Source: Natrinema halophilum (GTDB lineage: Archaea; Halobacteriota; Halobacteria; Halobacteriales; Natrialbaceae). From it: a DNA stretch of 56,996 bases. The notes under the pieces were generated by a model. It did no database searches. It saw only the letters and a program-made list of their open reading frames with translations, and was not told where the DNA came from. A program made the translations under genes and the position numbers. Position 1 is the stretch's first letter. Every line of letters begins with the position of its first letter. Shown one piece after another: positions 1 through 56,996 of this stretch. The stretch lies in NCBI RefSeq assembly GCF_013402815.2, contig NZ_CP084881.1:1-56996 (forward strand), given 5' to 3'.

Positions 1-206
1 GTGAGGAAATCGACGAACCCGCTGATCCACGTGCGATCCGTGGCCAAGAACTTCGGGTGAGACGCCGGCAGGCTGGGCTAACGCAGGCAGATGTCGCCGA
101 GCGAGTTGGTGTCACCAGGGCTGCAGTGAGCAATTGGGAGCGGGATCGCCTCGTACCATCAGTTCAGCACCGGATTGCTCTCTGCGACGCTCTCGATCTT
201 GTCTAA
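1..206 (+). CDS. HTH (XRE-type) regulator, C-terminal part; gene continues from the right end of the window
   Basis: The frame that starts at base 3 is open to the stop at 204-206 and is the exact continuation of the ATG-initiated frame at 56828-56996, giving one 124-residue protein if the molecule is circular. The part here carries a classic XRE/Cro helix-turn-helix, with LTQADVAERVGVTRAAVSNW as the recognition segment. The upstream part holds another helical segment around LSANECRALQFLRAEA, perhaps a second DNA-binding unit. It lies just before parA and probably represses it or its own divergent promoter at 56.7 kb. The domain call is strong; its target is inferred. Confidence 0.85.
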   Translation, partial: EEIDEPADPRAIRGQELRVRRRQAGLTQADVAERVGVTRAAVSNWERDRLVPSVQHRIALCDALDLV

Positions 207-238
207 ATCTCTGGTCTGTGAGTCTTATCTGGCTACGA

Positions 239-257
239 TATCTAAGAAACTTAGATA
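239..257. promoter_or_regulatory. Dyad operator in front of parA
   Basis: TATCTAAG and CTTAGATA form a perfect 8-base inverted repeat around AAA. It sits just upstream of a TATA-like TTTTAT at about 273-278, which is roughly 27 bases before the parA ATG at 304, the usual haloarchaeal spacing for a leaderless transcript. It is probably the operator of ParA, its partner or the HTH protein that ends at 206. Confidence 0.55.
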
Positions 258-303
258 ACTTGTCTGACGTAGTTTTATCTTGCCACTGGCCACACAGGTC
301 CCT

Positions 304-1245
304 ATGGCTCAACAGGCACCACAGGCGCAAGGTCCGCCACGGGTGGTCGTGGCGAACGCAAAAGGCGGAGTCGGAAAAACGACCGTTGCAGCGAGTCTAA
401 TCGGTGGTCTCGCTGATCACGGATTGGACGTCCTCGGCGTCGACGCAGACCCGCAGGGGAATCTTACCGAGGCACTCGGTCACCTCGACGCGTACGAGGC
501 GCAACCCCCGACGATCTTCGACGTCCTCCTGAATATCGATGCGCGTGACGAGATTGCGACGATCGTTCAGAACGGTACTGAGGCAGACCTCGTGCCATCG
601 TCGATCGACATGCTCGGCGCATCGATGGAGCTCGCGGCGGCGCATTTCCTCGCAGTTCTTCACAACGATCCAGAGTTGAGAATCAGTCCCGATCTGGCTA
701 CTGACGTCACTGATGTCCTCGAGATGATGACGGAGGTCGTGACGCCGGCAACGGTCGGCGACGATCTGCACGGATATGGGATGCTCAACGATGCGCTTGA
801 TCGCATCGACCAAGAGTACGACATCGTCGTGATCGACGCGCCACCAGGGCACAACCCGATGTTCAAGAACGCGCTCTATGCGGCGCCGAACTTGATTGTC
901 CCCGCGACTGCAGAGGCCAGCTCGAAGGGCGCAGTCGACCGACTGTTCGACGAGGTCGCCGCGTTCGAGGACGAGACCGGACTGATCGTCGAGGAGCAGT
1001 TCGCTGTCGTAAACCGGATCCGAATGAGCACGAAGGCCGCCGATCAGATGACGGCGTTCCTCGAGGAGGTGTTCGACGATGTCCCCGTCTATCGTGTTCC
1101 TGAGCGTGTTGCGTTGAGCTACGCCTACGACGAAGGCGAGTCGATCTTCGAATACGAGCCGGAGGCGGACGTCGTCGCGACGTTCGATGACGCAGCGGCT
1201 TTCTTGGTAGACGAACTCGGCCTCGAGGCCGGTGGTAGTGCATGA
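304..1245 (+). CDS. parA: ParA/MinD-family partition ATPase
   Basis: This 313-residue P-loop ATPase is expected to segregate the circular genome. A short tail rich in PQAQ precedes the deviant Walker A motif ANAKGGVGKTT. VDADPQGN follows as switch I and VVIDAPPGHNP as Walker B/switch II, all typical of ParA. A TTG at 280 could add eight residues, but the ATG at 304 has a TATA-like box at the right distance. The stop overlaps the ATG of the next gene as ATGA, so the pair is translationally coupled in the usual parA-partner order. No obvious ParB follows; the partner is a proline/glutamine-rich protein. Length and motifs are normal for plasmid ParA. Confidence 0.93.
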   Translation: MAQQAPQAQGPPRVVVANAKGGVGKTTVAASLIGGLADHGLDVLGVDADPQGNLTEALGHLDAYEAQPPTIFDVLLNIDARDEIATIVQNGTEADLVPSSIDMLGASMELAAAHFLAVLHNDPELRISPDLATDVTDVLEMMTEVVTPATVGDDLHGYGMLNDALDRIDQEYDIVVIDAPPGHNPMFKNALYAAPNLIVPATAEASSKGAVDRLFDEVAAFEDETGLIVEEQFAVVNRIRMSTKAADQMTAFLEEVFDDVPVYRVPERVALSYAYDEGESIFEYEPEADVVATFDDAAAFLVDELGLEAGGSA

Positions 1246-1823
1246 GTGACGAGGACGATCCGCTCGAAGATGAGGACCGAAACCGGCTCGATCGAGTGAA
1301 AGGGAAGCGCGACCGGCGATCGAGACAGCGCGGCCGCTCACGAACAGAGGAGCCACAGGCACCTCAGGCAGAACAGTCGCCACGAGCACAACAGCCACCA
1401 CAGGCGAAACAGGGGGATGGAGATGGAGATGGGAATACGCAGACGGAAGCGCCACAGGCGCAACAGGAGCCTATGGGACCACAGACGACTGGGGCGAAAG
1501 ATGTAGCACAGTCACCACAGGCGGAACAGACTCAACAGAGTCAACAGGAGAAACTGGAGCCTGTGACGCAACGGGAGCATGATACGTTCTATCTATCGGA
1601 AGATGTCCGCAGCGAACTCAACCAGATCTATCGGCGTGTCGCCCTGGACGTCCTCGAGGAGACCGGCGTCGATATCGACGACCAACAGATCGGCGGCCGG
1701 AACCGCTATTTCAGGCCGCTGGCGCTGCTGGTCGGTGCCCGAGAGCTCCGAGAGATGTCGCCTGATGAACTTCGGGAGACAATCGAGAACGAGAGCCTCG
1801 TCGACGATCTCCCTGACGAGTAA
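1242..1823 (+). CDS. ParA partner candidate, proline/glutamine-rich with conserved C-terminal domain
   Basis: This 193-residue protein overlaps parA by four bases and should be made with it. The first 35 residues are basic and charged, about 38-110 are low-complexity repeats of the PQAQQ or PQAEQ type, and about 115-193 form a compact acidic helical domain ([20 protein letters not shown]). The same PQAQ motif occurs in the ParA N-terminal tail, so the two proteins may interact or their repeated DNA may serve as a centromere. Its position suggests a centromere-binding adaptor. No ParB or ribbon-helix-helix signature is evident, so the role is inferred from context. Confidence 0.6.
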
Positions 1824-1832
1824 CCCTCGAAT

Positions 1833-1857
1833 TATATATCGCATTATACGATATATA
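1833..1857. repeat. AT-rich perfect inverted repeat behind the par operon
   Basis: TATATATCG and CGATATATA are a perfect 9-base inverted repeat separated by seven bases (CATTATA). It begins ten bases after the stop of the ParA partner. It could be a centromere-like site, an operator or a transcription end signal. Confidence 0.5.
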
Positions 1858-1868
1858 CACTCCATAAC

Positions 1869-1887
1869 ACACCCTCCTCGCGGGTGT
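1869..1887 (+). terminator. GC-rich hairpin, possible terminator of the par operon
   Basis: ACACCC and GGGTGT pair across a seven-base loop, 46 bases downstream of the partner stop codon. There is no T run after it, so termination is only a suggestion. Confidence 0.3.
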
Positions 1888-2174
1888 AACGACCCGATCC
1901 ACGAGCAGAAACGGTGGGTTTGAGCCGTCGAAACCGGGCTTCTCAAGCGGGTGAGCGGCAGCGTAGCGGCTATCCGGACAATATAGTCCCATAGTTCGGG
2001 AGTGCACTCATTATCTCAGGTTGTATGACTATATCCTAGATTGATATGGCGAAGCTTCTGGCTAATTCGATTCAAAGGGAGCAAGAGGCCGCTTTCCTCG
2101 TACCGCTTGGATCCTCACACAGATTTACCACTGACCTCCGCCTCTGGCACCTATCTAATGTTCGCAGACCGTAC

Positions 2175-2390
2175 TTAGCGACCTCGGCCTGAGATCAGCC
2201 ACAACACGATCAGAACGATGAGGAATGGGGCAAGCGTCGCGCCGAACGTAATGCCGACTATGACGATTGACACAGTGATCGTTGGGATGACGATTGCCAT
2301 CGTTGTGATCGCAACGTAGCGTAGCGGCCTCGGAAGTTCAAGTACCGTTGAGGCGATTCCTTCAGTCGTGGACCGGATAGATTTTCTCAT
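2175..2390 (-). CDS. Small two-helix membrane protein
   Basis: This 71-residue protein has two hydrophobic segments, at about residues 24-46 and 48-65, and a basic arginine-ended tail. A TATA-like TTTATAG lies about 35 bases before the ATG on the minus strand, with a 10-base palindrome TCGTTAACGA between. It stands alone, convergent with the par operon. No family is recognised. Confidence 0.6.
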   Translation of the reverse strand: MRKSIRSTTEGIASTVLELPRPLRYVAITTMAIVIPTITVSIVIVGITFGATLAPFLIVLIVLWLISGRGR

Positions 2391-2402
2391 GGTCCAATTG
2401 AC

Positions 2403-2453
2403 TCGTTAACGAACCGTTCTATAAACGTACGTCAGACAATCTGAATTAGATTG
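2403..2453 (-). promoter_or_regulatory. Promoter region of the small membrane-protein gene
   Basis: On the minus strand this holds a TATA-like GTTTATAG, the palindrome TCGTTAACGA (2403-2412) and, further upstream, the inverted repeat CAATCT/AGATTG (2437-2453). The arrangement looks like a regulated promoter for the gene that starts at 2390. Confidence 0.4.
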
Positions 2454-2523
2454 ATGCTTTAATGGCTTATTTTTAAACAAACCGCAGCCTGCGCCGGCAA
2501 TGCGTTTTACCGATCAGAACCAC

Positions 2524-2769
2524 CTACTCCTCGAGACACCTTTCTAACTCCCGAATCCGACACTCCTGAGCTAACAGCACCGACATGAGGAACGGCTCCA
2601 TCACCGTCATCTCGTTTTGGATCCCAGCAGCATCCGCAAACTGTCGACCCTGATCGAAGAGTTGGTCGAACTCATCGCGATATTGCGCCCGGAGTGCCCG
2701 CCGGAATGGCTGCCAGTCCTCCTCGAGGTGACGCAACTGGTCGCGATAGGTGGGGTTCGTCTTCCCCAT
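2524..2769 (-). CDS. Small partner protein of the RecA-like gene
   Basis: This 81-residue, all-helical, acidic protein starts directly after the stop of the gene at 2770-3486, so the two form an operon. It begins MGKTNPTYRDQLRHLEEDW and ends in a glutamate-rich helix. Pairing of a small helical protein with a degenerate RecA-like protein suggests a complex, but no family is recognised. Confidence 0.6.
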   Translation of the reverse strand: MGKTNPTYRDQLRHLEEDWQPFRRALRAQYRDEFDQLFDQGRQFADAAGIQNEMTVMEPFLMSVLLAQECRIRELERCLEE

Positions 2770-3486
2770 CTATGCCACCTCCCGGATCGAACCCGCAGTG
2801 ATCGACGTCGGATACGCCGGCTCGCGGGCCTCGAGAACCTGCTTCCAGAACGCGAGCGTCGTCTGGAACATCCCATTTCCGACCGGGTAGACCAGCGACT
2901 CGAATTCTTTTCCGATAAATCGAGCCCCCTCGTCGGTCTCGAGACACTCGATCCGTTCGTCGACGAGGTTGTCGATCGCCTTCGCGAACTCATCGTCTCG
3001 AGCCTTCGACATCAGCACCGGACACTCGTAGCGGCGAGAGGCAGCTGCTAACCGAGCCAGCGCCGACACCACCATTCGCTCGGACTCGTCTTGATCGAGG
3101 TCGTCATCACGATAGAGGCCGTCGATGGCTGGCGCCACGATCAAGCCGACGTCGTCCTGGTCGACGCTTGCGAGTTTTCCGTAGTCAGGATCCTCGAGTA
3201 GTCGGTCGCAGAGCGTGTAGTGCTGATATGCAGTGAATGCACGGGCTATCTGTATCTTCTTCAGGACGCGTCGACTCGGTGCAACATCTGCAAGCGGTTC
3301 GGTCTGTGCATGCCCGTACGTGTCGATCCACCACGCTGTTCCCGGTCGCTCGAGGAGCAAATGGTCGACGGCGAGCGCGTGGAACGCTCCACGAGACGAT
3401 GACTCCAGGAGTGTGACGCCGGCCTCCAATGATGGAAGGTCGGGGATCTCGTCAAGCGACGGGACAGCGTTTGTGTTCCAACCCAT
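2770..3486 (-). CDS. Degenerate RecA/RadA-superfamily protein
   Basis: This 238-residue protein has the layout of a RecA-fold core: the Walker A position reads LLESSSRGAFHALAVDHLL without the lysine-threonine pair, IQIARAFTAYQHYTLCDRL resembles the RadA segment between the Walker motifs, and VGLIVAPAIDGLYRDDDL takes the place of Walker B. It therefore probably does not hydrolyse ATP and may be a recombination accessory factor, by analogy with RecA paralogues. The start is taken at the ATG at 3486; a GTG six bases upstream is possible. An operator-like dyad overlaps the promoter. The fold call is inference from motif layout. Confidence 0.55.
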   Translation of the reverse strand: MGWNTNAVPSLDEIPDLPSLEAGVTLLESSSRGAFHALAVDHLLLERPGTAWWIDTYGHAQTEPLADVAPSRRVLKKIQIARAFTAYQHYTLCDRLLEDPDYGKLASVDQDDVGLIVAPAIDGLYRDDDLDQDESERMVVSALARLAAASRRYECPVLMSKARDDEFAKAIDNLVDERIECLETDEGARFIGKEFESLVYPVGNGMFQTTLAFWKQVLEAREPAYPTSITAGSIREVA

Positions 3487-3504
3487 ACCCACAATGGACT
3501 GTCG

Positions 3505-3521
3505 CGAACATTAACTGTTCG
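3505..3521 (-). promoter_or_regulatory. Promoter/operator of the RecA-like operon
   Basis: CGAACA and TGTTCG form a perfect 6-base dyad around TTAAC. On the minus strand it contains the TATA-like GTTAATG about 25 bases before the ATG at 3486, so a protein bound here would block transcription initiation. Confidence 0.5.
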
Positions 3522-3862
3522 AGGGCGATTTCCGATTTTCCGAAACCTATCCTGAGGTATTGTTCCGTTTGTAGTAACAACATTCAGTATAGGTAAACAA
3601 GTCGCCCCGAATAAATTCGTTTGCTTTGGATATGTGTTCTAATAATCACTTATACTTTTAACCTGGCCAACAGATTGATGGAGACACTTTCCCAAAGCTG
3701 AGATGGCGAGGGAACAGATTCGGTCGTTGCCCCGACAGAATCTATCCGACCCGAGACATACTGACCTCGCCATTCGAGATCGTTCCACCGTGAAGACATT
3801 AGCCAAACTGTCACCCGATCTCGGACCCCAACCCGATTGACCCACCACCTTCGGGGGCTTCG

Positions 3863-3883
3863 ACGTCGGCCTATGGCCGACGT
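3863..3883. repeat. Perfect 9-base inverted repeat
   Basis: ACGTCGGCC and GGCCGACGT face each other across TAT, giving a very stable hairpin or cruciform. An AT-rich block follows at 3905-3975. This is the kind of pair seen at origins and at terminators, but its function is unknown. Confidence 0.5.
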
Positions 3884-3990
3884 TTCTGCACGGCGTGATT
3901 TTCCGTATTAGCAAATAGAATTGTTGATAACCATAAAATATAACCTATATATACATAAAGTTGATAATTCTGTTTAGACTACAATTGGGC

Positions 3991-4007
3991 GCGCACAGAA
4001 TGTGCGC
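3991..4007. repeat. GC-rich hairpin
   Basis: GCGCAC and GTGCGC pair across AGAAT in the non-coding region. No gene lies close enough to assign a role. Confidence 0.35.
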
Positions 4008-4077
4008 CACAGAAGGGAGATTCGCCTCCAACGTGAAACCCCCTCTGTGCCTCACGTAGCTCCCCCTGAATGGGAGC

Positions 4078-4101
4078 AGTCTCATCTTTGGGGGTGAGAC
4101 T
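4078..4101. repeat. Inverted repeat AGTCTCA/TGAGACT
   Basis: A perfect 7-base inverted repeat encloses TCTTTGGGGG and is followed by the AT-rich TTTAAAATC. It resembles a factor-independent terminator for a plus-strand RNA, though no plus-strand gene is seen upstream. Confidence 0.35.
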
Positions 4102-4281
4102 TTAAAATCTATAGTTTATTGGTTGATCGATAAAATGAAGCACTGATGTATGATTAGGATGATTATGACATGCATTTAGGGTTTGAAAGAAGAATCGTTA
4201 CTGTCCCGAATGATTATAAGCTCACAAGTAGCATCAAGAACGCCCGTGGCAGGTGAGGTAAACGCCCGGGCAAAGGAGAGT

Positions 4282-4304
4282 GAAAGGAAACTCTGTTTCC
4301 TTTC
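4282..4304 (-). terminator. Hairpin at the end of the late operon
   Basis: GAAAGGAAAC and GTTTCCTTTC are a perfect 10-base inverted repeat with a three-base loop. It lies about 130 bases beyond the stop of the last late gene (4438), where the long minus-strand transcript would end. No strong T run follows, so termination is inferred from position. Confidence 0.45.
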
Positions 4305-4437
4305 TATTTGGATGTGAGTATCCTTCCCGGACATTCTCAACTGCTCATGGATATCTTATGAAGTTTTTCCCGATATCACATGTTGAGTCCGTGGGAATAG
4401 TTCTGATAAAATACAATTCGGCTTGATCCTCCGCCAA

Positions 4438-7137
4438 TCACACCCGCTCGCTATTCCGCTGCGTTCGCTGCCTGATGTCCTGAACGGCCTCGCCGACCGA
4501 CTGCCTCGAGGCCAGGCGCAGCGTCGTCTGACTGGCGTTGCTCTCAATCTCGCGGACCTGCATCGGCCCGTCGGTCGGCAACTGCGCGGGGTCGATTGCC
4601 TCGATCACCGACCACTCGACGCTGTCGTGGGGGACCGTCACGTCGGCCTCGATCAAGGCATCGCCGGTCTCCTCAACGAGATAGAGCGCTACCTGGTCAC
4701 ACATCTGCTTCGAGGCCAGGCCGGGGATGTCCTTGATGATCGTCTTTGGACTTGCCCCTGCGCCGCCGGCCGTGTACTGACCACGGGGTTTGACGTCGGC
4801 GTCGACCGAGACCGTCGCTCCATCGGAGATTGAACCACCCGATAGCGCCTTGAGCTCCGGATTACCGTCGCTGGTCGCATACCGAATCTCGTAGTCGGTA
4901 CCGCGCTCGTACTCCGTGCTGCCGTCGTAGATGGTCTCGCGGCCCTCGACGAGTCGCGAATCGGGGAACGGCAGGTCGACCCACGAGCCGACCGTGACGG
5001 TCACCGACTGGCGCGTGATCCGCTGGGCGCCGCCGTAGATGACTGCTTTCTCGACGACGTCCTCGGTTTGACGGTCGATATCGTAGTCTGCGAGGTCGGG
5101 ATCGACGTTGGTCGAGCGCTGGTCGATCTGCGTCCACTCGAATGTCGTCCCGCTGCTCGTCTCGCGGACCTCGAAAACGAAGTTGCCGATGTCGGCGACC
5201 TCGCGGAGGACGTCGATTAACCGGCCGTCGAACGACCGATCAGTGAGCACTGGCGTATCGTCGAGTTGCGCCGTCATCGTCAGCGAGTCAACCCTCTCGC
5301 GGTCGAAGCCCGTCGCCGGAGCGGCATCACTTCGCGATCCCTGGCGGCCGACGCCGATCCGGCCGCGGGCCGTCGTCGCGAGGCTCGAGTAGGAGTAAGT
5401 GTGACTGCTCACATCGGTGGCAGTGTTCCAGGTCGTCGTGCCCTCCTCGCCGATTGCGAGCTCGGAGACGGTCCCATCGTCGGCAGTCACGACCTCGAGG
5501 GTGACCTCGGAGATCCCGAGCGGCGTCTCGATCGGCTCCATCTCGAGGCGGGCGATATCCGGGTAGAGTTCGGGGCCATCGAGATAGCCGTCTGCGTTGA
5601 CGCTGCTGGGCTCGGAGTGCCCGAAGCGGTTGTCGTACGCTGCCACCGCGTCGATCTCGAAGTCCTCGCCACCGCCGGTCGCTGCGACCGTGAACGTGTG
5701 GGTGCCGGGCGAGATCTCGGTGTTGACGGCGATCGAGTACCAGGCCAGTTGCTCGGCCAAAACGCCAGCACTCAACGACTCGATCGTTGTCCCATCGAGG
5801 ATGAGATCGAGGCCGTGGTGGTTTGATACGTTCCGGGTATCCCGTCGAAAGAGAATCTGGAGGTTGCCCGCCGGGATGGTATGGTCGTTCTCGATAGTCA
5901 GCTGGAACTCGTCAGCGTCCCCGAAGACACCGGCCGCTGTGCCACCGCTGTAGTCCGAACTCGAGACCGTCCCCTGGACGTTCCCAGCCGCGTTCTCGGC
6001 CTCGACGAACCAGCCGGTCTGCGTCGGTGCGTAGTAGCCGTCGCTCGTAAACTCGAGCGGCTGGTCGCTGGGGATTGAGACAAACGCTTGCTGATGCTCG
6101 ACGTCCGTATCGGCCTCCTGAATCGACCGCTGCTCAGTCTCGCTCTGGGGAGTATCGACGTTGACAGAATAGTCGGTGTGCGTCGTAAGCAAATCCTCGA
6201 CGAATAGGTGCGTCTTCTGGGTGTCGACGTCTTCGATCACTCGCTGGTCGAGCTGCGTGCCACCGCGGCCCTCGAGGACGGTCCGATCGGGCCGGAGGCG
6301 CCGGTGCTCCAGCGTGTCGACCGGTTCGCGATCGCCGTCATGCCAAACCGAGAGTGGCGCATCGTCGAACGCGGTTGCGTGCCATGTCTCGTCCTGCGGG
6401 ACCGGGAGTTCGATGCGCGGGAAGCCGTTGACCGTTGGCCGCCGAACAGGATCGTCGAGGATCCGTGGCGTCAGCGTTGGGTCGTCTGGATGGGCAATCT
6501 CCGCGTACCATTCCGTCGGTGGGACGGCACGATCCTCGAGACCGAGCGAATCAGTCGTCGAGACCGTCGTCGCCGGGCTATCGGCATGGACCCACTGTGT
6601 GAGCGCACGGACTTCGTACTCGTACTCGCGGTCGGGTTGGGGGGTCGAATCAATATAGGAGGCCGCAGTCGTCGAGAGGGTCGCGATGAGTCGGCCATTA
6701 TCGTTGTAGTTGTAGTCCGTACGCCGCCGGTAGATCTGCTGTGATCCCTCGAAGTTGGAGTTGATTGTCCAACTCAAACCGACAGAGGTGTCCGTCGAAC
6801 TCGAGACCGATGGCTGGTCGGCAGCAGTTAGCTTCGTGATGTCGGCAGCTTCGAGCCACGATCCGGTCTTGTAACTGGTCTGGCAACGGAGACGAACGGA
6901 GTATTTTTCTCCGTCCAGGAGGCCGGTGATAGTGTACGACAGGATATCGTGGCCGACAGTCGCGCTGTTCGCGTCCGAATAGGTAGTCGTCGTGTCCGGG
7001 TCCTCTTCTTTCCACTCGAGCCGAAACTCTCCGTTGTTGAGGTTATCATCCCATGTTGCAGTCAGCTCACTCTGGACAGTCGCATCCAGGAGGAGGCCGG
7101 CAGCATCGGGGATGTCAGTGGTGAATGTGAGTGTCAT
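4438..7137 (-). CDS. Large tail-tip/baseplate protein with fibronectin III and carbohydrate-binding-like domains
   Basis: This 899-residue protein is the last gene of the late operon. The N-terminal part (about 1-200) has two fibronectin-III-like domains (LLDGEKYSVRLRC; REYEYEVRALTQW). About 370-500 looks like a beta-sandwich carbohydrate-binding domain (WFVEAENAAGNVQG; LDLILDGTTIESL; WYSIAV). The C-terminal 300 residues (RLIDVLREVADIGNFVFEV and following) resemble tail-tip or hub proteins of siphoviruses. It probably contacts the S-layer or a surface glycan. The ATG at 7137 is preferred over a TTG 18 bases upstream. Domain calls are by pattern only. Confidence 0.7.
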   Translation of the reverse strand: MTLTFTTDIPDAAGLLLDATVQSELTATWDDNLNNGEFRLEWKEEDPDTTTTYSDANSATVGHDILSYTITGLLDGEKYSVRLRCQTSYKTGSWLEAADITKLTAADQPSVSSSTDTSVGLSWTINSNFEGSQQIYRRRTDYNYNDNGRLIATLSTTAASYIDSTPQPDREYEYEVRALTQWVHADSPATTVSTTDSLGLEDRAVPPTEWYAEIAHPDDPTLTPRILDDPVRRPTVNGFPRIELPVPQDETWHATAFDDAPLSVWHDGDREPVDTLEHRRLRPDRTVLEGRGGTQLDQRVIEDVDTQKTHLFVEDLLTTHTDYSVNVDTPQSETEQRSIQEADTDVEHQQAFVSIPSDQPLEFTSDGYYAPTQTGWFVEAENAAGNVQGTVSSSDYSGGTAAGVFGDADEFQLTIENDHTIPAGNLQILFRRDTRNVSNHHGLDLILDGTTIESLSAGVLAEQLAWYSIAVNTEISPGTHTFTVAATGGGEDFEIDAVAAYDNRFGHSEPSSVNADGYLDGPELYPDIARLEMEPIETPLGISEVTLEVVTADDGTVSELAIGEEGTTTWNTATDVSSHTYSYSSLATTARGRIGVGRQGSRSDAAPATGFDRERVDSLTMTAQLDDTPVLTDRSFDGRLIDVLREVADIGNFVFEVRETSSGTTFEWTQIDQRSTNVDPDLADYDIDRQTEDVVEKAVIYGGAQRITRQSVTVTVGSWVDLPFPDSRLVEGRETIYDGSTEYERGTDYEIRYATSDGNPELKALSGGSISDGATVSVDADVKPRGQYTAGGAGASPKTIIKDIPGLASKQMCDQVALYLVEETGDALIEADVTVPHDSVEWSVIEAIDPAQLPTDGPMQVREIESNASQTTLRLASRQSVGEAVQDIRQRTQRNSERV

Positions 7138-7207
7138 TGCTATCGTTTGTTTCAAACAGCCGCTTGAGAACTAACCGCTACCAAGACCTCAGGAACTACC
7201 CTGGGGG

Positions 7208-7357
7208 TTAGTCACCCTCAACTGTTGCTGTCACTTTGGCCGAGTCGTACCCGTGCCTTTCGGCATAATCATCTGCGTCTATATCTGCCGCTTCAATTCC
7301 GATTACTACTATTTCCCCAATTTCGACGCCATCTTGCTCGATTTTTATAGTAGCCAT
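7208..7357 (-). CDS. Small acidic protein in the tail-fibre region
   Basis: A 49-residue frame runs from an ATG to TAA between two tail genes, starting one base before the stop of the upstream gene. It begins MATIKIEQDGVEIGEIVVIG and is strongly acidic, with codon use like its neighbours. It may be a small virion or chaperone protein. No family is recognised. Confidence 0.6.
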   Translation of the reverse strand: MATIKIEQDGVEIGEIVVIGIEAADIDADDYAERHGYDSAKVTATVEGD

Positions 7358-7358
7358 G

Positions 7359-7907
7359 TTAGATCACCCCCTTGAAACTCCGAACAACCACGTCTGACTG
7401 GTCGCCCGGGTCAGACATTGCCAATTCAAGTTCGCTCGGGGCTCCTTTTGAATAACTGCGACTGGGGATAGCTGACGATGTGTCATTCAACCCGGTGATC
7501 TCTAAAACGGACGTCCACCTAATGGATATGACAATATCAGCAAATCCAGCACTGGAGCCTTGAACCTTACCGAAAACAAAATTCACCGCGATATCGTCCG
7601 CGTTATCCATAATTACTGTAGCTGAATCGGACACGTCTTCGGTTTTCTGCTCTCTTACTCGATAGTTGTTTGAACCGTTAAAAGCGGAAGTTCGCGTATG
7701 TTCAGATTGACCTATGGATGATACCTCGGTATCTACACGCTCTGTACTTAACGATGGAGTCGTTAGGCCAGAGCCGTCGAGGACGACTTCGTCACCGGAC
7801 CCGGCATGATGAATAGCGATACCGTCGCTGCCGTTTGCGTAAATCGTTCCGAGGAGCGATCCATCCGAGGGGTCACGCAGTTCGTACTGTGGTTCTTGTG
7901 GTGCCAT
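7359..7907 (-). CDS. Putative tail-fibre accessory protein
   Basis: This 182-residue protein lies between two fibre-like genes. It is beta-rich, starting with a short collar-like segment (LRDPSDGSLLGTIYANGSDG) followed by a jelly-roll-like region and a serine-rich end. Its DNA is less GC-rich than its neighbours, which may mark recent replacement, as is common for receptor-binding parts. A role in host recognition is inferred from position only. Confidence 0.55.
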   Translation of the reverse strand: MAPQEPQYELRDPSDGSLLGTIYANGSDGIAIHHAGSGDEVVLDGSGLTTPSLSTERVDTEVSSIGQSEHTRTSAFNGSNNYRVREQKTEDVSDSATVIMDNADDIAVNFVFGKVQGSSAGFADIVISIRWTSVLEITGLNDTSSAIPSRSYSKGAPSELELAMSDPGDQSDVVVRSFKGVI

Positions 7908-7916
7908 GAGTTTGAT

Positions 7917-9512
7917 TTATGAGTTTTCGACCGTTCCGCTGTTCGATACCGTCCCTTTCACCGCGAACGGAGAGAGCACGTCTTTCGTCTCGCCGCTGTT
8001 GACCGTCAACGTCGTCCCTGCCTCGACGTCGATCTCGGCATACCGGTTCGACGCATCACTGGTAAACGTCTCGACGGTGACGGCGTATTTTTGACCGTCA
8101 AGTAGGTCGCCCGTCGTCGCCGACGCGGTCTCGCCTTCTGAGACCGGTGCGACATCGCTGCCGGTCTGCGAAAAGTTCCGCTCGGTCGGGGTCCGGACCA
8201 GTATCCGGTACCCGCTCGCGTTGTCGCTTGGATCCGTCCATGACAGCGTTGCCGTCCGACCACTGACGCTGTCAACAGTGAGGTTGGTCGGCCGTGGCAG
8301 ATCCGTGAGACCATCCAATTCAGCCGAGTCGTCACCTCGCTCTCCGTTGCGGACAGCGACGACCCGGTAGTAGTACCGCTCACCATCGAGCAGCGCAGTG
8401 TCCGAAAACGACTCTACGTTCGCGCTCGTTGTCGTGACCGGCGTCCCGGACGTGTCAACGGGCGATGACTGCGACCGGTGTACTTCGTAGCCGTCTTCAT
8501 CGCCGTTTGTGTCCGTCCACGTAACTGTAATATCGTCATCCACGACGGAGACGGACACGTCGGTCGGCGCCGACCCGCCGGTCGTTGCACTCGCTGGGTC
8601 GGATGGGCTGCTCTCGACGCCGTCGGTCACCGACGTCACCTCCCACGTGTAACCTGTCGTGGGAGCGAGTCCCGTATCAGTGAACGACGTCGACGTTGTG
8701 GTCCCCACCTGACTTCCGTCACGGTAGACGCGGTATTCGTCAGCTCCGCTGACAGAGTCCCACGTGAGGTCCACAGAGCGGTATCGTACCGTGGATGCAG
8801 ACAGACCGCTGGGCGGAGTGGAGTAGGCGATCGTCACTTCTCCGCTGCCAAATGACTTCGCACTCCCCCCGCGGTCGTTCGCCGTGACGGTCGCGAGGGC
8901 GTCGACATAGTTACTCCCACCGGCGCCGCCACCGCCGTAGTTGCTGCCACCTTCGCCACCACCACCGCCGTAGTATCCGCCACCACCACCGCCGCCACCT
9001 GCATTGCCACTGCTCCCGCCGTCGCCCCCAGACACCAGACTGCCGTCTGAGCCACCTCCGGCTCCCGTGCCGCCACTCGACTGTGTCCCACCAGTCGCCT
9101 GGCCAACCTGGGACTTCGTCCCCCCGTCGGCGCCTTGCAGGGCCCCGCCGGCGCCGCCATCGGGGGCAGCTTCACTATCGGATGCACCGCCGCCCCCACC
9201 GCCAGCTGGGACGGCAACCCGATCTGATGCTGTTGACCCACCTTGCCTCACATCGACGCTTCCGCCGCCATCTCCCCCGCTGTAGTTGGAGGCAGCGCCG
9301 CCGACCGAACGGCCCTCTCCGATGTTCACGTCGAGCGTTTCGCCCGGCGTGACGGCCAGTTCGCCCTCGACGTATCCTCCGCTGCCGCCAGCGCCGGGAT
9401 CAAACCCACCAACACCACCTTTGCCCGCCTCTCCAGAAAGGTAGAGCGTGACAATTTCAACATCTGAGGGGACAGTCCATGTCCCGTCCGACGTGAACGT
9501 CTGTGATGGCAT
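7917..9512 (-). CDS. Glycine-rich tail fibre with three fibronectin III domains
   Basis: The first 30 residues are a beta segment (SQTFTSDGTWTVPSDVEIV), followed to about residue 225 by a glycine/serine-rich domain with GGGGGG-type runs, like the glycine-rich adhesin domain of tail fibres. Three fibronectin-III-like repeats follow, each with a GYxxxV or RYYYRVVAV strand. It starts one base before the stop of the 380-residue gene ends. The protein (531 residues) is likely a side or tip fibre that binds the cell surface. The glycine-rich coding DNA is a recombination-prone tract. Confidence 0.75.
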   Translation of the reverse strand: MPSQTFTSDGTWTVPSDVEIVTLYLSGEAGKGGVGGFDPGAGGSGGYVEGELAVTPGETLDVNIGEGRSVGGAASNYSGGDGGGSVDVRQGGSTASDRVAVPAGGGGGGASDSEAAPDGGAGGALQGADGGTKSQVGQATGGTQSSGGTGAGGGSDGSLVSGGDGGSSGNAGGGGGGGGYYGGGGGEGGSNYGGGGAGGSNYVDALATVTANDRGGSAKSFGSGEVTIAYSTPPSGLSASTVRYRSVDLTWDSVSGADEYRVYRDGSQVGTTTSTSFTDTGLAPTTGYTWEVTSVTDGVESSPSDPASATTGGSAPTDVSVSVVDDDITVTWTDTNGDEDGYEVHRSQSSPVDTSGTPVTTTSANVESFSDTALLDGERYYYRVVAVRNGERGDDSAELDGLTDLPRPTNLTVDSVSGRTATLSWTDPSDNASGYRILVRTPTERNFSQTGSDVAPVSEGETASATTGDLLDGQKYAVTVETFTSDASNRYAEIDVEAGTTLTVNSGETKDVLSPFAVKGTVSNSGTVENS

Positions 9513-10655
9513 CTATCGTCGCACCTCGGTTCTCGAGATCAGTGTCTTGCTGGCATTTGGATCGACCACGCTCGCCGAAGCGATCGGATCGAGCCAATTT
9601 TCGAGATCCGTCGGAATCGGCCCGCTCTCATTCGGCGGGATCGTAAACTGCACCTCGTTGTACCCACGGTTGAGGATCGCGTTCAGCGCGAACAGCGAGC
9701 CGTCAACGTCGAACGTGAGCTGCGCGCGGATCCTCGCCATCGCGATGTCCATCATGTCGACATCGTAGAGGTCGACCGTCGAGGGTTTCGAGAGGCCGAC
9801 CGTCGTCCAGGTCGTGTTCGCGTCGTCCCACTCCTCGGCTTCGAGGGTGGCGTTGGGCTCGTCGAGGCGCAGCCGAATGAGGGCGTTCGAGAGGACTAAC
9901 GAGTCATCACTATCGTGCTCCGTCGAGTGGACGGTCTGCCACTGCCGGATCCCATCGCTCGTGAACTTCGCGCTGTAGCCGCGTGTGTCGTAGACACGAG
10001 TACCGCACGGAGGCTCGTCCGGATAGTTGACTGCGTAGATCAGCAGCGGGTTTGTCACGCCGACTGCGGTCTCGCCAGCATCGAGGTCGTATATGTCAAC
10101 GTCGGCCGCAGCGCTGGCATGTGTCTCGATCGACGTCGCCGGCGCCCGTGATCCGTCCTCAGGATTGTACCACTGGGCCTTCATAGCGGCCGTGGGAACG
10201 CCGACGCGAACAGGGCTTGTTGAATTTCCGAACGGGTGGTCGAGTTGACGGCGGTTCGGCTCGATCGCCCGGAAGTAACTCCCTTTTTTGCCAACGAATT
10301 TCAGCGAGAGCGTATACGCCCAGACACTCCGGTCGTTCGCGTGCAACGGCTCGACGTCGGCGCTCTCAATCTCGTAGTAACCGGCGTTCGAGTAGCCGCC
10401 CCCACGCCGATACAGCGGCAATGTAGGGAGGCTTGAGTCCGCGAGCTCGTCTAGTTCAGTGGCAAGCATCGTCGAGATCTCCGTTCCCCAGCGGTACTGG
10501 CCGCTGAGCGTGAGATCAGCTGGCTCCGAGGAGAGGGACTCGACGATAGCGCCGTCCTCCTGGAGAATGCCTGCTTGGGCGAGTTTCTGTCCGAGCCGAT
10601 CACGTTCGTTCGTCTGTGCGGCCTCCGGAATCGGGCTGTTGTAGATGTACTTCAT
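9513..10655 (-). CDS. Putative distal tail/baseplate protein
   Basis: This 380-residue protein lies directly upstream of the glycine-rich fibre gene, with no gap. It is predicted beta-rich (YYEIESADVEPLHANDRSVW; YTLSLKFVGKKGSYFRAIEP) and resembles the ring-forming distal tail proteins that link the tube to the fibres. Position after the tape measure and before the fibres supports this. Sequence similarity to a named family is not certain. Confidence 0.55.
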   Translation of the reverse strand: MKYIYNSPIPEAAQTNERDRLGQKLAQAGILQEDGAIVESLSSEPADLTLSGQYRWGTEISTMLATELDELADSSLPTLPLYRRGGGYSNAGYYEIESADVEPLHANDRSVWAYTLSLKFVGKKGSYFRAIEPNRRQLDHPFGNSTSPVRVGVPTAAMKAQWYNPEDGSRAPATSIETHASAAADVDIYDLDAGETAVGVTNPLLIYAVNYPDEPPCGTRVYDTRGYSAKFTSDGIRQWQTVHSTEHDSDDSLVLSNALIRLRLDEPNATLEAEEWDDANTTWTTVGLSKPSTVDLYDVDMMDIAMARIRAQLTFDVDGSLFALNAILNRGYNEVQFTIPPNESGPIPTDLENWLDPIASASVVDPNASKTLISRTEVRR

Positions 10656-10658
10656 CGA

Positions 10659-11315
10659 TCAGTAGTCCTGGACAAGGTCTGCGATATCGTTGAGGCCGTT
10701 CTGGTACGATCCTTCAAGGTCGACGTCGGGAAACATCGAGGTCCAGGTCAGCGTGATCGACCCCTCGATCGCCGACGGGTTGTCCGGGTCTTTCGTGACA
10801 CTAGACTCGTTGATCGCGACGGGCATTGGATGTCCGAACGCGCCGGCACTGCTCGAGTGGGATCCGTCGGTCCACTCCCCGATATGGAGTCGACCGCCGC
10901 CGGAACTGTCGCTCTTGCTTTGGGTAACGTACCATTCGAAAACGTGGGCCATCGAGATCGGATGTGAGCCAGTCGCGTCAGTTTTTGTCGTATCGTCGGG
11001 ATCGTTGGCGTTCGATGACCCGTCTCCCCAGCGATCGCCTTGGCCGGCGACGAACGAGAGTGTCTCTTGGTAGTGGCCGGATCCGCCGTCGACGTGGTAT
11101 CCTTTCCGGTTCTCGAGATCGGCATCTTCGACCTCGCTTGGGAGCAAGTCTGTCCCGATGTCAAAGGCTTCGCGGAACATCTGACCCCGGTTCGAGATTA
11201 GGTACTGCTTTGTTACGTCCCCTGTCACCGAGAGGTCCTCCTGAAGCTCGAAGATGCCAGTAGTGTCGCCACCTTTAATGTCAATTTCGAGGTATGCTTT
11301 GCTGGTCAGTGTCAT
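10659..11315 (-). CDS. Putative tail protein
   Basis: This 218-residue beta-rich protein begins MTLTSKAYLEIDIKGGDTTG and includes a long serine/aspartate-rich loop region. It follows the tape measure gene in the operon, separated from it by the antisense rhomboid gene. The promoter of that antisense gene lies within the 50 bases next to this start. It may be a minor tail or tail-completion protein. No family is recognised. Confidence 0.55.
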   Translation of the reverse strand: MTLTSKAYLEIDIKGGDTTGIFELQEDLSVTGDVTKQYLISNRGQMFREAFDIGTDLLPSEVEDADLENRKGYHVDGGSGHYQETLSFVAGQGDRWGDGSSNANDPDDTTKTDATGSHPISMAHVFEWYVTQSKSDSSGGGRLHIGEWTDGSHSSSAGAFGHPMPVAINESSVTKDPDNPSAIEGSITLTWTSMFPDVDLEGSYQNGLNDIADLVQDY

Positions 11316-11365
11316 GTTGTCAGGGTAGGGGAATCATTTTTATCTGTTCGCTGGAATTTCAGGAT

Positions 11366-12010
11366 ATGGGACGGGCCGTCGAGACGTCGCGGCAGGTTGG
11401 CCCTGACGCTAGTGAAAGTTCCGCGAACGGGTTTTCGATAGCGACGAATCCTGTCCTTCAAACGCTCGCCGTGATGGCGACGATATCGATTATCGGCTGG
11501 GGTATTCAGCCAACCGATCCTTCATCTCCCGCGGTTTTCGCCGCGAGTGTTCCGCTACAAGAGAACTGGTGGCAGTTGATCACAGCGAACTACGCGCACT
11601 TGAACACGGCCCACTTCATGTCGAATGCACTGTTTGTTCTCATCGCCGGTGGGATCATCTCGTTCTCGACGAGTGCCACCCGATTCCACCTCTTCTTTAT
11701 CGTGTCTGGGGTTATCACGACTGCTATACAACTGCAGGCAGTTGCCGTCTCCGATGGTGGACCAGTCTGGATCGTCGGATCAAGCGGAGCGGCGTTTGCT
11801 CTCTGTGGGTATGTAATCGGATCCTTTGCTAACACCGCCATTTCTGGCCGGGCAAGTGTCTCCCGGACTGGTCTTGTGACGATTATGTTGATTGTCGCTG
11901 GACTCTTTACGATACGCTTTTCGGCGGAAGGGAGTGCGTTTCTCTCCCACTTCACCGGAGTTGGGATTGGACTCCTAACAGGGTGGTCCCGTGTGCTGCG
12001 CACGAGTTGA
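11366..12010 (+). CDS. Rhomboid-family intramembrane serine protease encoded antisense in the tail operon
   Basis: A 214-residue polytopic membrane protein shows the rhomboid hallmarks: an early HLNTAHFMSNALFVLIAG helix, the catalytic-serine motif GSSGAAFAL (GxSG), and a final-helix histidine in SHFTGVGIGLLTGW. Residues 1-40 are a cytoplasmic tail. The ATG at 11366 is preferred because TTTTTATC lies about 28 bases upstream, giving a leaderless start; an upstream in-frame ATG at 11294 would overlap the neighbouring gene. It sits on the opposite strand between tail genes and ends three bases from the tape measure stop. It is a likely moron that modifies the host surface or releases a membrane protein. 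Confidence 0.85.
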   Translation: MGRAVETSRQVGPDASESSANGFSIATNPVLQTLAVMATISIIGWGIQPTDPSSPAVFAASVPLQENWWQLITANYAHLNTAHFMSNALFVLIAGGIISFSTSATRFHLFFIVSGVITTAIQLQAVAVSDGGPVWIVGSSGAAFALCGYVIGSFANTAISGRASVSRTGLVTIMLIVAGLFTIRFSAEGSAFLSHFTGVGIGLLTGWSRVLRTS

Positions 12011-12013
12011 ACA

Positions 12014-13267
12014 TTACCCTCTCGACATTTCTCGTTTGAGGTCGTCGATTTGGTCCTCGAGATCATTCCTGACCTCTTCAACACGCTCCTCGACCGCGTC
12101 AACAACTTGGTCGACCATTCGGTCTAGATCGCGAACGTTGACGTCGATCGGCCCCACGCTGGCATCGATGTCAGCCGGACGTGGGTCGACAGACGTTTTT
12201 ACCGTCGTTGTGGTTGGACCCCTGTTTGAGTTCGCTGGCCGAGAGCGTTGGGTGGAGGCGTCTTCGCCGGTGGAGTCGGTTGCAAATGGACTGTTATCGG
12301 TCATGTACCGAGAGGCCGGGCCATGTTCCGTTGGATTCAATTCATCGCCGGCGTCGTCTAACTGTTTAGACGGGTCGGTCTTATCGAAATACCCGGATAT
12401 CGGGCCGTCTTTTGTCGGATTCAGCTCGTCGCGGAAATCAGAAATTATTCCGCCATCGTCACCGCCGTCAGACGTTTCGATGGATGGCTTATTACCAACC
12501 TTTGGCTGCTTCACCCCTTCAGATCCTCCTGTCGTCACATCGACTGAAATCTCGACCGGGTCAACATCCTCGACTGGGAGTGGATCAACCTCCTCTACTT
12601 GGAGGGGGGACGGGTCGTCGACATCAAGCGGGCTGGGGTCGTTGACACTTAGTGAACTTGGATCTTCCACCCCTAATGGACTCGGATCCTCGACCGCGTA
12701 GGGGTTTTCTGGGTGATCAACCGCATACGGCTCTTCAGGGTGATCTACCTCGAGGGCGTTCTCGGGCTTTTTCACCTCCAACGGCGTCCAGTCCGGTTCT
12801 TTGACTTCGACCTTTTCGCCGGAAATTGCATCGCCGACTGCTGACCCGACAGCGGATCCGACGGCAGCGCCGATCCCTGTCGCAACGCCACCCCCTGCAC
12901 CGCCAACAACGCCACCGGCGCCGCCGAGGAGACCGCCAATCGCGCCACCGCCGAGGAGATCGCTGAGAAGGCCACCGTCACCCTCTCCGACTTTGTCTTC
13001 GATCTCTTCGAGGTACGAGACGGTCTCTTCGAGGTAGTCGGTCCGTTCACGGGCCCAGCGGTACTCGCGGCGCCGCCGGCGGCGTTCGCGACCGCCACCA
13101 GCACCGTCCGTTGCGACTTGGGCAGACATCGCCCCACCATCAGCAACGCCTACCTCGGTCGTCCCGAGCTCGGACTCCAGTTGCTGCTTGACGGTGTTGA
13201 CCGACCGGTCGTCTAACTCGACCTCGAGCGTGGCGGTCGTTTCGAAGCCGTCATCTGATGCGGACAT
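12014..13267 (-). CDS. Tail tape measure-like protein with octapeptide repeats
   Basis: This 417-residue protein sits directly after the frameshifted chaperone gene, the classic tape measure slot. It has a basic segment (RERRRRRREYRWARER), a coiled coil, a glycine/alanine-rich hydrophobic stretch at about 100-150 (LLGGGAIGGLLGGAGG), then eight tandem repeats of about 8-9 residues based on VEDPSPLx, and a C-terminal coiled coil (VVDAVEERVEEVRNDLEDQ). The short length suggests a short tail. The repeats are unusual for a tape measure, which is normally all-helical. Confidence 0.65.
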   Translation of the reverse strand: MSASDDGFETTATLEVELDDRSVNTVKQQLESELGTTEVGVADGGAMSAQVATDGAGGGRERRRRRREYRWARERTDYLEETVSYLEEIEDKVGEGDGGLLSDLLGGGAIGGLLGGAGGVVGGAGGGVATGIGAAVGSAVGSAVGDAISGEKVEVKEPDWTPLEVKKPENALEVDHPEEPYAVDHPENPYAVEDPSPLGVEDPSSLSVNDPSPLDVDDPSPLQVEEVDPLPVEDVDPVEISVDVTTGGSEGVKQPKVGNKPSIETSDGGDDGGIISDFRDELNPTKDGPISGYFDKTDPSKQLDDAGDELNPTEHGPASRYMTDNSPFATDSTGEDASTQRSRPANSNRGPTTTTVKTSVDPRPADIDASVGPIDVNVRDLDRMVDQVVDAVEERVEEVRNDLEDQIDDLKREMSRG

Positions 13268-13273
13268 AGTCGG

Positions 13274-13905
13274 TTACAGAAGTGGGCGTGACGCCGCGTA
13301 GGCGTCGAGCAGTTTCAGATAGTCGAGCGGTACCTCGAGGACATCCTCGTAGCTCATGCCGTGGGCGAGTCCGACGACGATGTAGTAGTCGAGTTTCGCT
13401 TGCCCGTCGAGGTCTCTGAGGCTTCGGTCATGGTCTCTGTCGAGGACGTCGAGGACCTGTTTCCCGGACCACCTGCGACGCTGAGCGAGTTGGTCTTCGC
13501 CTCGAGCCAGTCTGCGAACGCCGGATGACAGTTAGCAAGGGACGAGAACGTCTCTTTGAGCTCCTCGTCGGAGCCGCCGTACGGTGCGTTGGCCGTGCTG
13601 GCGGCGGTGAACCAGAGGGTTCGCTCGTCTTCGTCCGCAACCTCGGGAATTTCACGATACATCATCGCCCGCTCACCTGCGGTCATCGCACCGAGTTCGA
13701 TCTCGGTGTCGGCACCCCACTCCTCTTCGTCACGCTGCCACTCAAGGCCGTTCCGGAAGTACCGGAGCCGATCGCGGCGGCTTTCGGTCGCCGTGTACTC
13801 GTCCGTCCCTTCTTCCAACTCCTTGAGGCTCTCGTCGAGCTCATCGATACGATCATTCAGCTTCTCGAACTCGGCGCCGAGTTCGTAGGTTTCGGTTGTG
13901 AGCAT
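13274..13905 (-). CDS. Tail assembly chaperone fusion (G-T type) made by -1 frameshifting
   Basis: Reading the 183-codon frame from 13905 to codon 149 and slipping back one base at the heptamer GGGAAAC (13465-13459 on the minus strand, in phase as G GGA AAC) gives a 210-residue product. Its last 61 residues read QVLDVLDRDHDRSL through LDYYIVVGLAHGMSYEDVLE to a stop at 13276-13274, six bases before the tape measure ATG. That tail looks like a normal folded segment, while the zero frame becomes a serine/threonine-rich run. Gene position, length and slippery site match the lambda G/GT system. Confidence 0.8.
13354..13905 (-). CDS. Tail assembly chaperone, zero-frame product (G type)
   Basis: The 183-residue unshifted product begins with a coiled coil (MLTTETYELGAEFEKLNDRI) and has a conserved-looking middle (EEELKETFSS-type region near DEELKETFSSLANCHPAF). 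Its last 34 residues are a low-complexity serine/threonine run, as expected for read-through of a shadow frame. In lambda the equivalent short form binds the tape measure protein and helps tail assembly. It lies between the tail tube and tape measure genes. Confidence 0.75.
   Translation of the reverse strand: MLTTETYELGAEFEKLNDRIDELDESLKELEEGTDEYTATESRRDRLRYFRNGLEWQRDEEEWGADTEIELGAMTAGERAMMYREIPEVADEDERTLWFTAASTANAPYGGSDEELKETFSSLANCHPAFADWLEAKTNSLSVAGGPGNRSSTSSTETMTEASETSTGKRNSTTTSSSDSPTA
13459..13465 (-). promoter_or_regulatory. Slippery heptamer GGGAAAC for -1 frameshifting
   Basis: On the minus strand the codons read CCG GGA AAC AGG; with the preceding G this is G GGA AAC, an exact X XXY YYZ heptamer, one base from the lambda G-T site GGGAAAG. 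Slippage moves reading to CAG GTC CTC and so on, which stays open for 61 codons. Confidence 0.8.
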
Positions 13906-13908
13906 GGG

Positions 13909-14826
13909 TTAGGCAGTGGTCGTCGTCGCCGACACATCCGTAACGTGGTAGTCGATGGGTTCCGACAGATCAGCGTTCGCAGCGACGAGATCAGCCCACG
14001 AGTATGACGCCGGCTGGCAATCCGTCAGACTGTACTCGATCGTCGTTCCCTGGCCGTTCGCGAACGAGAGGGTCGCCGGAACCTTGCCGACGGGCCCATC
14101 TCGGGAGTTGTCGACTGCTGCAGCGAGCTGGTCGCGCTCCGTGAAGGTAGCGTCCGTCGAGAATGACGGCTCTATCGCGTCGACGACAGCGTCATACGGG
14201 TGGCGATCCTGACCGCGCCGGAACCGTGCCAGCCCAGACAGCGAGAGCGTCGTCGACTGCATGAGAGGCTGGTTGAGTGTGTCGACCTTGAAGGTCGCGC
14301 CATGCCACGAGAAGACGTCTGCATCGGACGGCTTCTGGACGGTGCTGGGGGCTGTTACATCACTCGGCTCGTCGCCGTACAGCAGCGTCAGTTCGACCGT
14401 GATATCGCTACCCTGTTCGTAGCTGATCGTCGCGTCCGGAACGATCGCGCCGGTCGGTGTCCGCGTCTCGGTCGTCCCGTCGGGCATCTCGGCCGCGCAG
14501 TACCACGTCGACGACGGTGCGCGCATCGGCGAAGTCGGCAGCGCCGTCCCACCGTCGGCGAAGATGAGGTCATGGAAGTTGTCGTCGGTCATCGAAAACG
14601 ACACCGACAGCGCGCCCTCGAAGTTGCCCTCGCGAGAGCCTGCCGGCGTCGGGTCGTCCGGGTGGCGACTGCGCTCGAGCGCCTGCTCGACCGTGAGATC
14701 GCCGACCGTGATGTCCATCCCGGGCTGGATCCAGTCCGGGCTACCGTCACTATCGCTATCGACGAGCGAGCCCATGTAGGACTGCTCGAGTGCGTACGCG
14801 ACGGTTGCCGATCCGGCGCCCGTCAT
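13909..14826 (-). CDS. Putative major tail tube protein
   Basis: This 305-residue protein lies just upstream of the tail chaperone, the position of the tube protein in siphoviruses. It is beta-rich and symmetric in outline, with FEGALSVSFSMTDDNFHDLIF early and TTLSLSGLARFRRG later. Together with the absence of a recognisable sheath gene this suggests a non-contractile tail. Assignment rests mainly on gene order. Confidence 0.6.
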   Translation of the reverse strand: MTGAGSATVAYALEQSYMGSLVDSDSDGSPDWIQPGMDITVGDLTVEQALERSRHPDDPTPAGSREGNFEGALSVSFSMTDDNFHDLIFADGGTALPTSPMRAPSSTWYCAAEMPDGTTETRTPTGAIVPDATISYEQGSDITVELTLLYGDEPSDVTAPSTVQKPSDADVFSWHGATFKVDTLNQPLMQSTTLSLSGLARFRRGQDRHPYDAVVDAIEPSFSTDATFTERDQLAAAVDNSRDGPVGKVPATLSFANGQGTTIEYSLTDCQPASYSWADLVAANADLSEPIDYHVTDVSATTTTA

Positions 14827-14864
14827 ACTATCCCTCCGTCAGTGTGCGTGTGTCGTATCATGGT

Positions 14865-15383
14865 TTAGATTGTTTCGTAGCCGGTGAGTTCGGCCGTCCA
14901 CGTCCAGAAGAACTCATCCTGCCACTCCTGGCTGCGGTCAGTCGGCTCGCCGACGGTCACTGTGTGATAAGCCACGCGACCGATCGGATCGGCGTCGGGG
15001 TCGACCGTCGGGTAGGAGAGTTCCTGCTGGATCGCGTTCTGTGCGTAAAGGGCGAGTTGCTTGGCGTTGGTACTCGAGTCGACGTGGCCCCACTCGCCAT
15101 CCTGCGACGTCAGCCCCTTGAGCCGACAGTCGACGATTGTTGTGACGCGCCGGCGGTTGTCCGGGCCGGCGACCTCGGGGATCCGAGAGCCCAGCGAGGC
15201 ACCGAGCGCGGATGCCCTCGTGAACTCGACCCCTTTGGTCCGTTCTCCCGTCTCGAGAACCTTCGGCTCGTCGCGGTTGACTCGGTACAAACGCTCGGTC
15301 CCGTCCTGGTCGGCTGGCCAGTCGCCAGGCCAGTTCGTTTTGATCGTCTCGAGGACCCACGTGACTTCGTCCTGGACAGCCAT
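14865..15383 (-). CDS. Putative tail terminator/completion protein
   Basis: This 172-residue protein sits between the neck protein and the tail tube genes, where siphoviruses encode the tail terminator. It begins with a helix (VTWVLETIKTNWPGDWPADQ) followed by alternating beta strands (RRRVTTIVDCRLKGL; EFFWTWTAELTGYE), the usual layout of that family. It abuts the next gene without a gap. Confidence 0.55.
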   Translation of the reverse strand: MAVQDEVTWVLETIKTNWPGDWPADQDGTERLYRVNRDEPKVLETGERTKGVEFTRASALGASLGSRIPEVAGPDNRRRVTTIVDCRLKGLTSQDGEWGHVDSSTNAKQLALYAQNAIQQELSYPTVDPDADPIGRVAYHTVTVGEPTDRSQEWQDEFFWTWTAELTGYETI

Positions 15384-15806
15384 CTACAGCTCCCCCTCGA
15401 GTTGGTCGAGCGCGTCGCGGATCGCCCGCGACTCCGGGATGCCGCCCGTCTCACTTCCCCAGTTAACGCTCTCCGTTTTGACCCACTGGCCGATTTCCTC
15501 CCAGTAGAAGTGGAGCATCGGATTCCCCTCGATCGTGTGGGGATCAACGCCCCACTCGAACAGGGCCGTAAGGCCGGGCCACTCAATACGGATCGAGACG
15601 CTGTCACCGTCTCGCTCGACAATCGGGCCCTCGACGTCCTCCCAGATGTGATCTATATCGTAGTCGTGGCGCGAGGCGTACGCCTGCCAGTTCTCCTTGG
15701 CGACCTCGATCAGCCGCGGGCCGATATCGTCTCTGGCCTTCTGCTCGACGTCGTCCAGGACGGCCTGCTCGAGTTTCGAGGTGAAGCCACTCTCAAGTGT
15801 TGCCAT
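15384..15806 (-). CDS. Putative neck protein (HK97 gp10-like)
   Basis: This 140-residue protein combines an N-terminal amphipathic helix (KLEQAVLDDVEQKARDDI), a central beta strand (SVSIRIEWPGLTALFEWGVD) and a C-terminal helix, as in the head-tail joining gp10 family. It lies between the connector and the tail terminator. The family call is tentative. Confidence 0.55.
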   Translation of the reverse strand: MATLESGFTSKLEQAVLDDVEQKARDDIGPRLIEVAKENWQAYASRHDYDIDHIWEDVEGPIVERDGDSVSIRIEWPGLTALFEWGVDPHTIEGNPMLHFYWEEIGQWVKTESVNWGSETGGIPESRAIRDALDQLEGEL

Positions 15807-15809
15807 CAG

Positions 15810-15992
15810 TTAGACCCTCCAGGATTCGTGTGCATCATACTCGCCGAGATCGGGCGTCTCTCCCCGAGGGTCTTCATCGTACGTCTCCGCAACTCGAGCC
15901 TTCACCTCTCGTTCTCTGGACGTCAGGAGAGCCACGAACGCCGCGAAGGCGAACGTGGCTGAGAGAACAAAGAGGAACGTACAATATTCCAT
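15810..15992 (-). CDS. Small single-pass membrane protein
   Basis: Sixty residues begin with a hydrophobic segment (TFLFVLSATFAFAAFVALL) followed by a charged tail. It overlaps the connector gene by one base, so it belongs to the operon. A membrane protein in the neck module is odd and could be involved in assembly or egress. Confidence 0.6.
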   Translation of the reverse strand: MEYCTFLFVLSATFAFAAFVALLTSREREVKARVAETYDEDPRGETPDLGEYDAHESWRV

Positions 15993-16744
15993 CAGAGATA
16001 CACCTCGAGGAGTTCGTTGGCCTTCGTGCGCATCTCGTCGGCCTTGGTCTCGACGTTGTAGAGCGTCGCGTTTTCTGGGATTGAAATCACGGCCTCCTCA
16101 ACGAGCTCGGCGCCGGCACGCAACGCAACAGCCCGGCGGACGTTCCGCGGGATCCCTTCGTGGCCGTAGTCGAAGGTGACGTAGACTGCGTTCGAAAACG
16201 AGTCGAGGTAGTACTCGTCATCCTCGTCAGCGTCTTCTTTGAGGAAGTTCGTCGTGTCCAGGTACAGATGCGTCCACCCGCCGTTGTTCACTCGCAGGAC
16301 GTAATCCTGTCCGAGTGCACCAGGCCACGGGCCACCGTCGTAGTCGTTGCTTGCCACCCAATCGGTGTACCCACCATCGCTATCTCGAACGAGGAGCTCG
16401 GTGGTCGACTCGGCATCACGACGAGCGAGTTCGATCCGAGTATAGTCATCCTGCCACGTTTTCGGAGTGGCTGGCTCGCCGACGAGGTGGGCCCCACCAG
16501 TAGGGATGTCCTCCTCATCGTCCCTTGACTTTGGCTCAGTGGGGATGTCGATGTCGGTCGCCTCGCTCAGGATGTCGGAACCGGTGGGGGCGTACCAGTG
16601 GCGCTTCAACGACTTCTCGAGCGGTTCGGTCTCCGCGGCGATCGCGTCGACGGCGATCTGCTTGTCTTGGGAGACGTCCCCCGGCAACTGAGCTTTCCGG
16701 AGCGCCCGCCGGACGTCCTCGAGCGTACAGTACCCTGTGGCCAT
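15992..16744 (-). CDS. Putative head-tail connector (adaptor)
   Basis: This 250-residue protein opens with a helix (YCTLEDVRRALRKAQLPGDV) and ends with two long helices (NVRRAVALRAGAELVEEAVI; MRTKANELLEVYL), the usual shape of gp6-like adaptors that bind under the portal. A central beta-rich insertion of about 130 residues makes it longer than typical. Position after the capsid genes agrees. Confidence 0.6.
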   Translation of the reverse strand: MATGYCTLEDVRRALRKAQLPGDVSQDKQIAVDAIAAETEPLEKSLKRHWYAPTGSDILSEATDIDIPTEPKSRDDEEDIPTGGAHLVGEPATPKTWQDDYTRIELARRDAESTTELLVRDSDGGYTDWVASNDYDGGPWPGALGQDYVLRVNNGGWTHLYLDTTNFLKEDADEDDEYYLDSFSNAVYVTFDYGHEGIPRNVRRAVALRAGAELVEEAVISIPENATLYNVETKADEMRTKANELLEVYL

Positions 16745-16749
16745 TTAGA

Positions 16750-17058
16750 TCACCGCGGGTTGTTCCGCGCTTCGGCACTGATCGTTGTCCCGTTCGTACT
16801 GGTCAGGCGCATCATGTCGGCCTGCGGGACGTCGACGATGTAGGTTCCGGTCTCCGAGAGCGTCCGGCTATCCACTTCGTAGGTGCCGACGTCGCCCACA
16901 ATCTCGATCGTCAGTGTGTCGTCAGCGTTCCCTTCGAGGTTCTCGAGATCGACACAGATCGCCGGTGTGTGATAGCCGTCGATCGAGGCGGTCGCCGTCT
17001 CCGCAGCGGCGAATGTCTTCGAGTCCGCGATGGTGGTGCTGGCGTTCCATGCGGGCAT
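16750..17058 (-). CDS. Small beta-rich virion protein
   Basis: This 102-residue protein lies in the capsid/neck module. It is predicted all-beta (TLTIEIVGDVGTYEVDSRTL) with few charged residues and threonine-rich ends, which suits a capsid decoration or stabilising protein. No family is recognised. Confidence 0.55.
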   Translation of the reverse strand: MPAWNASTTIADSKTFAAAETATASIDGYHTPAICVDLENLEGNADDTLTIEIVGDVGTYEVDSRTLSETGTYIVDVPQADMMRLTSTNGTTISAEARNNPR

Positions 17059-17061
17059 GGG

Positions 17062-17475
17062 TTACCCCTCGATCTCGGCACGACGGACGCCGATCGCGTC
17101 GTAGACACCAGCGCGATCCTTGCCCGCTTCCTCGTTCTCGCGAAGCGTCTCGAGATGGTCATCCCAGTCGCCAGTCTCGAGTTCGGCTTCGATGTCATCG
17201 ATGGTGAATTCTTCAGGCGCAGTGACGACCGAGTTCTTCGTCTCGGCACCGTCATCGTCGGCCGAGTCCTCGCTCTCGTCGCCTTCTGCATCGTCTCCTG
17301 CGTTCTCCTCTTCGACGTCGTCTTCGGGGCCGTCGTCGACGTACTCGAAGTCTCCGACGTTCTCGACGAGATGGTCGGCCAGGCCAGGAGCGACGTCGCC
17401 CTCATCTCCGGGCTCGAAGGTCACACCGCCGGTGCGATACCGTCCTCCGTCAGCTGTGTAGCGTACTCGAGGCAT
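17062..17475 (-). CDS. Acidic capsid-module protein
   Basis: These 137 residues have an N-terminal beta segment (VRYTADGGRYRTGGVTFEPG), a very acidic linker of about 40 residues rich in aspartate and glutamate, and a C-terminal helical bundle (FTIDDIEAELETGDWDDHLE). The last part resembles the small DNA- or protein-binding ends of head-completion proteins. Its role is unknown. Confidence 0.55.
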   Translation of the reverse strand: MPRVRYTADGGRYRTGGVTFEPGDEGDVAPGLADHLVENVGDFEYVDDGPEDDVEEENAGDDAEGDESEDSADDDGAETKNSVVTAPEEFTIDDIEAELETGDWDDHLETLRENEEAGKDRAGVYDAIGVRRAEIEG

Positions 17476-17477
17476 CG

Positions 17478-17849
17478 TTAGGCACTCCCGGTGGCGACGA
17501 CGACCCAGCCCGAAGCCGTGCCGTCGATGTTGCGGACGGTCGCCGTTGCACCTGCTGCCGTCATGTTCGATGGTCCAGTCCCGACGAAGTCCGCGTCGGC
17601 AAACGACAGCGTCGGTGTGTTGGCGCCGCCCTTGTGGACGACGGTGACCTCACGACCTTCCGTTTCTGCGTTCGAGAGATCGACCGTGTTGGTCCCGTCG
17701 GCGGTGACGACGTGGACGTCCGTGTCCTCGCCGACGACCGTATCCGCCGCGTTGGCAGGCGCATCGGTCGTGACGTTTCCGGGTGCGCCATCGTTGAGCG
17801 ACTCACCGTCCTCGTACCGTCGGCGAATCTTCTCGTTAGTGGTTGTCAT
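17478..17849 (-). CDS. Putative capsid decoration protein
   Basis: This 123-residue protein directly follows the major capsid gene. After a charged N-terminal helix it is an all-beta threonine/valine-rich domain (TNTVDLSNAETEGREVTVVH) ending GWVVVATGSA, a pattern seen in trimeric or fibre-like head proteins. Position next to the capsid supports decoration; direct homology is not certain. Confidence 0.55.
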   Translation of the reverse strand: MTTTNEKIRRRYEDGESLNDGAPGNVTTDAPANAADTVVGEDTDVHVVTADGTNTVDLSNAETEGREVTVVHKGGANTPTLSFADADFVGTGPSNMTAAGATATVRNIDGTASGWVVVATGSA

Positions 17850-17861
17850 CTACGGTCCTCC

Positions 17862-18809
17862 TTAGGTCTGGATGCCCGTGACGTGGACTGCCGCCTCTTC
17901 GTCCTCGATCGCGAAGTCGTCGCGAACGCGCATGAAGTAGCGAGCGAAGAGGTCGTTCTCGGCGACCTTGTCCGTGTTCGTGAGGACGCGGATCTCGACC
18001 TCGTCGTAGAGACCGTAGACGAAGTTCTGCGGGTGCGTGAACACTGCCGTGTCTTCCGGCCACGCAGCGACGCCGACGACGTCATACGAGAACGGCGTGA
18101 TGTCCTCGTCGCCGAAGATCACGGCCGATCCCAGCGGGTCCTCGCGCTCGGTCAGCGCCATCCGGTACTGCTGGACCTTGTTCTCGTTCATGTAGAACAC
18201 AGGCTCGAACCGGTCCGACCGGAGGTACTTGTTCGGCATCGCCTGGATCGACTGGTCGAACAGCGACGTGTCGACCGGCTGGGCGTTGCCGTTTCCGTCG
18301 GTGTGGTCGTAAGTGGCTGTATCCGACGAGTTCGATAGGATCTTCAGCCAGCCGTCGTTCTGGTTGATGAACGCGTCTCCGCTGGACTCGTCGCCGTTGA
18401 TCCCGAGGTCCTGAGTGTCGACGGCAAACTGGCGAGCCAGCATGTCCAGGACGATCTCGTCGACGTTGTCGAGCGTGTCGTCGACGGACTCTCGAGAAAG
18501 ATCGTACGAGAGTGTTCCCTTCTCGACGTCCAGGCTCACGGCGTCGGTGTTGACCTCGCCCGAGCCGGAGTCGCCATCATTTTCTGCGGAGGCGCGACGC
18601 ATGCGCTCGCCGACGCTGATACGCGGGAGGTCCATCTGCGGTCGCGGGAGATCCTCCGTGCGGGCCCCCTCGAGCATGGTCGCCGAGTCGACGACCTTCT
18701 GGTACCACTCCTCGAACAGGTCACGCGGCAGGACGCCGCCGGCCATGTCCGTGGTGTCGAGTTTCTCGAGTGCCTTTTCGTTCTGCGTTCGGGTAGAGTG
18801 AATGCTCAT
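17862..18809 (-). CDS. Major capsid protein (HK97 fold)
   Basis: The 315-residue protein lies after the protease/scaffold gene, the standard place for the capsid protein. It shows an N-terminal helical arm, an E-loop-like acidic region (ENDGDSGSGEVNTDAVSLDV), a long spine-helix segment (SVDDTLDNVDEIVLDMLARQ) and a late A-domain (EDITPFSYDVVGVAAWPEDT; HPQNFVYGLYDEVEIRVL). The strand pattern near YARYFMRVRDDF-type residues at the end is typical. It should form the icosahedral shell after proteolytic maturation. Confidence 0.85.
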   Translation of the reverse strand: MSIHSTRTQNEKALEKLDTTDMAGGVLPRDLFEEWYQKVVDSATMLEGARTEDLPRPQMDLPRISVGERMRRASAENDGDSGSGEVNTDAVSLDVEKGTLSYDLSRESVDDTLDNVDEIVLDMLARQFAVDTQDLGINGDESSGDAFINQNDGWLKILSNSSDTATYDHTDGNGNAQPVDTSLFDQSIQAMPNKYLRSDRFEPVFYMNENKVQQYRMALTEREDPLGSAVIFGDEDITPFSYDVVGVAAWPEDTAVFTHPQNFVYGLYDEVEIRVLTNTDKVAENDLFARYFMRVRDDFAIEDEEAAVHVTGIQT

Positions 18810-18811
18810 CG

Positions 18812-20290
18812 TTAGTTACCTCGTGCCTTCCGCGGGTCCAGCGTGAAGCCGCTGCCCTTCTCGTTCTCCTCGTTTTCGACCTTCCCGATCTGCTGCGTGT
18901 CGGTACCGGTCTGTTTCGAAATCTCGTCGATACGCGCCTCGAGGTTCTTCGCCCACTCGGGCTTCTCCTTGTCTTCGCTGTCGTCGATGGCCTTTTCCTC
19001 GATCTCGTTGACGCGTTCGTCGAGGCTCTTCGCCCACTTGGGGGCGTCAGCCATCGGATCGTCAGCGTCGCCGGTGTCGGCGTCTTTGTTGCTCTCGAGG
19101 TCGTCGATACGGTCATTGAGGGCCTTCGCCCAGTCAGGGGCGTCGGCCATCGGATCATCTTCGTTTTTGTCAGTCATGTCAATAGTGTCTGAGTCGTTCG
19201 GCGTGTCGCCGCCGGTGGCGTGCTTGTCGTCCGCTTCCTCTTCCTCCTCGTCCTCGTCTTCGTCGTCCTCGTCGGGAGTCGACCACGTCCGGGCGCTGTG
19301 CTCGGAGAGATCGAACGTCGTGTCTTCGCGATCGGTGAAGCGCGTCATGCCGTGATCGACGCCGGCGTCCTGGAGGATGTCCAGCGAGGCATCGATCGTC
19401 GCGTACAACGAGTGCCGGTTCGACGTCGAGAGGGTACGTCCCTCCTTGGCGGTCTCCGTGCCGCGGTCCTTCCGTGGGTCTTCGTTGGGCGTCTCGGCGA
19501 CGCTCGCACCGTCGTCGGCGCCGAGGAACGTGTCCACCGCGGCCTTGCCGATACGGTGGAAGATGCTCTTCTCGCCTGGCTCGGCCGAGCCGTCGACGGC
19601 GACCGCCTCGTTGAGGACGTCCCAGAGCCGTTCGGCCTCCGATTCGGAGTGACCGCGCTGCTGGGCCTCCTCGAGGAAGCCGTCGGGATCGCCGAGGTAG
19701 TCGCCGAGGCGCTTCTCCGCGTCGGCTTTCGTCTCGAGGATCTGGGCATCGGGGACCGCCGGGATGTCGACGGCCGAGACCTCGCGGATCATCCCGTCGG
19801 TGAGCTCCCAGACGAGGGCGTCCTCGCCGAGATCGTCGGGGATCGCGACGTCGTCGACTTCGTCTGTCTCGTACGGGCCGTTCCAGTCGACTTGGATAGC
19901 CCCGATCGAGTAGCCCTCGAGGATGCCGTCAGCGATGAGCTCCCAGAGCGCGCCCTCGTTGATACGCCACTCCTGGACCCACGCACCGGCATCAACGGTC
20001 TGCCCGCCGATCTCTTCGGACTCGTCGAGGACCTCGTTTCGCTCGAGTTCCATCCATCCGTCGGGGAAGACGGCATGCATGATGCCGCCGCCTGCCTCGC
20101 CGGCATCGACGAACGCCTCGAACTGGTTGGCGAACCCGCGGATGGTCTCCTCGCGGGCGAAGTCGTTCTGGAGGTCCGCCTTGTCGGGGACCATCACGAT
20201 ACCGGCGGCGATCTGTTCGTCGTCGTCCTTCGTGACGAACTCGACGTCCTTTCGGAACTGCTCGCCGCCTGCCTTCGTTACCGGAGGCAT
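18812..20290 (-). CDS. Prohead protease fused to a scaffold domain
   Basis: The N-terminal half (about 1-190) matches the XkdF-type phage serine protease: QIAAGIVMVPDKADLQNDFA, a histidine in GGGIMHAVFPDGWMELE and a serine in ILEGYSIGAIQVDW. The C-terminal half is a very acidic linker followed by three copies of a unit like PMADAPDWAKALNDRIDDLE (near 365-470), ending in a coiled coil, as in scaffolding proteins. At 492 residues it is a protease-scaffold fusion. It would cleave itself and the capsid during maturation. Confidence 0.8.
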   Translation of the reverse strand: MPPVTKAGGEQFRKDVEFVTKDDDEQIAAGIVMVPDKADLQNDFAREETIRGFANQFEAFVDAGEAGGGIMHAVFPDGWMELERNEVLDESEEIGGQTVDAGAWVQEWRINEGALWELIADGILEGYSIGAIQVDWNGPYETDEVDDVAIPDDLGEDALVWELTDGMIREVSAVDIPAVPDAQILETKADAEKRLGDYLGDPDGFLEEAQQRGHSESEAERLWDVLNEAVAVDGSAEPGEKSIFHRIGKAAVDTFLGADDGASVAETPNEDPRKDRGTETAKEGRTLSTSNRHSLYATIDASLDILQDAGVDHGMTRFTDREDTTFDLSEHSARTWSTPDEDDEDEDEEEEEADDKHATGGDTPNDSDTIDMTDKNEDDPMADAPDWAKALNDRIDDLESNKDADTGDADDPMADAPKWAKSLDERVNEIEEKAIDDSEDKEKPEWAKNLEARIDEISKQTGTDTQQIGKVENEENEKGSGFTLDPRKARGN

Positions 20291-20293
20291 GCG

Positions 20294-20410
20294 TCAGTCC
20301 TCCTGTTCATCTTCGTCGGCGGCGTCCGCGTCGGCGTCCTGGAGTTTCCGGGCTCGACCGGTAGAGAGGACGCCACGCTTCTCGCCGCGCTCTTGGTTTT
20401 TGTTGGTCAT
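20294..20410 (-). CDS. Very small acidic protein between portal and protease genes
   Basis: A 38-codon frame runs ATG to TGA, three bases before the protease ATG. It starts MTNKNQERGEKRGVL and ends in an acidic run. Basic then acidic composition and tight spacing suggest it is translated, but no family is known. Confidence 0.45.
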   Translation of the reverse strand: MTNKNQERGEKRGVLSTGRARKLQDADADAADEDEQED

Positions 20411-20485
20411 GGTCAGAATCTCCCGGTCAAGCCTTCTGTCCAGGGGAGTCGGGTGCTTCCTGGGTCATCGGCAGGTCGCGGAGGA

Positions 20486-21052
20486 TCAGCGGTGTTGCTT
20501 GTACGTGCCGTCCACCTCGAAGATGACGACGTTCATGCCGATCCAGTCGACGTTGCCGCCCGAGGCGTTCCGCAGCTCGAGCAATTTGTTTTCACCTTCG
20601 TCGACGGTGAACGCAATCGAGTCGACGATCTGGGCTGCCACGTTCGTCCCCATCCCGCTCCCGGGGACGAAGTCCTCCAGGAACGTCGTCCCGTGAGAAG
20701 GAAGCGTCCCCGTATCACCGGTCGTACTCCGCTCGACGGAGCCGCTGAACGTCCGCGGCGACCCCGACTGTAGGTTGTGGGCCGTCACTGCCTCGCCCGT
20801 GTCGCCTGCGTCGGCGTTGAACGAGACGTCGATCTCTGCCCGGCCACTCGCCCGCGGCAGGAGGACGATGTCATAGTCGTAGCCGCTCCCGGCGGGGTTG
20901 TTGACGAATAGGTAGATACTCTCGCCGTTTCCGAGGCCAGCGGTGTGCCGGTTCGAGACCGTGAAGCCGCGACCCTTGTTGATGAGAAACGACTGGAGAT
21001 CGATCGTCGGCTGCTGGAACAGCGCGGACTTGATGTTCTTGACGATCCCCAT
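20486..21052 (-). CDS. Putative virion protein downstream of portal
   Basis: This 188-residue protein starts at the base next to the portal stop. It begins with a helix (MGIVKNIKSALFQQPTIDLQ) and is otherwise beta-rich (ESIYLFVNNPAGSGYDYDIV). The beta-rich domain with serine/threonine loops suggests a capsid spike or vertex protein. No family is recognised. Confidence 0.55.
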   Translation of the reverse strand: MGIVKNIKSALFQQPTIDLQSFLINKGRGFTVSNRHTAGLGNGESIYLFVNNPAGSGYDYDIVLLPRASGRAEIDVSFNADAGDTGEAVTAHNLQSGSPRTFSGSVERSTTGDTGTLPSHGTTFLEDFVPGSGMGTNVAAQIVDSIAFTVDEGENKLLELRNASGGNVDWIGMNVVIFEVDGTYKQHR

Positions 21053-22921
21053 CTATATCCCCCCAGGAATGTCATCTGGCATTTCGTCCGAGTCCGGCAT
21101 CGGACCCTCTGGCAGCCTCGAATGGAAGTTCGTCACTTCGATATACGGATAACTGAGGCGTATATTCTCATAGTGATAGGATCCGTGACTGCCGGCGTTG
21201 ACGAGTGACGACCAAGTCGAAGCCGGGACATCGACGTAGGCGTATAGAGAGTTCTGTCCGTCCTCGCGTTTGAACGAGAGATACAGTTCTCGCTCGCCAA
21301 AGTCGTACAGTCCCTCATCCAGGTTTGAGCTGTTGAACTGTGTTTGCTCAATCGGATCTTTGTCAACCAGATCAGCCTCGACGTCGGCCCAGTCACGTTC
21401 CCCGATCTTGTTTTCTTCCGGAGGGAGTTGCTCCTCGAGCGATGGCGGCCGATCAGGCTGCTCGGTAGAGCCACCGTCGAGATCAGTGAGTAGCGTATCG
21501 CCGTCGACAGGGTGATCGTCGGGCAGCGGATCCCAGCCAGCGGCCTCGCGGGCTTCGTCGACGGTAACTGCCCGGCCAGCAGCGGCGACGCGGTTGCGGG
21601 CCACTCGAGCGTTTTTCTCTGGCCGATCAGCTCCCCTGAGCTCGAACTGGATCGTCCAGTCGTCGACGCCAAGGGCGGTCTGGTGAAGGATCTTGTAGAG
21701 TCGGGCTTCGAACTTCTTTTGCTCGGGAGCGATGACGTCCTCGGCAAATTCGCGGACCTGCTCTTTCGAGTTCGACCGGTTCGAGGTGTCGGTGACGTTG
21801 ATCAGGATCGGCGGGACCTCGTGGACCTTCGCGATCTCGTGTTCGTTGCGCTCCCGAAAAGCCTGGAATTCCATATCGAGATCCTCGCGAGAACCGACTG
21901 GGACCAGCTCGATCTCGATGTCGTTTCCGTCCTCTCCCTCCAGGTCGGTTTTCTGCTCGAACTCTTCGACCTCGAGGATCGCCGTCCTGTAGCGTGTACC
22001 TTTGAGGTTGTCCATCAGATTCCGGAGTTCGTCCTTCGAGTCCTCCGTGAGCGTTCCGCCGGTGACCTTGACGACGTAGTACGGGATGCCGTGATGGTCG
22101 AAGACGTCGTGATTCCACTCCTTCGCCGCCTGGTCAGCGCCCATCGTCTGCATAGCAGCGACCCAGTCGGGGATGCCGTAGTACAGCGAAAGTGGCGACG
22201 GGTTCGGGATGTAGATGAGTTCGTTCGCGGGATCGTTCTTGAGTTCGCTGGCGCTCGAAGCAGTCTCGCCGGTCTCCTTGTCGACGAAGATCTTGTCGTC
22301 ACCGTAGCGATCGCCGGCTTCACCGAAGTACCGACGGCGGCCCTGTCGAACCTGGAGATAGCCGTGCCCTTTCTCGATGACCTCCTGTTCCTCGCCATCT
22401 TCGGTTCTGACTGTGCTGGATGACTTCCGGACGCGGACCGTCGTCGCCGGAACGTGGGCCAGCCCGATCGGTGTGCCGTCGCCCTCGACGAGGATCTCGA
22501 GTGCAGCCCAGCCGATCCCGTGATAGTCCTGCCGGCCGAGTTCGAGGACCTCTTCGGGAGTTGAGGCGGCCGTGCCTTCGGGCCCGATCTGCCAGCTCGA
22601 GGTGGCGCCGTGCCAGAAAGTCTCGACGGCGTCGTGGGCATCCCCGTCCGGATCAGGGTCGTCGGCTTGGGGGTGTTGGACGATCTTGAAGCCGTATCCG
22701 ACCTCGTACCGGGACTTCTTTCGGATGCATGCCTGGTGGGTCTCGTTTAATTCCAGAAATGATCCTAAGACAGCAGGATCGTAGGGCGGTTGGATCCCGA
22801 GGCCGGCGTCGATCGCGATTCGGCGCTCGTCGAGTTGCGTCGTTTCAGCTGCCTTATTCTGCGGAGGCTCGTTCCCAAGCGTGGAAACGCTCAGACTGAC
22901 CTCGCTACTATCGTCGCTCAT
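21053..22921 (-). CDS. Portal protein with C-terminal KTSC domain
   Basis: The 622-residue protein has a portal core (TTQLDERRIAIDAGLGIQPP; FHGIGWAALEILV-like DYHGIGWAALEILVEGDGTP; the wing and stem in PIPNPSPLSLYYGIPDWVAA-type segments). The last 80 residues (FGERELYLSFKREDGQ; YAYVDVPASTWSSLVNAG; SYHYENIRLSYPYIEV) match a KTSC domain, a small fold fused to phage proteins. The start at 22921 follows an inserted HNH gene, and a diverged copy of its first 60 codons remains at 23535-23715. The portal is the dodecameric DNA channel and terminase dock. Confidence 0.85.
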   Translation of the reverse strand: MSDDSSEVSLSVSTLGNEPPQNKAAETTQLDERRIAIDAGLGIQPPYDPAVLGSFLELNETHQACIRKKSRYEVGYGFKIVQHPQADDPDPDGDAHDAVETFWHGATSSWQIGPEGTAASTPEEVLELGRQDYHGIGWAALEILVEGDGTPIGLAHVPATTVRVRKSSSTVRTEDGEEQEVIEKGHGYLQVRQGRRRYFGEAGDRYGDDKIFVDKETGETASSASELKNDPANELIYIPNPSPLSLYYGIPDWVAAMQTMGADQAAKEWNHDVFDHHGIPYYVVKVTGGTLTEDSKDELRNLMDNLKGTRYRTAILEVEEFEQKTDLEGEDGNDIEIELVPVGSREDLDMEFQAFRERNEHEIAKVHEVPPILINVTDTSNRSNSKEQVREFAEDVIAPEQKKFEARLYKILHQTALGVDDWTIQFELRGADRPEKNARVARNRVAAAGRAVTVDEAREAAGWDPLPDDHPVDGDTLLTDLDGGSTEQPDRPPSLEEQLPPEENKIGERDWADVEADLVDKDPIEQTQFNSSNLDEGLYDFGERELYLSFKREDGQNSLYAYVDVPASTWSSLVNAGSHGSYHYENIRLSYPYIEVTNFHSRLPEGPMPDSDEMPDDIPGGI

Positions 22922-22991
22922 CGAAGTACCTCCTGTGTGTGCGTCACATTGAATCCCTGAGTTTTATTATTCTGTGGATAGAGTGTTATAC

Positions 22992-23534
22992 ATGGCCGAA
23001 AGAGTCTGTGAAGATTGTGGTAGGGAGTTTGATAACGTAAAGTCGTATGCGGGCCACCGGACCGGGTGTGGGAATCTTCCCTGGGACGATCCTGAACTTC
23101 TGGAGCGGTTGTATCACGAGGAGAAGTTATCGACGTTCCAGATAGCCGAACGCTGGGAAGATGTTGAGCAGCCAGGCATCTGGTGGATGTTGGAGAAACA
23201 CGGCATCGAGACGCGGTCCTCGGCCGAAGGAATTCGCACACGGTATGCGTCGAACCTGACCAAGGCGATTTCGAGCGGCCGGATTTGGTTCCAGTTCGTC
23301 GAGTACGGCGAGGAGCGGACGTTCCTATTGTCGCAGTTGGTTGCTCTCCTCGACAACGCTGCAGACGATGTCTTCGACGACTCGACGCACGTTCACCACA
23401 AGAACAGCCACCCCATTGACGACCGGTCTGAGAACCTCGAAGTGCTTCCCATCGAGGAGCATCTATCACACCACGGGAAGGAAACGGTGGACGCCATCGC
23501 AAGGGATGAGCACGGCAATTTCGTGAAGGAGTAG
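22992..23534 (+). CDS. HNH endonuclease inserted at the portal 5' end
   Basis: This 180-residue protein on the plus strand interrupts the minus-strand late operon. It starts with a zinc-finger-like CEDCGREFDNVKSYAGHRTGC, has a helical middle that looks like a recognition domain (LERLYHEEKLSTFQIAERWE), and carries an HNH motif in VHHKNSHPIDDRSENLEVLP. TTTTATTAT lies about 28 bases before the ATG at 22992, so it has its own leaderless promoter. It is flanked by two versions of the portal 5' end, which points to homing-type mobility. Function as a homing endonuclease is inferred. Confidence 0.85.
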   Translation: MAERVCEDCGREFDNVKSYAGHRTGCGNLPWDDPELLERLYHEEKLSTFQIAERWEDVEQPGIWWMLEKHGIETRSSAEGIRTRYASNLTKAISSGRIWFQFVEYGEERTFLLSQLVALLDNAADDVFDDSTHVHHKNSHPIDDRSENLEVLPIEEHLSHHGKETVDAIARDEHGNFVKE

Positions 23535-23715
23535 CCAGCGTCTCCGGGTTGTACGGCGGCTGGATCCCGAGGCCAGCGTCGATCGCGATGCGACGCTCGT
23601 CGAGTTGCGTCGTCTCGCGGGCCTTCGACATCGTCTTCCCGTTACCGAGTGTCGAGACTGAGAGCGATACTTCGGACGTCTGTTCCTCAGTAGGATCGCT
23701 GTCTGAGTCACTCAT
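23535..23715 (-). pseudogene. Remnant of the original portal 5' end
   Basis: The ATG at 23715 overlaps the stop of the upstream zinc-ribbon gene (ATGA), and the next 60 codons read SEVSLSVSTLGNGKTMSKAR and TTQLDERRIAIDAGLGIQPP, nearly the same as the intact portal N-terminus at 22921 but diverged at DNA level. The similarity breaks after PYNPETLA, exactly where the antisense HNH gene ends. The remnant therefore looks like the native coupled start, cut off when HNH plus a foreign portal 5' end were recombined in. Confidence 0.85.
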
Positions 23716-23909
23716 ATTCGAACCCACCCAGTTTTAACGCCACACTCATCACAGACGGCCCGAATCTCCGGGACTTCTTGCAGATACTGCGGATCCTCCG
23801 AGGGATCGGCCTGTATCTCCACTTCTGCATCAACGTTGCCGCACAGGGGGCAGGTGATGAACTTCCGTAGAGCTCTACGAGCCGCATTTTCGGTGGTTGT
23901 GTCTATCAT
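23712..23909 (-). CDS. Small zinc-ribbon protein between terminase and portal
   Basis: The 65-residue protein has two CxxC pairs, CPLCG and CDECG, spaced to bind one zinc. The stop overlaps the start of the portal remnant and its own start is one base from the terminase stop, so it was part of an overlapping cassette. It may be a packaging accessory factor. Confidence 0.65.
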   Translation of the reverse strand: MIDTTTENAARRALRKFITCPLCGNVDAEVEIQADPSEDPQYLQEVPEIRAVCDECGVKTGWVRI

Positions 23910-23910
23910 G

Positions 23911-25545
23911 TTAGAGGTAACTCACGCCACTGCCGCCATCGCCGTCCTCACCTTCCTCGCCGCCATCGCGATTGTCGACGCCATCGAGGGCGCCCATCGA
24001 CTCGAGCCGGCGGAAGCCTTTCTCAGCCATGTACCACGAGGCGATCAGGTCCGGCGTGTGGCCGTGGAGCTTCCCATCGCGACGCTCGAGTGACTGCATC
24101 GCCGTGATGAAATCCTCGGTCGGCCGGTGCCCTCGGTGGAAGAGGATGTAACCGTTATCGACGAGCGTCCGGATCCGCGGGATTCCGTTCTCCCAGCTGT
24201 GTTTTTGGCCGGACGTCGTCAGTCCAGTCACCTTCGCGGCCAGCTGGGCGTCGAACTCGATCGCGTCCTCGGCCACGTACGACTGCATGCCGTTATCCTC
24301 GATCACGATCAGCGCCGGGTCGTACCGACGGTCGAACTCGAGGAGCTGGTTCTTGACCTCGCTGGGCTTCATGCCAGCCTCGGCGTGAGCGTCCAGGAGG
24401 CGACGTCGACCGTCGCGCTGCAGTAGCCATACCGAGAAGGCAGCATCGTCTCCTGTCGGCGAGTTCGCCGGGTCGTGGCCCAGGATGATCGCCTCGCCAG
24501 GTCCGGCGCGATACTTCGGCGGTGGGTCACGATCCGAGATCGAGCAGCCGCCCTCTTCGGCTGGCTTTCGGACGTCCGTGGCATCAATCAGGTTTCCGCT
24601 CGAGCCCATGATGACGAGGCAGTACTCGCGCCAGAACCGATGGTCGGCCATCTGCGACCGTTTGTTGGCGAGCCACTGGGGGCCTCGAGCCTCCGGCCAG
24701 AGGACCTGGAGCGTTTCTCCCTCGTTCCACGGGTTTTCGACTTCGGTGTAGAGCTCCTCATCGGGCCGACGATCTTCCCAGTCATCATCGGCGCCGAACT
24801 GCTGATCCCAGTAGTCCAGCACTGCGGGATACTCGTCGAACTCGTAGCCCTCGAGGGCTCGGTAGTCGTTGTAGATATCGTCGGGCCGTTTCCGGGTGCC
24901 GATCATCACCGTGCGTCCGCCCTCCTTGACCATCGGGACCGACACTGCCTGGATCCAGTCTAGGACGTCCTCGGTATCCCCGTCGCCCTTCTCCTTGATG
25001 ATGTCGTCCAGGACGAGCAGGTGGGCGCGGTCGCCCTCGATCCCGCCGAAGAGCCAGCCTGAGTTCATGACCGAGCCGTGGGCCCACTCCTTCGCCTCGA
25101 TCGTGTCCTTCTTCCGCGGCCCGTTCAGGTTTGTGAGCCACGGGTTCCGCTCGACCATCTTCCAGAACTCGGTGTCGGCTTTCTTCTTCACCGAGCCCTG
25201 GTTGTTCATCGCCCAGATCGCCCGAAAGCCATCCTTGTACTCGAGCGAGGCGATGAGGTAGGCCAGCGTAATCGTCGTCTTCAGCCCGTCGCGGTGGCAC
25301 AGCAGGACGCGGTCGCCGCCGTCGAACGCTTTCAGCCAGCGTTCATGGTGGTCGCCAAGGAGGTGGTACTCGTCTTCCTCCATCTCCTCGGCCATGTAGT
25401 TCCGAGTCAGCTCGTTGGCGTACGTGATCCAGTCGCCCGTCTCAAACGGGTTCAGGAGATCGCGTTTGATCTCGGGATCGGAGACGATCTCGAGGAGTTG
25501 CTCGGCGCCGGCATCGACGTCGTCAGTCTGGATCGCGCTACTCAT
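23911..25545 (-). CDS. terL: Terminase large subunit
   Basis: This 544-residue packaging motor has an ATPase domain with Walker-A-like VLLCHRDGLKTTITLAYL and Walker B LLVLDDIIKEKG, then a motif-III-like VMIGTRKRPDD. The nuclease domain (about 370-530) holds acidic residues in ILGHDPANSPTGDDAAFSVW, ALIVIEDNGMQSYV and HTPDLIASWYMAEKG. The start at 25545 overlaps the small subunit by eight bases; an upstream in-frame start would be a shadow of that gene. It cuts and pumps DNA into proheads through the portal. The Walker A is degenerate (R-DGLKTT), as in many terminases. Confidence 0.9.
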   Translation of the reverse strand: MSSAIQTDDVDAGAEQLLEIVSDPEIKRDLLNPFETGDWITYANELTRNYMAEEMEEDEYHLLGDHHERWLKAFDGGDRVLLCHRDGLKTTITLAYLIASLEYKDGFRAIWAMNNQGSVKKKADTEFWKMVERNPWLTNLNGPRKKDTIEAKEWAHGSVMNSGWLFGGIEGDRAHLLVLDDIIKEKGDGDTEDVLDWIQAVSVPMVKEGGRTVMIGTRKRPDDIYNDYRALEGYEFDEYPAVLDYWDQQFGADDDWEDRRPDEELYTEVENPWNEGETLQVLWPEARGPQWLANKRSQMADHRFWREYCLVIMGSSGNLIDATDVRKPAEEGGCSISDRDPPPKYRAGPGEAIILGHDPANSPTGDDAAFSVWLLQRDGRRRLLDAHAEAGMKPSEVKNQLLEFDRRYDPALIVIEDNGMQSYVAEDAIEFDAQLAAKVTGLTTSGQKHSWENGIPRIRTLVDNGYILFHRGHRPTEDFITAMQSLERRDGKLHGHTPDLIASWYMAEKGFRRLESMGALDGVDNRDGGEEGEDGDGGSGVSYL

Positions 25546-26164
25546 CGTCACCACCAGCTGCAGACTGCTTCTGTTGCTGCCGGATGAGCTCTCGAGCGAT
25601 CTCTTTCTCTTCCTCGCCGAGTTCCTGCGTCGTCGTTTGGTCGACGTTCGCATCGACCGTCGCCTCCAGCTTGTCCGCTGGCTTCTCGATCACGCCGAAT
25701 TCGCTGGCCCACTGACGGGCCTCACGGAGGAATCGGTCGTCATGAGTCCTGAGGTACTTGAGATACGCTTGTCGGACAACGTCTGCAGCGAAGTCCTGCC
25801 CGTGGTCCTCGAGGTCAAGCGCCTCCATAGCCGCCTGCTCCTTTTCCGACAGCGTTGATTCTTTCATGAAATCCTGGAATTCGGAGTAGGCACCGTGCTC
25901 GTAGTTGCCGTTATTCTCGCCACGGTTGTCGACGGCGCCGAGATGGTGGCTGCAGGTCCCCTCGCTCTTCTCGTCGACACCCCAGCCGGCGGCGAGCGTG
26001 CAGTACGGCACGTCGTCCCGCTCCCGGCCGTGTTCCGTGGGCGTCGTTCGCTCCGATTTCTGGGCAGCACAGATCCGGTGGCTCTTGTCCGAGTCCGGAT
26101 GGACCGGGTGGCCCTCCGCGTCGGTCGGGGCCTCGGGAGCAATCTCGAGATCGTGGTCTGTCAT
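25538..26164 (-). CDS. terS: Putative terminase small subunit
   Basis: This 208-residue protein overlaps terL. It has a cysteine/histidine region (CAAQKSERTTPTEHGRERDD; CSHHLGAVDNRGENNGNYEH), a helical core (LDLEDHGQDFAADVVRQAYL) and a charged C-terminal tail (EEKEIARELIRQQQKQSAAG). Small subunits are diverse, so the call comes mainly from the terL neighbourhood. It would recognise viral DNA at the packaging site. Confidence 0.7.
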   Translation of the reverse strand: MTDHDLEIAPEAPTDAEGHPVHPDSDKSHRICAAQKSERTTPTEHGRERDDVPYCTLAAGWGVDEKSEGTCSHHLGAVDNRGENNGNYEHGAYSEFQDFMKESTLSEKEQAAMEALDLEDHGQDFAADVVRQAYLKYLRTHDDRFLREARQWASEFGVIEKPADKLEATVDANVDQTTTQELGEEEKEIARELIRQQQKQSAAGGDDE

Positions 26165-26200
26165 GGCGTGTTCGTCAGCGCAGGGTCTGTCATGGCGTGT

Positions 26201-26485
26201 TCATCGGGGCGGGCCGCTCTGGCTCACGCCGCGAGGTCCTCGTCGAGAGATGCCGTTGGGAATCTTCGGCGAGTCGACGTCGTCGGGGCGATCGTGCTCG
26301 CCCTCGAGGTGGCACTTCTTGCAGCGCTTCCGGAGGTTCGCCGGATGACCGTTCCGTTCGTCCTGGTCACGGTGATGGACGTCGACGCGATCAGCAGTGT
26401 CGAAGGTGCGGCCGCAGGTGGGACACCGTCGACCGGCGCGTTCGAGATGGACGCGTTCGCGGTGGCGATCCCTCGAATCGGTCAT
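26201..26485 (-). CDS. HNH nuclease next to the terminase genes
   Basis: The 94-residue protein has a zinc-binding HNH core: CPTCGRTFDTADRVDVHHRD, then NLRKRCKKCHLEGEH. Such small HNH proteins beside terminases are known to help the terminase cleave DNA in several phages. The ATG at 26485 overlaps the stop of the upstream gene as ATGA; the longer in-frame start is less likely. It lies 36 bases before the small-subunit gene. Confidence 0.8.
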   Translation of the reverse strand: MTDSRDRHRERVHLERAGRRCPTCGRTFDTADRVDVHHRDQDERNGHPANLRKRCKKCHLEGEHDRPDDVDSPKIPNGISRRGPRGVSQSGPPR

Positions 26486-26685
26486 GGAAAGTCGATTAGA
26501 AGCCGTCGAGTACACTCCGGACAGAGCGTGATCAGGTCGCCGACCTCGAACTCGTGCTCTGCGAGCTGCCCACCGATCCGCGTCGACTCGAAAAACTGCT
26601 CATTAAATTCGGCAGTAAGGGCTGGGCGGGTCCGATAGATGGTCTGCGGCTCGCAGAAGCCGTCGCACTCATAGTGGTAGGTCAT
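26482..26685 (-). CDS. Small cysteine-rich protein
   Basis: The 67-residue protein has CDGFCE near its start and CPEC near its end, a split zinc-binding pattern. Its stop overlaps the start of the HNH gene. It belongs to a run of five tiny genes ahead of the packaging module and its role is unknown. Confidence 0.6.
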   Translation of the reverse strand: MTYHYECDGFCEPQTIYRTRPALTAEFNEQFFESTRIGGQLAEHEFEVGDLITLCPECTRRLLIDFP

Positions 26686-26691
26686 GGAAAG

Positions 26692-26826
26692 TTATCGCCA
26701 GTATTTCAGCTGTATCGGCGGCCGGGATCGGATCCAACCCCCTGGAGTTCCGTCGTACAGCATGTACAAGCCCTCGTACTCGAACACGACGACGTCTTTG
26801 CCGCGCTCGAGATCAGTTCTGGCCAT
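26692..26826 (-). CDS. Very small protein in the packaging module
   Basis: A 44-residue frame with an ATG lies between two small zinc-finger genes, six bases before the next start. It begins MARTDLERGKDVVVFEYEG and includes a tyrosine-rich segment (YEGLYMLYDGTPGGW). Tight spacing and normal codon use argue that it is real. Confidence 0.5.
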   Translation of the reverse strand: MARTDLERGKDVVVFEYEGLYMLYDGTPGGWIRSRPPIQLKYWR

Positions 26827-26829
26827 CTC

Positions 26830-27006
26830 TCAGTCCGTGATTTGGAAAGACGTCGTCGCCGGGAAGTCGTCGTAGCCCTGTCCCGCTGCAGGCCCGATGG
26901 CGTCGATGCACTGTCTGCACGTCGGTTCACCTCGGTACTCGTCCGGCGCCGAGAACATCCCCCGCTGTTCGCAGTCGTCGACGAGCTCGAGTGAGCAGGT
27001 CCACAT
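26830..27006 (-). CDS. Small zinc-finger protein
   Basis: The 58-residue protein has CSLELVDDCEQ and CRQC, which together could bind one zinc. The ATG at 27006 lies two bases from the stop of the membrane-protein gene, so this start fits the operon better than the longer frame. Confidence 0.6.
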   Translation of the reverse strand: MWTCSLELVDDCEQRGMFSAPDEYRGEPTCRQCIDAIGPAAGQGYDDFPATTSFQITD

Positions 27007-27008
27007 GG

Positions 27009-27302
27009 TCAGGCAGGTACTTCGCAGGTCGGCGTGTTTCGCTCGAGGCCCCACCAGACGGCGATCCCGAGGGCAGCGAATAGCCCGTTGCCGATGAGCC
27101 CCAGGAGGACGATCGTCGCCGGACTCCCGGTAAGGACCAGGGCCGACGAAGCCATCATCAGGGCGACGCCGATCAGGAATAGACTCGAAACCAGCGCCGG
27201 ATGGACGTGATCACGCCGCCAGAACTGGAAGTACAACGCAGCAGACATCCAGATGACACCGGCGAACGCTCCCAGCGTATCGACGAGTTGTGTATCAATC
27301 AT
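27009..27302 (-). CDS. Small membrane protein, three helices
   Basis: The 97-residue protein has hydrophobic segments at about 10-28, 36-57 and 62-85. It overlaps the next membrane-protein gene by eight bases. The pair resembles a holin/accessory arrangement, but archaeal viruses with pseudomurein-free hosts have no known holin partners here, so the role is open. Confidence 0.6.
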   Translation of the reverse strand: MIDTQLVDTLGAFAGVIWMSAALYFQFWRRDHVHPALVSSLFLIGVALMMASSALVLTGSPATIVLLGLIGNGLFAALGIAVWWGLERNTPTCEVPA

Positions 27303-27543
27303 CCCCATCCCCTCCGTTACGACCCTCGCTTTGGCGCTGACTCTGGCTCCTCCCGATCGTGACCGGCAGCTGATCCAGTGCGATGTCGACGCCGAGAAGC
27401 GCCGAGATCAGGCTGACCAGCAGCACCTTGTTCTCGAGTGTGAGCGTTATCTCGGGATGGACCGTGTCGGCTACCATCAGGGCCAGCAGTGTAAGAACTG
27501 CTGCGAAGCCTGCAAGCGGCCGAATGCGACTCTTGAAGCTCAT
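27295..27543 (-). CDS. Small two-helix membrane protein (holin-like size)
   Basis: The 82-residue protein has hydrophobic helices near residues 10-28 and 40-56, then an arginine/glutamine-rich hydrophilic tail (GRSQSQRQSEGRNGG). Size and topology resemble holins. It overlaps the adjacent membrane gene and follows the next gene without a gap. Holin activity is only a suggestion. Confidence 0.55.
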   Translation of the reverse strand: MSFKSRIRPLAGFAAVLTLLALMVADTVHPEITLTLENKVLLVSLISALLGVDIALDQLPVTIGRSQSQRQSEGRNGGDGDD

Positions 27544-28122
27544 TCATGGCTCTGGTGGGGATTCGATGGCGATGCCAAGATCCGACGCTGCGAGTAGTCG
27601 CCCCTTCTGGATGTCCTGAGTCACACCACGGTAGTGCTGTTCAGCGAGGTCGGGTCTCCACGAATTGTATTCCTCATGGGCTGTCACGATCGTCCCGCCA
27701 CTCGGCGCCGGGAATAGCGTTACGTGAACCTGCCGTCGGCGAAGCCATTCCGGAGCGCCAGGGAACGGTTTCGATCCTCGATGCCGTGCGTACGAGGCGA
27801 CCTCCGTGTTTCCGTTCCAGTCCGTTTTGAGGCCAGCGAGTGGTTCGACGACGTAGCCTGCTTCCTCGAGGTCTTTGATAACGACCTCAGGTTTGATGTT
27901 GAGTGTCGAGACGTGCTCTGCCGGGCTTACCTCGTACGCCGCGTAGAAGTCCTCGCCGAGCGAGCGCTTCGCGATCGTGTGAGCCAACGGGATGAACACC
28001 CGTCGGAGCGGTTGCCACGGGACCTCGTTGAACTCCGGTCCGTAGTAGGCCCGGGCGATACCGATCATGACGATCGCGGCCGTGACGATCGCGTATATGT
28101 TGTCTGTTACTGTGTCGATCAT
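27544..28122 (-). CDS. Membrane-anchored protein of the pre-packaging cluster
   Basis: A single N-terminal helix (about 10-27, AIVTAAIVMIGIARAYYG) anchors a 165-residue soluble domain with several helices and strands (LNIKPEVVIKDLEEAGYVVE). It starts 16 bases after the tRNA-Trp. A role in host surface or virion exit is possible; no family is recognised. Confidence 0.6.
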   Translation of the reverse strand: MIDTVTDNIYAIVTAAIVMIGIARAYYGPEFNEVPWQPLRRVFIPLAHTIAKRSLGEDFYAAYEVSPAEHVSTLNIKPEVVIKDLEEAGYVVEPLAGLKTDWNGNTEVASYARHRGSKPFPGAPEWLRRRQVHVTLFPAPSGGTIVTAHEEYNSWRPDLAEQHYRGVTQDIQKGRLLAASDLGIAIESPPEP

Positions 28123-28138
28123 AAAATCGCTCCGCGAG

Positions 28139-28213
28139 TGAGTCAGGAAGGATTTGAACCCCCGACCGGCGGGTCTGGAACCCGCAGCTCTGACCTGGCT
28201 GAGCTACCGACTC
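28139..28213 (-). tRNA. tRNA-Trp (CCA), without intron
   Basis: A complete cloverleaf can be drawn: acceptor GAGTCGG with CTGACTC, D arm GCTC/GAGC, anticodon arm GCGGG-TTCCAGA-CCCGC (anticodon CCA), variable loop CGGTC, T arm GGGGG-TTCAAAT-CCTTC, and discriminator A; there is one G-T pair in the acceptor. Haloarchaeal chromosomal tRNA-Trp usually carries a large intron, and this copy does not. It is cotranscribed with or lies just behind the small-gene cluster. Confidence 0.93.
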
Positions 28214-28833
28214 AAATATTGGAACAGGAACGGGCTGGCTGATGGTTGTGTTTCGCGGCCGCAGGTCGCTCGAGAGTGTTCCTCGCTTTCGCTCGGGCTC
28301 TCGTTCGAGCCGACAACGCCGAAGTTGTCCCTCGGTTGGTCGTCGGCCGATCCCTCACCGCGGACTCGTCGTGCACGTGGCGCACCGATGTCGTTACGAT
28401 ATGGTGGTGTTCGATTAGACGACTTCAATCACGATAACGCCGATACGCATTTGCGTACAGATGCACTTTTCCAGCCCTCGAGACACGACGAGAGGTACTC
28501 TGGGCATCTTTCAGCCCCCCGCATACCTCTGTCGACGGGACTCGAGCGCCACACGAGTGCCGATCGCAACACACGATCTACGGCAGCTGCCTACTGCCGG
28601 ACGCCGACGTCATCGGAACAGCCCTCGAGGGAGTCGAACCCTGGCCTGATCGGCCTACCATTACACGGGCTTACTTCGAAATGGGGGTAGAGGTTGAGGA
28701 TTGGGGGAAGAGGGGTGGTGTCTGCGAGAGTCGGAGTCAACCGTGGAGAACCCTCGAGCGTACCTCTCGGGAATAGTGAGCGTCTAACTCTGAGGCAGCG
28801 GCCGTCATCGGGATCGGGAACAGAGCCCAGGCG
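28214..28833. other. Non-coding leader between the acidic small gene and tRNA-Trp
   Basis: About 600 bases hold no protein gene that I can support; the long plus-strand frames here look random. The stretch contains the truncated tRNA-like sequence at 28620-28671 and the hairpin CGGCAG/CTGCCG near 28580. It may be a transcribed leader for tRNA-Trp or hold a stable RNA. Confidence 0.45.
28620..28671 (-). ncRNA. Truncated tRNA-like sequence
   Basis: On the minus strand AGCCC pairs with GGGCT, a D-loop-like TAATGGTA is unpaired, GGCC-GATCA-GGCC forms a short hairpin, and AGGG-TTCGACT-CCCT gives a T-arm-like hairpin. At 52 bases it lacks a proper D arm and a seven-base anticodon loop, so it cannot decode. 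It may be a decayed tRNA, a tRNA mimic or a processed RNA. Confidence 0.45.
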
Positions 28834-29064
28834 TTACAGGCTCGACCACTCCTGGAGTGTTGTCTGGCCTTTCACGACTGGTCGGTCAGGTTCCGGTTCG
28901 TCAGCTGGGTCATCAGGGACCGGGACGTTTTCCGACCGTTCCTCGCCTCCAGGTGCCGGGTCCGTTGCGTAGACGACGTCGTCCGCCTCGTCCTCGAGCG
29001 ACGGGCGTTCGGAGATGTGCTGGTAGCGGGCGTCGATCGGGCTCCCCTCGAATGAGCGCATCAT
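28834..29064 (-). CDS. Small acidic protein ending in a PCNA-binding-like motif
   Basis: The 76-residue protein is acidic and apparently disordered. Its last residues read GQTTLQEWSSL, close to the PIP-box pattern Q-x-x-L-x-x-W/F. PCNA-binding peptides sit at protein C-termini in archaea, so this may tether the sliding clamp. It overlaps the stop of the upstream gene by one base. Confidence 0.55.
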   Translation of the reverse strand: MMRSFEGSPIDARYQHISERPSLEDEADDVVYATDPAPGGEERSENVPVPDDPADEPEPDRPVVKGQTTLQEWSSL

Positions 29065-29726
29065 CAGATGATCACTGCGGCCTCGAGGGCATCGCGTATC
29101 GTCCGGTCGGCTTCCGAGTAGGTGGACCAGAACTGCTGTTCGTCGATCGTCTTGTCGAGTTCGCGAACGCGCTCCGTGAAGAAGTGGCCCACCAACATCG
29201 TCGAGCAGTTCGACCGGAGATGGGGATCCGGGACGTTATGTTCCGTGTTCCCGCAGACGTCGCAAACGGTTCCCGTCCGGACCGGTTCGTTCGCTTTCGG
29301 CGTCGGCTCGGGTTCATTCGCACGATCGTACCGACGGCCCGGGTAGTACTCCCGAAGCTCGTCGTTGTCATCGTCCTGGACCTCGTACGCGTAGACCTGC
29401 TGCGTTAGCGATGGGAGCTCCGGCTCGTCGTTCTTCGGACCAGTCGGCCGGCGTTTCTCCCCCCATGTCGCGTTCTCCGTCCGGAACTGGAAGCCGATCG
29501 CTGCCGATGGGGCTCGTTCTGGCGGCTTCTCGATCACTTTCAGCCGGCGGAAACACGTTCCACACGTCGTGTGGTCGTGCGTGAGGGTGTTGAGGATCGA
29601 CTCCGCATCCGCTGCCCGGCGACAGGACTCCGAGCACATCGCCGCATCGAAAAACGTGTAGCTCGGTGCGTAGTCGCCACAGTGGTCGCACTCATACCTG
29701 TCGCTTGAGGTTGATGTTGCGGACAT
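29064..29726 (-). CDS. Zinc-finger protein with two cysteine clusters
   Basis: The 220-residue protein has CDHCGDYAPSYTFFDAAMCS followed by CRRA, a CGTC pair in the second quarter and a CDVCGNTEHNVPDPHLRSNC cluster near residue 155, suggesting two or three zinc sites. The ATG at 29726 is chosen over an upstream in-frame ATG because it lies after a hairpin leader. It heads the late operon after the winged-helix gene at 29829. A regulatory role in late expression is possible. Confidence 0.6.
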   Translation of the reverse strand: MSATSTSSDRYECDHCGDYAPSYTFFDAAMCSESCRRAADAESILNTLTHDHTTCGTCFRRLKVIEKPPERAPSAAIGFQFRTENATWGEKRRPTGPKNDEPELPSLTQQVYAYEVQDDDNDELREYYPGRRYDRANEPEPTPKANEPVRTGTVCDVCGNTEHNVPDPHLRSNCSTMLVGHFFTERVRELDKTIDEQQFWSTYSEADRTIRDALEAAVII

Positions 29727-29749
29727 GGTTGAGAAGTATCTGTGAGGGA

Positions 29750-29768
29750 CCGGCGCTGCCAACGCCGG
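29750..29768 (-). promoter_or_regulatory. Leader hairpin of the late region
   Basis: CCGGCG and CGCCGG pair across CTGCCAA about 25 bases before the ATG at 29726. Further upstream on the minus strand TTACATAATAAAC looks like the TATA box. The hairpin may affect stability or initiation of the late transcript. Confidence 0.35.
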
Positions 29769-29828
29769 CTGGTTACCTACCACATTCTGTTTATTATGTA
29801 ATAAGGCGATAGTTAGCGATGAATATTA

Positions 29829-30050
29829 TCACTTATCAGTTTTGTATACTTTCTTTCTGAGATCCTGAAGGTCGTGATCTGACTGAATTGCGTCGACTTT
29901 TTCGAGACGATCCAGGGCGTACTGTAGTGTCGACCGTGAGAGACGAGTCTCGTCGGCGATCTCATCCTGTGTTAGGGGATGTTCAGCGTACTCGAGGACC
30001 TTGTAGACGAGTTTTGCACTCGGTGGAAGTTCCTCGATCGACCCACTCAT
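29829..30050 (-). CDS. Winged-helix regulator (MarR/TrmB-like)
   Basis: These 73 residues contain one winged helix: PPSAKLVYKVLEYAEHPLTQ, then DEIADETRLSRSTLQYALDR as helix-turn-helix. The minus-strand TATA-like GTTAAAAAC is about 28 bases before the ATG at 30050; a GTG nine bases earlier is possible. It lies before the late genes and may switch them on or off. Confidence 0.8.
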   Translation of the reverse strand: MSGSIEELPPSAKLVYKVLEYAEHPLTQDEIADETRLSRSTLQYALDRLEKVDAIQSDHDLQDLRKKVYKTDK

Positions 30051-30150
30051 CGTCGACACCCCGTTGTCGATCTGTTTTTAACGGCCAGGAAATTTCCGGG
30101 TCCAGTGTCGGCCCCAAAATCGTTTTGTGTTGTTAGGTCGACATCGTGGT

Positions 30151-30465
30151 ATGAATGAATGCTTGTTCTGTCCGCAACCTGCAATCGACGGGAAAACCCT
30201 TGTTGTGCCAAAAAAGGAAAGAGTTGGTGAGATTTGCAGAGATTGTTCTCAGACTCTGGTAGGTCGATCTGTTGCAGGGAATTCAGGGTGTGTCTTATGT
30301 GATGATGACAATGCTGACTTTGCGATTCAGTATCCTCCAGCAAAGCAACAAGGTGTAGGAAGTATCGATCCCACATTGTCTCGACCAGATCCCGTTGACG
30401 TTCTCTGTGGTGACTGCGCTGGGAAGTATGCCGAAGTGGGAATAACACTTCCAGGACGCGCCTAA
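30151..30465 (+). CDS. Cysteine-rich zinc-binding protein
   Basis: The 104-residue protein has CLFCPQ, CRDCSQ, CVLCDDD and CGDCAG motifs, so two zinc sites of four cysteines each. It stands alone on the plus strand between two minus-strand operons, divergent from the winged-helix gene. Its DNA is more AT-rich than its neighbours, which hints at later acquisition. No family is recognised. Confidence 0.7.
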   Translation: MNECLFCPQPAIDGKTLVVPKKERVGEICRDCSQTLVGRSVAGNSGCVLCDDDNADFAIQYPPAKQQGVGSIDPTLSRPDPVDVLCGDCAGKYAEVGITLPGRA

Positions 30466-30486
30466 TTTTTGAATTAATCTTTGACA

Positions 30487-30861
30487 TCACGAATCACCTC
30501 CATCGTTGCGAAGCTCTTGGACCCGTGCGTTCACTGCCCCAATGAGCCCTTCATCAGGCTCGTCCGTCGCCTCGAGATACGCCCGTAGCTTTTCTACGAG
30601 ATCGTCATCCGTTTTCTCCGGATCCAGCAGATACAGTCGGTCGGCAGCCCGAACCTGTGCGACTTCTCCAGACCGATGGGCGACTGTGATAGCGTGGTTT
30701 GCTCTCTCGAGCGTTCTCCCGGCGTGAATGAGTTCGCCTACGACCGCCGCCCGGGAGACGACTGGCAGCGAGTGAGTCTTGATGTTTTTCTCGAACGCAC
30801 GGATCGCGGCTTCAGAGAGTTGCGTTGAGTCTATCGAGTGCGCTGCGTTGGGCTTACTCAT
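30487..30861 (-). CDS. Helical protein linked to the ParB-domain gene
   Basis: The 124-residue protein overlaps the ParB-domain gene by eight bases at its start (ATG at 30861). It is mostly helical (LSEAAIRAFEKNIKTHSLPV; AVVGELIHAGRTLERANHAI) with an arginine-rich middle. The operon position suggests a partner of the ParB-domain protein. Confidence 0.55.
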   Translation of the reverse strand: MSKPNAAHSIDSTQLSEAAIRAFEKNIKTHSLPVVSRAAVVGELIHAGRTLERANHAITVAHRSGEVAQVRAADRLYLLDPEKTDDDLVEKLRAYLEATDEPDEGLIGAVNARVQELRNDGGDS

Positions 30862-31600
30862 CGTGACCACCGTCTGCTCGAGCCTGCTTTGAAACGGGAT
30901 CTGCACCCGTCGAGAGGTACTCTCGTTCGATCGCGTGCGCTCGATCACCGAACCGATCCCGGAGTCGGTCCAGTGCAACCTGCTGTTCGTCGGGATCGTA
31001 ATCCTCGAGATGCCGTTCCGCCCAGTACTGGGCTGCTGCGAAGTCGTTCAGGTAGCTGACGTGCACTGGTATCTCCTCGAGACCGGCGACGTAGCTGGCC
31101 CACACGCGCTTGTGCCCATTGAGAATCTCGTAGCGCTCGCCGCAGTCTCGAACCAGCGGGATCGGTTTCGGTCGTCCCCGAACCGCGATCGCGTCGATGT
31201 AGTCTCGGTTCCCCCCGGCGTCGAAATTCCGAGCGTGGAACGAAGCCGGGTTGATCGCGTCGAGTGAGAGCTCGATCGGTTCACGCTCGCCGATCGTCTC
31301 GAGGCGGGTTGCGGGGAACGCGTACGGTTTGGCACCGTCCGCGGTCAATTGCTTCATCGGGATCGGTCGACCACCCGTGTACTCTGGGTAGTGCTCCTCG
31401 AGGACGTCCTCGTACAGCACGATGATCACGCGATCGTCCTCCGGATACTCCGGGTTGTGTGCCGACACCGGGCCCTTTCCATAGATCTCCCAGTCTTTGA
31501 TCGGGACCGGTGGCCGGTTGACGACGATCCCGTTCGGGGACGTCCCCTCGAGGTCCTCGACGATGTCACCGGTGCTAATCGAGGTCTCGAGATCAGTCAT
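30854..31600 (-). CDS. ParB-domain (ParB/Srx-like) protein
   Basis: The 248-residue protein contains a ParB-like N-domain core: INPASFHARNFDAGGNRDYI, then a glycine-histidine-rich segment YEILNGHKRVWASYVAGLEE and IPVHVSYL. An upstream beta module (NPEYPEDDRVIIVLYE; KPYAFPATRLETI) is shared with the gene at 51321. No clear helix-turn-helix follows, so it may be a ParB-related nuclease or adapter rather than a partition protein. The ATG at 31600 fits the overlap with the next gene. Confidence 0.75.
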   Translation of the reverse strand: MTDLETSISTGDIVEDLEGTSPNGIVVNRPPVPIKDWEIYGKGPVSAHNPEYPEDDRVIIVLYEDVLEEHYPEYTGGRPIPMKQLTADGAKPYAFPATRLETIGEREPIELSLDAINPASFHARNFDAGGNRDYIDAIAVRGRPKPIPLVRDCGERYEILNGHKRVWASYVAGLEEIPVHVSYLNDFAAAQYWAERHLEDYDPDEQQVALDRLRDRFGDRAHAIEREYLSTGADPVSKQARADGGHDE

Positions 31601-32192
31601 CGCGATCGCCTCCTTCCGCGGCATCCGATCGGTCGTCGACTGTCCGGATCACCTTCTGCGTAAGCGTGACGAGTTTCTCAGAGAGTCGTTCGCCTTTGCT
31701 TCCGTCGTCGAACGCTTCCGCGGCCGATTCGAGGGGGTCGAGCGCATCTCGGAGGAACGACGTGCCCCACATCTCGTCACCACTGAGTTCCTCCACCCGG
31801 TGCTTGTGGTACTTCTCCCAGCGGGACTCGCCACCCTCGTCGATCAGGCGCGCCCCACTGTCCAGTTCGTCGGGAGACCTGACTGGGAGTGCGGCGGCGA
31901 TCTGCTTGCGGACTGGTTCGGGAACATCGCGCCAGTCCCAGTCGGTGACGTCACGCCAGTAGTTCCCTTTCCACCGATATTCGACGACGAACAGAACGAA
32001 CGGATCGCCTGTTTCGTCGTCGTACCGGATCGTCGCGCTGTATTTCTCGCGGCCGTAGCCTCTCGTCTCACCGGGATCGGTCGTGTAGATGACCTCGATT
32101 TCGTGGGTTTTGATCTGCGTTCGCGGCAGTTCGAACTCGTTGCTTTCTTCGTCCTCATCCCAGTGGCTCGTGTCGGGCTCGTACTTAGCCAT
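31593..32192 (-). CDS. Conserved viral protein of unknown function
   Basis: The 199-residue protein overlaps its neighbours on both sides. It has a beta-rich core (HEIEVIYTTDPGETRGYGRE; YSATIRYDDETGDPFVLFVV) and helical C-terminus. Acidic composition is typical of haloarchaeal cytosolic proteins. No family is recognised. Confidence 0.55.
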   Translation of the reverse strand: MAKYEPDTSHWDEDEESNEFELPRTQIKTHEIEVIYTTDPGETRGYGREKYSATIRYDDETGDPFVLFVVEYRWKGNYWRDVTDWDWRDVPEPVRKQIAAALPVRSPDELDSGARLIDEGGESRWEKYHKHRVEELSGDEMWGTSFLRDALDPLESAAEAFDDGSKGERLSEKLVTLTQKVIRTVDDRSDAAEGGDRDD

Positions 32193-32448
32193 CGATCACA
32201 CCCCCAACATCCGCGATCTCGACATCGTACTCGTCAGCTATTTCCTCCGCACGCTGCTGGATTTCCGACTCGGTCTCTTCGTCGACGGTCTCGATCGTCG
32301 CCTGGAGGTAGGCATACTGACCAATCGTCTCAATGACCAGGGATTCCGTTACGTTCATTCGAGACGTGAGTCGGAATTTGAACAGTGCCGTTGTGATGAG
32401 CGAACCGGCGATGACACCAGCTCCGTAAAGCGCTGCCATCCCGATCAT
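32185..32448 (-). CDS. Small membrane-anchored protein
   Basis: The 87-residue protein has one N-terminal hydrophobic helix (about 3-22, GMAALYGAGVIAGSLITTAL) and an acidic coiled-coil tail. It overlaps the RepH-like gene by four bases. It may tether something in the replication module to the membrane. Confidence 0.55.
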   Translation of the reverse strand: MIGMAALYGAGVIAGSLITTALFKFRLTSRMNVTESLVIETIGQYAYLQATIETVDEETESEIQQRAEEIADEYDVEIADVGGVIDG

Positions 32449-34973
32449 GCATTTACCTCGTTCGAGTTGCCGGTCGTCGGAAGTGGCTGCTGCTCGATCG
32501 TCGGCCCCATCGTCACGACCGACTTCTCGACCGGTTGCTCTGCGGCGAGTCTAACCGAAACACTGAACCAACCCCCCAGGTCGTCGTTACCCTCGAGGAT
32601 CCACGGATCCGGCGGCCACCATAATGCCTTTCCAAGTGGGTCGTCCGGATCACCGTACCGATCCGGTGGAAGTGACCGTTCGAGCAGGGAATCGACTGTA
32701 TCAATCAGCGTTGCAGTCCCGTCGACGAGATTCGGGACCACTGAGGAACGGCGTTCTTTCCGGGTTCTGAACGACATCGTCAATCGGTAGCCGTCAGTCG
32801 AGTCCAGGAGCCCGACCGCCTCGAGTTCCGCAACGTTATTTCGAACGGAACGGGCTGAGACATCCGCCCGATCGGCCAGTTCAGTTTGCGACAGTCGCGT
32901 CTCAGCTGTCAACAGGGCTTCGACCATCGCCGATGCCGTTGGTGAAAGATCTGGAAGTATCGACTCTGTGTCGAGCGTTGACAGCGCATACCGAAGTTCA
33001 TCAATACGAATCTGCCGTGGCTCATCTTCACCCTCAAGCTGCTCGAGTCCACGAGATACGGCGAACGGATCCGGGACGAGAGCGTGGCACAGCGTCACGG
33101 CACCCTCAGTTGGTTGAATTCGCTTCGGCAGCAGTATCTTGTTCGCCACTGCCGCGATCTCCGGCCGACCCGTCTCACGAATCGGGATCGGAATCGCAAA
33201 CTCAGGGGCGTCATCATGAAGATCTCGCGGTGATTCAAGCCGTTTTTCGAGTTCTCCCTTCAATCGACCAATATCTGATCCACGAAACACGAACGATCCG
33301 ATGAGTGATCCAAACGGTTCTGTTGCATCGACTGTCGGAGTAAAGGAGAAGGCTCGCTTCTTCCCACGATCCTCGTACAGCTGTCGAAAACCGTTGTGGA
33401 CGCCGTCATACGTCGACTGAATGGCTGCCGATATGGCGACTGTCTCAGAGAGATCCTCGAGGTCATCCCGGTCGGCCCCGCTAGGAACTCGCACTTCTCG
33501 AATGAGATCGATACCAGCCGCATCCAGAAGGTGGACGATCGAGCCAGTCAAACCGTGGGCTGACCGCATAATCATTGACCGGAACGAGTCACGATCCTCG
33601 TACTCGCCGTGACGGAGATCGACCGTCCAGTCCTGGATCCGTTGGCCCCAGTCGACCAGTTTGTCTCGTAAGACCAATGGATCCGCCAGCGCCTCATCGG
33701 ACAGTTCACCGATACAGCGAGCATCCCGAAGGATTGCTGGCGGTTCATCGATAGACTGAATGCGTGACGGTGGAAGAACATCGTCCACAAACCATGGTGT
33801 TGCTAACGCCACCGCCGTACTCACCGCGTAGGGCAGGGGCTCGTCGGCTTGCACAGCCACTACTGCTTGGTCCTCGTTCGGGTCGTAACTCACCTCATGC
33901 GTTCGGCCGTCTCCGGCCGGTACAGGGCCGTTTGCAATGGTCACGCTTCCGGGGTGGCCGCAGGCTACCCCGGCAACGTGGTTGTACCGGCTCATCCAGT
34001 CAACCTGGTACGGCTTGGGGCCGGCTTCTCCCTCCCCTCCCGTACGCGGGGTTACACGGCACTGGGGAGAAGACTTTCCGGATTTTCTAACGCTCTCATC
34101 GAGCTCCTGCTGTCTGCCGATTTCGGCATCGAGACGGTCCAGAACACCTCGACCAGCTTCGAGTAGTTCGACTTTCCGATTCGACTGTGGACCAAACTTC
34201 GAGATGAGTGCGAGCTCGTCGAGGGCCGCGATCGTTTGACGGACGCGCGGCTTGTTGACTTCGGAGAATATGCCGTACAACTGGTTGTACGACAGCGTTT
34301 CGCTATCCTGGTCCTCGAGCTCTCGCAAAAGTTTGATCTCGCGAGTGTCGGGATCCAGCGTCTCGATCGCATCGTCGACGACCTTAGCGAGCGGTGTATC
34401 AGTACTATCTGTGCGACGCCAGTCGTTAACACCTGGAAGTTCGTCGCGGTGGTGTGCACGGACGAAGATCTGTGTAACGCCCGTCGCGACGAACCGAACA
34501 TCGAACGCGTTTGCAAGCGTCGCGATCAGACGGCAGATCTTGCTTCGCTTTCGACGAGATTCGTCTTTGAATTCCTTGCCGACAACGAACGCGACTGTCG
34601 GAACATCATCCCCGTTGAGTTCGCGGAAGAGCGTAGCGGTCGAGAGTATATCGTCGACGCTCGAGCGACCATGACCAAGTTCGGGAATGATATCGGCAAC
34701 GAGATGCCATGCTTCGCGACGATTCCCGAGGGCGACGTCTCGAATGCGCGACCGGAGCCAGTGGGGAATTGACTGCTCCTCGAGCGCATCATACAGCTCG
34801 GGAACGGTCTTCCCACGAGCGAAGTCACGAACGGCGTGGACGAACGTATCGGCGACGTCGGTGTGACTGAGCAATTCTCGCCATAGGTCAGAGACGGGCT
34901 GATCGGTCACCTCGATCGACGCGATCGTGGCTGCCGGCACCTGTAGCGTGGGTGAGAGTCCGGCCGTCGTCAT
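32445..34973 (-). CDS. Large RepH-like protein with winged-helix segments
   Basis: The 842-residue protein is the largest of the middle region. It has winged-helix-like segments, one near 240-300 (YNQLYGIFSEVNKPRVRQTI; LDELALISKFGPQSN) and one near 700-760 (LSQTELADRADVSARSVRNN; VAELEAVGLLDSTDGYRL), plus a long middle region with several glycine turns but no P-loop. Size and context recall RepH-type replication proteins of haloarchaeal plasmids and viruses, but I cannot confirm homology. The ATG at 34973 overlaps the upstream stop as ATGA. Confidence 0.5.
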   Translation of the reverse strand: MTTAGLSPTLQVPAATIASIEVTDQPVSDLWRELLSHTDVADTFVHAVRDFARGKTVPELYDALEEQSIPHWLRSRIRDVALGNRREAWHLVADIIPELGHGRSSVDDILSTATLFRELNGDDVPTVAFVVGKEFKDESRRKRSKICRLIATLANAFDVRFVATGVTQIFVRAHHRDELPGVNDWRRTDSTDTPLAKVVDDAIETLDPDTREIKLLRELEDQDSETLSYNQLYGIFSEVNKPRVRQTIAALDELALISKFGPQSNRKVELLEAGRGVLDRLDAEIGRQQELDESVRKSGKSSPQCRVTPRTGGEGEAGPKPYQVDWMSRYNHVAGVACGHPGSVTIANGPVPAGDGRTHEVSYDPNEDQAVVAVQADEPLPYAVSTAVALATPWFVDDVLPPSRIQSIDEPPAILRDARCIGELSDEALADPLVLRDKLVDWGQRIQDWTVDLRHGEYEDRDSFRSMIMRSAHGLTGSIVHLLDAAGIDLIREVRVPSGADRDDLEDLSETVAISAAIQSTYDGVHNGFRQLYEDRGKKRAFSFTPTVDATEPFGSLIGSFVFRGSDIGRLKGELEKRLESPRDLHDDAPEFAIPIPIRETGRPEIAAVANKILLPKRIQPTEGAVTLCHALVPDPFAVSRGLEQLEGEDEPRQIRIDELRYALSTLDTESILPDLSPTASAMVEALLTAETRLSQTELADRADVSARSVRNNVAELEAVGLLDSTDGYRLTMSFRTRKERRSSVVPNLVDGTATLIDTVDSLLERSLPPDRYGDPDDPLGKALWWPPDPWILEGNDDLGGWFSVSVRLAAEQPVEKSVVTMGPTIEQQPLPTTGNSNEVNA

Positions 34974-35326
34974 GCCGCCTCCCCCCACTCGTCAAGACGA
35001 TTCTGTGGCGTCGTCAGTGTTGCATCCGGTGCCCTCTCGAAAACAACGCCCTGGCTTTTTGGAATCCAGTCGTCGGTCCTGTCGTCTTGGACGAGTTGCC
35101 AGGCCTTCTCTGTCTCGCGCTCGACCGTCCCTACGAACACCTGTTCGGAGCTCCCGGCAGCCTCGAGTGATTTCTCGGAAGCGAGCCAGCCCGGAATCCA
35201 GACAACGAGTTCCTGGCCTGTTGCTGAATTGAGCGCGTCGACGACGGCGAGTTCGTCCTTCGATGAGAGATCATCGTGACCGAGAACGTCGCTGTAGCTT
35301 CCGACAGTGACGATCTCGTCGCTCAT
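34970..35326 (-). CDS. Small protein coupled to the RepH-like gene
   Basis: The 118-residue protein ends with ATGA overlapping the next start. It is mixed alpha/beta (LSSKDELAVVDALNSATGQE; LVVWIPGWLASEKSLEAAGS; EQVFVGTVERETEKAWQLVQ). It starts the rep operon behind the promoter region at 35.4-35.6 kb and may regulate or assist replication. Confidence 0.55.
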   Translation of the reverse strand: MSDEIVTVGSYSDVLGHDDLSSKDELAVVDALNSATGQELVVWIPGWLASEKSLEAAGSSEQVFVGTVERETEKAWQLVQDDRTDDWIPKSQGVVFERAPDATLTTPQNRLDEWGEAA

Positions 35327-35591
35327 CGTCCCACCTCATGCGAACTGCCGAAACGGCTGTGTAAACGGTTCTCTCTTGCGTACACTGCGGTGTTGACCGG
35401 ACGAAATTCACAGGGGCACCGCTCTTCGTCCGGTATGCTTATATGGTGGAACGTACAAGAACCAGATATCCTACCACCTGGTTCCAACGCCCGCCAGCGG
35501 CGCGTGTTGGTTTTGCTTTCTCGTGCGTGTGCTTGCTGTCGTCTCTGTTGTTGGTAACGGTACTTAAAATGCATAGTCACGTCTGACGGAA
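35327..35591 (-). promoter_or_regulatory. Promoter region of the rep operon
   Basis: Two TATA-like boxes are visible on the minus strand: TTTTAAGTA near 35568 and CATATAAGCA near 35444. The inverted repeat AACCAG/CTGGTT (35460-35465, 35478-35483) lies between. A 90-codon frame spans this stretch but starts upstream of the first TATA-like box, so I treat the region as non-coding. Confidence 0.5.
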
Positions 35592-36251
35592 TCACTGCTG
35601 ATCACCCCGATTGATCTCGACGGGGAACCAGCGTTGCTCCTCGCCGGCGATCTTCAGGCCGACCCGCGGTGTGCCATCCTCGCCAGGAAGGCACTCCTCG
35701 TTGCGGATCTTCGCAGTCCGACCCTCGCCCTCGAGGTAATCTGGATCCCACTGCCCCGCTCGAACAGCGGAGAAGATACGGTGGCGAGATTTGGATCCGC
35801 CCAACCGGGGGTCGATCGTGGACGTCGGCGTTCGGATGATCAGCCGGCGTGCCTTCGCAAATTGTTCCGGTAACCAGAGCCCGGCCTCGTAAACCGGCAA
35901 CGGTCGCTCCTCAAGGCCGTGGATGTTGTGGATCGCTCCGCGGATGAGCTCCTCGTCGACGTCGAGATCGCCGAGGTTCATGAACAGCTTCCGTGACGTT
36001 GCCTCGATCAGTGAGATTGGATCGGAGTCGATCGTGACGCTCGAGTTCGAACCACTGTGGACACCGCAGAGACTCTCGCCACCCCACATATTCGACGCCG
36101 GCGCGGCGCACCGACGGCCTTCGGTCGTGATCCCGCGGCAGCGAACGTTCGCGTAGGGTCGGTTGCTCGAGTCGGTTTCACTGTCACTATCGTCCTCATC
36201 CTCGATTTCGGGCCGATCGATCCCGCCACCGAACTGCGAAAGGTCGGTCAC
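35592..36251 (-). CDS. Zinc-finger-like protein at the end of the middle operon
   Basis: This 219-residue protein has CRGITTEGRRCAAPASN and CGVHSG, which together give a C-x(n)-C-x(n)-C-x-x-H zinc site seen in small haloarchaeal proteins. The rest is mixed alpha/beta (LRRLIIRTP-like ARRLIIRTPTSTIDPR). It is the last gene of the operon that begins with padR. No family is recognised. Confidence 0.55.
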   Translation of the reverse strand: MTDLSQFGGGIDRPEIEDEDDSDSETDSSNRPYANVRCRGITTEGRRCAAPASNMWGGESLCGVHSGSNSSVTIDSDPISLIEATSRKLFMNLGDLDVDEELIRGAIHNIHGLEERPLPVYEAGLWLPEQFAKARRLIIRTPTSTIDPRLGGSKSRHRIFSAVRAGQWDPDYLEGEGRTAKIRNEECLPGEDGTPRVGLKIAGEEQRWFPVEINRGDQQ

Positions 36252-36613
36252 TGCGGATCACCCTCATTGACAGTGGTTACTCGGTCCAGGACTGCAGACA
36301 GCTCCACGCGCTCGAGGCGCGTCGACCGAGCATAGAATTCACACCGATCACCCAGCTCGTCGACGAGCTCATCTTTCGATCGACGGTGTTGGACTGGCTC
36401 TGGATTCTCGTCGGTCCTAAAACGCAGCCAGTTGAGGATCGCAACCAGATCGCCGGCGCGAAAGTAGACTGCGTGATCCGACGTTGAGTCTCGGCTGTCG
36501 AGTCGCACCTGATAGTCCCAGCCGACGATCTCTGCGATGCGGACCCTGACTTCCGCGTTCGACAGTGACGGCGCAGGGGCTTTCCCAACGACGTATTTCA
36601 CATCCTCAGACAT
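36248..36613 (-). CDS. Protein of unknown function
   Basis: The 121-residue protein overlaps both neighbours by four and eight bases. It includes VRVRIAEIVGWDYQVRLDSR and a helical second half (SKDELVDELGDRCEFYARST). No family is recognised; membership of the operon is clear. Confidence 0.5.
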   Translation of the reverse strand: MSEDVKYVVGKAPAPSLSNAEVRVRIAEIVGWDYQVRLDSRDSTSDHAVYFRAGDLVAILNWLRFRTDENPEPVQHRRSKDELVDELGDRCEFYARSTRLERVELSAVLDRVTTVNEGDPQ

Positions 36614-36905
36614 CGGAATCCACCTCTCCGAGCGGACTGAGGCCGACGTCCTCTGGGTTTAGCGACTCGAGTAATTTGCGAGTCGCGTTTGGAGACGGAC
36701 ACCCGCCGTCAGATGCTGTTCCTTGGCAAACCTGGCACTCGCGGTAATCATCGTCGTCGAGAAGCGATAACGGCTTCTCGGACACACTCCGTGCGTTCGC
36801 GATGGCTCGACAGCCTGAATCGCTATGATACACGTTGCCATACCCGCCGCTCGTCGTAACGGCGAGGAAAACAATTGGTCCATCCTCACCTGCCTGCTCA
36901 GTCAT
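36606..36905 (-). CDS. Small zinc-binding protein next to the methyltransferase
   Basis: The 99-residue protein contains GNVYHSDSGCRAIANARSVS and CQVCQG. The H-x-x-x-x-C plus C-x-x-C pattern resembles a damaged-DNA or zinc-binding site of Ada-like type, though short. It overlaps the methyltransferase stop by eight bases; the ATG at 36905 is preferred over a longer frame. Confidence 0.55.
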   Translation of the reverse strand: MTEQAGEDGPIVFLAVTTSGGYGNVYHSDSGCRAIANARSVSEKPLSLLDDDDYRECQVCQGTASDGGCPSPNATRKLLESLNPEDVGLSPLGEVDSDV

Positions 36906-38487
36906 CGCTGGCGAGCACCTCCTCGTACTGTGGGACCTCCACATCTCGATCGGGCTGGATCCCCGCCCCGTAAGTCGAGAGGCTTGGCATCTCGGTGGTC
37001 AAGACGTGCCTGCACAGCGCTGCAGCGAGGTTTACCGGAACTGCGTTACCAATTTGCTTCCGGACCGAGCGCTTCGTGTCGCCGACGATCTCGTAGTCCG
37101 GGGGGAAGCCCTGGGCCTGCTTCGTCTCCGGCGGCTCGAGAAGTCGGTACCGAAGGTCGAGCCCCCATGGAAAGAGGTCCGGGACGATCAGCGCGTGCCG
37201 GGCTTTCGTCGTGACTGTTGGAAGCGGCTCGTCGATCGGTGCCTCGTCCGAGTTGCCGTAGTATTCGACGAGGAACGGCGAGATGAGGTGGCCGTCGTGG
37301 TTCTTCGCGGTTATGGTGGGAAACGGCCGCTCTTCCGGATCAAACGTGGCGTTGCTGTAGATATCACGCTGAGGCATGTTCCGCGGCAGGACGAACGCGT
37401 CGGCGTTGATGTGGTGGATCACGCCTCGTTTGGTCAGCGTCGGCACCGGCGTCGAGTCGGCTGGCTTCGCTCTGGCGTGTGAGTGTTGCCCCATCACCAT
37501 CGGGACCGACAGCGCGGATTCGATCTCGCCGGAGACAAGAAACGGTCCGTCACGCTCCTCGAGCGCCGTCTCGAGATCGGCCACGTCGACGACGTCGTCC
37601 TGCAGGTCGGCAGTCAGCCTGACGTCCTTGCCGTGCTCTTCGATGTCTCGGCGGACGCCGAACTCCTCGATCGCGTCGGCGAACGGCGCGAGCCGGGGAT
37701 CGCAGTGCTGGCGGATCCCTTCGGCGATCCGCTTCATCGTGTTGTTCGATAGCGGCCTCGATCGCGTCCAGATGGAGCTTCCCGGGTCAGTCCAGTCGAT
37801 CACGTCGGCCGCTGGTCGCCAGTCCTCGAGCTCGTCAGTTGAATCGTCCGAGTGTGTGGGCTCAGGGACCGTCGGTCGTTGCGTGCGGCTGCCCATCACG
37901 AACAGTCGCTCTCGAGTGGTCGGATCGCCGTAGTCGGCCGCCCGTAGAACGACGCCGTAATCGCCGTCGTCGTCCCGGTTGATCGTGTAGCCGAGTGCCT
38001 GGAGCGTGGCGACCCACTGCTCGAAGATCGAGCCGTCACACGTCGGTTCGCCGTCGACGACCGGCCCCCAGGACCGGAGCTCGCGAACGTTCTCGATGAT
38101 GATGTTCGTCGGCTGGAGCAGCTGGATCCAGTGGAGGACGTGCCACGGTGAGGCGCGCATCTGTTCGTCGACGGGCACACCTCCTCGAGCGTTGCTGAAG
38201 TGGGTGCACATCGGCCCTGCGATCAACAGGTCGACCGTCCCCGGTTCGACGACATCCGGGGGATGGATCTCTTCGACTTTTGCGTGATAGTGGTCGGCCC
38301 ACGAGTGGTTCGCCTCGTGTGTGGCGATGGCGTCCTCGTCGTGGTTGACTGCGATCAGTCGAACGTCGATATCGGGGCTTTGCCGGACGTCGTTCACAGC
38401 GTCAGCCGCGCCTGTCGAGAAGCCTCCGGCGCCAGCGAAGAGATCCACGACGACGATCGAGTCGGTGCTTGTAGCGGAGGCACTCAT
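36898..38487 (-). CDS. C5-cytosine DNA methyltransferase
   Basis: The 529-residue enzyme has the motif order of m5C methyltransferases: I (VVDLFAGAGGFSTGAADAVN), IV with the catalytic cysteine (IAGPMCTHFSNARGG), VI (IIENVRELRSWG), VIII-like segments, and X (KQIGNAVPVNLAAALCRHVL). Motif IV reads GPMC rather than the usual GPPC, while the cysteine is kept. An inserted target-recognition region lies between about 250 and 400. It should methylate viral DNA and protect it from host restriction; no partner nuclease is seen. Confidence 0.9.
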   Translation of the reverse strand: MSASATSTDSIVVVDLFAGAGGFSTGAADAVNDVRQSPDIDVRLIAVNHDEDAIATHEANHSWADHYHAKVEEIHPPDVVEPGTVDLLIAGPMCTHFSNARGGVPVDEQMRASPWHVLHWIQLLQPTNIIIENVRELRSWGPVVDGEPTCDGSIFEQWVATLQALGYTINRDDDGDYGVVLRAADYGDPTTRERLFVMGSRTQRPTVPEPTHSDDSTDELEDWRPAADVIDWTDPGSSIWTRSRPLSNNTMKRIAEGIRQHCDPRLAPFADAIEEFGVRRDIEEHGKDVRLTADLQDDVVDVADLETALEERDGPFLVSGEIESALSVPMVMGQHSHARAKPADSTPVPTLTKRGVIHHINADAFVLPRNMPQRDIYSNATFDPEERPFPTITAKNHDGHLISPFLVEYYGNSDEAPIDEPLPTVTTKARHALIVPDLFPWGLDLRYRLLEPPETKQAQGFPPDYEIVGDTKRSVRKQIGNAVPVNLAAALCRHVLTTEMPSLSTYGAGIQPDRDVEVPQYEEVLASDD

Positions 38488-38819
38488 GGCGACACCACCT
38501 CACGTGGTGGCTGCGCGTCGACCGCCTGATGGATCCGTTTCAGGTTTGGCCGATTGATCCTCCAGGCGTTGCCAACGTTCGCATTGTACTCGCCACCAGC
38601 CCACTTGCAGACGACCCGATAGAGCTCCTCGAGATCGAGGTCCGGGAGGTCTACAGTAGTATCGTCTGGCTCGATTGCGACGGCGATACGGAAGACGTCG
38701 GCTTTAGTGAGCCCTCGCTCGGAGTCTACCCCGTATCGGGTCGGATCCCCACCGACGGTGTAAGCGATCTCTTCGCGTAACTCGCCGTTGGTAAGGTATT
38801 TCAGATCCTCGGCGGGCAT
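38484..38819 (-). CDS. Small protein upstream of the methyltransferase
   Basis: The 111-residue protein has a helical start (DLKYLTNGELREEIAYTVGG) and conserved-looking LTKADVFRIAVAIEPDDTTV. It overlaps the methyltransferase start by four bases. The ATG at 38819 is used because it follows the next stop directly. Function unknown. Confidence 0.55.
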   Translation of the reverse strand: MPAEDLKYLTNGELREEIAYTVGGDPTRYGVDSERGLTKADVFRIAVAIEPDDTTVDLPDLDLEELYRVVCKWAGGEYNANVGNAWRINRPNLKRIHQAVDAQPPREVVSP

Positions 38820-38820
38820 A

Positions 38821-38961
38821 TTAGATCGCCTCCGAGGTCGCCTCGTAGCGGTCGGCAAGCGATTCGAGATCGCTGGCGAGGTCCCGGAGGTCGTCAGCGT
38901 CCGGGTCGTGCCTTCTGATGACTGTCCGGATCTCCTCGCGGAACTCAGCGTCGTCGCTCAC
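38821..38961 (-). CDS. Very small acidic protein (GTG start)
   Basis: A 46-codon frame starts with GTG (38961), overlapping the stop of the zinc-finger gene upstream, and stops directly before the next gene. It reads SDDAEFREEIRTVIRRHDPD, acidic and helical. Operon spacing argues that it is real. Confidence 0.45.
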   Translation of the reverse strand: MSDDAEFREEIRTVIRRHDPDADDLRDLASDLESLADRYEATSEAI

Positions 38962-39164
38962 CGGCGTTCACCTCCGTCGGTCGCGACGCCCCGATCGCCG
39001 GCGTCGTCTCCCTCGAGGAAACACGTCATGCACGGTAACGCATCGACGTCAGCGTCGGGGCCCGGGCAACCAGTAGTCCCGTTTCGGCACTCGTCGCTCT
39101 GGTCGGCGACGCCTGCCTCGTTACGGACTGCGTCGACGTTCGCGTGGTGCCATGCGCGGCTCAC
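38958..39164 (-). CDS. Small zinc-finger protein (GTG start)
   Basis: The 68-residue protein has CPGPDADVDALPCMTC and upstream CRNGTTGC, so four to five cysteines for one zinc. It ends in ATDGGERR, part of a recurrent TDGG motif in this genome. Both ends overlap neighbours. Confidence 0.55.
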   Translation of the reverse strand: MSRAWHHANVDAVRNEAGVADQSDECRNGTTGCPGPDADVDALPCMTCFLEGDDAGDRGVATDGGERR

Positions 39165-40828
39165 GCTGACTCACCTCCGTGATCTGTTGCACCGAAAGAA
39201 CCGGTGATCTTCCAGACTGTTCCAGCACTGGAGTTACTCCACCGATCGAGTTCGCCTTGCTCCTCGAGTGTTCGGAGATAATCGGATGCAGCGTTAGTCG
39301 AGACACCGAGAGAATTGGAGATATGGCTCGATTTGACGTAGCTGTTCCCGCGCTCCTGGCGCCGCTTGAGGTATTCACGAACCTCATCTGGGACAGATCC
39401 ACCATCCGTCTGAACCAGCGCTTCGGGCCGATCGACGCCGTCTGCCCACTCGACGTTGTAGTCGTTGTCCTGGATATTGTGGACCAGCATGAGGGCGAAC
39501 TGGGCCTCGGCATTAAGGTCGTGGTCCAGACTCGCCCGTCGGTCCGCCTCGTCGGCATCGTAGTACGGGCCGGCTACGATTCGTGCCGGATCCTGCTGTG
39601 GCTCGGCGACGACGTACCACATCGTTCCGAGATCCTGGCCGCCGTCGGTGACGATCTCGTCATCGTCATCGGAATCCGCCCCTGCCTCGATCTGACCGTT
39701 TTCAAAGTCTAACCGAACTGGGACACGCGCACTCGACACAGTTGTCTGACCACAGTAAGGGCAGCGTTTGTGACCGTCCTCTGGATCGAGTACCTCACCG
39801 TCTTCTACCGTCTCCGAGGGAATCGTCGCGTTCTCTTTCAGATACCGTTTCTCGCACCCAGCACACGACACGACCACCAGAGGGCACTGGGCCTCTGGCA
39901 GAGCCCGGTTGACGACCCATCCCGGAAGGTCATCGTAGCCGAGTATTTCGGGTGGCCGATCGTCGCATGGATACTGGATCAACTCGCCTTCTGGGAGGTC
40001 GTATTTCCTCGAGACCCACCCCGAGGCGTCACCCCATTTCTGGCCTGTTGGGAACCAGTACCCTCCCGTCGGATGGTATGCGTCATCGTATCCGACATGA
40101 ACGAACGACTCGGCCTCGTCGACGGGAACAGCGTACTCCTGGACGAACTCGTCTTTGATTTCTCGGTCATCGATATCGGTGCCGCCGTCAGTAACGAGGG
40201 TCTTCTCCTCCGTATCGCGACCTGATTCCTCGGACTGTTTTGACAGCGCTCGCTGCTGGAGATCGAAGACCAGATCCCTCGAGCAACGCGTGCAGAGGCT
40301 ACCGCCGTAGTAGACGTCAAGATCGTCTACGCCGGCGACACCTTCGATCTCAAACGAGTGATGTGTATCGTCTGAGCCACAGACGATGCACCCCTCACCA
40401 GTAGGCGCCTCGAGGTACTCCCGACACCAGTTACATAACGGGACTGGGCCGGACATAAGACCGTACCCGGTCGGCCCTGGATCCACGGTGTCGATTGATT
40501 TGACACTCGATGCAGAAACGGAATCGTCGCAGATCCGGCATCGGTCAGCTGCGTTAGCGGCTTGGACGACACCGCCATCAGTGGCGACCTCATATCCAGA
40601 TTCCTCGAGTTTCTCCTCGGCGACGTCCAGGTCATCGAGTGTGAGTAGCGTGTGACCGCCGCGGATCATCTCTTTGGTTGCTTGCTGGGTCAGCTCCGCG
40701 ATCTCGTCGGTTGTCTCGGCGCCGTACCGCTTGGCCAGCAATTCCGGCTGAAGACCGTCACTGATCTGGACACGGGCTTCGGTGAGGCGCTTCTGCCAGC
40801 GCTCTTCGACCGTTTCCTTCGCGCTCAC
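39161..40828 (-). CDS. Multi-zinc-ribbon protein with C-terminal winged helix
   Basis: The 555-residue protein is modular: a helical N-terminus, zinc ribbons around 95-110 (CRICDDSVSA), 130-180 (CNWCREYL; CIVCGSDDTHH; CTRCSRDL) and 320-360 (CAGCEKRY; CPYCGQT), and a winged helix at about 490-545 (GNSYVKSSHISNSLGVSTNA). The modules are joined by four linkers ending in TDGG. The winged helix is similar to that of the gene at 41547. It is likely a DNA- or RNA-binding regulator or processivity factor of the middle operon. Confidence 0.6.
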   Translation of the reverse strand: MSAKETVEERWQKRLTEARVQISDGLQPELLAKRYGAETTDEIAELTQQATKEMIRGGHTLLTLDDLDVAEEKLEESGYEVATDGGVVQAANAADRCRICDDSVSASSVKSIDTVDPGPTGYGLMSGPVPLCNWCREYLEAPTGEGCIVCGSDDTHHSFEIEGVAGVDDLDVYYGGSLCTRCSRDLVFDLQQRALSKQSEESGRDTEEKTLVTDGGTDIDDREIKDEFVQEYAVPVDEAESFVHVGYDDAYHPTGGYWFPTGQKWGDASGWVSRKYDLPEGELIQYPCDDRPPEILGYDDLPGWVVNRALPEAQCPLVVVSCAGCEKRYLKENATIPSETVEDGEVLDPEDGHKRCPYCGQTTVSSARVPVRLDFENGQIEAGADSDDDDEIVTDGGQDLGTMWYVVAEPQQDPARIVAGPYYDADEADRRASLDHDLNAEAQFALMLVHNIQDNDYNVEWADGVDRPEALVQTDGGSVPDEVREYLKRRQERGNSYVKSSHISNSLGVSTNAASDYLRTLEEQGELDRWSNSSAGTVWKITGSFGATDHGGESA

Positions 40829-41550
40829 GCCTCGTCACCTCCGTTCTCATCCTCGTTGTCGGTGAAAGATGGCCGGCGAAGGTAGCCACGTGCGGGACAG
40901 TAGAGTTCGCCATTGTTGTGTAGGAACTCGATCGTCCAGAAGACGTTCCCAAAGTCGACGTTCGTATCGTCGGTCTCCTCGAGGACTGCGTTGACGACCG
41001 ATCCGATCGGTGCACCGTGTTCGGACTCGTCCTGGAGCGCATCGACCTGCTCAAGGACGATTTGGTCGGTCGCCATCAGCTGGCCGCCGTCCGTCCTTAG
41101 GTTTTGATGGCCGAACCCGTGGTGGCGGAGGTACTCGATCGCATCGTGGGCGACCTCCTCCATCGTCGCTGAACCACCAGCCCGCTGTGCGCTTGAGGCG
41201 ACGTGATGAATGAACGCGCCGAGCATCCACAGCGATGCAGGCCGGGCGTCGACGTCCTCACTAACTGTGGGGAACGTGTCGACGCCATCAGACGAATACA
41301 TCACCAGCATCACGCCGTGGATGTCGTCCGGATCTGCCTCGGCCAGGACTTGGCTATACGCATCCAGGTGATCGGCATGTGTCTCGAGGTTATCAGCGAA
41401 CGGCGCCAGCGGGTGGTCTTCCGGAAATCCTCCGTCTGCGACAAGATCGTCTTTCTCCTCAGTCTGGCTGCCGACCAGATCTTTCCCACACTGCTGGCAC
41501 CGGTAGCATGACTCTGGATCCTCGCCACAGACTGGGCAAACCTCCGTCAT
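40825..41550 (-). CDS. Zinc-ribbon protein with helical domain
   Basis: The 241-residue protein begins with CPVCGEDPESCYRCQQCGKD, two CxxC pairs, then a TDGG-like linker (LVADGGFPEDH), a middle helical domain and a second TDGG (NLRTDGGQLMATDQ). The remainder (LEQVDALQDESEHGAPIGSV) is a winged-helix-like unit. It overlaps both neighbours by four bases. Confidence 0.6.
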   Translation of the reverse strand: MTEVCPVCGEDPESCYRCQQCGKDLVGSQTEEKDDLVADGGFPEDHPLAPFADNLETHADHLDAYSQVLAEADPDDIHGVMLVMYSSDGVDTFPTVSEDVDARPASLWMLGAFIHHVASSAQRAGGSATMEEVAHDAIEYLRHHGFGHQNLRTDGGQLMATDQIVLEQVDALQDESEHGAPIGSVVNAVLEETDDTNVDFGNVFWTIEFLHNNGELYCPARGYLRRPSFTDNEDENGGDEA

Positions 41551-41933
41551 CGTGCATCACGCTCCTCATGCGCGGCTGCGACTCCAGGAGCGGGACCGCG
41601 GACGCTATTCATCCCAGCTGCAGGACCGTCCTCGAACAGGCCGGCACAGCAGCGGAGCGTGGCGCCGACAGAGTCGTGACCGGCGCCGCACAGGTCGCAA
41701 CGGTGTGCACCAATCTGGATTCGGTACGTCACCGACGACGACCGGACGTCCCGCCACGGCTCGAGATCGCCGGCGTTGACAATCCGGAGAACTGCGTGGT
41801 TGATCGCCTGGTGTGTCTCATCCTCGATGGCGTTCGACAACTGCCGGACTGTCACGTAGCAGTTGCCACGGTCGCGGTGGGCGCGGATCGCCTCGCGAAC
41901 CCGTCGGTCGAGATCGTCTCTCGAGTGGGTCAT
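41547..41933 (-). CDS. Winged-helix protein with C-terminal zinc motif
   Basis: The first 75 residues form a winged helix (RDRGNCYVTVRQLSNAIEDE; TYRIQIGAH), related in pattern to the C-terminus of the gene at 39161. The C-terminal half has CDLCGAGHDSVGATLRCC, a zinc site. It starts four bases inside the upstream gene. Confidence 0.6.
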   Translation of the reverse strand: MTHSRDDLDRRVREAIRAHRDRGNCYVTVRQLSNAIEDETHQAINHAVLRIVNAGDLEPWRDVRSSSVTYRIQIGAHRCDLCGAGHDSVGATLRCCAGLFEDGPAAGMNSVRGPAPGVAAAHEERDAR

Positions 41934-42292
41934 GCTGAATCCCCTCGCTCGTATCCGCTGGTTCCGCGAAGGTCGGCAAGCAGATCGTTGAGGTGGTCCA
42001 TATCGACGTCCTGTTCGTGACAGAACCGCCGAAGGCGCGTCCCGATATCACCAGCTGTGCCGTGATGATCGTATCCGAACACACGGAGCAGGCGGCGTCC
42101 CTGACGATGGGTAAGCTCGAAATCGCCGAGCTCATTGTCCATGTAGAGCGGGTTGTTGACGTACAGGCAGTTGGGACACTGTGGCACCTCACTGCGTGGC
42201 TTGACGAGTTCACCGTCGGGACAGGCGGGGCAGTCCTCGCCGGTCGGTTCGGTTGGGACGCCCTTATCGAGCGTCTTGCCGTCGCCGGTCAT
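41930..42292 (-). CDS. Zinc-ribbon protein with helical tail
   Basis: The 120-residue protein has CPACPDGELVKPRSEVPQCP followed by CPNC-like NCLYVN, a zinc ribbon, and a C-terminal helical domain (RRLLRVFGYDHHGTAGDIGT). It belongs to the overlapping zinc-finger cassette and may bind nucleic acid. Confidence 0.6.
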   Translation of the reverse strand: MTGDGKTLDKGVPTEPTGEDCPACPDGELVKPRSEVPQCPNCLYVNNPLYMDNELGDFELTHRQGRRLLRVFGYDHHGTAGDIGTRLRRFCHEQDVDMDHLNDLLADLRGTSGYERGDSA

Positions 42293-43032
42293 GCTTCCAC
42301 CTCGCTATCATCGAGAGTCGTCTGCGTGACCTGCTGTTTCTCGTCGATCTTAGCGCTGTCATCAAACGTCGTGATCGGGATGATCTCCTCGTGGATGAAC
42401 CGACCGAGGAGTTCGGGCTTCATCTCGTCCGGTTCCCAGATGGCGAGGTATCCACTCGAGTAGATGACGAGGCGGACGAACATATCCCGCCAGTGAGTCG
42501 TCAGCGCGACCCCGACATCGGCGTTGATCGCATCCGTCTTGGTTTCGGTGCCCCACTCGATCGAGACGTCGTCGAGATTGTGCTCTCGTGTCGCCATCTC
42601 CGCGGTCCAGTCCCGGCCTTCGTCCCGCTGATTTCGGACGAATTCCCACGGCTTCAGGCGGACCGGTGCGATCTCTGGTCCAGCCAGCTTTGAGAATTCG
42701 TTGAAGGGCCAGTCCGGTTCGTGTTCGAGGTCACTCGAATGCGTGCGTTCTGCGAGGACCCATCCGCTCCCGTCGACGTCTGCGATCCACTCGGTGGCGA
42801 CACGGCGACTGACATCCCGTGTTTCGGTCTCGATCACGTGACCGTCCACCATGACTCGCTCCTCCTGTTTCGGAACCTTTCCCGCGACCAAGCCGGACTG
42901 GATGACGAGATCGTCGCCCAGGTAGGTCTGCGTCTCGTCGACCTGAAGTGCGCGACCGGTCTGGTCATGATGACTCTGAAGCGGCTCATCGGCCGATCCG
43001 TTGAGAAGCGCCAGCTGACCGGCGATCATCAC
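42289..43032 (-). CDS. Protein of unknown function
   Basis: The 247-residue protein is beta-rich at its start (TQTYLGDDLVIQSGLVAGKV) and helical later, with a C-terminal QTTLDDSEVEA. Start is GTG at 43032 or ATG at 43029, both overlapping the zinc-finger gene upstream. Large for this cassette; no family is recognised. Confidence 0.5.
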   Translation of the reverse strand: MMIAGQLALLNGSADEPLQSHHDQTGRALQVDETQTYLGDDLVIQSGLVAGKVPKQEERVMVDGHVIETETRDVSRRVATEWIADVDGSGWVLAERTHSSDLEHEPDWPFNEFSKLAGPEIAPVRLKPWEFVRNQRDEGRDWTAEMATREHNLDDVSIEWGTETKTDAINADVGVALTTHWRDMFVRLVIYSSGYLAIWEPDEMKPELLGRFIHEEIIPITTFDDSAKIDEKQQVTQTTLDDSEVEA

Positions 43033-43190
43033 CGGAACACCCCGTTGCCCGTTGGGCAGTCAGTGTAGCGGTAGTGGTAGCTCCCCGTGGGGCCGTCGTC
43101 TGGGTAGACGCGCACTCGCTTGTGGTAGGCGCGACTGTGTCCACAGTTCCGACATGGGCTGTGGTTCGTGTGCCGCTGGAGGCTCGCCAT
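43029..43190 (-). CDS. Small zinc-finger protein
   Basis: A 53-residue protein reads PCRNCGHSRAYHKRVRVYPD and ends near DCPTGNG, so three to four cysteines plus histidines for one zinc. It is too short for many gene callers but its start and stop overlap both neighbours. Confidence 0.6.
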   Translation of the reverse strand: MASLQRHTNHSPCRNCGHSRAYHKRVRVYPDDGPTGSYHYRYTDCPTGNGVFR

Positions 43191-43498
43191 CAGGCGGTCA
43201 CCTCCTCGTCAGCCTCGAGTTGTTCTCTCGCGTCTTCACCGAGATCGTCAACCGCGAATAGCATCGTTCCGAAAAAGCGGCGGTCCCCTTTCTGCCCAAG
43301 TTCGAACACACCGTTGCCTTCAAAACACTCCTGGGCGTACCCAACAGGACCATACTTCGAGAAGCCCTCTTTCGCGTTCACGCTGACGTTGCCGGTGACG
43401 TCTCCGATGAGGACTGCGGGTTGATCGCCGTCCCAGTCTTCTGCGAGCTCGCCGAGCATGTCGGCGTACTCCTGAAGGGTCATGACTTCGGTCGTCAT
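43190..43498 (-). CDS. Protein of unknown function
   Basis: The 102-residue protein opens with a helix (LQEYADMLGELAEDWDGDQP) and has a beta middle (AVLIGDVTGNVSVNAKEGF). It shares its start and stop bases with its neighbours, so it is part of the operon. No family is recognised. Confidence 0.5.
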   Translation of the reverse strand: MTTEVMTLQEYADMLGELAEDWDGDQPAVLIGDVTGNVSVNAKEGFSKYGPVGYAQECFEGNGVFELGQKGDRRFFGTMLFAVDDLGEDAREQLEADEEVTA

Positions 43499-43815
43499 TA
43501 GGCACCCACCTCCTTCGACAGGATGTCGTGACCATCATCGGCCCAGCGCTGGAGTGTATCTGCCCGCTCGCGAACGTGTTCTCGAAGACAATCGGCTTCG
43601 GCCTCGCGGGTATCGTGTTCACGCCCGCAGTCCGGACAGCAGAGCGTCTCGAACGCTTTCTTCTCGAGGAGACCCTGGCGGAGTTTGGAAGCGTGCACGC
43701 GGCTGGAGGCGGACGGCTGTCGCGTACTGGTGGTGTTGTGGGTGCCGGCAAGCTTCGACGATGGCTCGATTTCCTCACCGTCAGGGGTTACGAGTGTCGG
43801 GTTCCAGCCTGCCAT
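43498..43815 (-). CDS. Zinc-finger protein
   Basis: The 105-residue protein has CCPDCGREHDTREAEADCLR at about residues 58-77, a C-x-x-C-x(n)-H/C zinc finger, with a coiled-coil-like C-terminus. The stop and start join the next genes without a gap. Confidence 0.6.
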   Translation of the reverse strand: MAGWNPTLVTPDGEEIEPSSKLAGTHNTTSTRQPSASSRVHASKLRQGLLEKKAFETLCCPDCGREHDTREAEADCLREHVRERADTLQRWADDGHDILSKEVGA

Positions 43816-44231
43816 TAGGCATCACCCGCGATTTCCGCCACTGCGTCGTCTTCATCGAATTCGAACACCTGCGACGAATCTGTCTCGATCTCAAACCGCT
43901 CCTCGAGGTCCGAGATGCACTTGACTAACGCATTGAAATGCTCGCCTGGCTCGATGTGGTGGCCACGATCGCCAAGCTCAATCACATCGTGCTTGTCCAA
44001 TTTCGGAAGATGTGTTTGGTAGAGCGTGACGTATGCTCCCTTTCGATCGATATCGGAGATCGCTGCGAACGCATCAGCGAGCACTTTCAGTTCCATCGGT
44101 CCGAGTGCGTCGATGAGCTCGACAGCCAACCGCCGGCGCTCGTTGCTCATCAGATGTACCGCTGCATCGAGCGGAAGGTCGGACCGCACTGGTTCATCAC
44201 GGAAAAGGTCCCGAAGGAATGTGCGGATCAT
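43815..44231 (-). CDS. Haloarchaeal winged-helix protein (DUF7344-like)
   Basis: The 138-residue protein has a helix-turn-helix pattern typical of small haloarchaeal regulators: AAVHLMSNERRRLAVELIDA, then DRKGAYVTLYQTHLPKLDKH, and a GDRGHHIEPG-type wing. It overlaps padR by four bases. It may regulate the operon together with PadR. Confidence 0.65.
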   Translation of the reverse strand: MIRTFLRDLFRDEPVRSDLPLDAAVHLMSNERRRLAVELIDALGPMELKVLADAFAAISDIDRKGAYVTLYQTHLPKLDKHDVIELGDRGHHIEPGEHFNALVKCISDLEERFEIETDSSQVFEFDEDDAVAEIAGDA

Positions 44232-44803
44232 GCGTCATCCCCTCGAGAAACCTGCTCCTCGAGCCAACTGAGTTCGTGCTGCAGCACCCGACGGCCAGGC
44301 TCGGTGATCGAGTAGTTATTCGTGCGACGGTCGCGGCTCCCCTTCTCGATCAGACCGAGATCGACCAGTTCATCGAGGTTCGGGTAGAGGCGACCGTGGT
44401 TAACCTCTTTGCCGTAGTAGGACTCGAGTTCGTCTTTGATCCCGATGCCGTGCCGGTCTTGGCAGGCGACCGTAGCCAGTGCCCGAATTTGGAATTTCGT
44501 TAGCTCGCCGGCTATGGTCTGGACGTCCTGGCCCGTTCCGATCTCGGTGCCGCCATCCGTCAGTGCGATTCTCGTGTCGGCCGGTCGACGGCTACCGGTG
44601 GCGTTTTCATGGTTCGGTGCTGAACTGTTCTCTTGACGAGGGCCAGGCCGTGGACATCGCCTCGTCGTTTCTGCCGCGTGCTCGCGCGGTAGCGATTCGT
44701 CTTCGTTAGTGACGTCTGCGTTCTGATCATGGTCGTCCGAACGACCAACTGTCCAACTCTCGATGGGGTAATCGTTTTTAACCCCGTTGTTGTTGTCATT
44801 CAT
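44228..44803 (-). CDS. PadR-family transcriptional regulator
   Basis: The first 95 residues are disordered and acidic (with an ALTDGG motif); the last 95 match PadR: LTKFQIRALATVACQDRHGI, LESYYGKEVNHGRLYPNLDE and LVDLGLIEKGSRDRRTNN. It heads the long overlapping operon at 35.6-44.8 kb. Its mRNA leader contains the three-way-junction structure (44832-44895) and an alternative hairpin near the start codon, and its promoter shares the nested operator with the PhiH1-type repressor. It is probably the main early/middle regulator. Confidence 0.85.
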   Translation of the reverse strand: MNDNNNGVKNDYPIESWTVGRSDDHDQNADVTNEDESLPREHAAETTRRCPRPGPRQENSSAPNHENATGSRRPADTRIALTDGGTEIGTGQDVQTIAGELTKFQIRALATVACQDRHGIGIKDELESYYGKEVNHGRLYPNLDELVDLGLIEKGSRDRRTNNYSITEPGRRVLQHELSWLEEQVSRGDDA

Positions 44804-44900
44804 GACTTCTGAAATCCCTTCCAGTGGGATTGGAAGTCAATCTCGGGGTGGCCTAACACCCCGAACCTTTGCAGGTTCTGGCGAGACTGACTTCCCATCT
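44804..44900 (-). promoter_or_regulatory. Structured leader of padR: three-way junction and alternative hairpin
   Basis: In the minus-strand RNA, GGAAGUCA-G-UCUCG pairs with CGAGA-U-UGACUUCC (12 of 13 pairs) as a closing stem (44895-44888 and 44886-44882 with 44845-44841 and 44839-44832). Inside are GAACC-UGCAAA-GGUUC and GGGUG-UUAGGC-CACCC. The 3' half of the closing stem can instead pair with UGGAAG (44823-44818) or with GAAGUC directly before the AUG. Such mutually exclusive folds resemble a riboswitch or attenuator. A protein-binding operator with the same symmetry is also possible. Confidence 0.55.
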
Positions 44901-44935
44901 ACAGTGAGTAATTCGACTGACTAATACTTTTCCCA

Positions 44936-44978
44936 CCAATAACGGGATGCCTACCGTTATAAACGGGATATTTATTGG
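44936..44978. promoter_or_regulatory. Nested operator between padR and the PhiH1-type repressor
   Basis: CCAATAA (44936-44942) and TTATTGG (44972-44978) enclose ATAACGG/CCGTTAT (44939-44945, 44954-44960) and CCGTT-ATA-AACGG (44954-44966). A TATA-like ATATTTATT for the plus gene overlaps the right half; AAGTATTAG to the left is the likely minus TATA. This is the divergent control region for the two regulators. Confidence 0.65.
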
Positions 44979-45014
44979 TCAGTAGCGTGATTTGATCCGT
45001 ATACCGGTGTACAT

Positions 45015-45332
45015 ATGAGTCCTGTTTGCCCAGTTAAGCGCGAGATGCGCCAGCCGGCGGAGTGGATGAGGTTGCCTGCTGATGACCGAATCCTTGAGCT
45101 GATGTTTGATGAGGGGAACATGACGCCTCGCGCTCTGTCCCGTGACGGGGACGTTCCCCGAATAGATATCAGTCGAGACTACGCTGGCGATCGGTGCCGC
45201 AAGCTTACGGAGTATGGGCTCCTTGAACGTCTTGATCGAGGTCTCTATCGCCTTACAGACATAGGCGAAGCTTATCTGGAAGGCGATCTCGACGTAGATG
45301 AGCTTGACCCTGTCGACGATAGCGGCGAGTGA
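45015..45332 (+). CDS. PhiH1 repressor-like winged-helix protein
   Basis: This 105-residue protein matches the PhiH1 repressor-like pattern: EWMRLPADDRILELMFDEGN, DISRDYAGDRCRKLTEYGLL, ERLDRGLYRLTDIGEAYLEG. It faces padR across the operator at 44.94-44.98 kb, a natural genetic switch. It probably keeps the lytic genes off in the episomal state. An internal ATG at 45045 would also keep the domain intact. Confidence 0.85.
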   Translation: MSPVCPVKREMRQPAEWMRLPADDRILELMFDEGNMTPRALSRDGDVPRIDISRDYAGDRCRKLTEYGLLERLDRGLYRLTDIGEAYLEGDLDVDELDPVDDSGE

Positions 45333-45340
45333 CACCGATC

Positions 45341-45607
45341 TCACCTCAGCTCACCCTTGACCAGTTCCACAGCTTCACTGACCCAGCCCGGTAGCGGCCG
45401 CGTCGGCGTATCTCGATCGACGCACCGGCCCTGATTATCAAATTCGAGAACCCATTCCTCTTGTCCGTAATCGAGACTCACCGTACGCCCGCCATCGTCG
45501 TTGTAGGTTAACTCTAACGTGGCCGTCGCGGGCTCGCCTTCGGGGACGTCTTTCCCGAGATCGCGGCGTAGGTCGATGTCGATCCGCCTGGTAGTCGTCG
45601 TCGACAT
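45341..45607 (-). CDS. Small beta-rich protein of unknown function
   Basis: The 88-residue protein has alternating strands (ATATLELTYNDDGGRTVSLD; EEWVLEFDNQGRC) and ends in a helix. It is convergent with the repressor gene. Its promoter shares a 17-base element with the Orc1/Cdc6 promoter (45651-45667), and a TTTAAA box lies about 30 bases before the ATG. No family is recognised. Confidence 0.6.
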   Translation of the reverse strand: MSTTTTRRIDIDLRRDLGKDVPEGEPATATLELTYNDDGGRTVSLDYGQEEWVLEFDNQGRCVDRDTPTRPLPGWVSEAVELVKGELR

Positions 45608-45650
45608 GGCAATTGCGATGAGGGTTGATACCCCCTTTAAATCGACTTAC

Positions 45651-45667
45651 AATTCCGAATAATCTCG
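45651..45667 (-). promoter_or_regulatory. 17-base element shared with the Orc1/Cdc6 promoter
   Basis: AATTCCGAATAATCTCG is identical to 49981-49997 and lies 43 bases upstream of the 45607 start, just above a TTTAAA box. It contains the palindrome ATTC-C-GAAT. A common activator or repressor of the two genes is the simplest reading. Confidence 0.6.
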
Positions 45668-45709
45668 ATGGTGTGACTGTCGGTCCTGTATTAAAATGGT
45701 GGTATTGCC

Positions 45710-45750
45710 TTAACCAACATCCGCAGTGGACAACTGACCGTGTTGGTTAA
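45710..45750. repeat. Dyad TTAACCAACA-N21-TGTTGGTTAA, copy 1
   Basis: Two perfect 10-base arms are separated by exactly 21 bases, as in copy 2 at 47078-47118. The spacer has CAGT..ACTG around its centre. The two copies bracket the zinc-ribbon membrane gene and the toxin-antitoxin pair. Confidence 0.75.
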
Positions 45751-45797
45751 TGCCTTTAGCCACTAATCAATTAGTGAATCCCGCCGAACTATTCCGC

Positions 45798-46205
45798 TTA
45801 TAGAAGAGCGATCAATAGCAGAAGCAGGAGAACTCCGCTGACGATTAAAGCTCCGACCGTGAGTAATATAAGCGAGAATAGTCCGGCTGATGATCGTCCG
45901 CCTGGGTTAACCCTAGTCCCAGTGGCATCTACTTTGTGAATACACCCGATAAGGATCCAACCAGCAACGAAGAAACCGACTGGTGGAAGAAAAAAGAGAA
46001 GTGCTGTCATTACTACCCATTCCCATGTCTGGACATGTCCAGCGTCGAAAACGTAGTTTCTGAAAAGACCTCCCTTGTGAGCTTGGTAATCCGTTTCTTT
46101 GTAGACATCGCTGTTTATCTTCGGAGGCTCAATGTCCGATCCACATTCGCTACAAAATTTGTCAGACTGATTTACAGCGGCACCACAATCTGAGCAGGTG
46201 TTCAT
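45798..46205 (-). CDS. Zinc-ribbon membrane protein
   Basis: The 135-residue protein starts with a zinc ribbon (CSDCGAAVNQSDKFCSECGS) and has two hydrophobic helices near 62-85 and 108-133, typical of small archaeal membrane proteins. It lies alone between the two 10-base dyads, divergent from the toxin gene. Its DNA is AT-richer than the virion genes. Confidence 0.7.
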   Translation of the reverse strand: MNTCSDCGAAVNQSDKFCSECGSDIEPPKINSDVYKETDYQAHKGGLFRNYVFDAGHVQTWEWVVMTALLFFLPPVGFFVAGWILIGCIHKVDATGTRVNPGGRSSAGLFSLILLTVGALIVSGVLLLLLLIALL

Positions 46206-46275
46206 ACTACTATCCCATTAGTATCAGTTGAAAAGCCTATCGTATACGACGAATTCGCACGTAGATTTGAGATTA

Positions 46276-46309
46276 TGTTAGGCTAAAACCTAACACTTAT
46301 TGTGTTAGG
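46276..46309 (+). promoter_or_regulatory. Operator of the toxin-antitoxin operon
   Basis: Three related arms are stacked: TGTTAGG (46276-46282), CCTAACA(C) (46289-46296) and GTGTTAGG (46302-46309), giving a 7-base and an 8-base dyad that share the middle arm. CTTATT between the last two is the likely TATA box, about 30 bases before the ATG. Autoregulation by the HTH antitoxin is expected. Confidence 0.65.
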
Positions 46310-46329
46310 GCGTATACTAACATACAGGG

Positions 46330-46626
46330 ATGAGCGATGACGTCACCGTTGTTCGCGACGAGATCGAAGCCTACGCGGATGGCACTGTCGCCCGTGTCCG
46401 CGTCCTTGCGGTGCCCAAATCAACGAAGTTCCCGGAAGAAGTCAAATACTCCTTCCATTACGGTGTTGCTGGCGGCGAGAATCCCTACATCCGACTCGAT
46501 AACCACCACGGCGTTCACGAATTACATCTCGGTTCACGAACATACGAGGGTGACTTCCCCGGTTTGCAAACCCTATACCGTGCGTGGCGCGCGGCGCTTC
46601 CATTCGAAAAACGGACCGATTGGTAG
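46330..46626 (+). CDS. TumE-like toxin (DUF6516 family)
   Basis: The 98-residue protein has the pattern of TumE/DUF6516 toxins: an N-terminal beta hairpin (ARVRVLAVPKSTKFPEEVKY), FHYGVAGG, then YIRLDNHHGVHELHL with two to three histidines, and a final helix. It is followed 21 bases later by a helix-turn-helix gene, the expected antitoxin order. It is probably a growth inhibitor that stabilises the episome. The operator at 46276-46309 fits autoregulation. Confidence 0.75.
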   Translation: MSDDVTVVRDEIEAYADGTVARVRVLAVPKSTKFPEEVKYSFHYGVAGGENPYIRLDNHHGVHELHLGSRTYEGDFPGLQTLYRAWRAALPFEKRTDW

Positions 46627-46647
46627 CCCCCCACTCAGCTTCAAATC

Positions 46648-47040
46648 ATGACCCGAACACTCCACGTCCGAATCAATTCGTCGTCCGATCGAAGCGATCT
46701 CGAAGACACGCTTGCAGCACTCGATGCCGGCGAGAGTGTTGACCCAAAGCCATCGACACTCTCAGTCGAAGATCTCGAGACGTTCGGTCGGATCTTCCGG
46801 CCGGTAAATCTCGAGCTCCTCGAGGCGATCGCGGATCACGAACCAAGTAGCATTCGCGAACTCGCTCGAATCGTTGATCGCCACCCGCCAGAGGTCACGG
46901 AGAACGTCACCGAACTTGCCGACTACGGCCTTATCGAACTCGAGCAGCATGGTCGTGCAAAACGCCCGGTCGTCTGGTATGAGGAGATCGACATCGACCT
47001 CCCCATTGGCCAGCATTCGCCCGACGTTGCGCCAGCGTGA
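46648..47040 (+). CDS. TumA-like antitoxin, helix-turn-helix protein
   Basis: The 130-residue protein has a winged helix (NLELLEAIADHEPSSIRELA; RIVDRHPPEVTENVTELADY) of the type in HVO_A0114-like regulators and TumA antitoxins, after an N-terminal beta extension that may bind the toxin. Gene order and spacing match toxin followed by antitoxin. It probably represses the upstream operator. Confidence 0.75.
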   Translation: MTRTLHVRINSSSDRSDLEDTLAALDAGESVDPKPSTLSVEDLETFGRIFRPVNLELLEAIADHEPSSIRELARIVDRHPPEVTENVTELADYGLIELEQHGRAKRPVVWYEEIDIDLPIGQHSPDVAPA

Positions 47041-47077
47041 TTGCAAAGCTGGGGCCGATAAGCGGTTATTTTCGATT

Positions 47078-47118
47078 TTAACCAACAACCGGGGCAGCAG
47101 CCCGCCACTGTTGGTTAA
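47078..47118. repeat. Dyad TTAACCAACA-N21-TGTTGGTTAA, copy 2
   Basis: Arms and 21-base spacing are identical to copy 1; only the spacer sequence differs (it holds CGGG..CCCG). It lies 37 bases behind the antitoxin stop and 49 bases before the HicB-like gene. Confidence 0.75.
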
Positions 47119-47167
47119 GATTGACGGACGCCGAACGCTTATCTGACACCCCCTTGTTTCTCGAGCT

Positions 47168-47446
47168 ATGAGCACCGACGCCGACGGAACCGGGGACAAC
47201 GGCTCGAGCCCGCCGGTCAAAATTTCGCTTTCACTCGGTGAGAGCGGCGCGCTGTGGGTTGCTCGCGACGAAGAAACTGGTGTGGCGTCCCAGGGACCGA
47301 CTTGCGAAGATGCACTCGAAAACCTCGATGAAGCGGTTGTCGGTTATCACGGTAAGGGTGAACCGCCGAGCGACGACGATCTCCGTGAATTAGGGATCGA
47401 TCCAGAAGACAACACCTCGGGCGAACTCCACGATATCTTCTTTTAA
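47168..47446 (+). CDS. HicB-like antitoxin-type protein, no HicA beside it
   Basis: The 92-residue protein has the HicB partial RNase-H-like fold: KISLSLGESGALWVARDEET, GVASQGPTCEDALENLDEAV. No HicA-like gene follows; the neighbour on the other strand is only 50 residues. It may be an orphan antitoxin or a regulator. It lies just behind the second TTAACCAACA dyad. Confidence 0.65.
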   Translation: MSTDADGTGDNGSSPPVKISLSLGESGALWVARDEETGVASQGPTCEDALENLDEAVVGYHGKGEPPSDDDLRELGIDPEDNTSGELHDIFF

Positions 47447-47470
47447 TCGATCCAGCCTCACCAAAAGATT

Positions 47471-47623
47471 TCACTCGAGATCGATGCCGAGTGCGTTGGC
47501 GATCTCATCACTCGTGAGGTATTCATCCTCTTCGAGTCTGTCCAAGTCCGGTGCGCGTTCAGCGATCACATGGTGTTCGTCGGGTAGCATATTGTCTTCT
47601 GGTTGTCTCTCGCTGCTAGTCAT
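47471..47623 (-). CDS. Very small acidic protein, antitoxin-like ending
   Basis: The 50-residue protein, with ATG at 47623, ends DRLEEDEYLTSDEIANALGI, a helix-turn-helix-like or antitoxin-tail-like segment. It is convergent with the HicB-like gene, 24 bases away. A role is not clear. Confidence 0.45.
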   Translation of the reverse strand: MTSSERQPEDNMLPDEHHVIAERAPDLDRLEEDEYLTSDEIANALGIDLE

Positions 47624-47708
47624 AGTTGTGTTTTCGTCGTAACGGGGAAAACGATCGCTATTAAGCATCAGCATCAGCCACAGAATGCGGCGGTGGGAGT
47701 GTCCAAAT

Positions 47709-47981
47709 TCACTTTAGCCCAGTGGGCCACGTAAATTCAAACCGGACCAGTTCCCAGATTCGGTAGCAGACAAGAGCAACAAATACCCCAAATAGGAGGA
47801 ATCCCATGTTTAGAATGAAATCGGTGTGTTCCCACCCGACAGTGTGCAACATGGCGATAATTCCAACAGCGCCTGGAATTGCACCCATCAGGGTGTTTTT
47901 GAGAGCCGCAAACAATTGTTGATTTTCCTCCTCGAGCGAGTAGAATAGATCAAGCGCTTCTCTAATACTTCCTAAGTTCAT
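47709..47981 (-). CDS. Two-helix membrane protein
   Basis: The 90-residue protein (ATG at 47981; an alternative start at 48002) has hydrophobic helices near 33-52 and 60-78. It overlaps the next membrane gene by 20 bases. The pair may act together at the membrane. Confidence 0.6.
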   Translation of the reverse strand: MNLGSIREALDLFYSLEEENQQLFAALKNTLMGAIPGAVGIIAMLHTVGWEHTDFILNMGFLLFGVFVALVCYRIWELVRFEFTWPTGLK

Positions 47982-48474
47982 GCCAAAGCTTCGCGAAACC
48001 AACAGTCGACAGCGATAGGAGGACTAACAGGATAGCTGCAATTGGTCCTGCCAAATCGTCGCTCAGAAAGAGCGACAGAAACAGAACTGTGAATGCAAGT
48101 GACGCTAACGAAGCCAATCCAGTAAACGTCCGGAAACTGGCGATATTGACCACTTGCACCTGTTGATTCATAGGTTTCCTCTCTGCTCGTGTACTCCTAT
48201 CTACGACACCCTCACGGTTAACATTGGCGTCCGTTGCAGCCTGTGAAGTTCGCAAGATTCGAGATACAAATATTTCGTACACACCACGGTTTGAACTGCC
48301 TGAATTTGTCGGCTCTTGGCTGTGTTGGATACGCCCCTTTTGCACCATAAGCGTTTCTTGGACGCCGTCGCCAACTAACTGATCAACCTTCTGATCATCT
48401 ATATCATCTGGATCGTCGATGTCCCCAATCTCATCTGGCGTCAAGGGGGGTGGTGGGGGTGTAGCACTGGACAT
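47962..48474 (-). CDS. Membrane protein with long acidic N-terminal region
   Basis: The 170-residue protein has a proline-rich, aspartate-rich N-terminus (PPPPPLTPDEIGDIDDPDDI), a basic middle and two hydrophobic helices near 115-160. A minus-strand TATA-like TTTTACATA lies about 30 bases before its ATG. It is divergent from the gene at 48570. Function unknown. Confidence 0.6.
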   Translation of the reverse strand: MSSATPPPPPLTPDEIGDIDDPDDIDDQKVDQLVGDGVQETLMVQKGRIQHSQEPTNSGSSNRGVYEIFVSRILRTSQAATDANVNREGVVDRSTRAERKPMNQQVQVVNIASFRTFTGLASLASLAFTVLFLSLFLSDDLAGPIAAILLVLLSLSTVGFAKLWHELRKY

Positions 48475-48569
48475 AGATTAGGTTACGTACCTGATTGCGA
48501 GCAATATGTAAAAGATCTACCGAATGTCCATCTGACAAGTATTTACACCTTCCGAATCAAAGCCCTTCT

Positions 48570-48866
48570 ATGCCGATAAGCGAGAAAGAATGGGAGGATG
48601 GGTACCCTGTATCACAGATAGGTGCTGCAATAGAATACTTCAAAGAAATTTATCCGGAGGCGGCAACCATTCACGAGTATAGAGCATCGTTTGAGGAGGG
48701 TTATGACGCTGATCACTCAGAAAATGCAGAGCAGATAGCAGATGCTGTTCTTAGAGCATATTTTGAGTCAATTTGTCAGACTCTTGTATATGTTGATGAG
48801 TTAGAAACGAGGTATATCGAATCGCAAGACGGAGCCAAAACTTATTATCGATACAAAAAAGAGTAA
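48570..48866 (+). CDS. Small protein of unknown function (AT-rich)
   Basis: The 98-residue protein starts at 48570, with a TATA-like GTATTTACA about 28 bases upstream. It is helical (IGAAIEYFKEIYPEAATIHE; IADAVLRAYFESICQTLVYV). Its codons are clearly more AT-rich than the virion genes, a sign of later acquisition. Convergent with Orc1/Cdc6. Confidence 0.6.
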   Translation: MPISEKEWEDGYPVSQIGAAIEYFKEIYPEAATIHEYRASFEEGYDADHSENAEQIADAVLRAYFESICQTLVYVDELETRYIESQDGAKTYYRYKKE

Positions 48867-48875
48867 ATTAGTATA

Positions 48876-49940
48876 TCACCTCGTTGATACCGATTCCGGT
48901 AACTCGATATGTTGTGGCTCGACATCCTCATCGATGACCCAGTAGGTGCGATCCCTGGTCGGCCCCTCGTAGTCGACGAGTTTGTACTCGCGAAGCTTCT
49001 GAAACTTTTCGCGTCGAGCTCGCTCGCCGATCGGCTGAGCTGGCTCGCCCTGATAGATGACGTCCGCGACCTCGTCGTATCTCTCATGGAGCGCTTCGCC
49101 GGAGATCTCGCCAGCCTCGTGGACGATCGCGTACAGCACGCGGTGGTGAACGGGAAGTGACTCGAGGTTGAGCCGGCGGATCCGACGCCAAGCCCGATCC
49201 TCGCCATCCTGGATATCTTCATCGTGGATCGTTAGGTGCTCACGTTCGTCGGCGATATTGGCAGCTCCCCACAAGCGTTGGATCCCGTTCCGCGCAACGC
49301 CGGCGACATCGTCAGCGAGATCCCGAAGCTGGGTCCGGGACACGATATCAGGCCGGAAGAAGCCTTGGCGAGCCCGTCGCTCGAGGATGTCCGCAAGTTC
49401 GTCAGTGACGTAATGGTCGAGTTTGATGTGGCCGATATCGAACGCGTGCCCGTCGTCGATCTCGAGTTTGGACAGCCAGTCTGTCGCATCGTGGACTATC
49501 GCGACGACCGTGACGTCCGGCATCGCGAGAAGATCTCCGACCGCATCGGTGTAGGGGAGATCGTCGCCTTCGTCCAGGACGATCACTGTCTTCCGATCGA
49601 CAATCTCCTCGAACTCTTCCTGGACGGAGTCGGTGGCTCTGGTCTGTGCAACAGTATCTGGGCCGTTTGGATGGGCCTCGAGGAGCGACCGGAAGATGGC
49701 GGCCCTCGTTTTCCCCAGGCATTTGATTTTGATTCGATCGACGGATCGTCGCGCCTCGAGTTCGTCGAGCGCTTTCTGTGCGAACAGAGACTTCCCAACC
49801 CCGCTCGGGCCTGACAGTAGGATCTCGCTGTCAGTGAGAGACCCAACGATTCGTTTGAGTACCTCTTCCATTTCCCCCTCTCGATGGAGCAACTCGACAT
49901 CGTCGAATCCGTCATCGAAAACCCTGGGGTCCTGGATCAT
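48876..49940 (-). CDS. Orc1/Cdc6-family replication initiator
   Basis: The 354-residue AAA+ protein has Walker A SGPSGVGKSLFAQKAL, Walker B TVIVLDEGDDLPY, and a sensor-like VAIVHDATDW segment. The C-terminal part (about 240-340) forms a winged helix (YAIVHEAGEISGEALHERYD). This matches archaeal Orc1/Cdc6 initiators, slightly short. A 17-base element shared with 45651-45667 lies 41 bases upstream of its ATG. It should bind an origin; none of the known ORB sequences could be recognised next to it. Confidence 0.88.
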   Translation of the reverse strand: MIQDPRVFDDGFDDVELLHREGEMEEVLKRIVGSLTDSEILLSGPSGVGKSLFAQKALDELEARRSVDRIKIKCLGKTRAAIFRSLLEAHPNGPDTVAQTRATDSVQEEFEEIVDRKTVIVLDEGDDLPYTDAVGDLLAMPDVTVVAIVHDATDWLSKLEIDDGHAFDIGHIKLDHYVTDELADILERRARQGFFRPDIVSRTQLRDLADDVAGVARNGIQRLWGAANIADEREHLTIHDEDIQDGEDRAWRRIRRLNLESLPVHHRVLYAIVHEAGEISGEALHERYDEVADVIYQGEPAQPIGERARREKFQKLREYKLVDYEGPTRDRTYWVIDEDVEPQHIELPESVSTR

Positions 49941-49980
49941 ACTTCAGCAAACGCTCACGTCTGTTAAAAAGACTACTTGT

Positions 49981-49997
49981 AATTCCGAATAATCTCG
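49981..49997 (-). promoter_or_regulatory. 17-base element of the Orc1/Cdc6 promoter
   Basis: AATTCCGAATAATCTCG is identical to 45651-45667. On the minus strand it is followed by the AT-rich CTTTTTAACAG, the probable TATA region, about 30 bases before the ATG at 49940. Confidence 0.6.
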
Positions 49998-50023
49998 CCA
50001 AGGAATAGATGGCGTATAGTTGA

Positions 50024-50244
50024 CTATTCCGATAAGAAGTGTTTGCGCCAGTAATCCGTTTTCGCGTATCGCTGGCTGCAATCTGGCTTGTGTGGGATTT
50101 CGTCTATATTCTGGTCTGACTTTCTACACTCCAGACATTCTACCTCTCCAGTCGGTTCGCCGAGTTGAAGCCGTCGACGTCGACCGGCGTGTCACTTCGA
50201 ATGAGGATGTACTCCGTGTCTCGAGCGAGTGCGTCTCGAGGCAT
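50024..50244 (-). pseudogene. Zinc-finger gene broken by a one-base shift
   Basis: From the ATG at 50244 the frame reads PRDALARDTEYILIRSDTPV and stops at 50140. The frame one base back continues LQLGEPTGEVECLECRKSDQ, then PDCSQRYAKTDYWRKHF to a stop at 50024, and has no start codon. Joined, they form a typical haloarchaeal zinc-finger protein of about 73 residues. No slippery heptamer is seen at the junction near 50165-50180, so a deletion or a sequence error is more likely than programmed shifting. Confidence 0.55.
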
Positions 50245-50441
50245 TACTCGGCCCCCAGCGTGATCACGAGTTGCCCGATCTGGATCGACCGGTCGCCGGC
50301 GTGGCGGAGGACCGTCCCGATCGTGCTGCTCGGCTTTGGACCGACCACGAGCTCGAGGTCGCCGTCACCGGTGACGTCGGCGAGTCGGACGAGCGGCAGC
50401 CACTCGATCACCGCAGCGACGGCGCCGCGAACGATCGACAT
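50244..50441 (-). CDS. Small protein with two beta strands
   Basis: The 65-residue protein starts directly after the next gene's stop and reads LVRLADVTGDGDLELVVGPK, a beta hairpin with a TGDGDLELVV turn. It ends at the start of the shifted zinc-finger gene. No family is recognised. Confidence 0.5.
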   Translation of the reverse strand: MSIVRGAVAAVIEWLPLVRLADVTGDGDLELVVGPKPSSTIGTVLRHAGDRSIQIGQLVITLGAE

Positions 50442-50681
50442 CTACCGCACCTCCGCGACAAGGAACGTTCCTTGCGGCTGTGTCTGCCGGATTCCGCAGT
50501 CGTGTTCGGCGAGAATCCGCAGTACCCCTGGCGGGACGCGGTCGACCTGTGGCCCCAGGACGATCTCGACCGCCAGGCGGCCGCCGGCGTCGCGACGATC
50601 GACGAGCCGGGCGTCGTGGACGGTCGGGTGCGATGGGACGGCCTCGGCAGCACCCTCGAGGTTGGCAGTCTGGATACTCAT
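50442..50681 (-). CDS. Small protein of unknown function
   Basis: The 79-residue protein (ATG at 50681) overlaps the SWIM gene by four bases. It has a beta-rich core (GGRLAVEIVLGPQVDRVPPG) and a helical end. It belongs to the minus-strand operon at 50.0-52.5 kb. Confidence 0.5.
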   Translation of the reverse strand: MSIQTANLEGAAEAVPSHPTVHDARLVDRRDAGGRLAVEIVLGPQVDRVPPGVLRILAEHDCGIRQTQPQGTFLVAEVR

Positions 50682-51025
50682 CGCGACCACCTCGTGCGCT
50701 GGGCCGCTAGCTCCGGACTCGGGTCAGCGTCCGCCGGCGGTTCGGTCCGACCGAGTGCCTGGAGGATGCGCGCGGCGTGCTTGCAGCGGGTGATCTGTCC
50801 ACTGCCGGGCTCGCCACGATACTGCCAATCGTCGCACGTACACCGGCCTCTGCGAAGGTCGACCAGGTACTCAGAGTACTCCTCACCGCTACCAGTTCCG
50901 ACACCCCAGAGGTCGTCGGCGATCGGCCAGATCCCCATCGACTGCTCGGCGCCGCGGCGGTCGCGGGTGAGCGTTGCCTCGTCGATTCCGGCTGTAGGAT
51001 CGTGGGTGGGCTCGGCGGCCGCCAT
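50678..51025 (-). CDS. SWIM zinc-finger protein
   Basis: The 115-residue protein has the SWIM pattern C-x-C-x(n)-C-x-H: GRCTCDDWQYRGEPGSGQ, then RCKHAARILQAL. SWIM domains bind DNA or protein and occur in recombination regulators such as Shu-like proteins. Its neighbours are zinc-binding too. Start and stop overlap the neighbours. Confidence 0.75.
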   Translation of the reverse strand: MAAAEPTHDPTAGIDEATLTRDRRGAEQSMGIWPIADDLWGVGTGSGEEYSEYLVDLRRGRCTCDDWQYRGEPGSGQITRCKHAARILQALGRTEPPADADPSPELAAQRTRWSR

Positions 51026-51321
51026 CAGAGACCCCCATCGATGATATCGATGTCACGCTCGGCACGATCGACCCGCTCCTTGAGGCTCTCCAGCTGGCCG
51101 TGGATTGACTCGTGCGTGTCGACGATGTGCTCGGCGATCATCTCGCCGTCTTCCGAGAGTGCGTCGAGTTCCTCCTCGATTTCCTCGAGGCGCTCGGCGA
51201 GCATGCACGACGGACAGTCACGAGAGCTGTGGTACACCATGACCGTGCCGCAGGCGACGCAGTACGACAACCCGTCCGGGAGATTCGGGTTAGGCTCGTA
51301 TTCAGGACCGTTGAATGGCAT
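51025..51321 (-). CDS. Zinc-finger and coiled-coil protein
   Basis: The 98-residue protein has CVACGTVMVYHSSRDCPSC as a four-cysteine zinc site and then a long coiled coil (ERLEEIEEELDALSEDGEMI) to the end. It begins with a proline-rich segment. It shares its first bases with the next gene. Confidence 0.65.
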   Translation of the reverse strand: MPFNGPEYEPNPNLPDGLSYCVACGTVMVYHSSRDCPSCMLAERLEEIEEELDALSEDGEMIAEHIVDTHESIHGQLESLKERVDRAERDIDIIDGGL

Positions 51322-51815
51322 CACTTCTCACCCCCATCGCCGCCGTCGCGATCATGGACTCGAGCAACGACCTCGAGGCGCTCCCGCGGGAAGGCGTACG
51401 TTTCCTTCCCCTCGAGCGTCAGGTCTGTCCGCTGCGGGTAGATCACTTCGACAACGTCGTCGGTCTCCGGGTATTGCGGGTTTACGTCCGCGACCGTTGG
51501 CCCACCATCCTCGAGTTCGTACGCATCGGCCCGAAGCGTATCGAGGTTGACCACCACCATCGTCGCGTCGGGATCCTCACGGTCCTGGACGTGATTACCG
51601 ACGTCGATCGGTTCGCGGTCCTCGCCTGGCTCGCCACCGTCAGCACGGAGGCCGTCGTCGCCGGCGACGATGATCTCCGATCCATCGGTCCCGTCGACGT
51701 GCTCCGGGCCGGCGACGGCGTGGGCTTCGGCGAGCTTTCGCATCTCACGAGCGGCTTCGCGCTCGAGTTGCTCGGCGCGTTTCGCAACGTGTTCGTGATC
51801 ACGAACTATCATCAT
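51321..51815 (-). CDS. Protein with a module shared with the ParB-domain gene
   Basis: The 164-residue protein has an N-terminal coiled coil (REHVAKRAEQ-like; REAAREMRKLAEAH), an acidic glycine-rich linker with GLRADGGEPG, and a C-terminal beta module (ADVNPQYPETDDVVEVIYPQ; GKETYAFPRERLEVV). That module matches the one at 30854-31600 (NPEYPEDDRVIIVLYE; YAFPATRLETI). A common protein- or nucleic-acid-binding role is likely. Confidence 0.55.
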   Translation of the reverse strand: MMIVRDHEHVAKRAEQLEREAAREMRKLAEAHAVAGPEHVDGTDGSEIIVAGDDGLRADGGEPGEDREPIDVGNHVQDREDPDATMVVVNLDTLRADAYELEDGGPTVADVNPQYPETDDVVEVIYPQRTDLTLEGKETYAFPRERLEVVARVHDRDGGDGGEK

Positions 51816-52018
51816 GCCTCACCTCGAGGGAGCAGCACGGACTCGTCGGTCTCTTGTTCGTATTCGACGCGCTCGCCATTGCAGAGGTGCCAGGAACCCT
51901 CTCGGCGGCGGTAGAGTTCGCCGCAATTGTCACAGCGACCGATCGCCTCGTCCGGCGTCCCGATCTCATCGCGACCGGCGGGCGTGGCCATCAGGTCGGT
52001 GACGTCGATAACTGGCAT
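51812..52018 (-). CDS. Small zinc-finger protein
   Basis: The 68-residue protein has CDNCGELYRRREGSWHLC, a zinc site, between acidic segments. The ATG at 52018 overlaps the upstream stop. It belongs to the overlapping zinc-finger operon. Confidence 0.6.
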   Translation of the reverse strand: MPVIDVTDLMATPAGRDEIGTPDEAIGRCDNCGELYRRREGSWHLCNGERVEYEQETDESVLLPRGEA

Positions 52019-52461
52019 CACGCATCGCCTCCGTCACGTTTGTGGTCTTCGTGGGCTCTGACGTACGCGTCGAACCGGCGCTTTGCTTCGTCGTGGGTCA
52101 GGACCTCCCAGCCGGTTTTGTGGAGATCGTCCTTTGCGACGTCGTAGGAAACGAACTGTCGGTGGCGGCCGGACCGAGTTCCGAAATCAACGCGGTCGAT
52201 CGCGCCGTAGTCCGTCCGGCAGATCGAGGTGGCCTTGCAGTCGCCCTCTGCGTAGAGCACGAGCGTCTCGTCGCAGTGCCGTCGAACGTGGTTGATAGCG
52301 TTCAGCCAGTCACTGCCCTTCATTTCGTCTTTTGAGCGCTTTCCACGGATGAATTCGAGGACGCGCTGGACCGTCACGCGGCCGTTTGAGACGGACTCGA
52401 GCAACCGCTCGACGTCGTCCGAATCGTTCGAAACGTCCTTAGGTTGGTATGTCGTAGACAT
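52018..52461 (-). CDS. First gene of the right-hand zinc-finger operon
   Basis: The 147-residue protein (ATG at 52461) starts MSTTYQPKDVSNDSDDVERL. It has a helix-rich core (VTVQRVLEFIRGKRSKDEMK; SDWLNAINHVRRHCDETLVL) and a basic second half (RTDYGAIDRVDFGTRSGRHR). The 100-residue upstream extension of the frame is random-looking. It sits behind the symmetrical promoter at 52556-52615 and may be a DNA-binding protein. Confidence 0.6.
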   Translation of the reverse strand: MSTTYQPKDVSNDSDDVERLLESVSNGRVTVQRVLEFIRGKRSKDEMKGSDWLNAINHVRRHCDETLVLYAEGDCKATSICRTDYGAIDRVDFGTRSGRHRQFVSYDVAKDDLHKTGWEVLTHDEAKRRFDAYVRAHEDHKRDGGDA

Positions 52462-52555
52462 CGTTGGTCTTCTCCAAGACCGAGGTCGGGTGTTGATGGC
52501 ACCCGGCCGGCTTTTTGCCGACGTCCCTCGGCCTCTACTACCATCTACAATCCCG

Positions 52556-52615
52556 ATTACTAAAAAGGTTACGGAGTAATTGACCTTGTATTGGCTCCGT
52601 AAACTACTTAGTAAT
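52556..52615. promoter_or_regulatory. Symmetrical nested operator for divergent genes
   Basis: ATTACTAA (52556-52563) pairs with TTAGTAAT (52608-52615), and TTACGGAG (52569-52576) pairs with CTCCGTAA (52595-52602). Both pairs share the exact centre 52585.5. The outer arms lie about 30 bases or more from the divergent starts and resemble TATA boxes; the inner arms look like operator half-sites. Confidence 0.7.
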
Positions 52616-52638
52616 GTCCTCTGTAGTAAGATTGAGGT

Positions 52639-53034
52639 ATGAGTACAGCAACCGATCCACCAATGGAATATCAGCCGGACGACGTCGAGGAAGACGTCCT
52701 TGAAGTCATTCGATCGGAAGGAAGAGTCAACCCGCTGCGTGTGCGTGAACAGACCGATCACCGCAAACAGTACGTGAACGACGCGTTTCGGCAGTTGCAG
52801 AAGCTCGGAATCGTTCAGAAAGTGAACAGAGGATTATACGAATATGTCCCAGAAGAGGACGATCTCCCGGGTGCGCCTGAGATAGATGATCATGATCAAC
52901 GGATCATAGAAGTCTCTGCTGCACTCGACGACATCGACGCCGCATTCGAACGGGGAGACCCAGACGCGGCACGCGCAGCGCTCGAGCGTGCCCAAGAAGC
53001 GATCTCCGACGGTGATACCGATGCAGACCACTAA
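52639..53034 (+). CDS. Winged-helix regulator
   Basis: The 131-residue protein has a winged helix at about 15-70 (LEVIRSEGRVNPLRVREQTD; VNDAFRQLQKLGIVQKVNRG) followed by a helical hairpin repeat (FERGDPDAARAALERAQEAI), similar in layout to PhiH1-type regulators. It is divergent from the 52461 gene and probably binds the operator between them. The stop overlaps the next gene by 14 bases. Confidence 0.75.
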   Translation: MSTATDPPMEYQPDDVEEDVLEVIRSEGRVNPLRVREQTDHRKQYVNDAFRQLQKLGIVQKVNRGLYEYVPEEDDLPGAPEIDDHDQRIIEVSAALDDIDAAFERGDPDAARAALERAQEAISDGDTDADH

Positions 53035-53833
53035 CATCTCGTGGGCGGATTATACCTGGAACCCAGTCACCGGCTGTAGTCACGCCGGACCTGAGTGCTG
53101 GAATTGCTACGCCGAGGAGTTCTCCCTCCGTCAGGGGCGGACAGAGAAAGAATGGGCCCAGGAGAACGCTTCGGAGAACGTCACGATGCACCGCACTCGC
53201 CTCGAGGAGGACCTCGATGGGGACACCTTCCCCGACGGGCCCGGTCGCGTCTTCGTCGGGAGCATGACTGACATGTTCCACCGAGAGGTCGATCCCGAGT
53301 TCGTCCAGGAGGTACTCGATCAGGTCCGCGAGTACGCAGAATACGTCTGGATCTTTCTGACGAAGCGGCCTCATCATGCCGCCGAGTGGCGTCTCGACTG
53401 GCCGGAGAACTGCTGGCTCGGGACGTCCGTCGGCTCAGGTCCTGGAGGAAAATTCCCGTCGACGACCCACCGGATTGAGCAGCTCCGCGACGTGGACGTC
53501 TCGACGAAGTGGGTCAGCTTCGAGCCACTGATCGAGCCGATCGGCGAGGTTGCCCTGGATCACATCAACTGGGTAGTTGTCGGTGGCGAGAGCGGATCTG
53601 CTGACGTTCGTCGGGAGATGGAACACCAATGGGCTCGCGAAATTCTCAAGCAGTGCCGGGAGGAAGAGATCCCGTTCTACTTCAAGCAGTCAAGTGGACT
53701 GCGGCCAGAGACCGGTATCGAGCTGACGGTCAAGAACGAGAGCGGGTTCTTCGAGCAGCGACGGATCCGAGAGTTCCCGGACCTTCCAGAGGTCACGAAG
53801 CAGGCTCGAGATCAGCGAGGGGTGATTGCATGA
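53021..53833 (+). CDS. DUF5131 (phage Gp37/Gp68-like) protein
   Basis: The 270-residue protein begins ISWADYTWNPVTGCSHAGPE, then CWNCYAEE, and has HMFHREVDPEF-like and WIFLTKRPHH segments, all hallmarks of the DUF5131 family encoded by many phages. Its cysteines (C-x(n)-C-x-x-C) recall radical-SAM proteins. VSFEPLIEPIG and VGGESG are also typical. Its biochemical role in viruses is not settled. The ATG at 53021 is used because upstream in-frame starts overlap the previous gene more. Confidence 0.85.
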   Translation: MQTTNISWADYTWNPVTGCSHAGPECWNCYAEEFSLRQGRTEKEWAQENASENVTMHRTRLEEDLDGDTFPDGPGRVFVGSMTDMFHREVDPEFVQEVLDQVREYAEYVWIFLTKRPHHAAEWRLDWPENCWLGTSVGSGPGGKFPSTTHRIEQLRDVDVSTKWVSFEPLIEPIGEVALDHINWVVVGGESGSADVRREMEHQWAREILKQCREEEIPFYFKQSSGLRPETGIELTVKNESGFFEQRRIREFPDLPEVTKQARDQRGVIA

Positions 53834-54287
53834 GTGACAGTTCTGACCGATCCCGTGAGACAGAACGCGTTGATCCCGGAAGCCCGATCGATCCGTACGT
53901 GTGTCCACGTGGGCACCACTCGGTCACGCTCAGCACCCATCGATTTGGATGTCAAACCTGCCGAAACCAGGGCCGAGAACAGACGACATGGGACCGGTCG
54001 GAACTGGTCGACCTGCGGAAAGGAGATGCGTCACCCCAGGACGATCGAGAGCTGGTGACTGACGGCGGAACCGATCAGTCCTCGAGCGACAGTACTGGTA
54101 CGAAGTCAAGCCGACAAGCAAGATATTCGAGACTCGGCACGAAGCGGTCGGATTCGCTGCCATCCACGGACGTAAGTACACGTACTCGCCGATGAACTCG
54201 ATCGACCCGCCGAAACCGCTTCGTGTCGAGCCGTTCCGTTACGACGAGACGGATACTAAGCACGGAGGACCCTCAGATGCAGAGTGA
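53830..54287 (+). pseudogene. Zinc-binding gene with an apparent frameshift
   Basis: From the ATG at 53830 (ATGA overlap) the frame reads CPRGHHSVTLSTHRFGCQTC, a zinc site, up to ELVTDGG, then becomes serine-rich and stops at 54195. One base back, a frame without its own start reads ERQYWYEVKPTSKIFETRHE through YSPMNSIDPPKPLRVE to a stop at 54287, overlapping the next gene by 11 bases. The two together look like one 150-residue protein. A deletion near 54065-54083, a sequence error or an unrecognised shift would explain it. Confidence 0.55.
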
Positions 54288-54912
54288 ATCCGAATCTCGA
54301 CTCGACTGGCCGACAGAACTGCCTCGAACCAATCCTACCGACCGGGAGCGAACAACGAAGTTCGACGTCACGCTCGGCGCCGCGATCAAGGACATCAAAC
54401 GCGAGATGGAACGCCTCGAGGTCGACGATTGGCGACTCGAGACGGGAATGCCCCAGCGCAAAACCGACGGCCTGCCCTACGCCAGTGCTGCCGAGCCTGA
54501 TGATCCCGGTGTCGCGTTGCAGTGGACGATGGACGGCGCTGACTACGCAATCGCGTGCGACCAGTACACGAAGGTCCGAGACAACACCAGGGCGATCGGT
54601 CTCTATCTGAACGAAAAGCGAAAGATGGAGAATCGACCGATTGCGACAGGCCAGTCGGAGTTTGCGACCGCTCGGTTGCCGCCAGCTGATGAGGGGGAGA
54701 TCGCGGCGCCGCCGGCGCCCTCGGAAGAGGACGTCCTCGGGGACGATGAGCCACACGAGGTTCTCGAGGTTGCGCCGGATGCTCCTGATGAGATCGTTCG
54801 GGCGGCGTTCAAAGCACAGGTACGAGATTTGGAGGGACACCCTGATACTGGCGGCTCATCGGACCAGTTTAGGAAGCTGGAGAAGGCGCGCGAGGAGATG
54901 CTTGATAACTGA
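54277..54912 (+). CDS. J-domain protein
   Basis: The 211-residue protein ends with a J-domain: PHEVLEVAPDAPDEIVRAAF, then KAQVRDLEGHPDTGGSSDQF, with the H-P-D tripeptide before the last helix. The N-terminal 130 residues are a separate alpha/beta domain (TKFDVTLGAAIKDIKREMER; WTMDGADYAIACDQYTKVRD). Viral J-proteins recruit host Hsp70 (DnaK) to viral complexes. The start at 54277 lies inside the previous gene, a tight overlap. Confidence 0.75.
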   Translation: MQSESESRLDWPTELPRTNPTDRERTTKFDVTLGAAIKDIKREMERLEVDDWRLETGMPQRKTDGLPYASAAEPDDPGVALQWTMDGADYAIACDQYTKVRDNTRAIGLYLNEKRKMENRPIATGQSEFATARLPPADEGEIAAPPAPSEEDVLGDDEPHEVLEVAPDAPDEIVRAAFKAQVRDLEGHPDTGGSSDQFRKLEKAREEMLDN

Positions 54913-54943
54913 CGATCGTACTGTTTACTCGAGAGCACTAAGA

Positions 54944-55375
54944 TTAGAAATCGTCTGGATCAACAGTTCGAGGAGTCGATCGTGCGTATTTTGCTGCTGC
55001 GATTACAGCTATGGTCCCTACTGTGACGATGAGGGCTGACACAAGTCCAGCCACACTTGCGGTGAGTGGGTTGTTGGCGACCGTTTCCTCTCCAAGAACG
55101 GCTATTAACACAAATAGAACGATCGTGCCTATTCCGAACAGCCAGAGTGTGACCAGCAACTGATCAAACGTAACCTCGAGCGTCAGTTGTGAGGCTGCGA
55201 TCGCCATAATAATCATGCCGAGTGCAGCAGCAACTGTTTCTAAACCAGTCATAGGGCCACCACTCATTGTTTCAGGTGCCGTTCCTACAAACACGACTGC
55301 CAGAATGGCGAAGCCCGTAGCGGAGAGACCCAGCCATCCTCTATCAATATCTTCTGGTTGGGAAAACCGTCTCAT
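54944..55375 (-). CDS. Four-helix membrane protein
   Basis: The 143-residue protein has four hydrophobic helices at about 16-33, 44-64, 74-94 and 106-128, and short charged tails. It is divergent from the gene at 55461. It is one of several small membrane proteins in the right-hand accessory region; function unknown. Confidence 0.65.
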   Translation of the reverse strand: MRRFSQPEDIDRGWLGLSATGFAILAVVFVGTAPETMSGGPMTGLETVAAALGMIIMAIAASQLTLEVTFDQLLVTLWLFGIGTIVLFVLIAVLGEETVANNPLTASVAGLVSALIVTVGTIAVIAAAKYARSTPRTVDPDDF

Positions 55376-55460
55376 GTTTTAGAATCCATAGCCTATATTG
55401 TAAAACTTCGCGACTATCTCACCAGCATCTTTTTCTTCACGCTCGAACTGTTACCAGAAC

Positions 55461-55928
55461 ATGAGTACTGCTGACAGTATGAAACGTCGCGTCGAAGAGG
55501 AGTGTGACGTCCCTGACTCGTGGAGTGTGTTGGAAACCGCGCCAAAGGGTGCGATAGAAATCAGTGAATTCGAGGGAGAGGGAATAGAGGAAGCGGCTAT
55601 CGAACTGATCAATGGCAGGACGGTCGCTGAGGTGGTTCTCCACCATGCGAATATGCCAGGTCGGGTCTCAGCTCGGGTAGAGGGTGGACTTGACGCACTG
55701 GACGAACCCGCTACAGAAATCCCATCACAGGTCGGTGTTCTCCAGTTTGCTAACACAGATGATGCGATAAAAGCCATTAACCAGCTCGTAAATCCAGATA
55801 TTCTTGCTGAAATCACTGACCTTCGCAGTCCACTCGAGACCGAAGACCCGCTTTCTGTTCGAGAGGCAGTTTCAAAGGTGACTGAGGTGGACATGTCGAC
55901 TGTTGATGAGACAATAACTTCGATTTGA
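55461..55928 (+). CDS. Protein of unknown function
   Basis: The 155-residue protein is helical and acidic (IEEAAIELINGRTVAEVVLH; DDAIKAINQLVNPDILAEIT). It is followed 16 bases later by the HNH-repeat gene. No family is recognised. Confidence 0.55.
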   Translation: MSTADSMKRRVEEECDVPDSWSVLETAPKGAIEISEFEGEGIEEAAIELINGRTVAEVVLHHANMPGRVSARVEGGLDALDEPATEIPSQVGVLQFANTDDAIKAINQLVNPDILAEITDLRSPLETEDPLSVREAVSKVTEVDMSTVDETITSI

Positions 55929-55944
55929 GAATGCTCATTGGCCA

Positions 55945-56358
55945 ATGACCGACGAAAACAACCAAGATCGAGATGCACCGCCGATTAAAGGGATCGAAGA
56001 ATTCAATAAATACATCCGATTTATCGATGTCTTGCCTGACGATGTCAAAGATCGCATCGCGAAACACGCACACCCACTGACAGGCGAGCAGCGGAATTAC
56101 CGGTACGACAACTATGTTCTTTTGGCTGAGATCCACCATTTACATGACTCCCTCTGCCGCGTACCGACCACTTCCGACCTTGAGAAAAAGGGGACAATCT
56201 CGTTACCTGTTTATCTGAATCGATTTGGGACATTCCAACGTGCGGTCGAAGCCGCTGGATTTGAGCCTGTTTTCACAACCGAACAACAGAAGGCACGGTA
56301 TCTTGCAGAATATCAGGATCTGGCTGATCCAGACGAAGCAAAACCGTGGTCAAATTGA
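55945..56358 (+). CDS. Homing-endonuclease-associated repeat protein
   Basis: The 137-residue protein has the pattern of homing endonuclease associated repeats: LLAEIHHLHDSLCRVPTTSD, LEKKGTISLPVYLNRFGTFQ, RAVEAAGFEP. These units are DNA-binding modules of HNH-type nucleases, but no nuclease core is visible. It may be a regulator derived from such an element. Confidence 0.7.
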   Translation: MTDENNQDRDAPPIKGIEEFNKYIRFIDVLPDDVKDRIAKHAHPLTGEQRNYRYDNYVLLAEIHHLHDSLCRVPTTSDLEKKGTISLPVYLNRFGTFQRAVEAAGFEPVFTTEQQKARYLAEYQDLADPDEAKPWSN

Positions 56359-56386
56359 TCGGTTACTAATTTTCATTTCCTTGCAT

Positions 56387-56695
56387 CTACTGTTCATCAC
56401 CAGAGTCTTCGAGGGTGCGATCGAGCCGACGTCGAATCTCGTCTTCGTGAGCAGGGTATGCTCGTTCCGCGAGCGCTTCAATCACCTTCGGGATCTCTTC
56501 GCGACCGATCACGATTTCCTCTGAAACGTAGTCTCCGTTTTCGGCGATGTAGATGTGATGTGGACTGTTCGCCCAGTGGCCGATGTGCAACTGTGCAAGC
56601 GGTTCGTCATCTTTCGGTTGCCCACCCCGTGGAAGATGCGATCCACGGATCCGAACGCCTTCATCAGCAGTGTGCCTGTCTTTAGTTTGGGTCAT
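56387..56695 (-). CDS. Small protein divergent from the HTH regulator
   Basis: The 102-residue protein (ATG at 56695) has an alpha/beta core (HHIYIAENGDYVSEEIVIGR; IPKVIEALAERAYPAHEDEI). It lies opposite the regulator at 56828, with the shared operator at 56740-56785 between. The longer upstream frame overlaps that operator, so the shorter start is preferred. Confidence 0.55.
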   Translation of the reverse strand: MTQTKDRHTADEGVRIRGSHLPRGGQPKDDEPLAQLHIGHWANSPHHIYIAENGDYVSEEIVIGREEIPKVIEALAERAYPAHEDEIRRRLDRTLEDSGDEQ

Positions 56696-56739
56696 ATGAG
56701 TGTCGATGGATGCACATAGTATAGTCCCGAGCCACACGT

Positions 56740-56785
56740 AGAGTGAAAGTGAAACTGATAGGTGAATTACTTTCAGTTTCACTCT
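56740..56785. promoter_or_regulatory. Operator of the divergent HTH gene
   Basis: AGTGAAACTGA (56748-56758) and TCAGTTTCACT (56773-56783) are a perfect 11-base inverted repeat with a 14-base spacer. A further half-site AGAGTGAAA (56740-56748) can pair with TTTCACTCT (56777-56785). CTTATTCAT at about 56796-56804 is the likely TATA box, near 28 bases before the ATG at 56828. Confidence 0.65.
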
Positions 56786-56827
56786 GTCTGGCTCACTTAT
56801 TCATATCAGTAGCGAAGAACGCCAGTT

Positions 56828-56996
56828 ATGTCACCGTCAGAGTTAGTCAGACCAAGTTCAAGAGGCGAACTTTCTGCGAACGAGTGCCGTGCGTTACAGT
56901 TCCTCCGAGCAGAAGCCTACCGGCGACGAACTCTTTGTCTTCTGTTCGGCGTGGATGAAGACACTCTTGAAACACACCTACGCTTGGAATGTAATT
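56828..56996 (+). CDS. HTH (XRE-type) regulator, N-terminal part; continues at base 1
   Basis: The frame from ATG 56828 (MSPSELVRPSSRGELSANEC) is open to the window end, leaving one base over; bases 1-2 complete that codon (TGT) and the frame continues to 206. The junction reads LECN-C-EEIDEPADPR without a break. The segment LSANECRALQFLRAEAYRRR followed by GVDEDTLETHL resembles a helix-turn-helix or linker. The combined protein has 124 residues. Confidence 0.85.
   Translation, partial: MSPSELVRPSSRGELSANECRALQFLRAEAYRRRTLCLLFGVDEDTLETHLRLECN

Follow-up and report, generated by a model that had tools for sequence, protein, structure and literature searches.

A putative translational switch leader RNA upstream of padR in a phiH/phiCh1-like halovirus

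Many haloarchaeal mRNAs lack leaders and Shine-Dalgarno sites and, to our knowledge, natural switching leaders have scarcely been described in archaea, least of all in this group. Plasmid leaders such as CopT/CopA, RNAI/RNAII and pT181 are highly structured, carry a U-turn-like loop and control a regulator or replication-type gene, and YUNR loops are known in antisense systems. In the halovirus phiH, Stolt and Zillig reportedly made an antisense observation in 1993, concerning the T1 leader and T(ant), and left its mechanism open. The annotated phiH1 record places the start of the mapped early lytic transcripts T1-T3 at 38582 and a PadR-like CDS from 38733. On the other strand, facing the T1 leader, it puts the antisense start of T(ant) at 38732, a single base ahead of the PadR start. 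According to a review of the phiH work, antisense-bound T1 is susceptible to host RNases that remove its ribosome-binding site (PMC4284463).

The padR leader and its two alternative folds

The window, that is, the whole 56,996-base contig analyzed here, encodes a large terminase subunit that is 77-80% identical to its counterparts in Halobacterium phage phiH and Natrialba phage PhiCh1, and we therefore regard it as a phiH/phiCh1-like phage-plasmid. The leader sits between padR (44803-44228, minus strand; 191 aa, PadR domain at residues 109-175) and a divergent winged-helix regulator (45015-45332, plus strand), a homologue of the phiH1 repressor RepR with 42% identity. A DUF7344 ORF (43815-44231, minus strand) lies 3' of padR and is probably coupled to it through an ATGA overlap with the padR stop. 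The segment 44925-44985, between the divergent promoters, carries AACGGGAT repeats and a CCAATAA..TTATTGG palindrome and is a likely repressor operator candidate.

The sequence-only reading of this locus had proposed a three-way-junction leader on the minus strand, and the prediction held: 44804-44900 folds into a junction P1-P2-P3 with a minimum free energy of -46.7 kcal/mol and a z score of -5.2 to -5.4. None of 200 shuffles was as stable as the native strand, and the plus-strand fold is a little weaker (-43.4). On the minus strand, the closing stem P1 pairs GGAAGUCAGUCUC (44883-44895) with GAGAUUGACUUCC (44832-44844). Its length of 13 bases was read correctly, but the single mismatch first proposed is absent, as all 13 pairs are standard, one of them G.U. 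Likewise, P3 (44845-44862, minus; GGGGUG-UUAGGC-CACCCC, with YUNR at the loop start) has the six-base loop initially ascribed to both hairpins, whereas P2 (44863-44878, minus) is better described as a 6-bp stem with the GNRA tetraloop GCAA. GAAA and GNRA-like caps are frequent in the family.

The 3' strand of P1 is common to both alternative folds. Its GACUUCC is complementary to GAAGUC (44804-44809, minus), a third strand that abuts the padR AUG, and we call this alternative helix P1'. Hairpin P4 (44813-44831, minus; AAUCCC/GGGAUU) is located between the two alternative pairing strands and is kept in homologues with compensatory changes; when the 3' part of the leader was folded alone, P1' and P4 formed one hairpin (z -3.1). 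The start-codon strand GAAGUC is conserved, in contrast to the other partner suggested at first, UGGAAG in the P4 loop, which is not conserved in homologues.

Two more elements of the minus strand, spanning 44731-44785, fall within the first 25 padR codons, where structure constrains the coding sequence. P5 (44765-44785) is a GGGG..CCCC palindrome or hairpin in the first codons, seen in the homologue alignment. P6 (44731-44746), a hairpin over codons 20-25, shows compensatory changes in five homologues and occurs in type A only.

Homologues, covariation and strand exchange

Three leaders with 75-77% identity were found by blastn in 149 related genomes, and a fourth through a PadR search. Together with the window they make five virus or provirus leaders. 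All of them contain the two alternative folds and the invariant AAGTCATG, and compensatory changes are seen in P1, P2 and P4. One of the ORFs (G080) has kept its N-terminus and lost the PadR domain, so conservation of the leader does not depend on PadR. No useful match came from a near-identity BLAST that compared the leader region with phages and plasmids, and a PadR protein scan of viral contigs gave no matches. A strict DNA pattern run on genome contigs was set aside, since most of its matches were due to chance, in bacteria; the real ones were limited to those in Natrinema gari and Natrarchaeobius chitinivorans, which were already known, L159 (identical in sequence to the G164 copy) and L060, a viral contig (the same as the G080 copy).

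We built covariance models from the five leaders (R1), from 70 copies (R2) and from 97 copies (R3), whose E-values are rough. Of 125 genomes scanned in the family, R1 detected copies in 77, with E-values down to 2e-14 and up to about 20 copies per genome, and R2 and R3 detected them in 60 of the 95 genera sampled of one haloarchaeal order and in 128 of the 391 genomes of a class sample, all of these genome and genus counts being lower bounds because the large scans scored about ten candidates per genome. No copies were found outside this order: 393 genomes drawn from across the phylum gave 27 positives, each of them a member of it. Copies number in the hundreds, in haloarchaeal viruses and chromosomes. 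The initial remark that such leaders are hardly known in viruses of archaea thus understated the case, as the element is a haloarchaeal family that is mostly chromosomal in the sampled genomes.

The window copy, which belongs to the R3 training set, matches R3 over its full length (87.7 bits, E 3e-19). The same virus probably has a second, divergent copy of the leader at 52459-52537 (minus; R3 cmsearch E 0.009, fold z -4.1), in which the AAGACC preceding the AUG pairs with GGUCUU. This copy precedes a 147-aa gene and is divergent from a winged-helix gene (52639-53034, plus). Several further copies lie on the host chromosome (G000 C1), for example at 4269951-4270055 and 3430843-3430945. Rfam 15 has no family that matches the window (the best hit, a flavivirus element, reached 18.6 bits against a gathering threshold of 50, E 0.95) or twelve other loci of the leader, and no description was found in the mostly open-access literature that was searched. 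We rate the padR leader as a new, previously unnamed RNA family, either riboswitch-like or antisense-controlled.

For the final alignment, one copy without an AUG (L258) and the antisense-strand matches were left out. The 97 aligned copies were fitted to the structure, which favors pairing scores, yet the margins are very large: in the junction, standard pairs fill 94.4% of 2619 pair cells, changes on both sides occur in 25 of 28 pairs, including covariation at all 13 pairs of P1, and double-changed cells number 399 versus 124 in shuffles. The covariation score was 0.444 versus 0.174 when shuffled, and fell to 0.10 or less when the 3' partners were slid. P2, P3 and P4 combine a predicted fold with covariation in the same way. 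Among wobble cells, G.U prevails over A.C (176 versus 65), which favors the minus, or sense, strand as the RNA.

As the register of P1' varies between copies, we took, without fixing the register, the highest-scoring helix that the final 9 nt of P1 can form with the 11 nt preceding the AUG, in each of 35 distinct strand combinations. The mean score was 13.7 versus 9.98 +/- 0.38 for permuted pairs, and 0 of 2000 permutations scored as high. The start-codon strand changes along with the P1 3' strand over many different helices, among them GACUUCC/GAAGUC, GGCUUCC/GAAGCC, GGAUUCC/GAAUCC, GGUUUCC/GAAACC, GGUCUUCC/GAAGACC and GGGUCGUUU/GACGACCC. In copies from other families the P1 sequences are quite different, and the strand before the AUG matches each time. 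Covariation in homologues, the check set beforehand, was therefore passed by the junction and by the mutually exclusive start-codon hairpin alike.

In silico, the 6 nt before the AUG were unpaired to a mean of 0.76 in the free leader and of 0.13 when the P1 5' strand was blocked, and this block produced switching in 80 of 96 copies. In most leaders P1 exceeds P1' in stability by 7-14 kcal/mol, so a strong trigger would be needed. In one copy (L198), P1 and P1' are not mutually exclusive in the predicted minimum free energy structure, and some type D copies have only 3-4 bp of P1' left.

Promoter, start codon and downstream genes

A BRE/TATA-like sense promoter, GGAAAAGTATTA (44922-44935, minus), lies 27-31 nt before P1. 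Across 96 copies the TATA signal peaks at -30 to -27 relative to P1, and the sense-promoter matrix peaks at the expected place in the window (8.1 bits). This position predicts that the RNA starts within a few bases of P1, at about 44896-44898 in the window, far upstream of 44832, which the sequence-only reading had named as the limit for its leader.

A second ORF of at least 50 aa starts no more than 12 nt from the stop of the leader ORF in 76 of 94 copies (45 of them as an ATGA overlap), compared with 12-34% for shifted starts. This coupling shows that the AUG after the leader is translated, and we rejected the view that it is a mere part of the RNA motif. In type A copies, including the window, the AUG begins an N-terminal extension that is fused to a regulator; otherwise it begins a leader ORF of 31-50 codons.

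The downstream genes encode PadR, DUF7344, CPxCG zinc-ribbon, SWIM-type, tyrosine recombinase and TnpB-like proteins, and the commonest neighbor is a divergent RepR-like winged helix (34 of 96 loci). Many type B copies (L192, L221, L241 and others) are chromosomal and precede small CPxCG...CGC zinc-ribbon ORFs, which are coupled to a leader peptide M(I/F)xxxLPGYK(R/H)PAR. Four copies (L202, L206, L249 and L259) precede short TnpB-like proteins that start directly at the RuvC-like segment, the one at L202 having a Cas12f1-like TNB domain. Another four (L277, L279, L295 and L296) precede a tyrosine recombinase/integrase gene, which suggests a use in integrative elements.

The proposed switch, its trigger and known systems

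Taken together, the folds, their covariation, the coordinated strand exchange, the TATA position and the ORF coupling, all read from the DNA itself, argue for a conserved translational switch leader, and we consider it probable that a cis-acting leader RNA switches translation of the padR operon in this phiH/phiCh1-like halovirus. Transcription would begin at the P1 5' strand, and during RNA synthesis the P1-P2-P3 junction would fold first and leave the start codon open (ON). A trigger that binds or opens the P1 5' strand would release GACUUCC of the 3' strand, which could then pair with GAAGUC by the AUG and form, with P4, one long hairpin burying the initiation region (OFF). We infer that exchange between P1 and P1' controls translation, that ON is the default and, as the favored option, that an antisense RNA is the trigger.

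For this trigger, our best lead is an antisense RNA of the phiH1 T(ant) type, encoded in cis, which would be produced under immunity; a small molecule or a protein is possible too. A T1/T(ant)-type mechanism, in which an antisense RNA with its 5' end at the start codon would base-pair with the leader, making first contact at the P3 loop, is a serious though tentative candidate, and so is its second part, in which the pairing triggers RNase cleavage and/or the OFF hairpin. Both would specify the trigger within the switch described above. The position of the T(ant) start in phiH1 and the antisense-dependent cleavage of T1 reported in the review (PMC4284463) are in line with it. Of 97 P3 loops, 51 open with YUNR, as opposed to about 15 after shuffling, which fits an antisense contact loop. 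A TATA-like motif is also present on the antisense strand at one fixed offset that would put the start at the AUG (mean 2.52 bits versus a background of -12.6), and the best-scoring antisense TATA-like site of phiH1 has the same offset. In the window, the family scan and the phiH1 geometry point to TTTTTAA (44775-44781, plus) as a candidate antisense TATA box, which weakly places a T(ant)-like start at about 44803-44806.

Against this, the antisense transcript is known from phiH1 alone, and near-identical P3 hairpins in 10-20 copies per genome make cross-talk possible. The forward strand is also TATA-like near the same offset (mean 0.62 versus 2.52 bits), so the motif may serve other ends, and we treat it as a lead and not as proof of a promoter. 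The same control weakened P5, the palindrome in which the motif lies, as evidence for an antisense promoter, and P5 may have another role. A broader claim is possible, if speculative: haloarchaea and their viruses would share a large class of two-state leader RNAs, each with its own start-codon antisense transcript, of which phiH T1/T(ant) is the one studied relative. Equally tentative, and tied to these paired transcripts, is the view that in this class an antisense RNA that binds would turn the junction into a lock on the start codon.

A riboswitch-like leader that binds a small molecule or protein, with the junction as aptamer and P1/P1' as expression platform, is possible, and we would not lean toward it. 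The 5' leader does contain a conserved, covarying, aptamer-like junction, with a GNRA-capped P2 and a P3 loop of conserved C..A/U..G closing letters, and a mutually exclusive helix in which the P1 and P1' strands compete by the AUG. However, the downstream genes (regulators, zinc-ribbon, integrase, SWIM and TnpB-like) share no common pathway, the junction nucleotides are not strongly conserved, and neither the window nor the twelve other loci has an Rfam match. An RNA thermometer or salt-responsive fold without ligand is unlikely. Two competing folds near the AUG, in hosts exposed to variable salt, speak for it, but of these folds the open one is the more stable (about -42 to -50 kcal/mol), the reverse of what a melting thermometer would show. 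The pure DNA-operator reading, with inverted repeats bound by PadR or RepR, is the least credible, for although there are three occurrences of GAAGTC, direct and inverted, and the phiH1 RepR homologue is divergent here and in many other copies, 28 positions in four helices covary, G.U exceeds A.C, the element persists without PadR or RepR (G080 and chromosomal type B copies), and the repeat-rich 44925-44985 between the two promoters is a better operator candidate.

Statistical support for this RNA family, which occurs in many copies in a genetically tractable group, is strong, and the choice of P1 or P1' gives it a built-in prediction. The family further sets the 1993 phiH observation in context and ties it to lysogeny control.

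Like CopT/CopA, RNAI/RNAII and pT181, the padR locus combines a structured leader and a U-turn-like loop with control of a regulator or replication-type gene; unlike them it is archaeal, of unrelated sequence, and its antisense RNA is a candidate. With translational riboswitches it shares a closing-stem 3' strand that can instead sequester the start region, whereas it has no known ligand, common metabolic genes or Rfam class, and no evident Shine-Dalgarno-type site before the AUG. The closest relative is phiH1 T1 of Halobacterium virus phiH. Its leader is longer (about 150 nt), has other inner helices and is not found by R3, and while cleavage was shown there, a P1/P1' exchange is not described in the accessible literature. 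The layout of phiH1 recurs in PhiCh1, as GAGCAAGCG/CGCUUGCUC with GAGC-AUG, and PhiCh1 also has a weak R3 match (E 0.15) upstream of ORF49 with GUCUUC and GAAGAC-AUG. The two viruses are related, and by prediction and homology the padR leader, like T1, runs from the transcript start to the AUG of an early PadR-like gene. The mapped T1 RNA begins at AGAGCAGG, the closing-stem 5' strand, followed by the 3' strand CCUGCUC and then by GAGC-AUG, whose GAGC matches that strand; the antisense start adjoins the start codon, and a regulator is encoded divergently.
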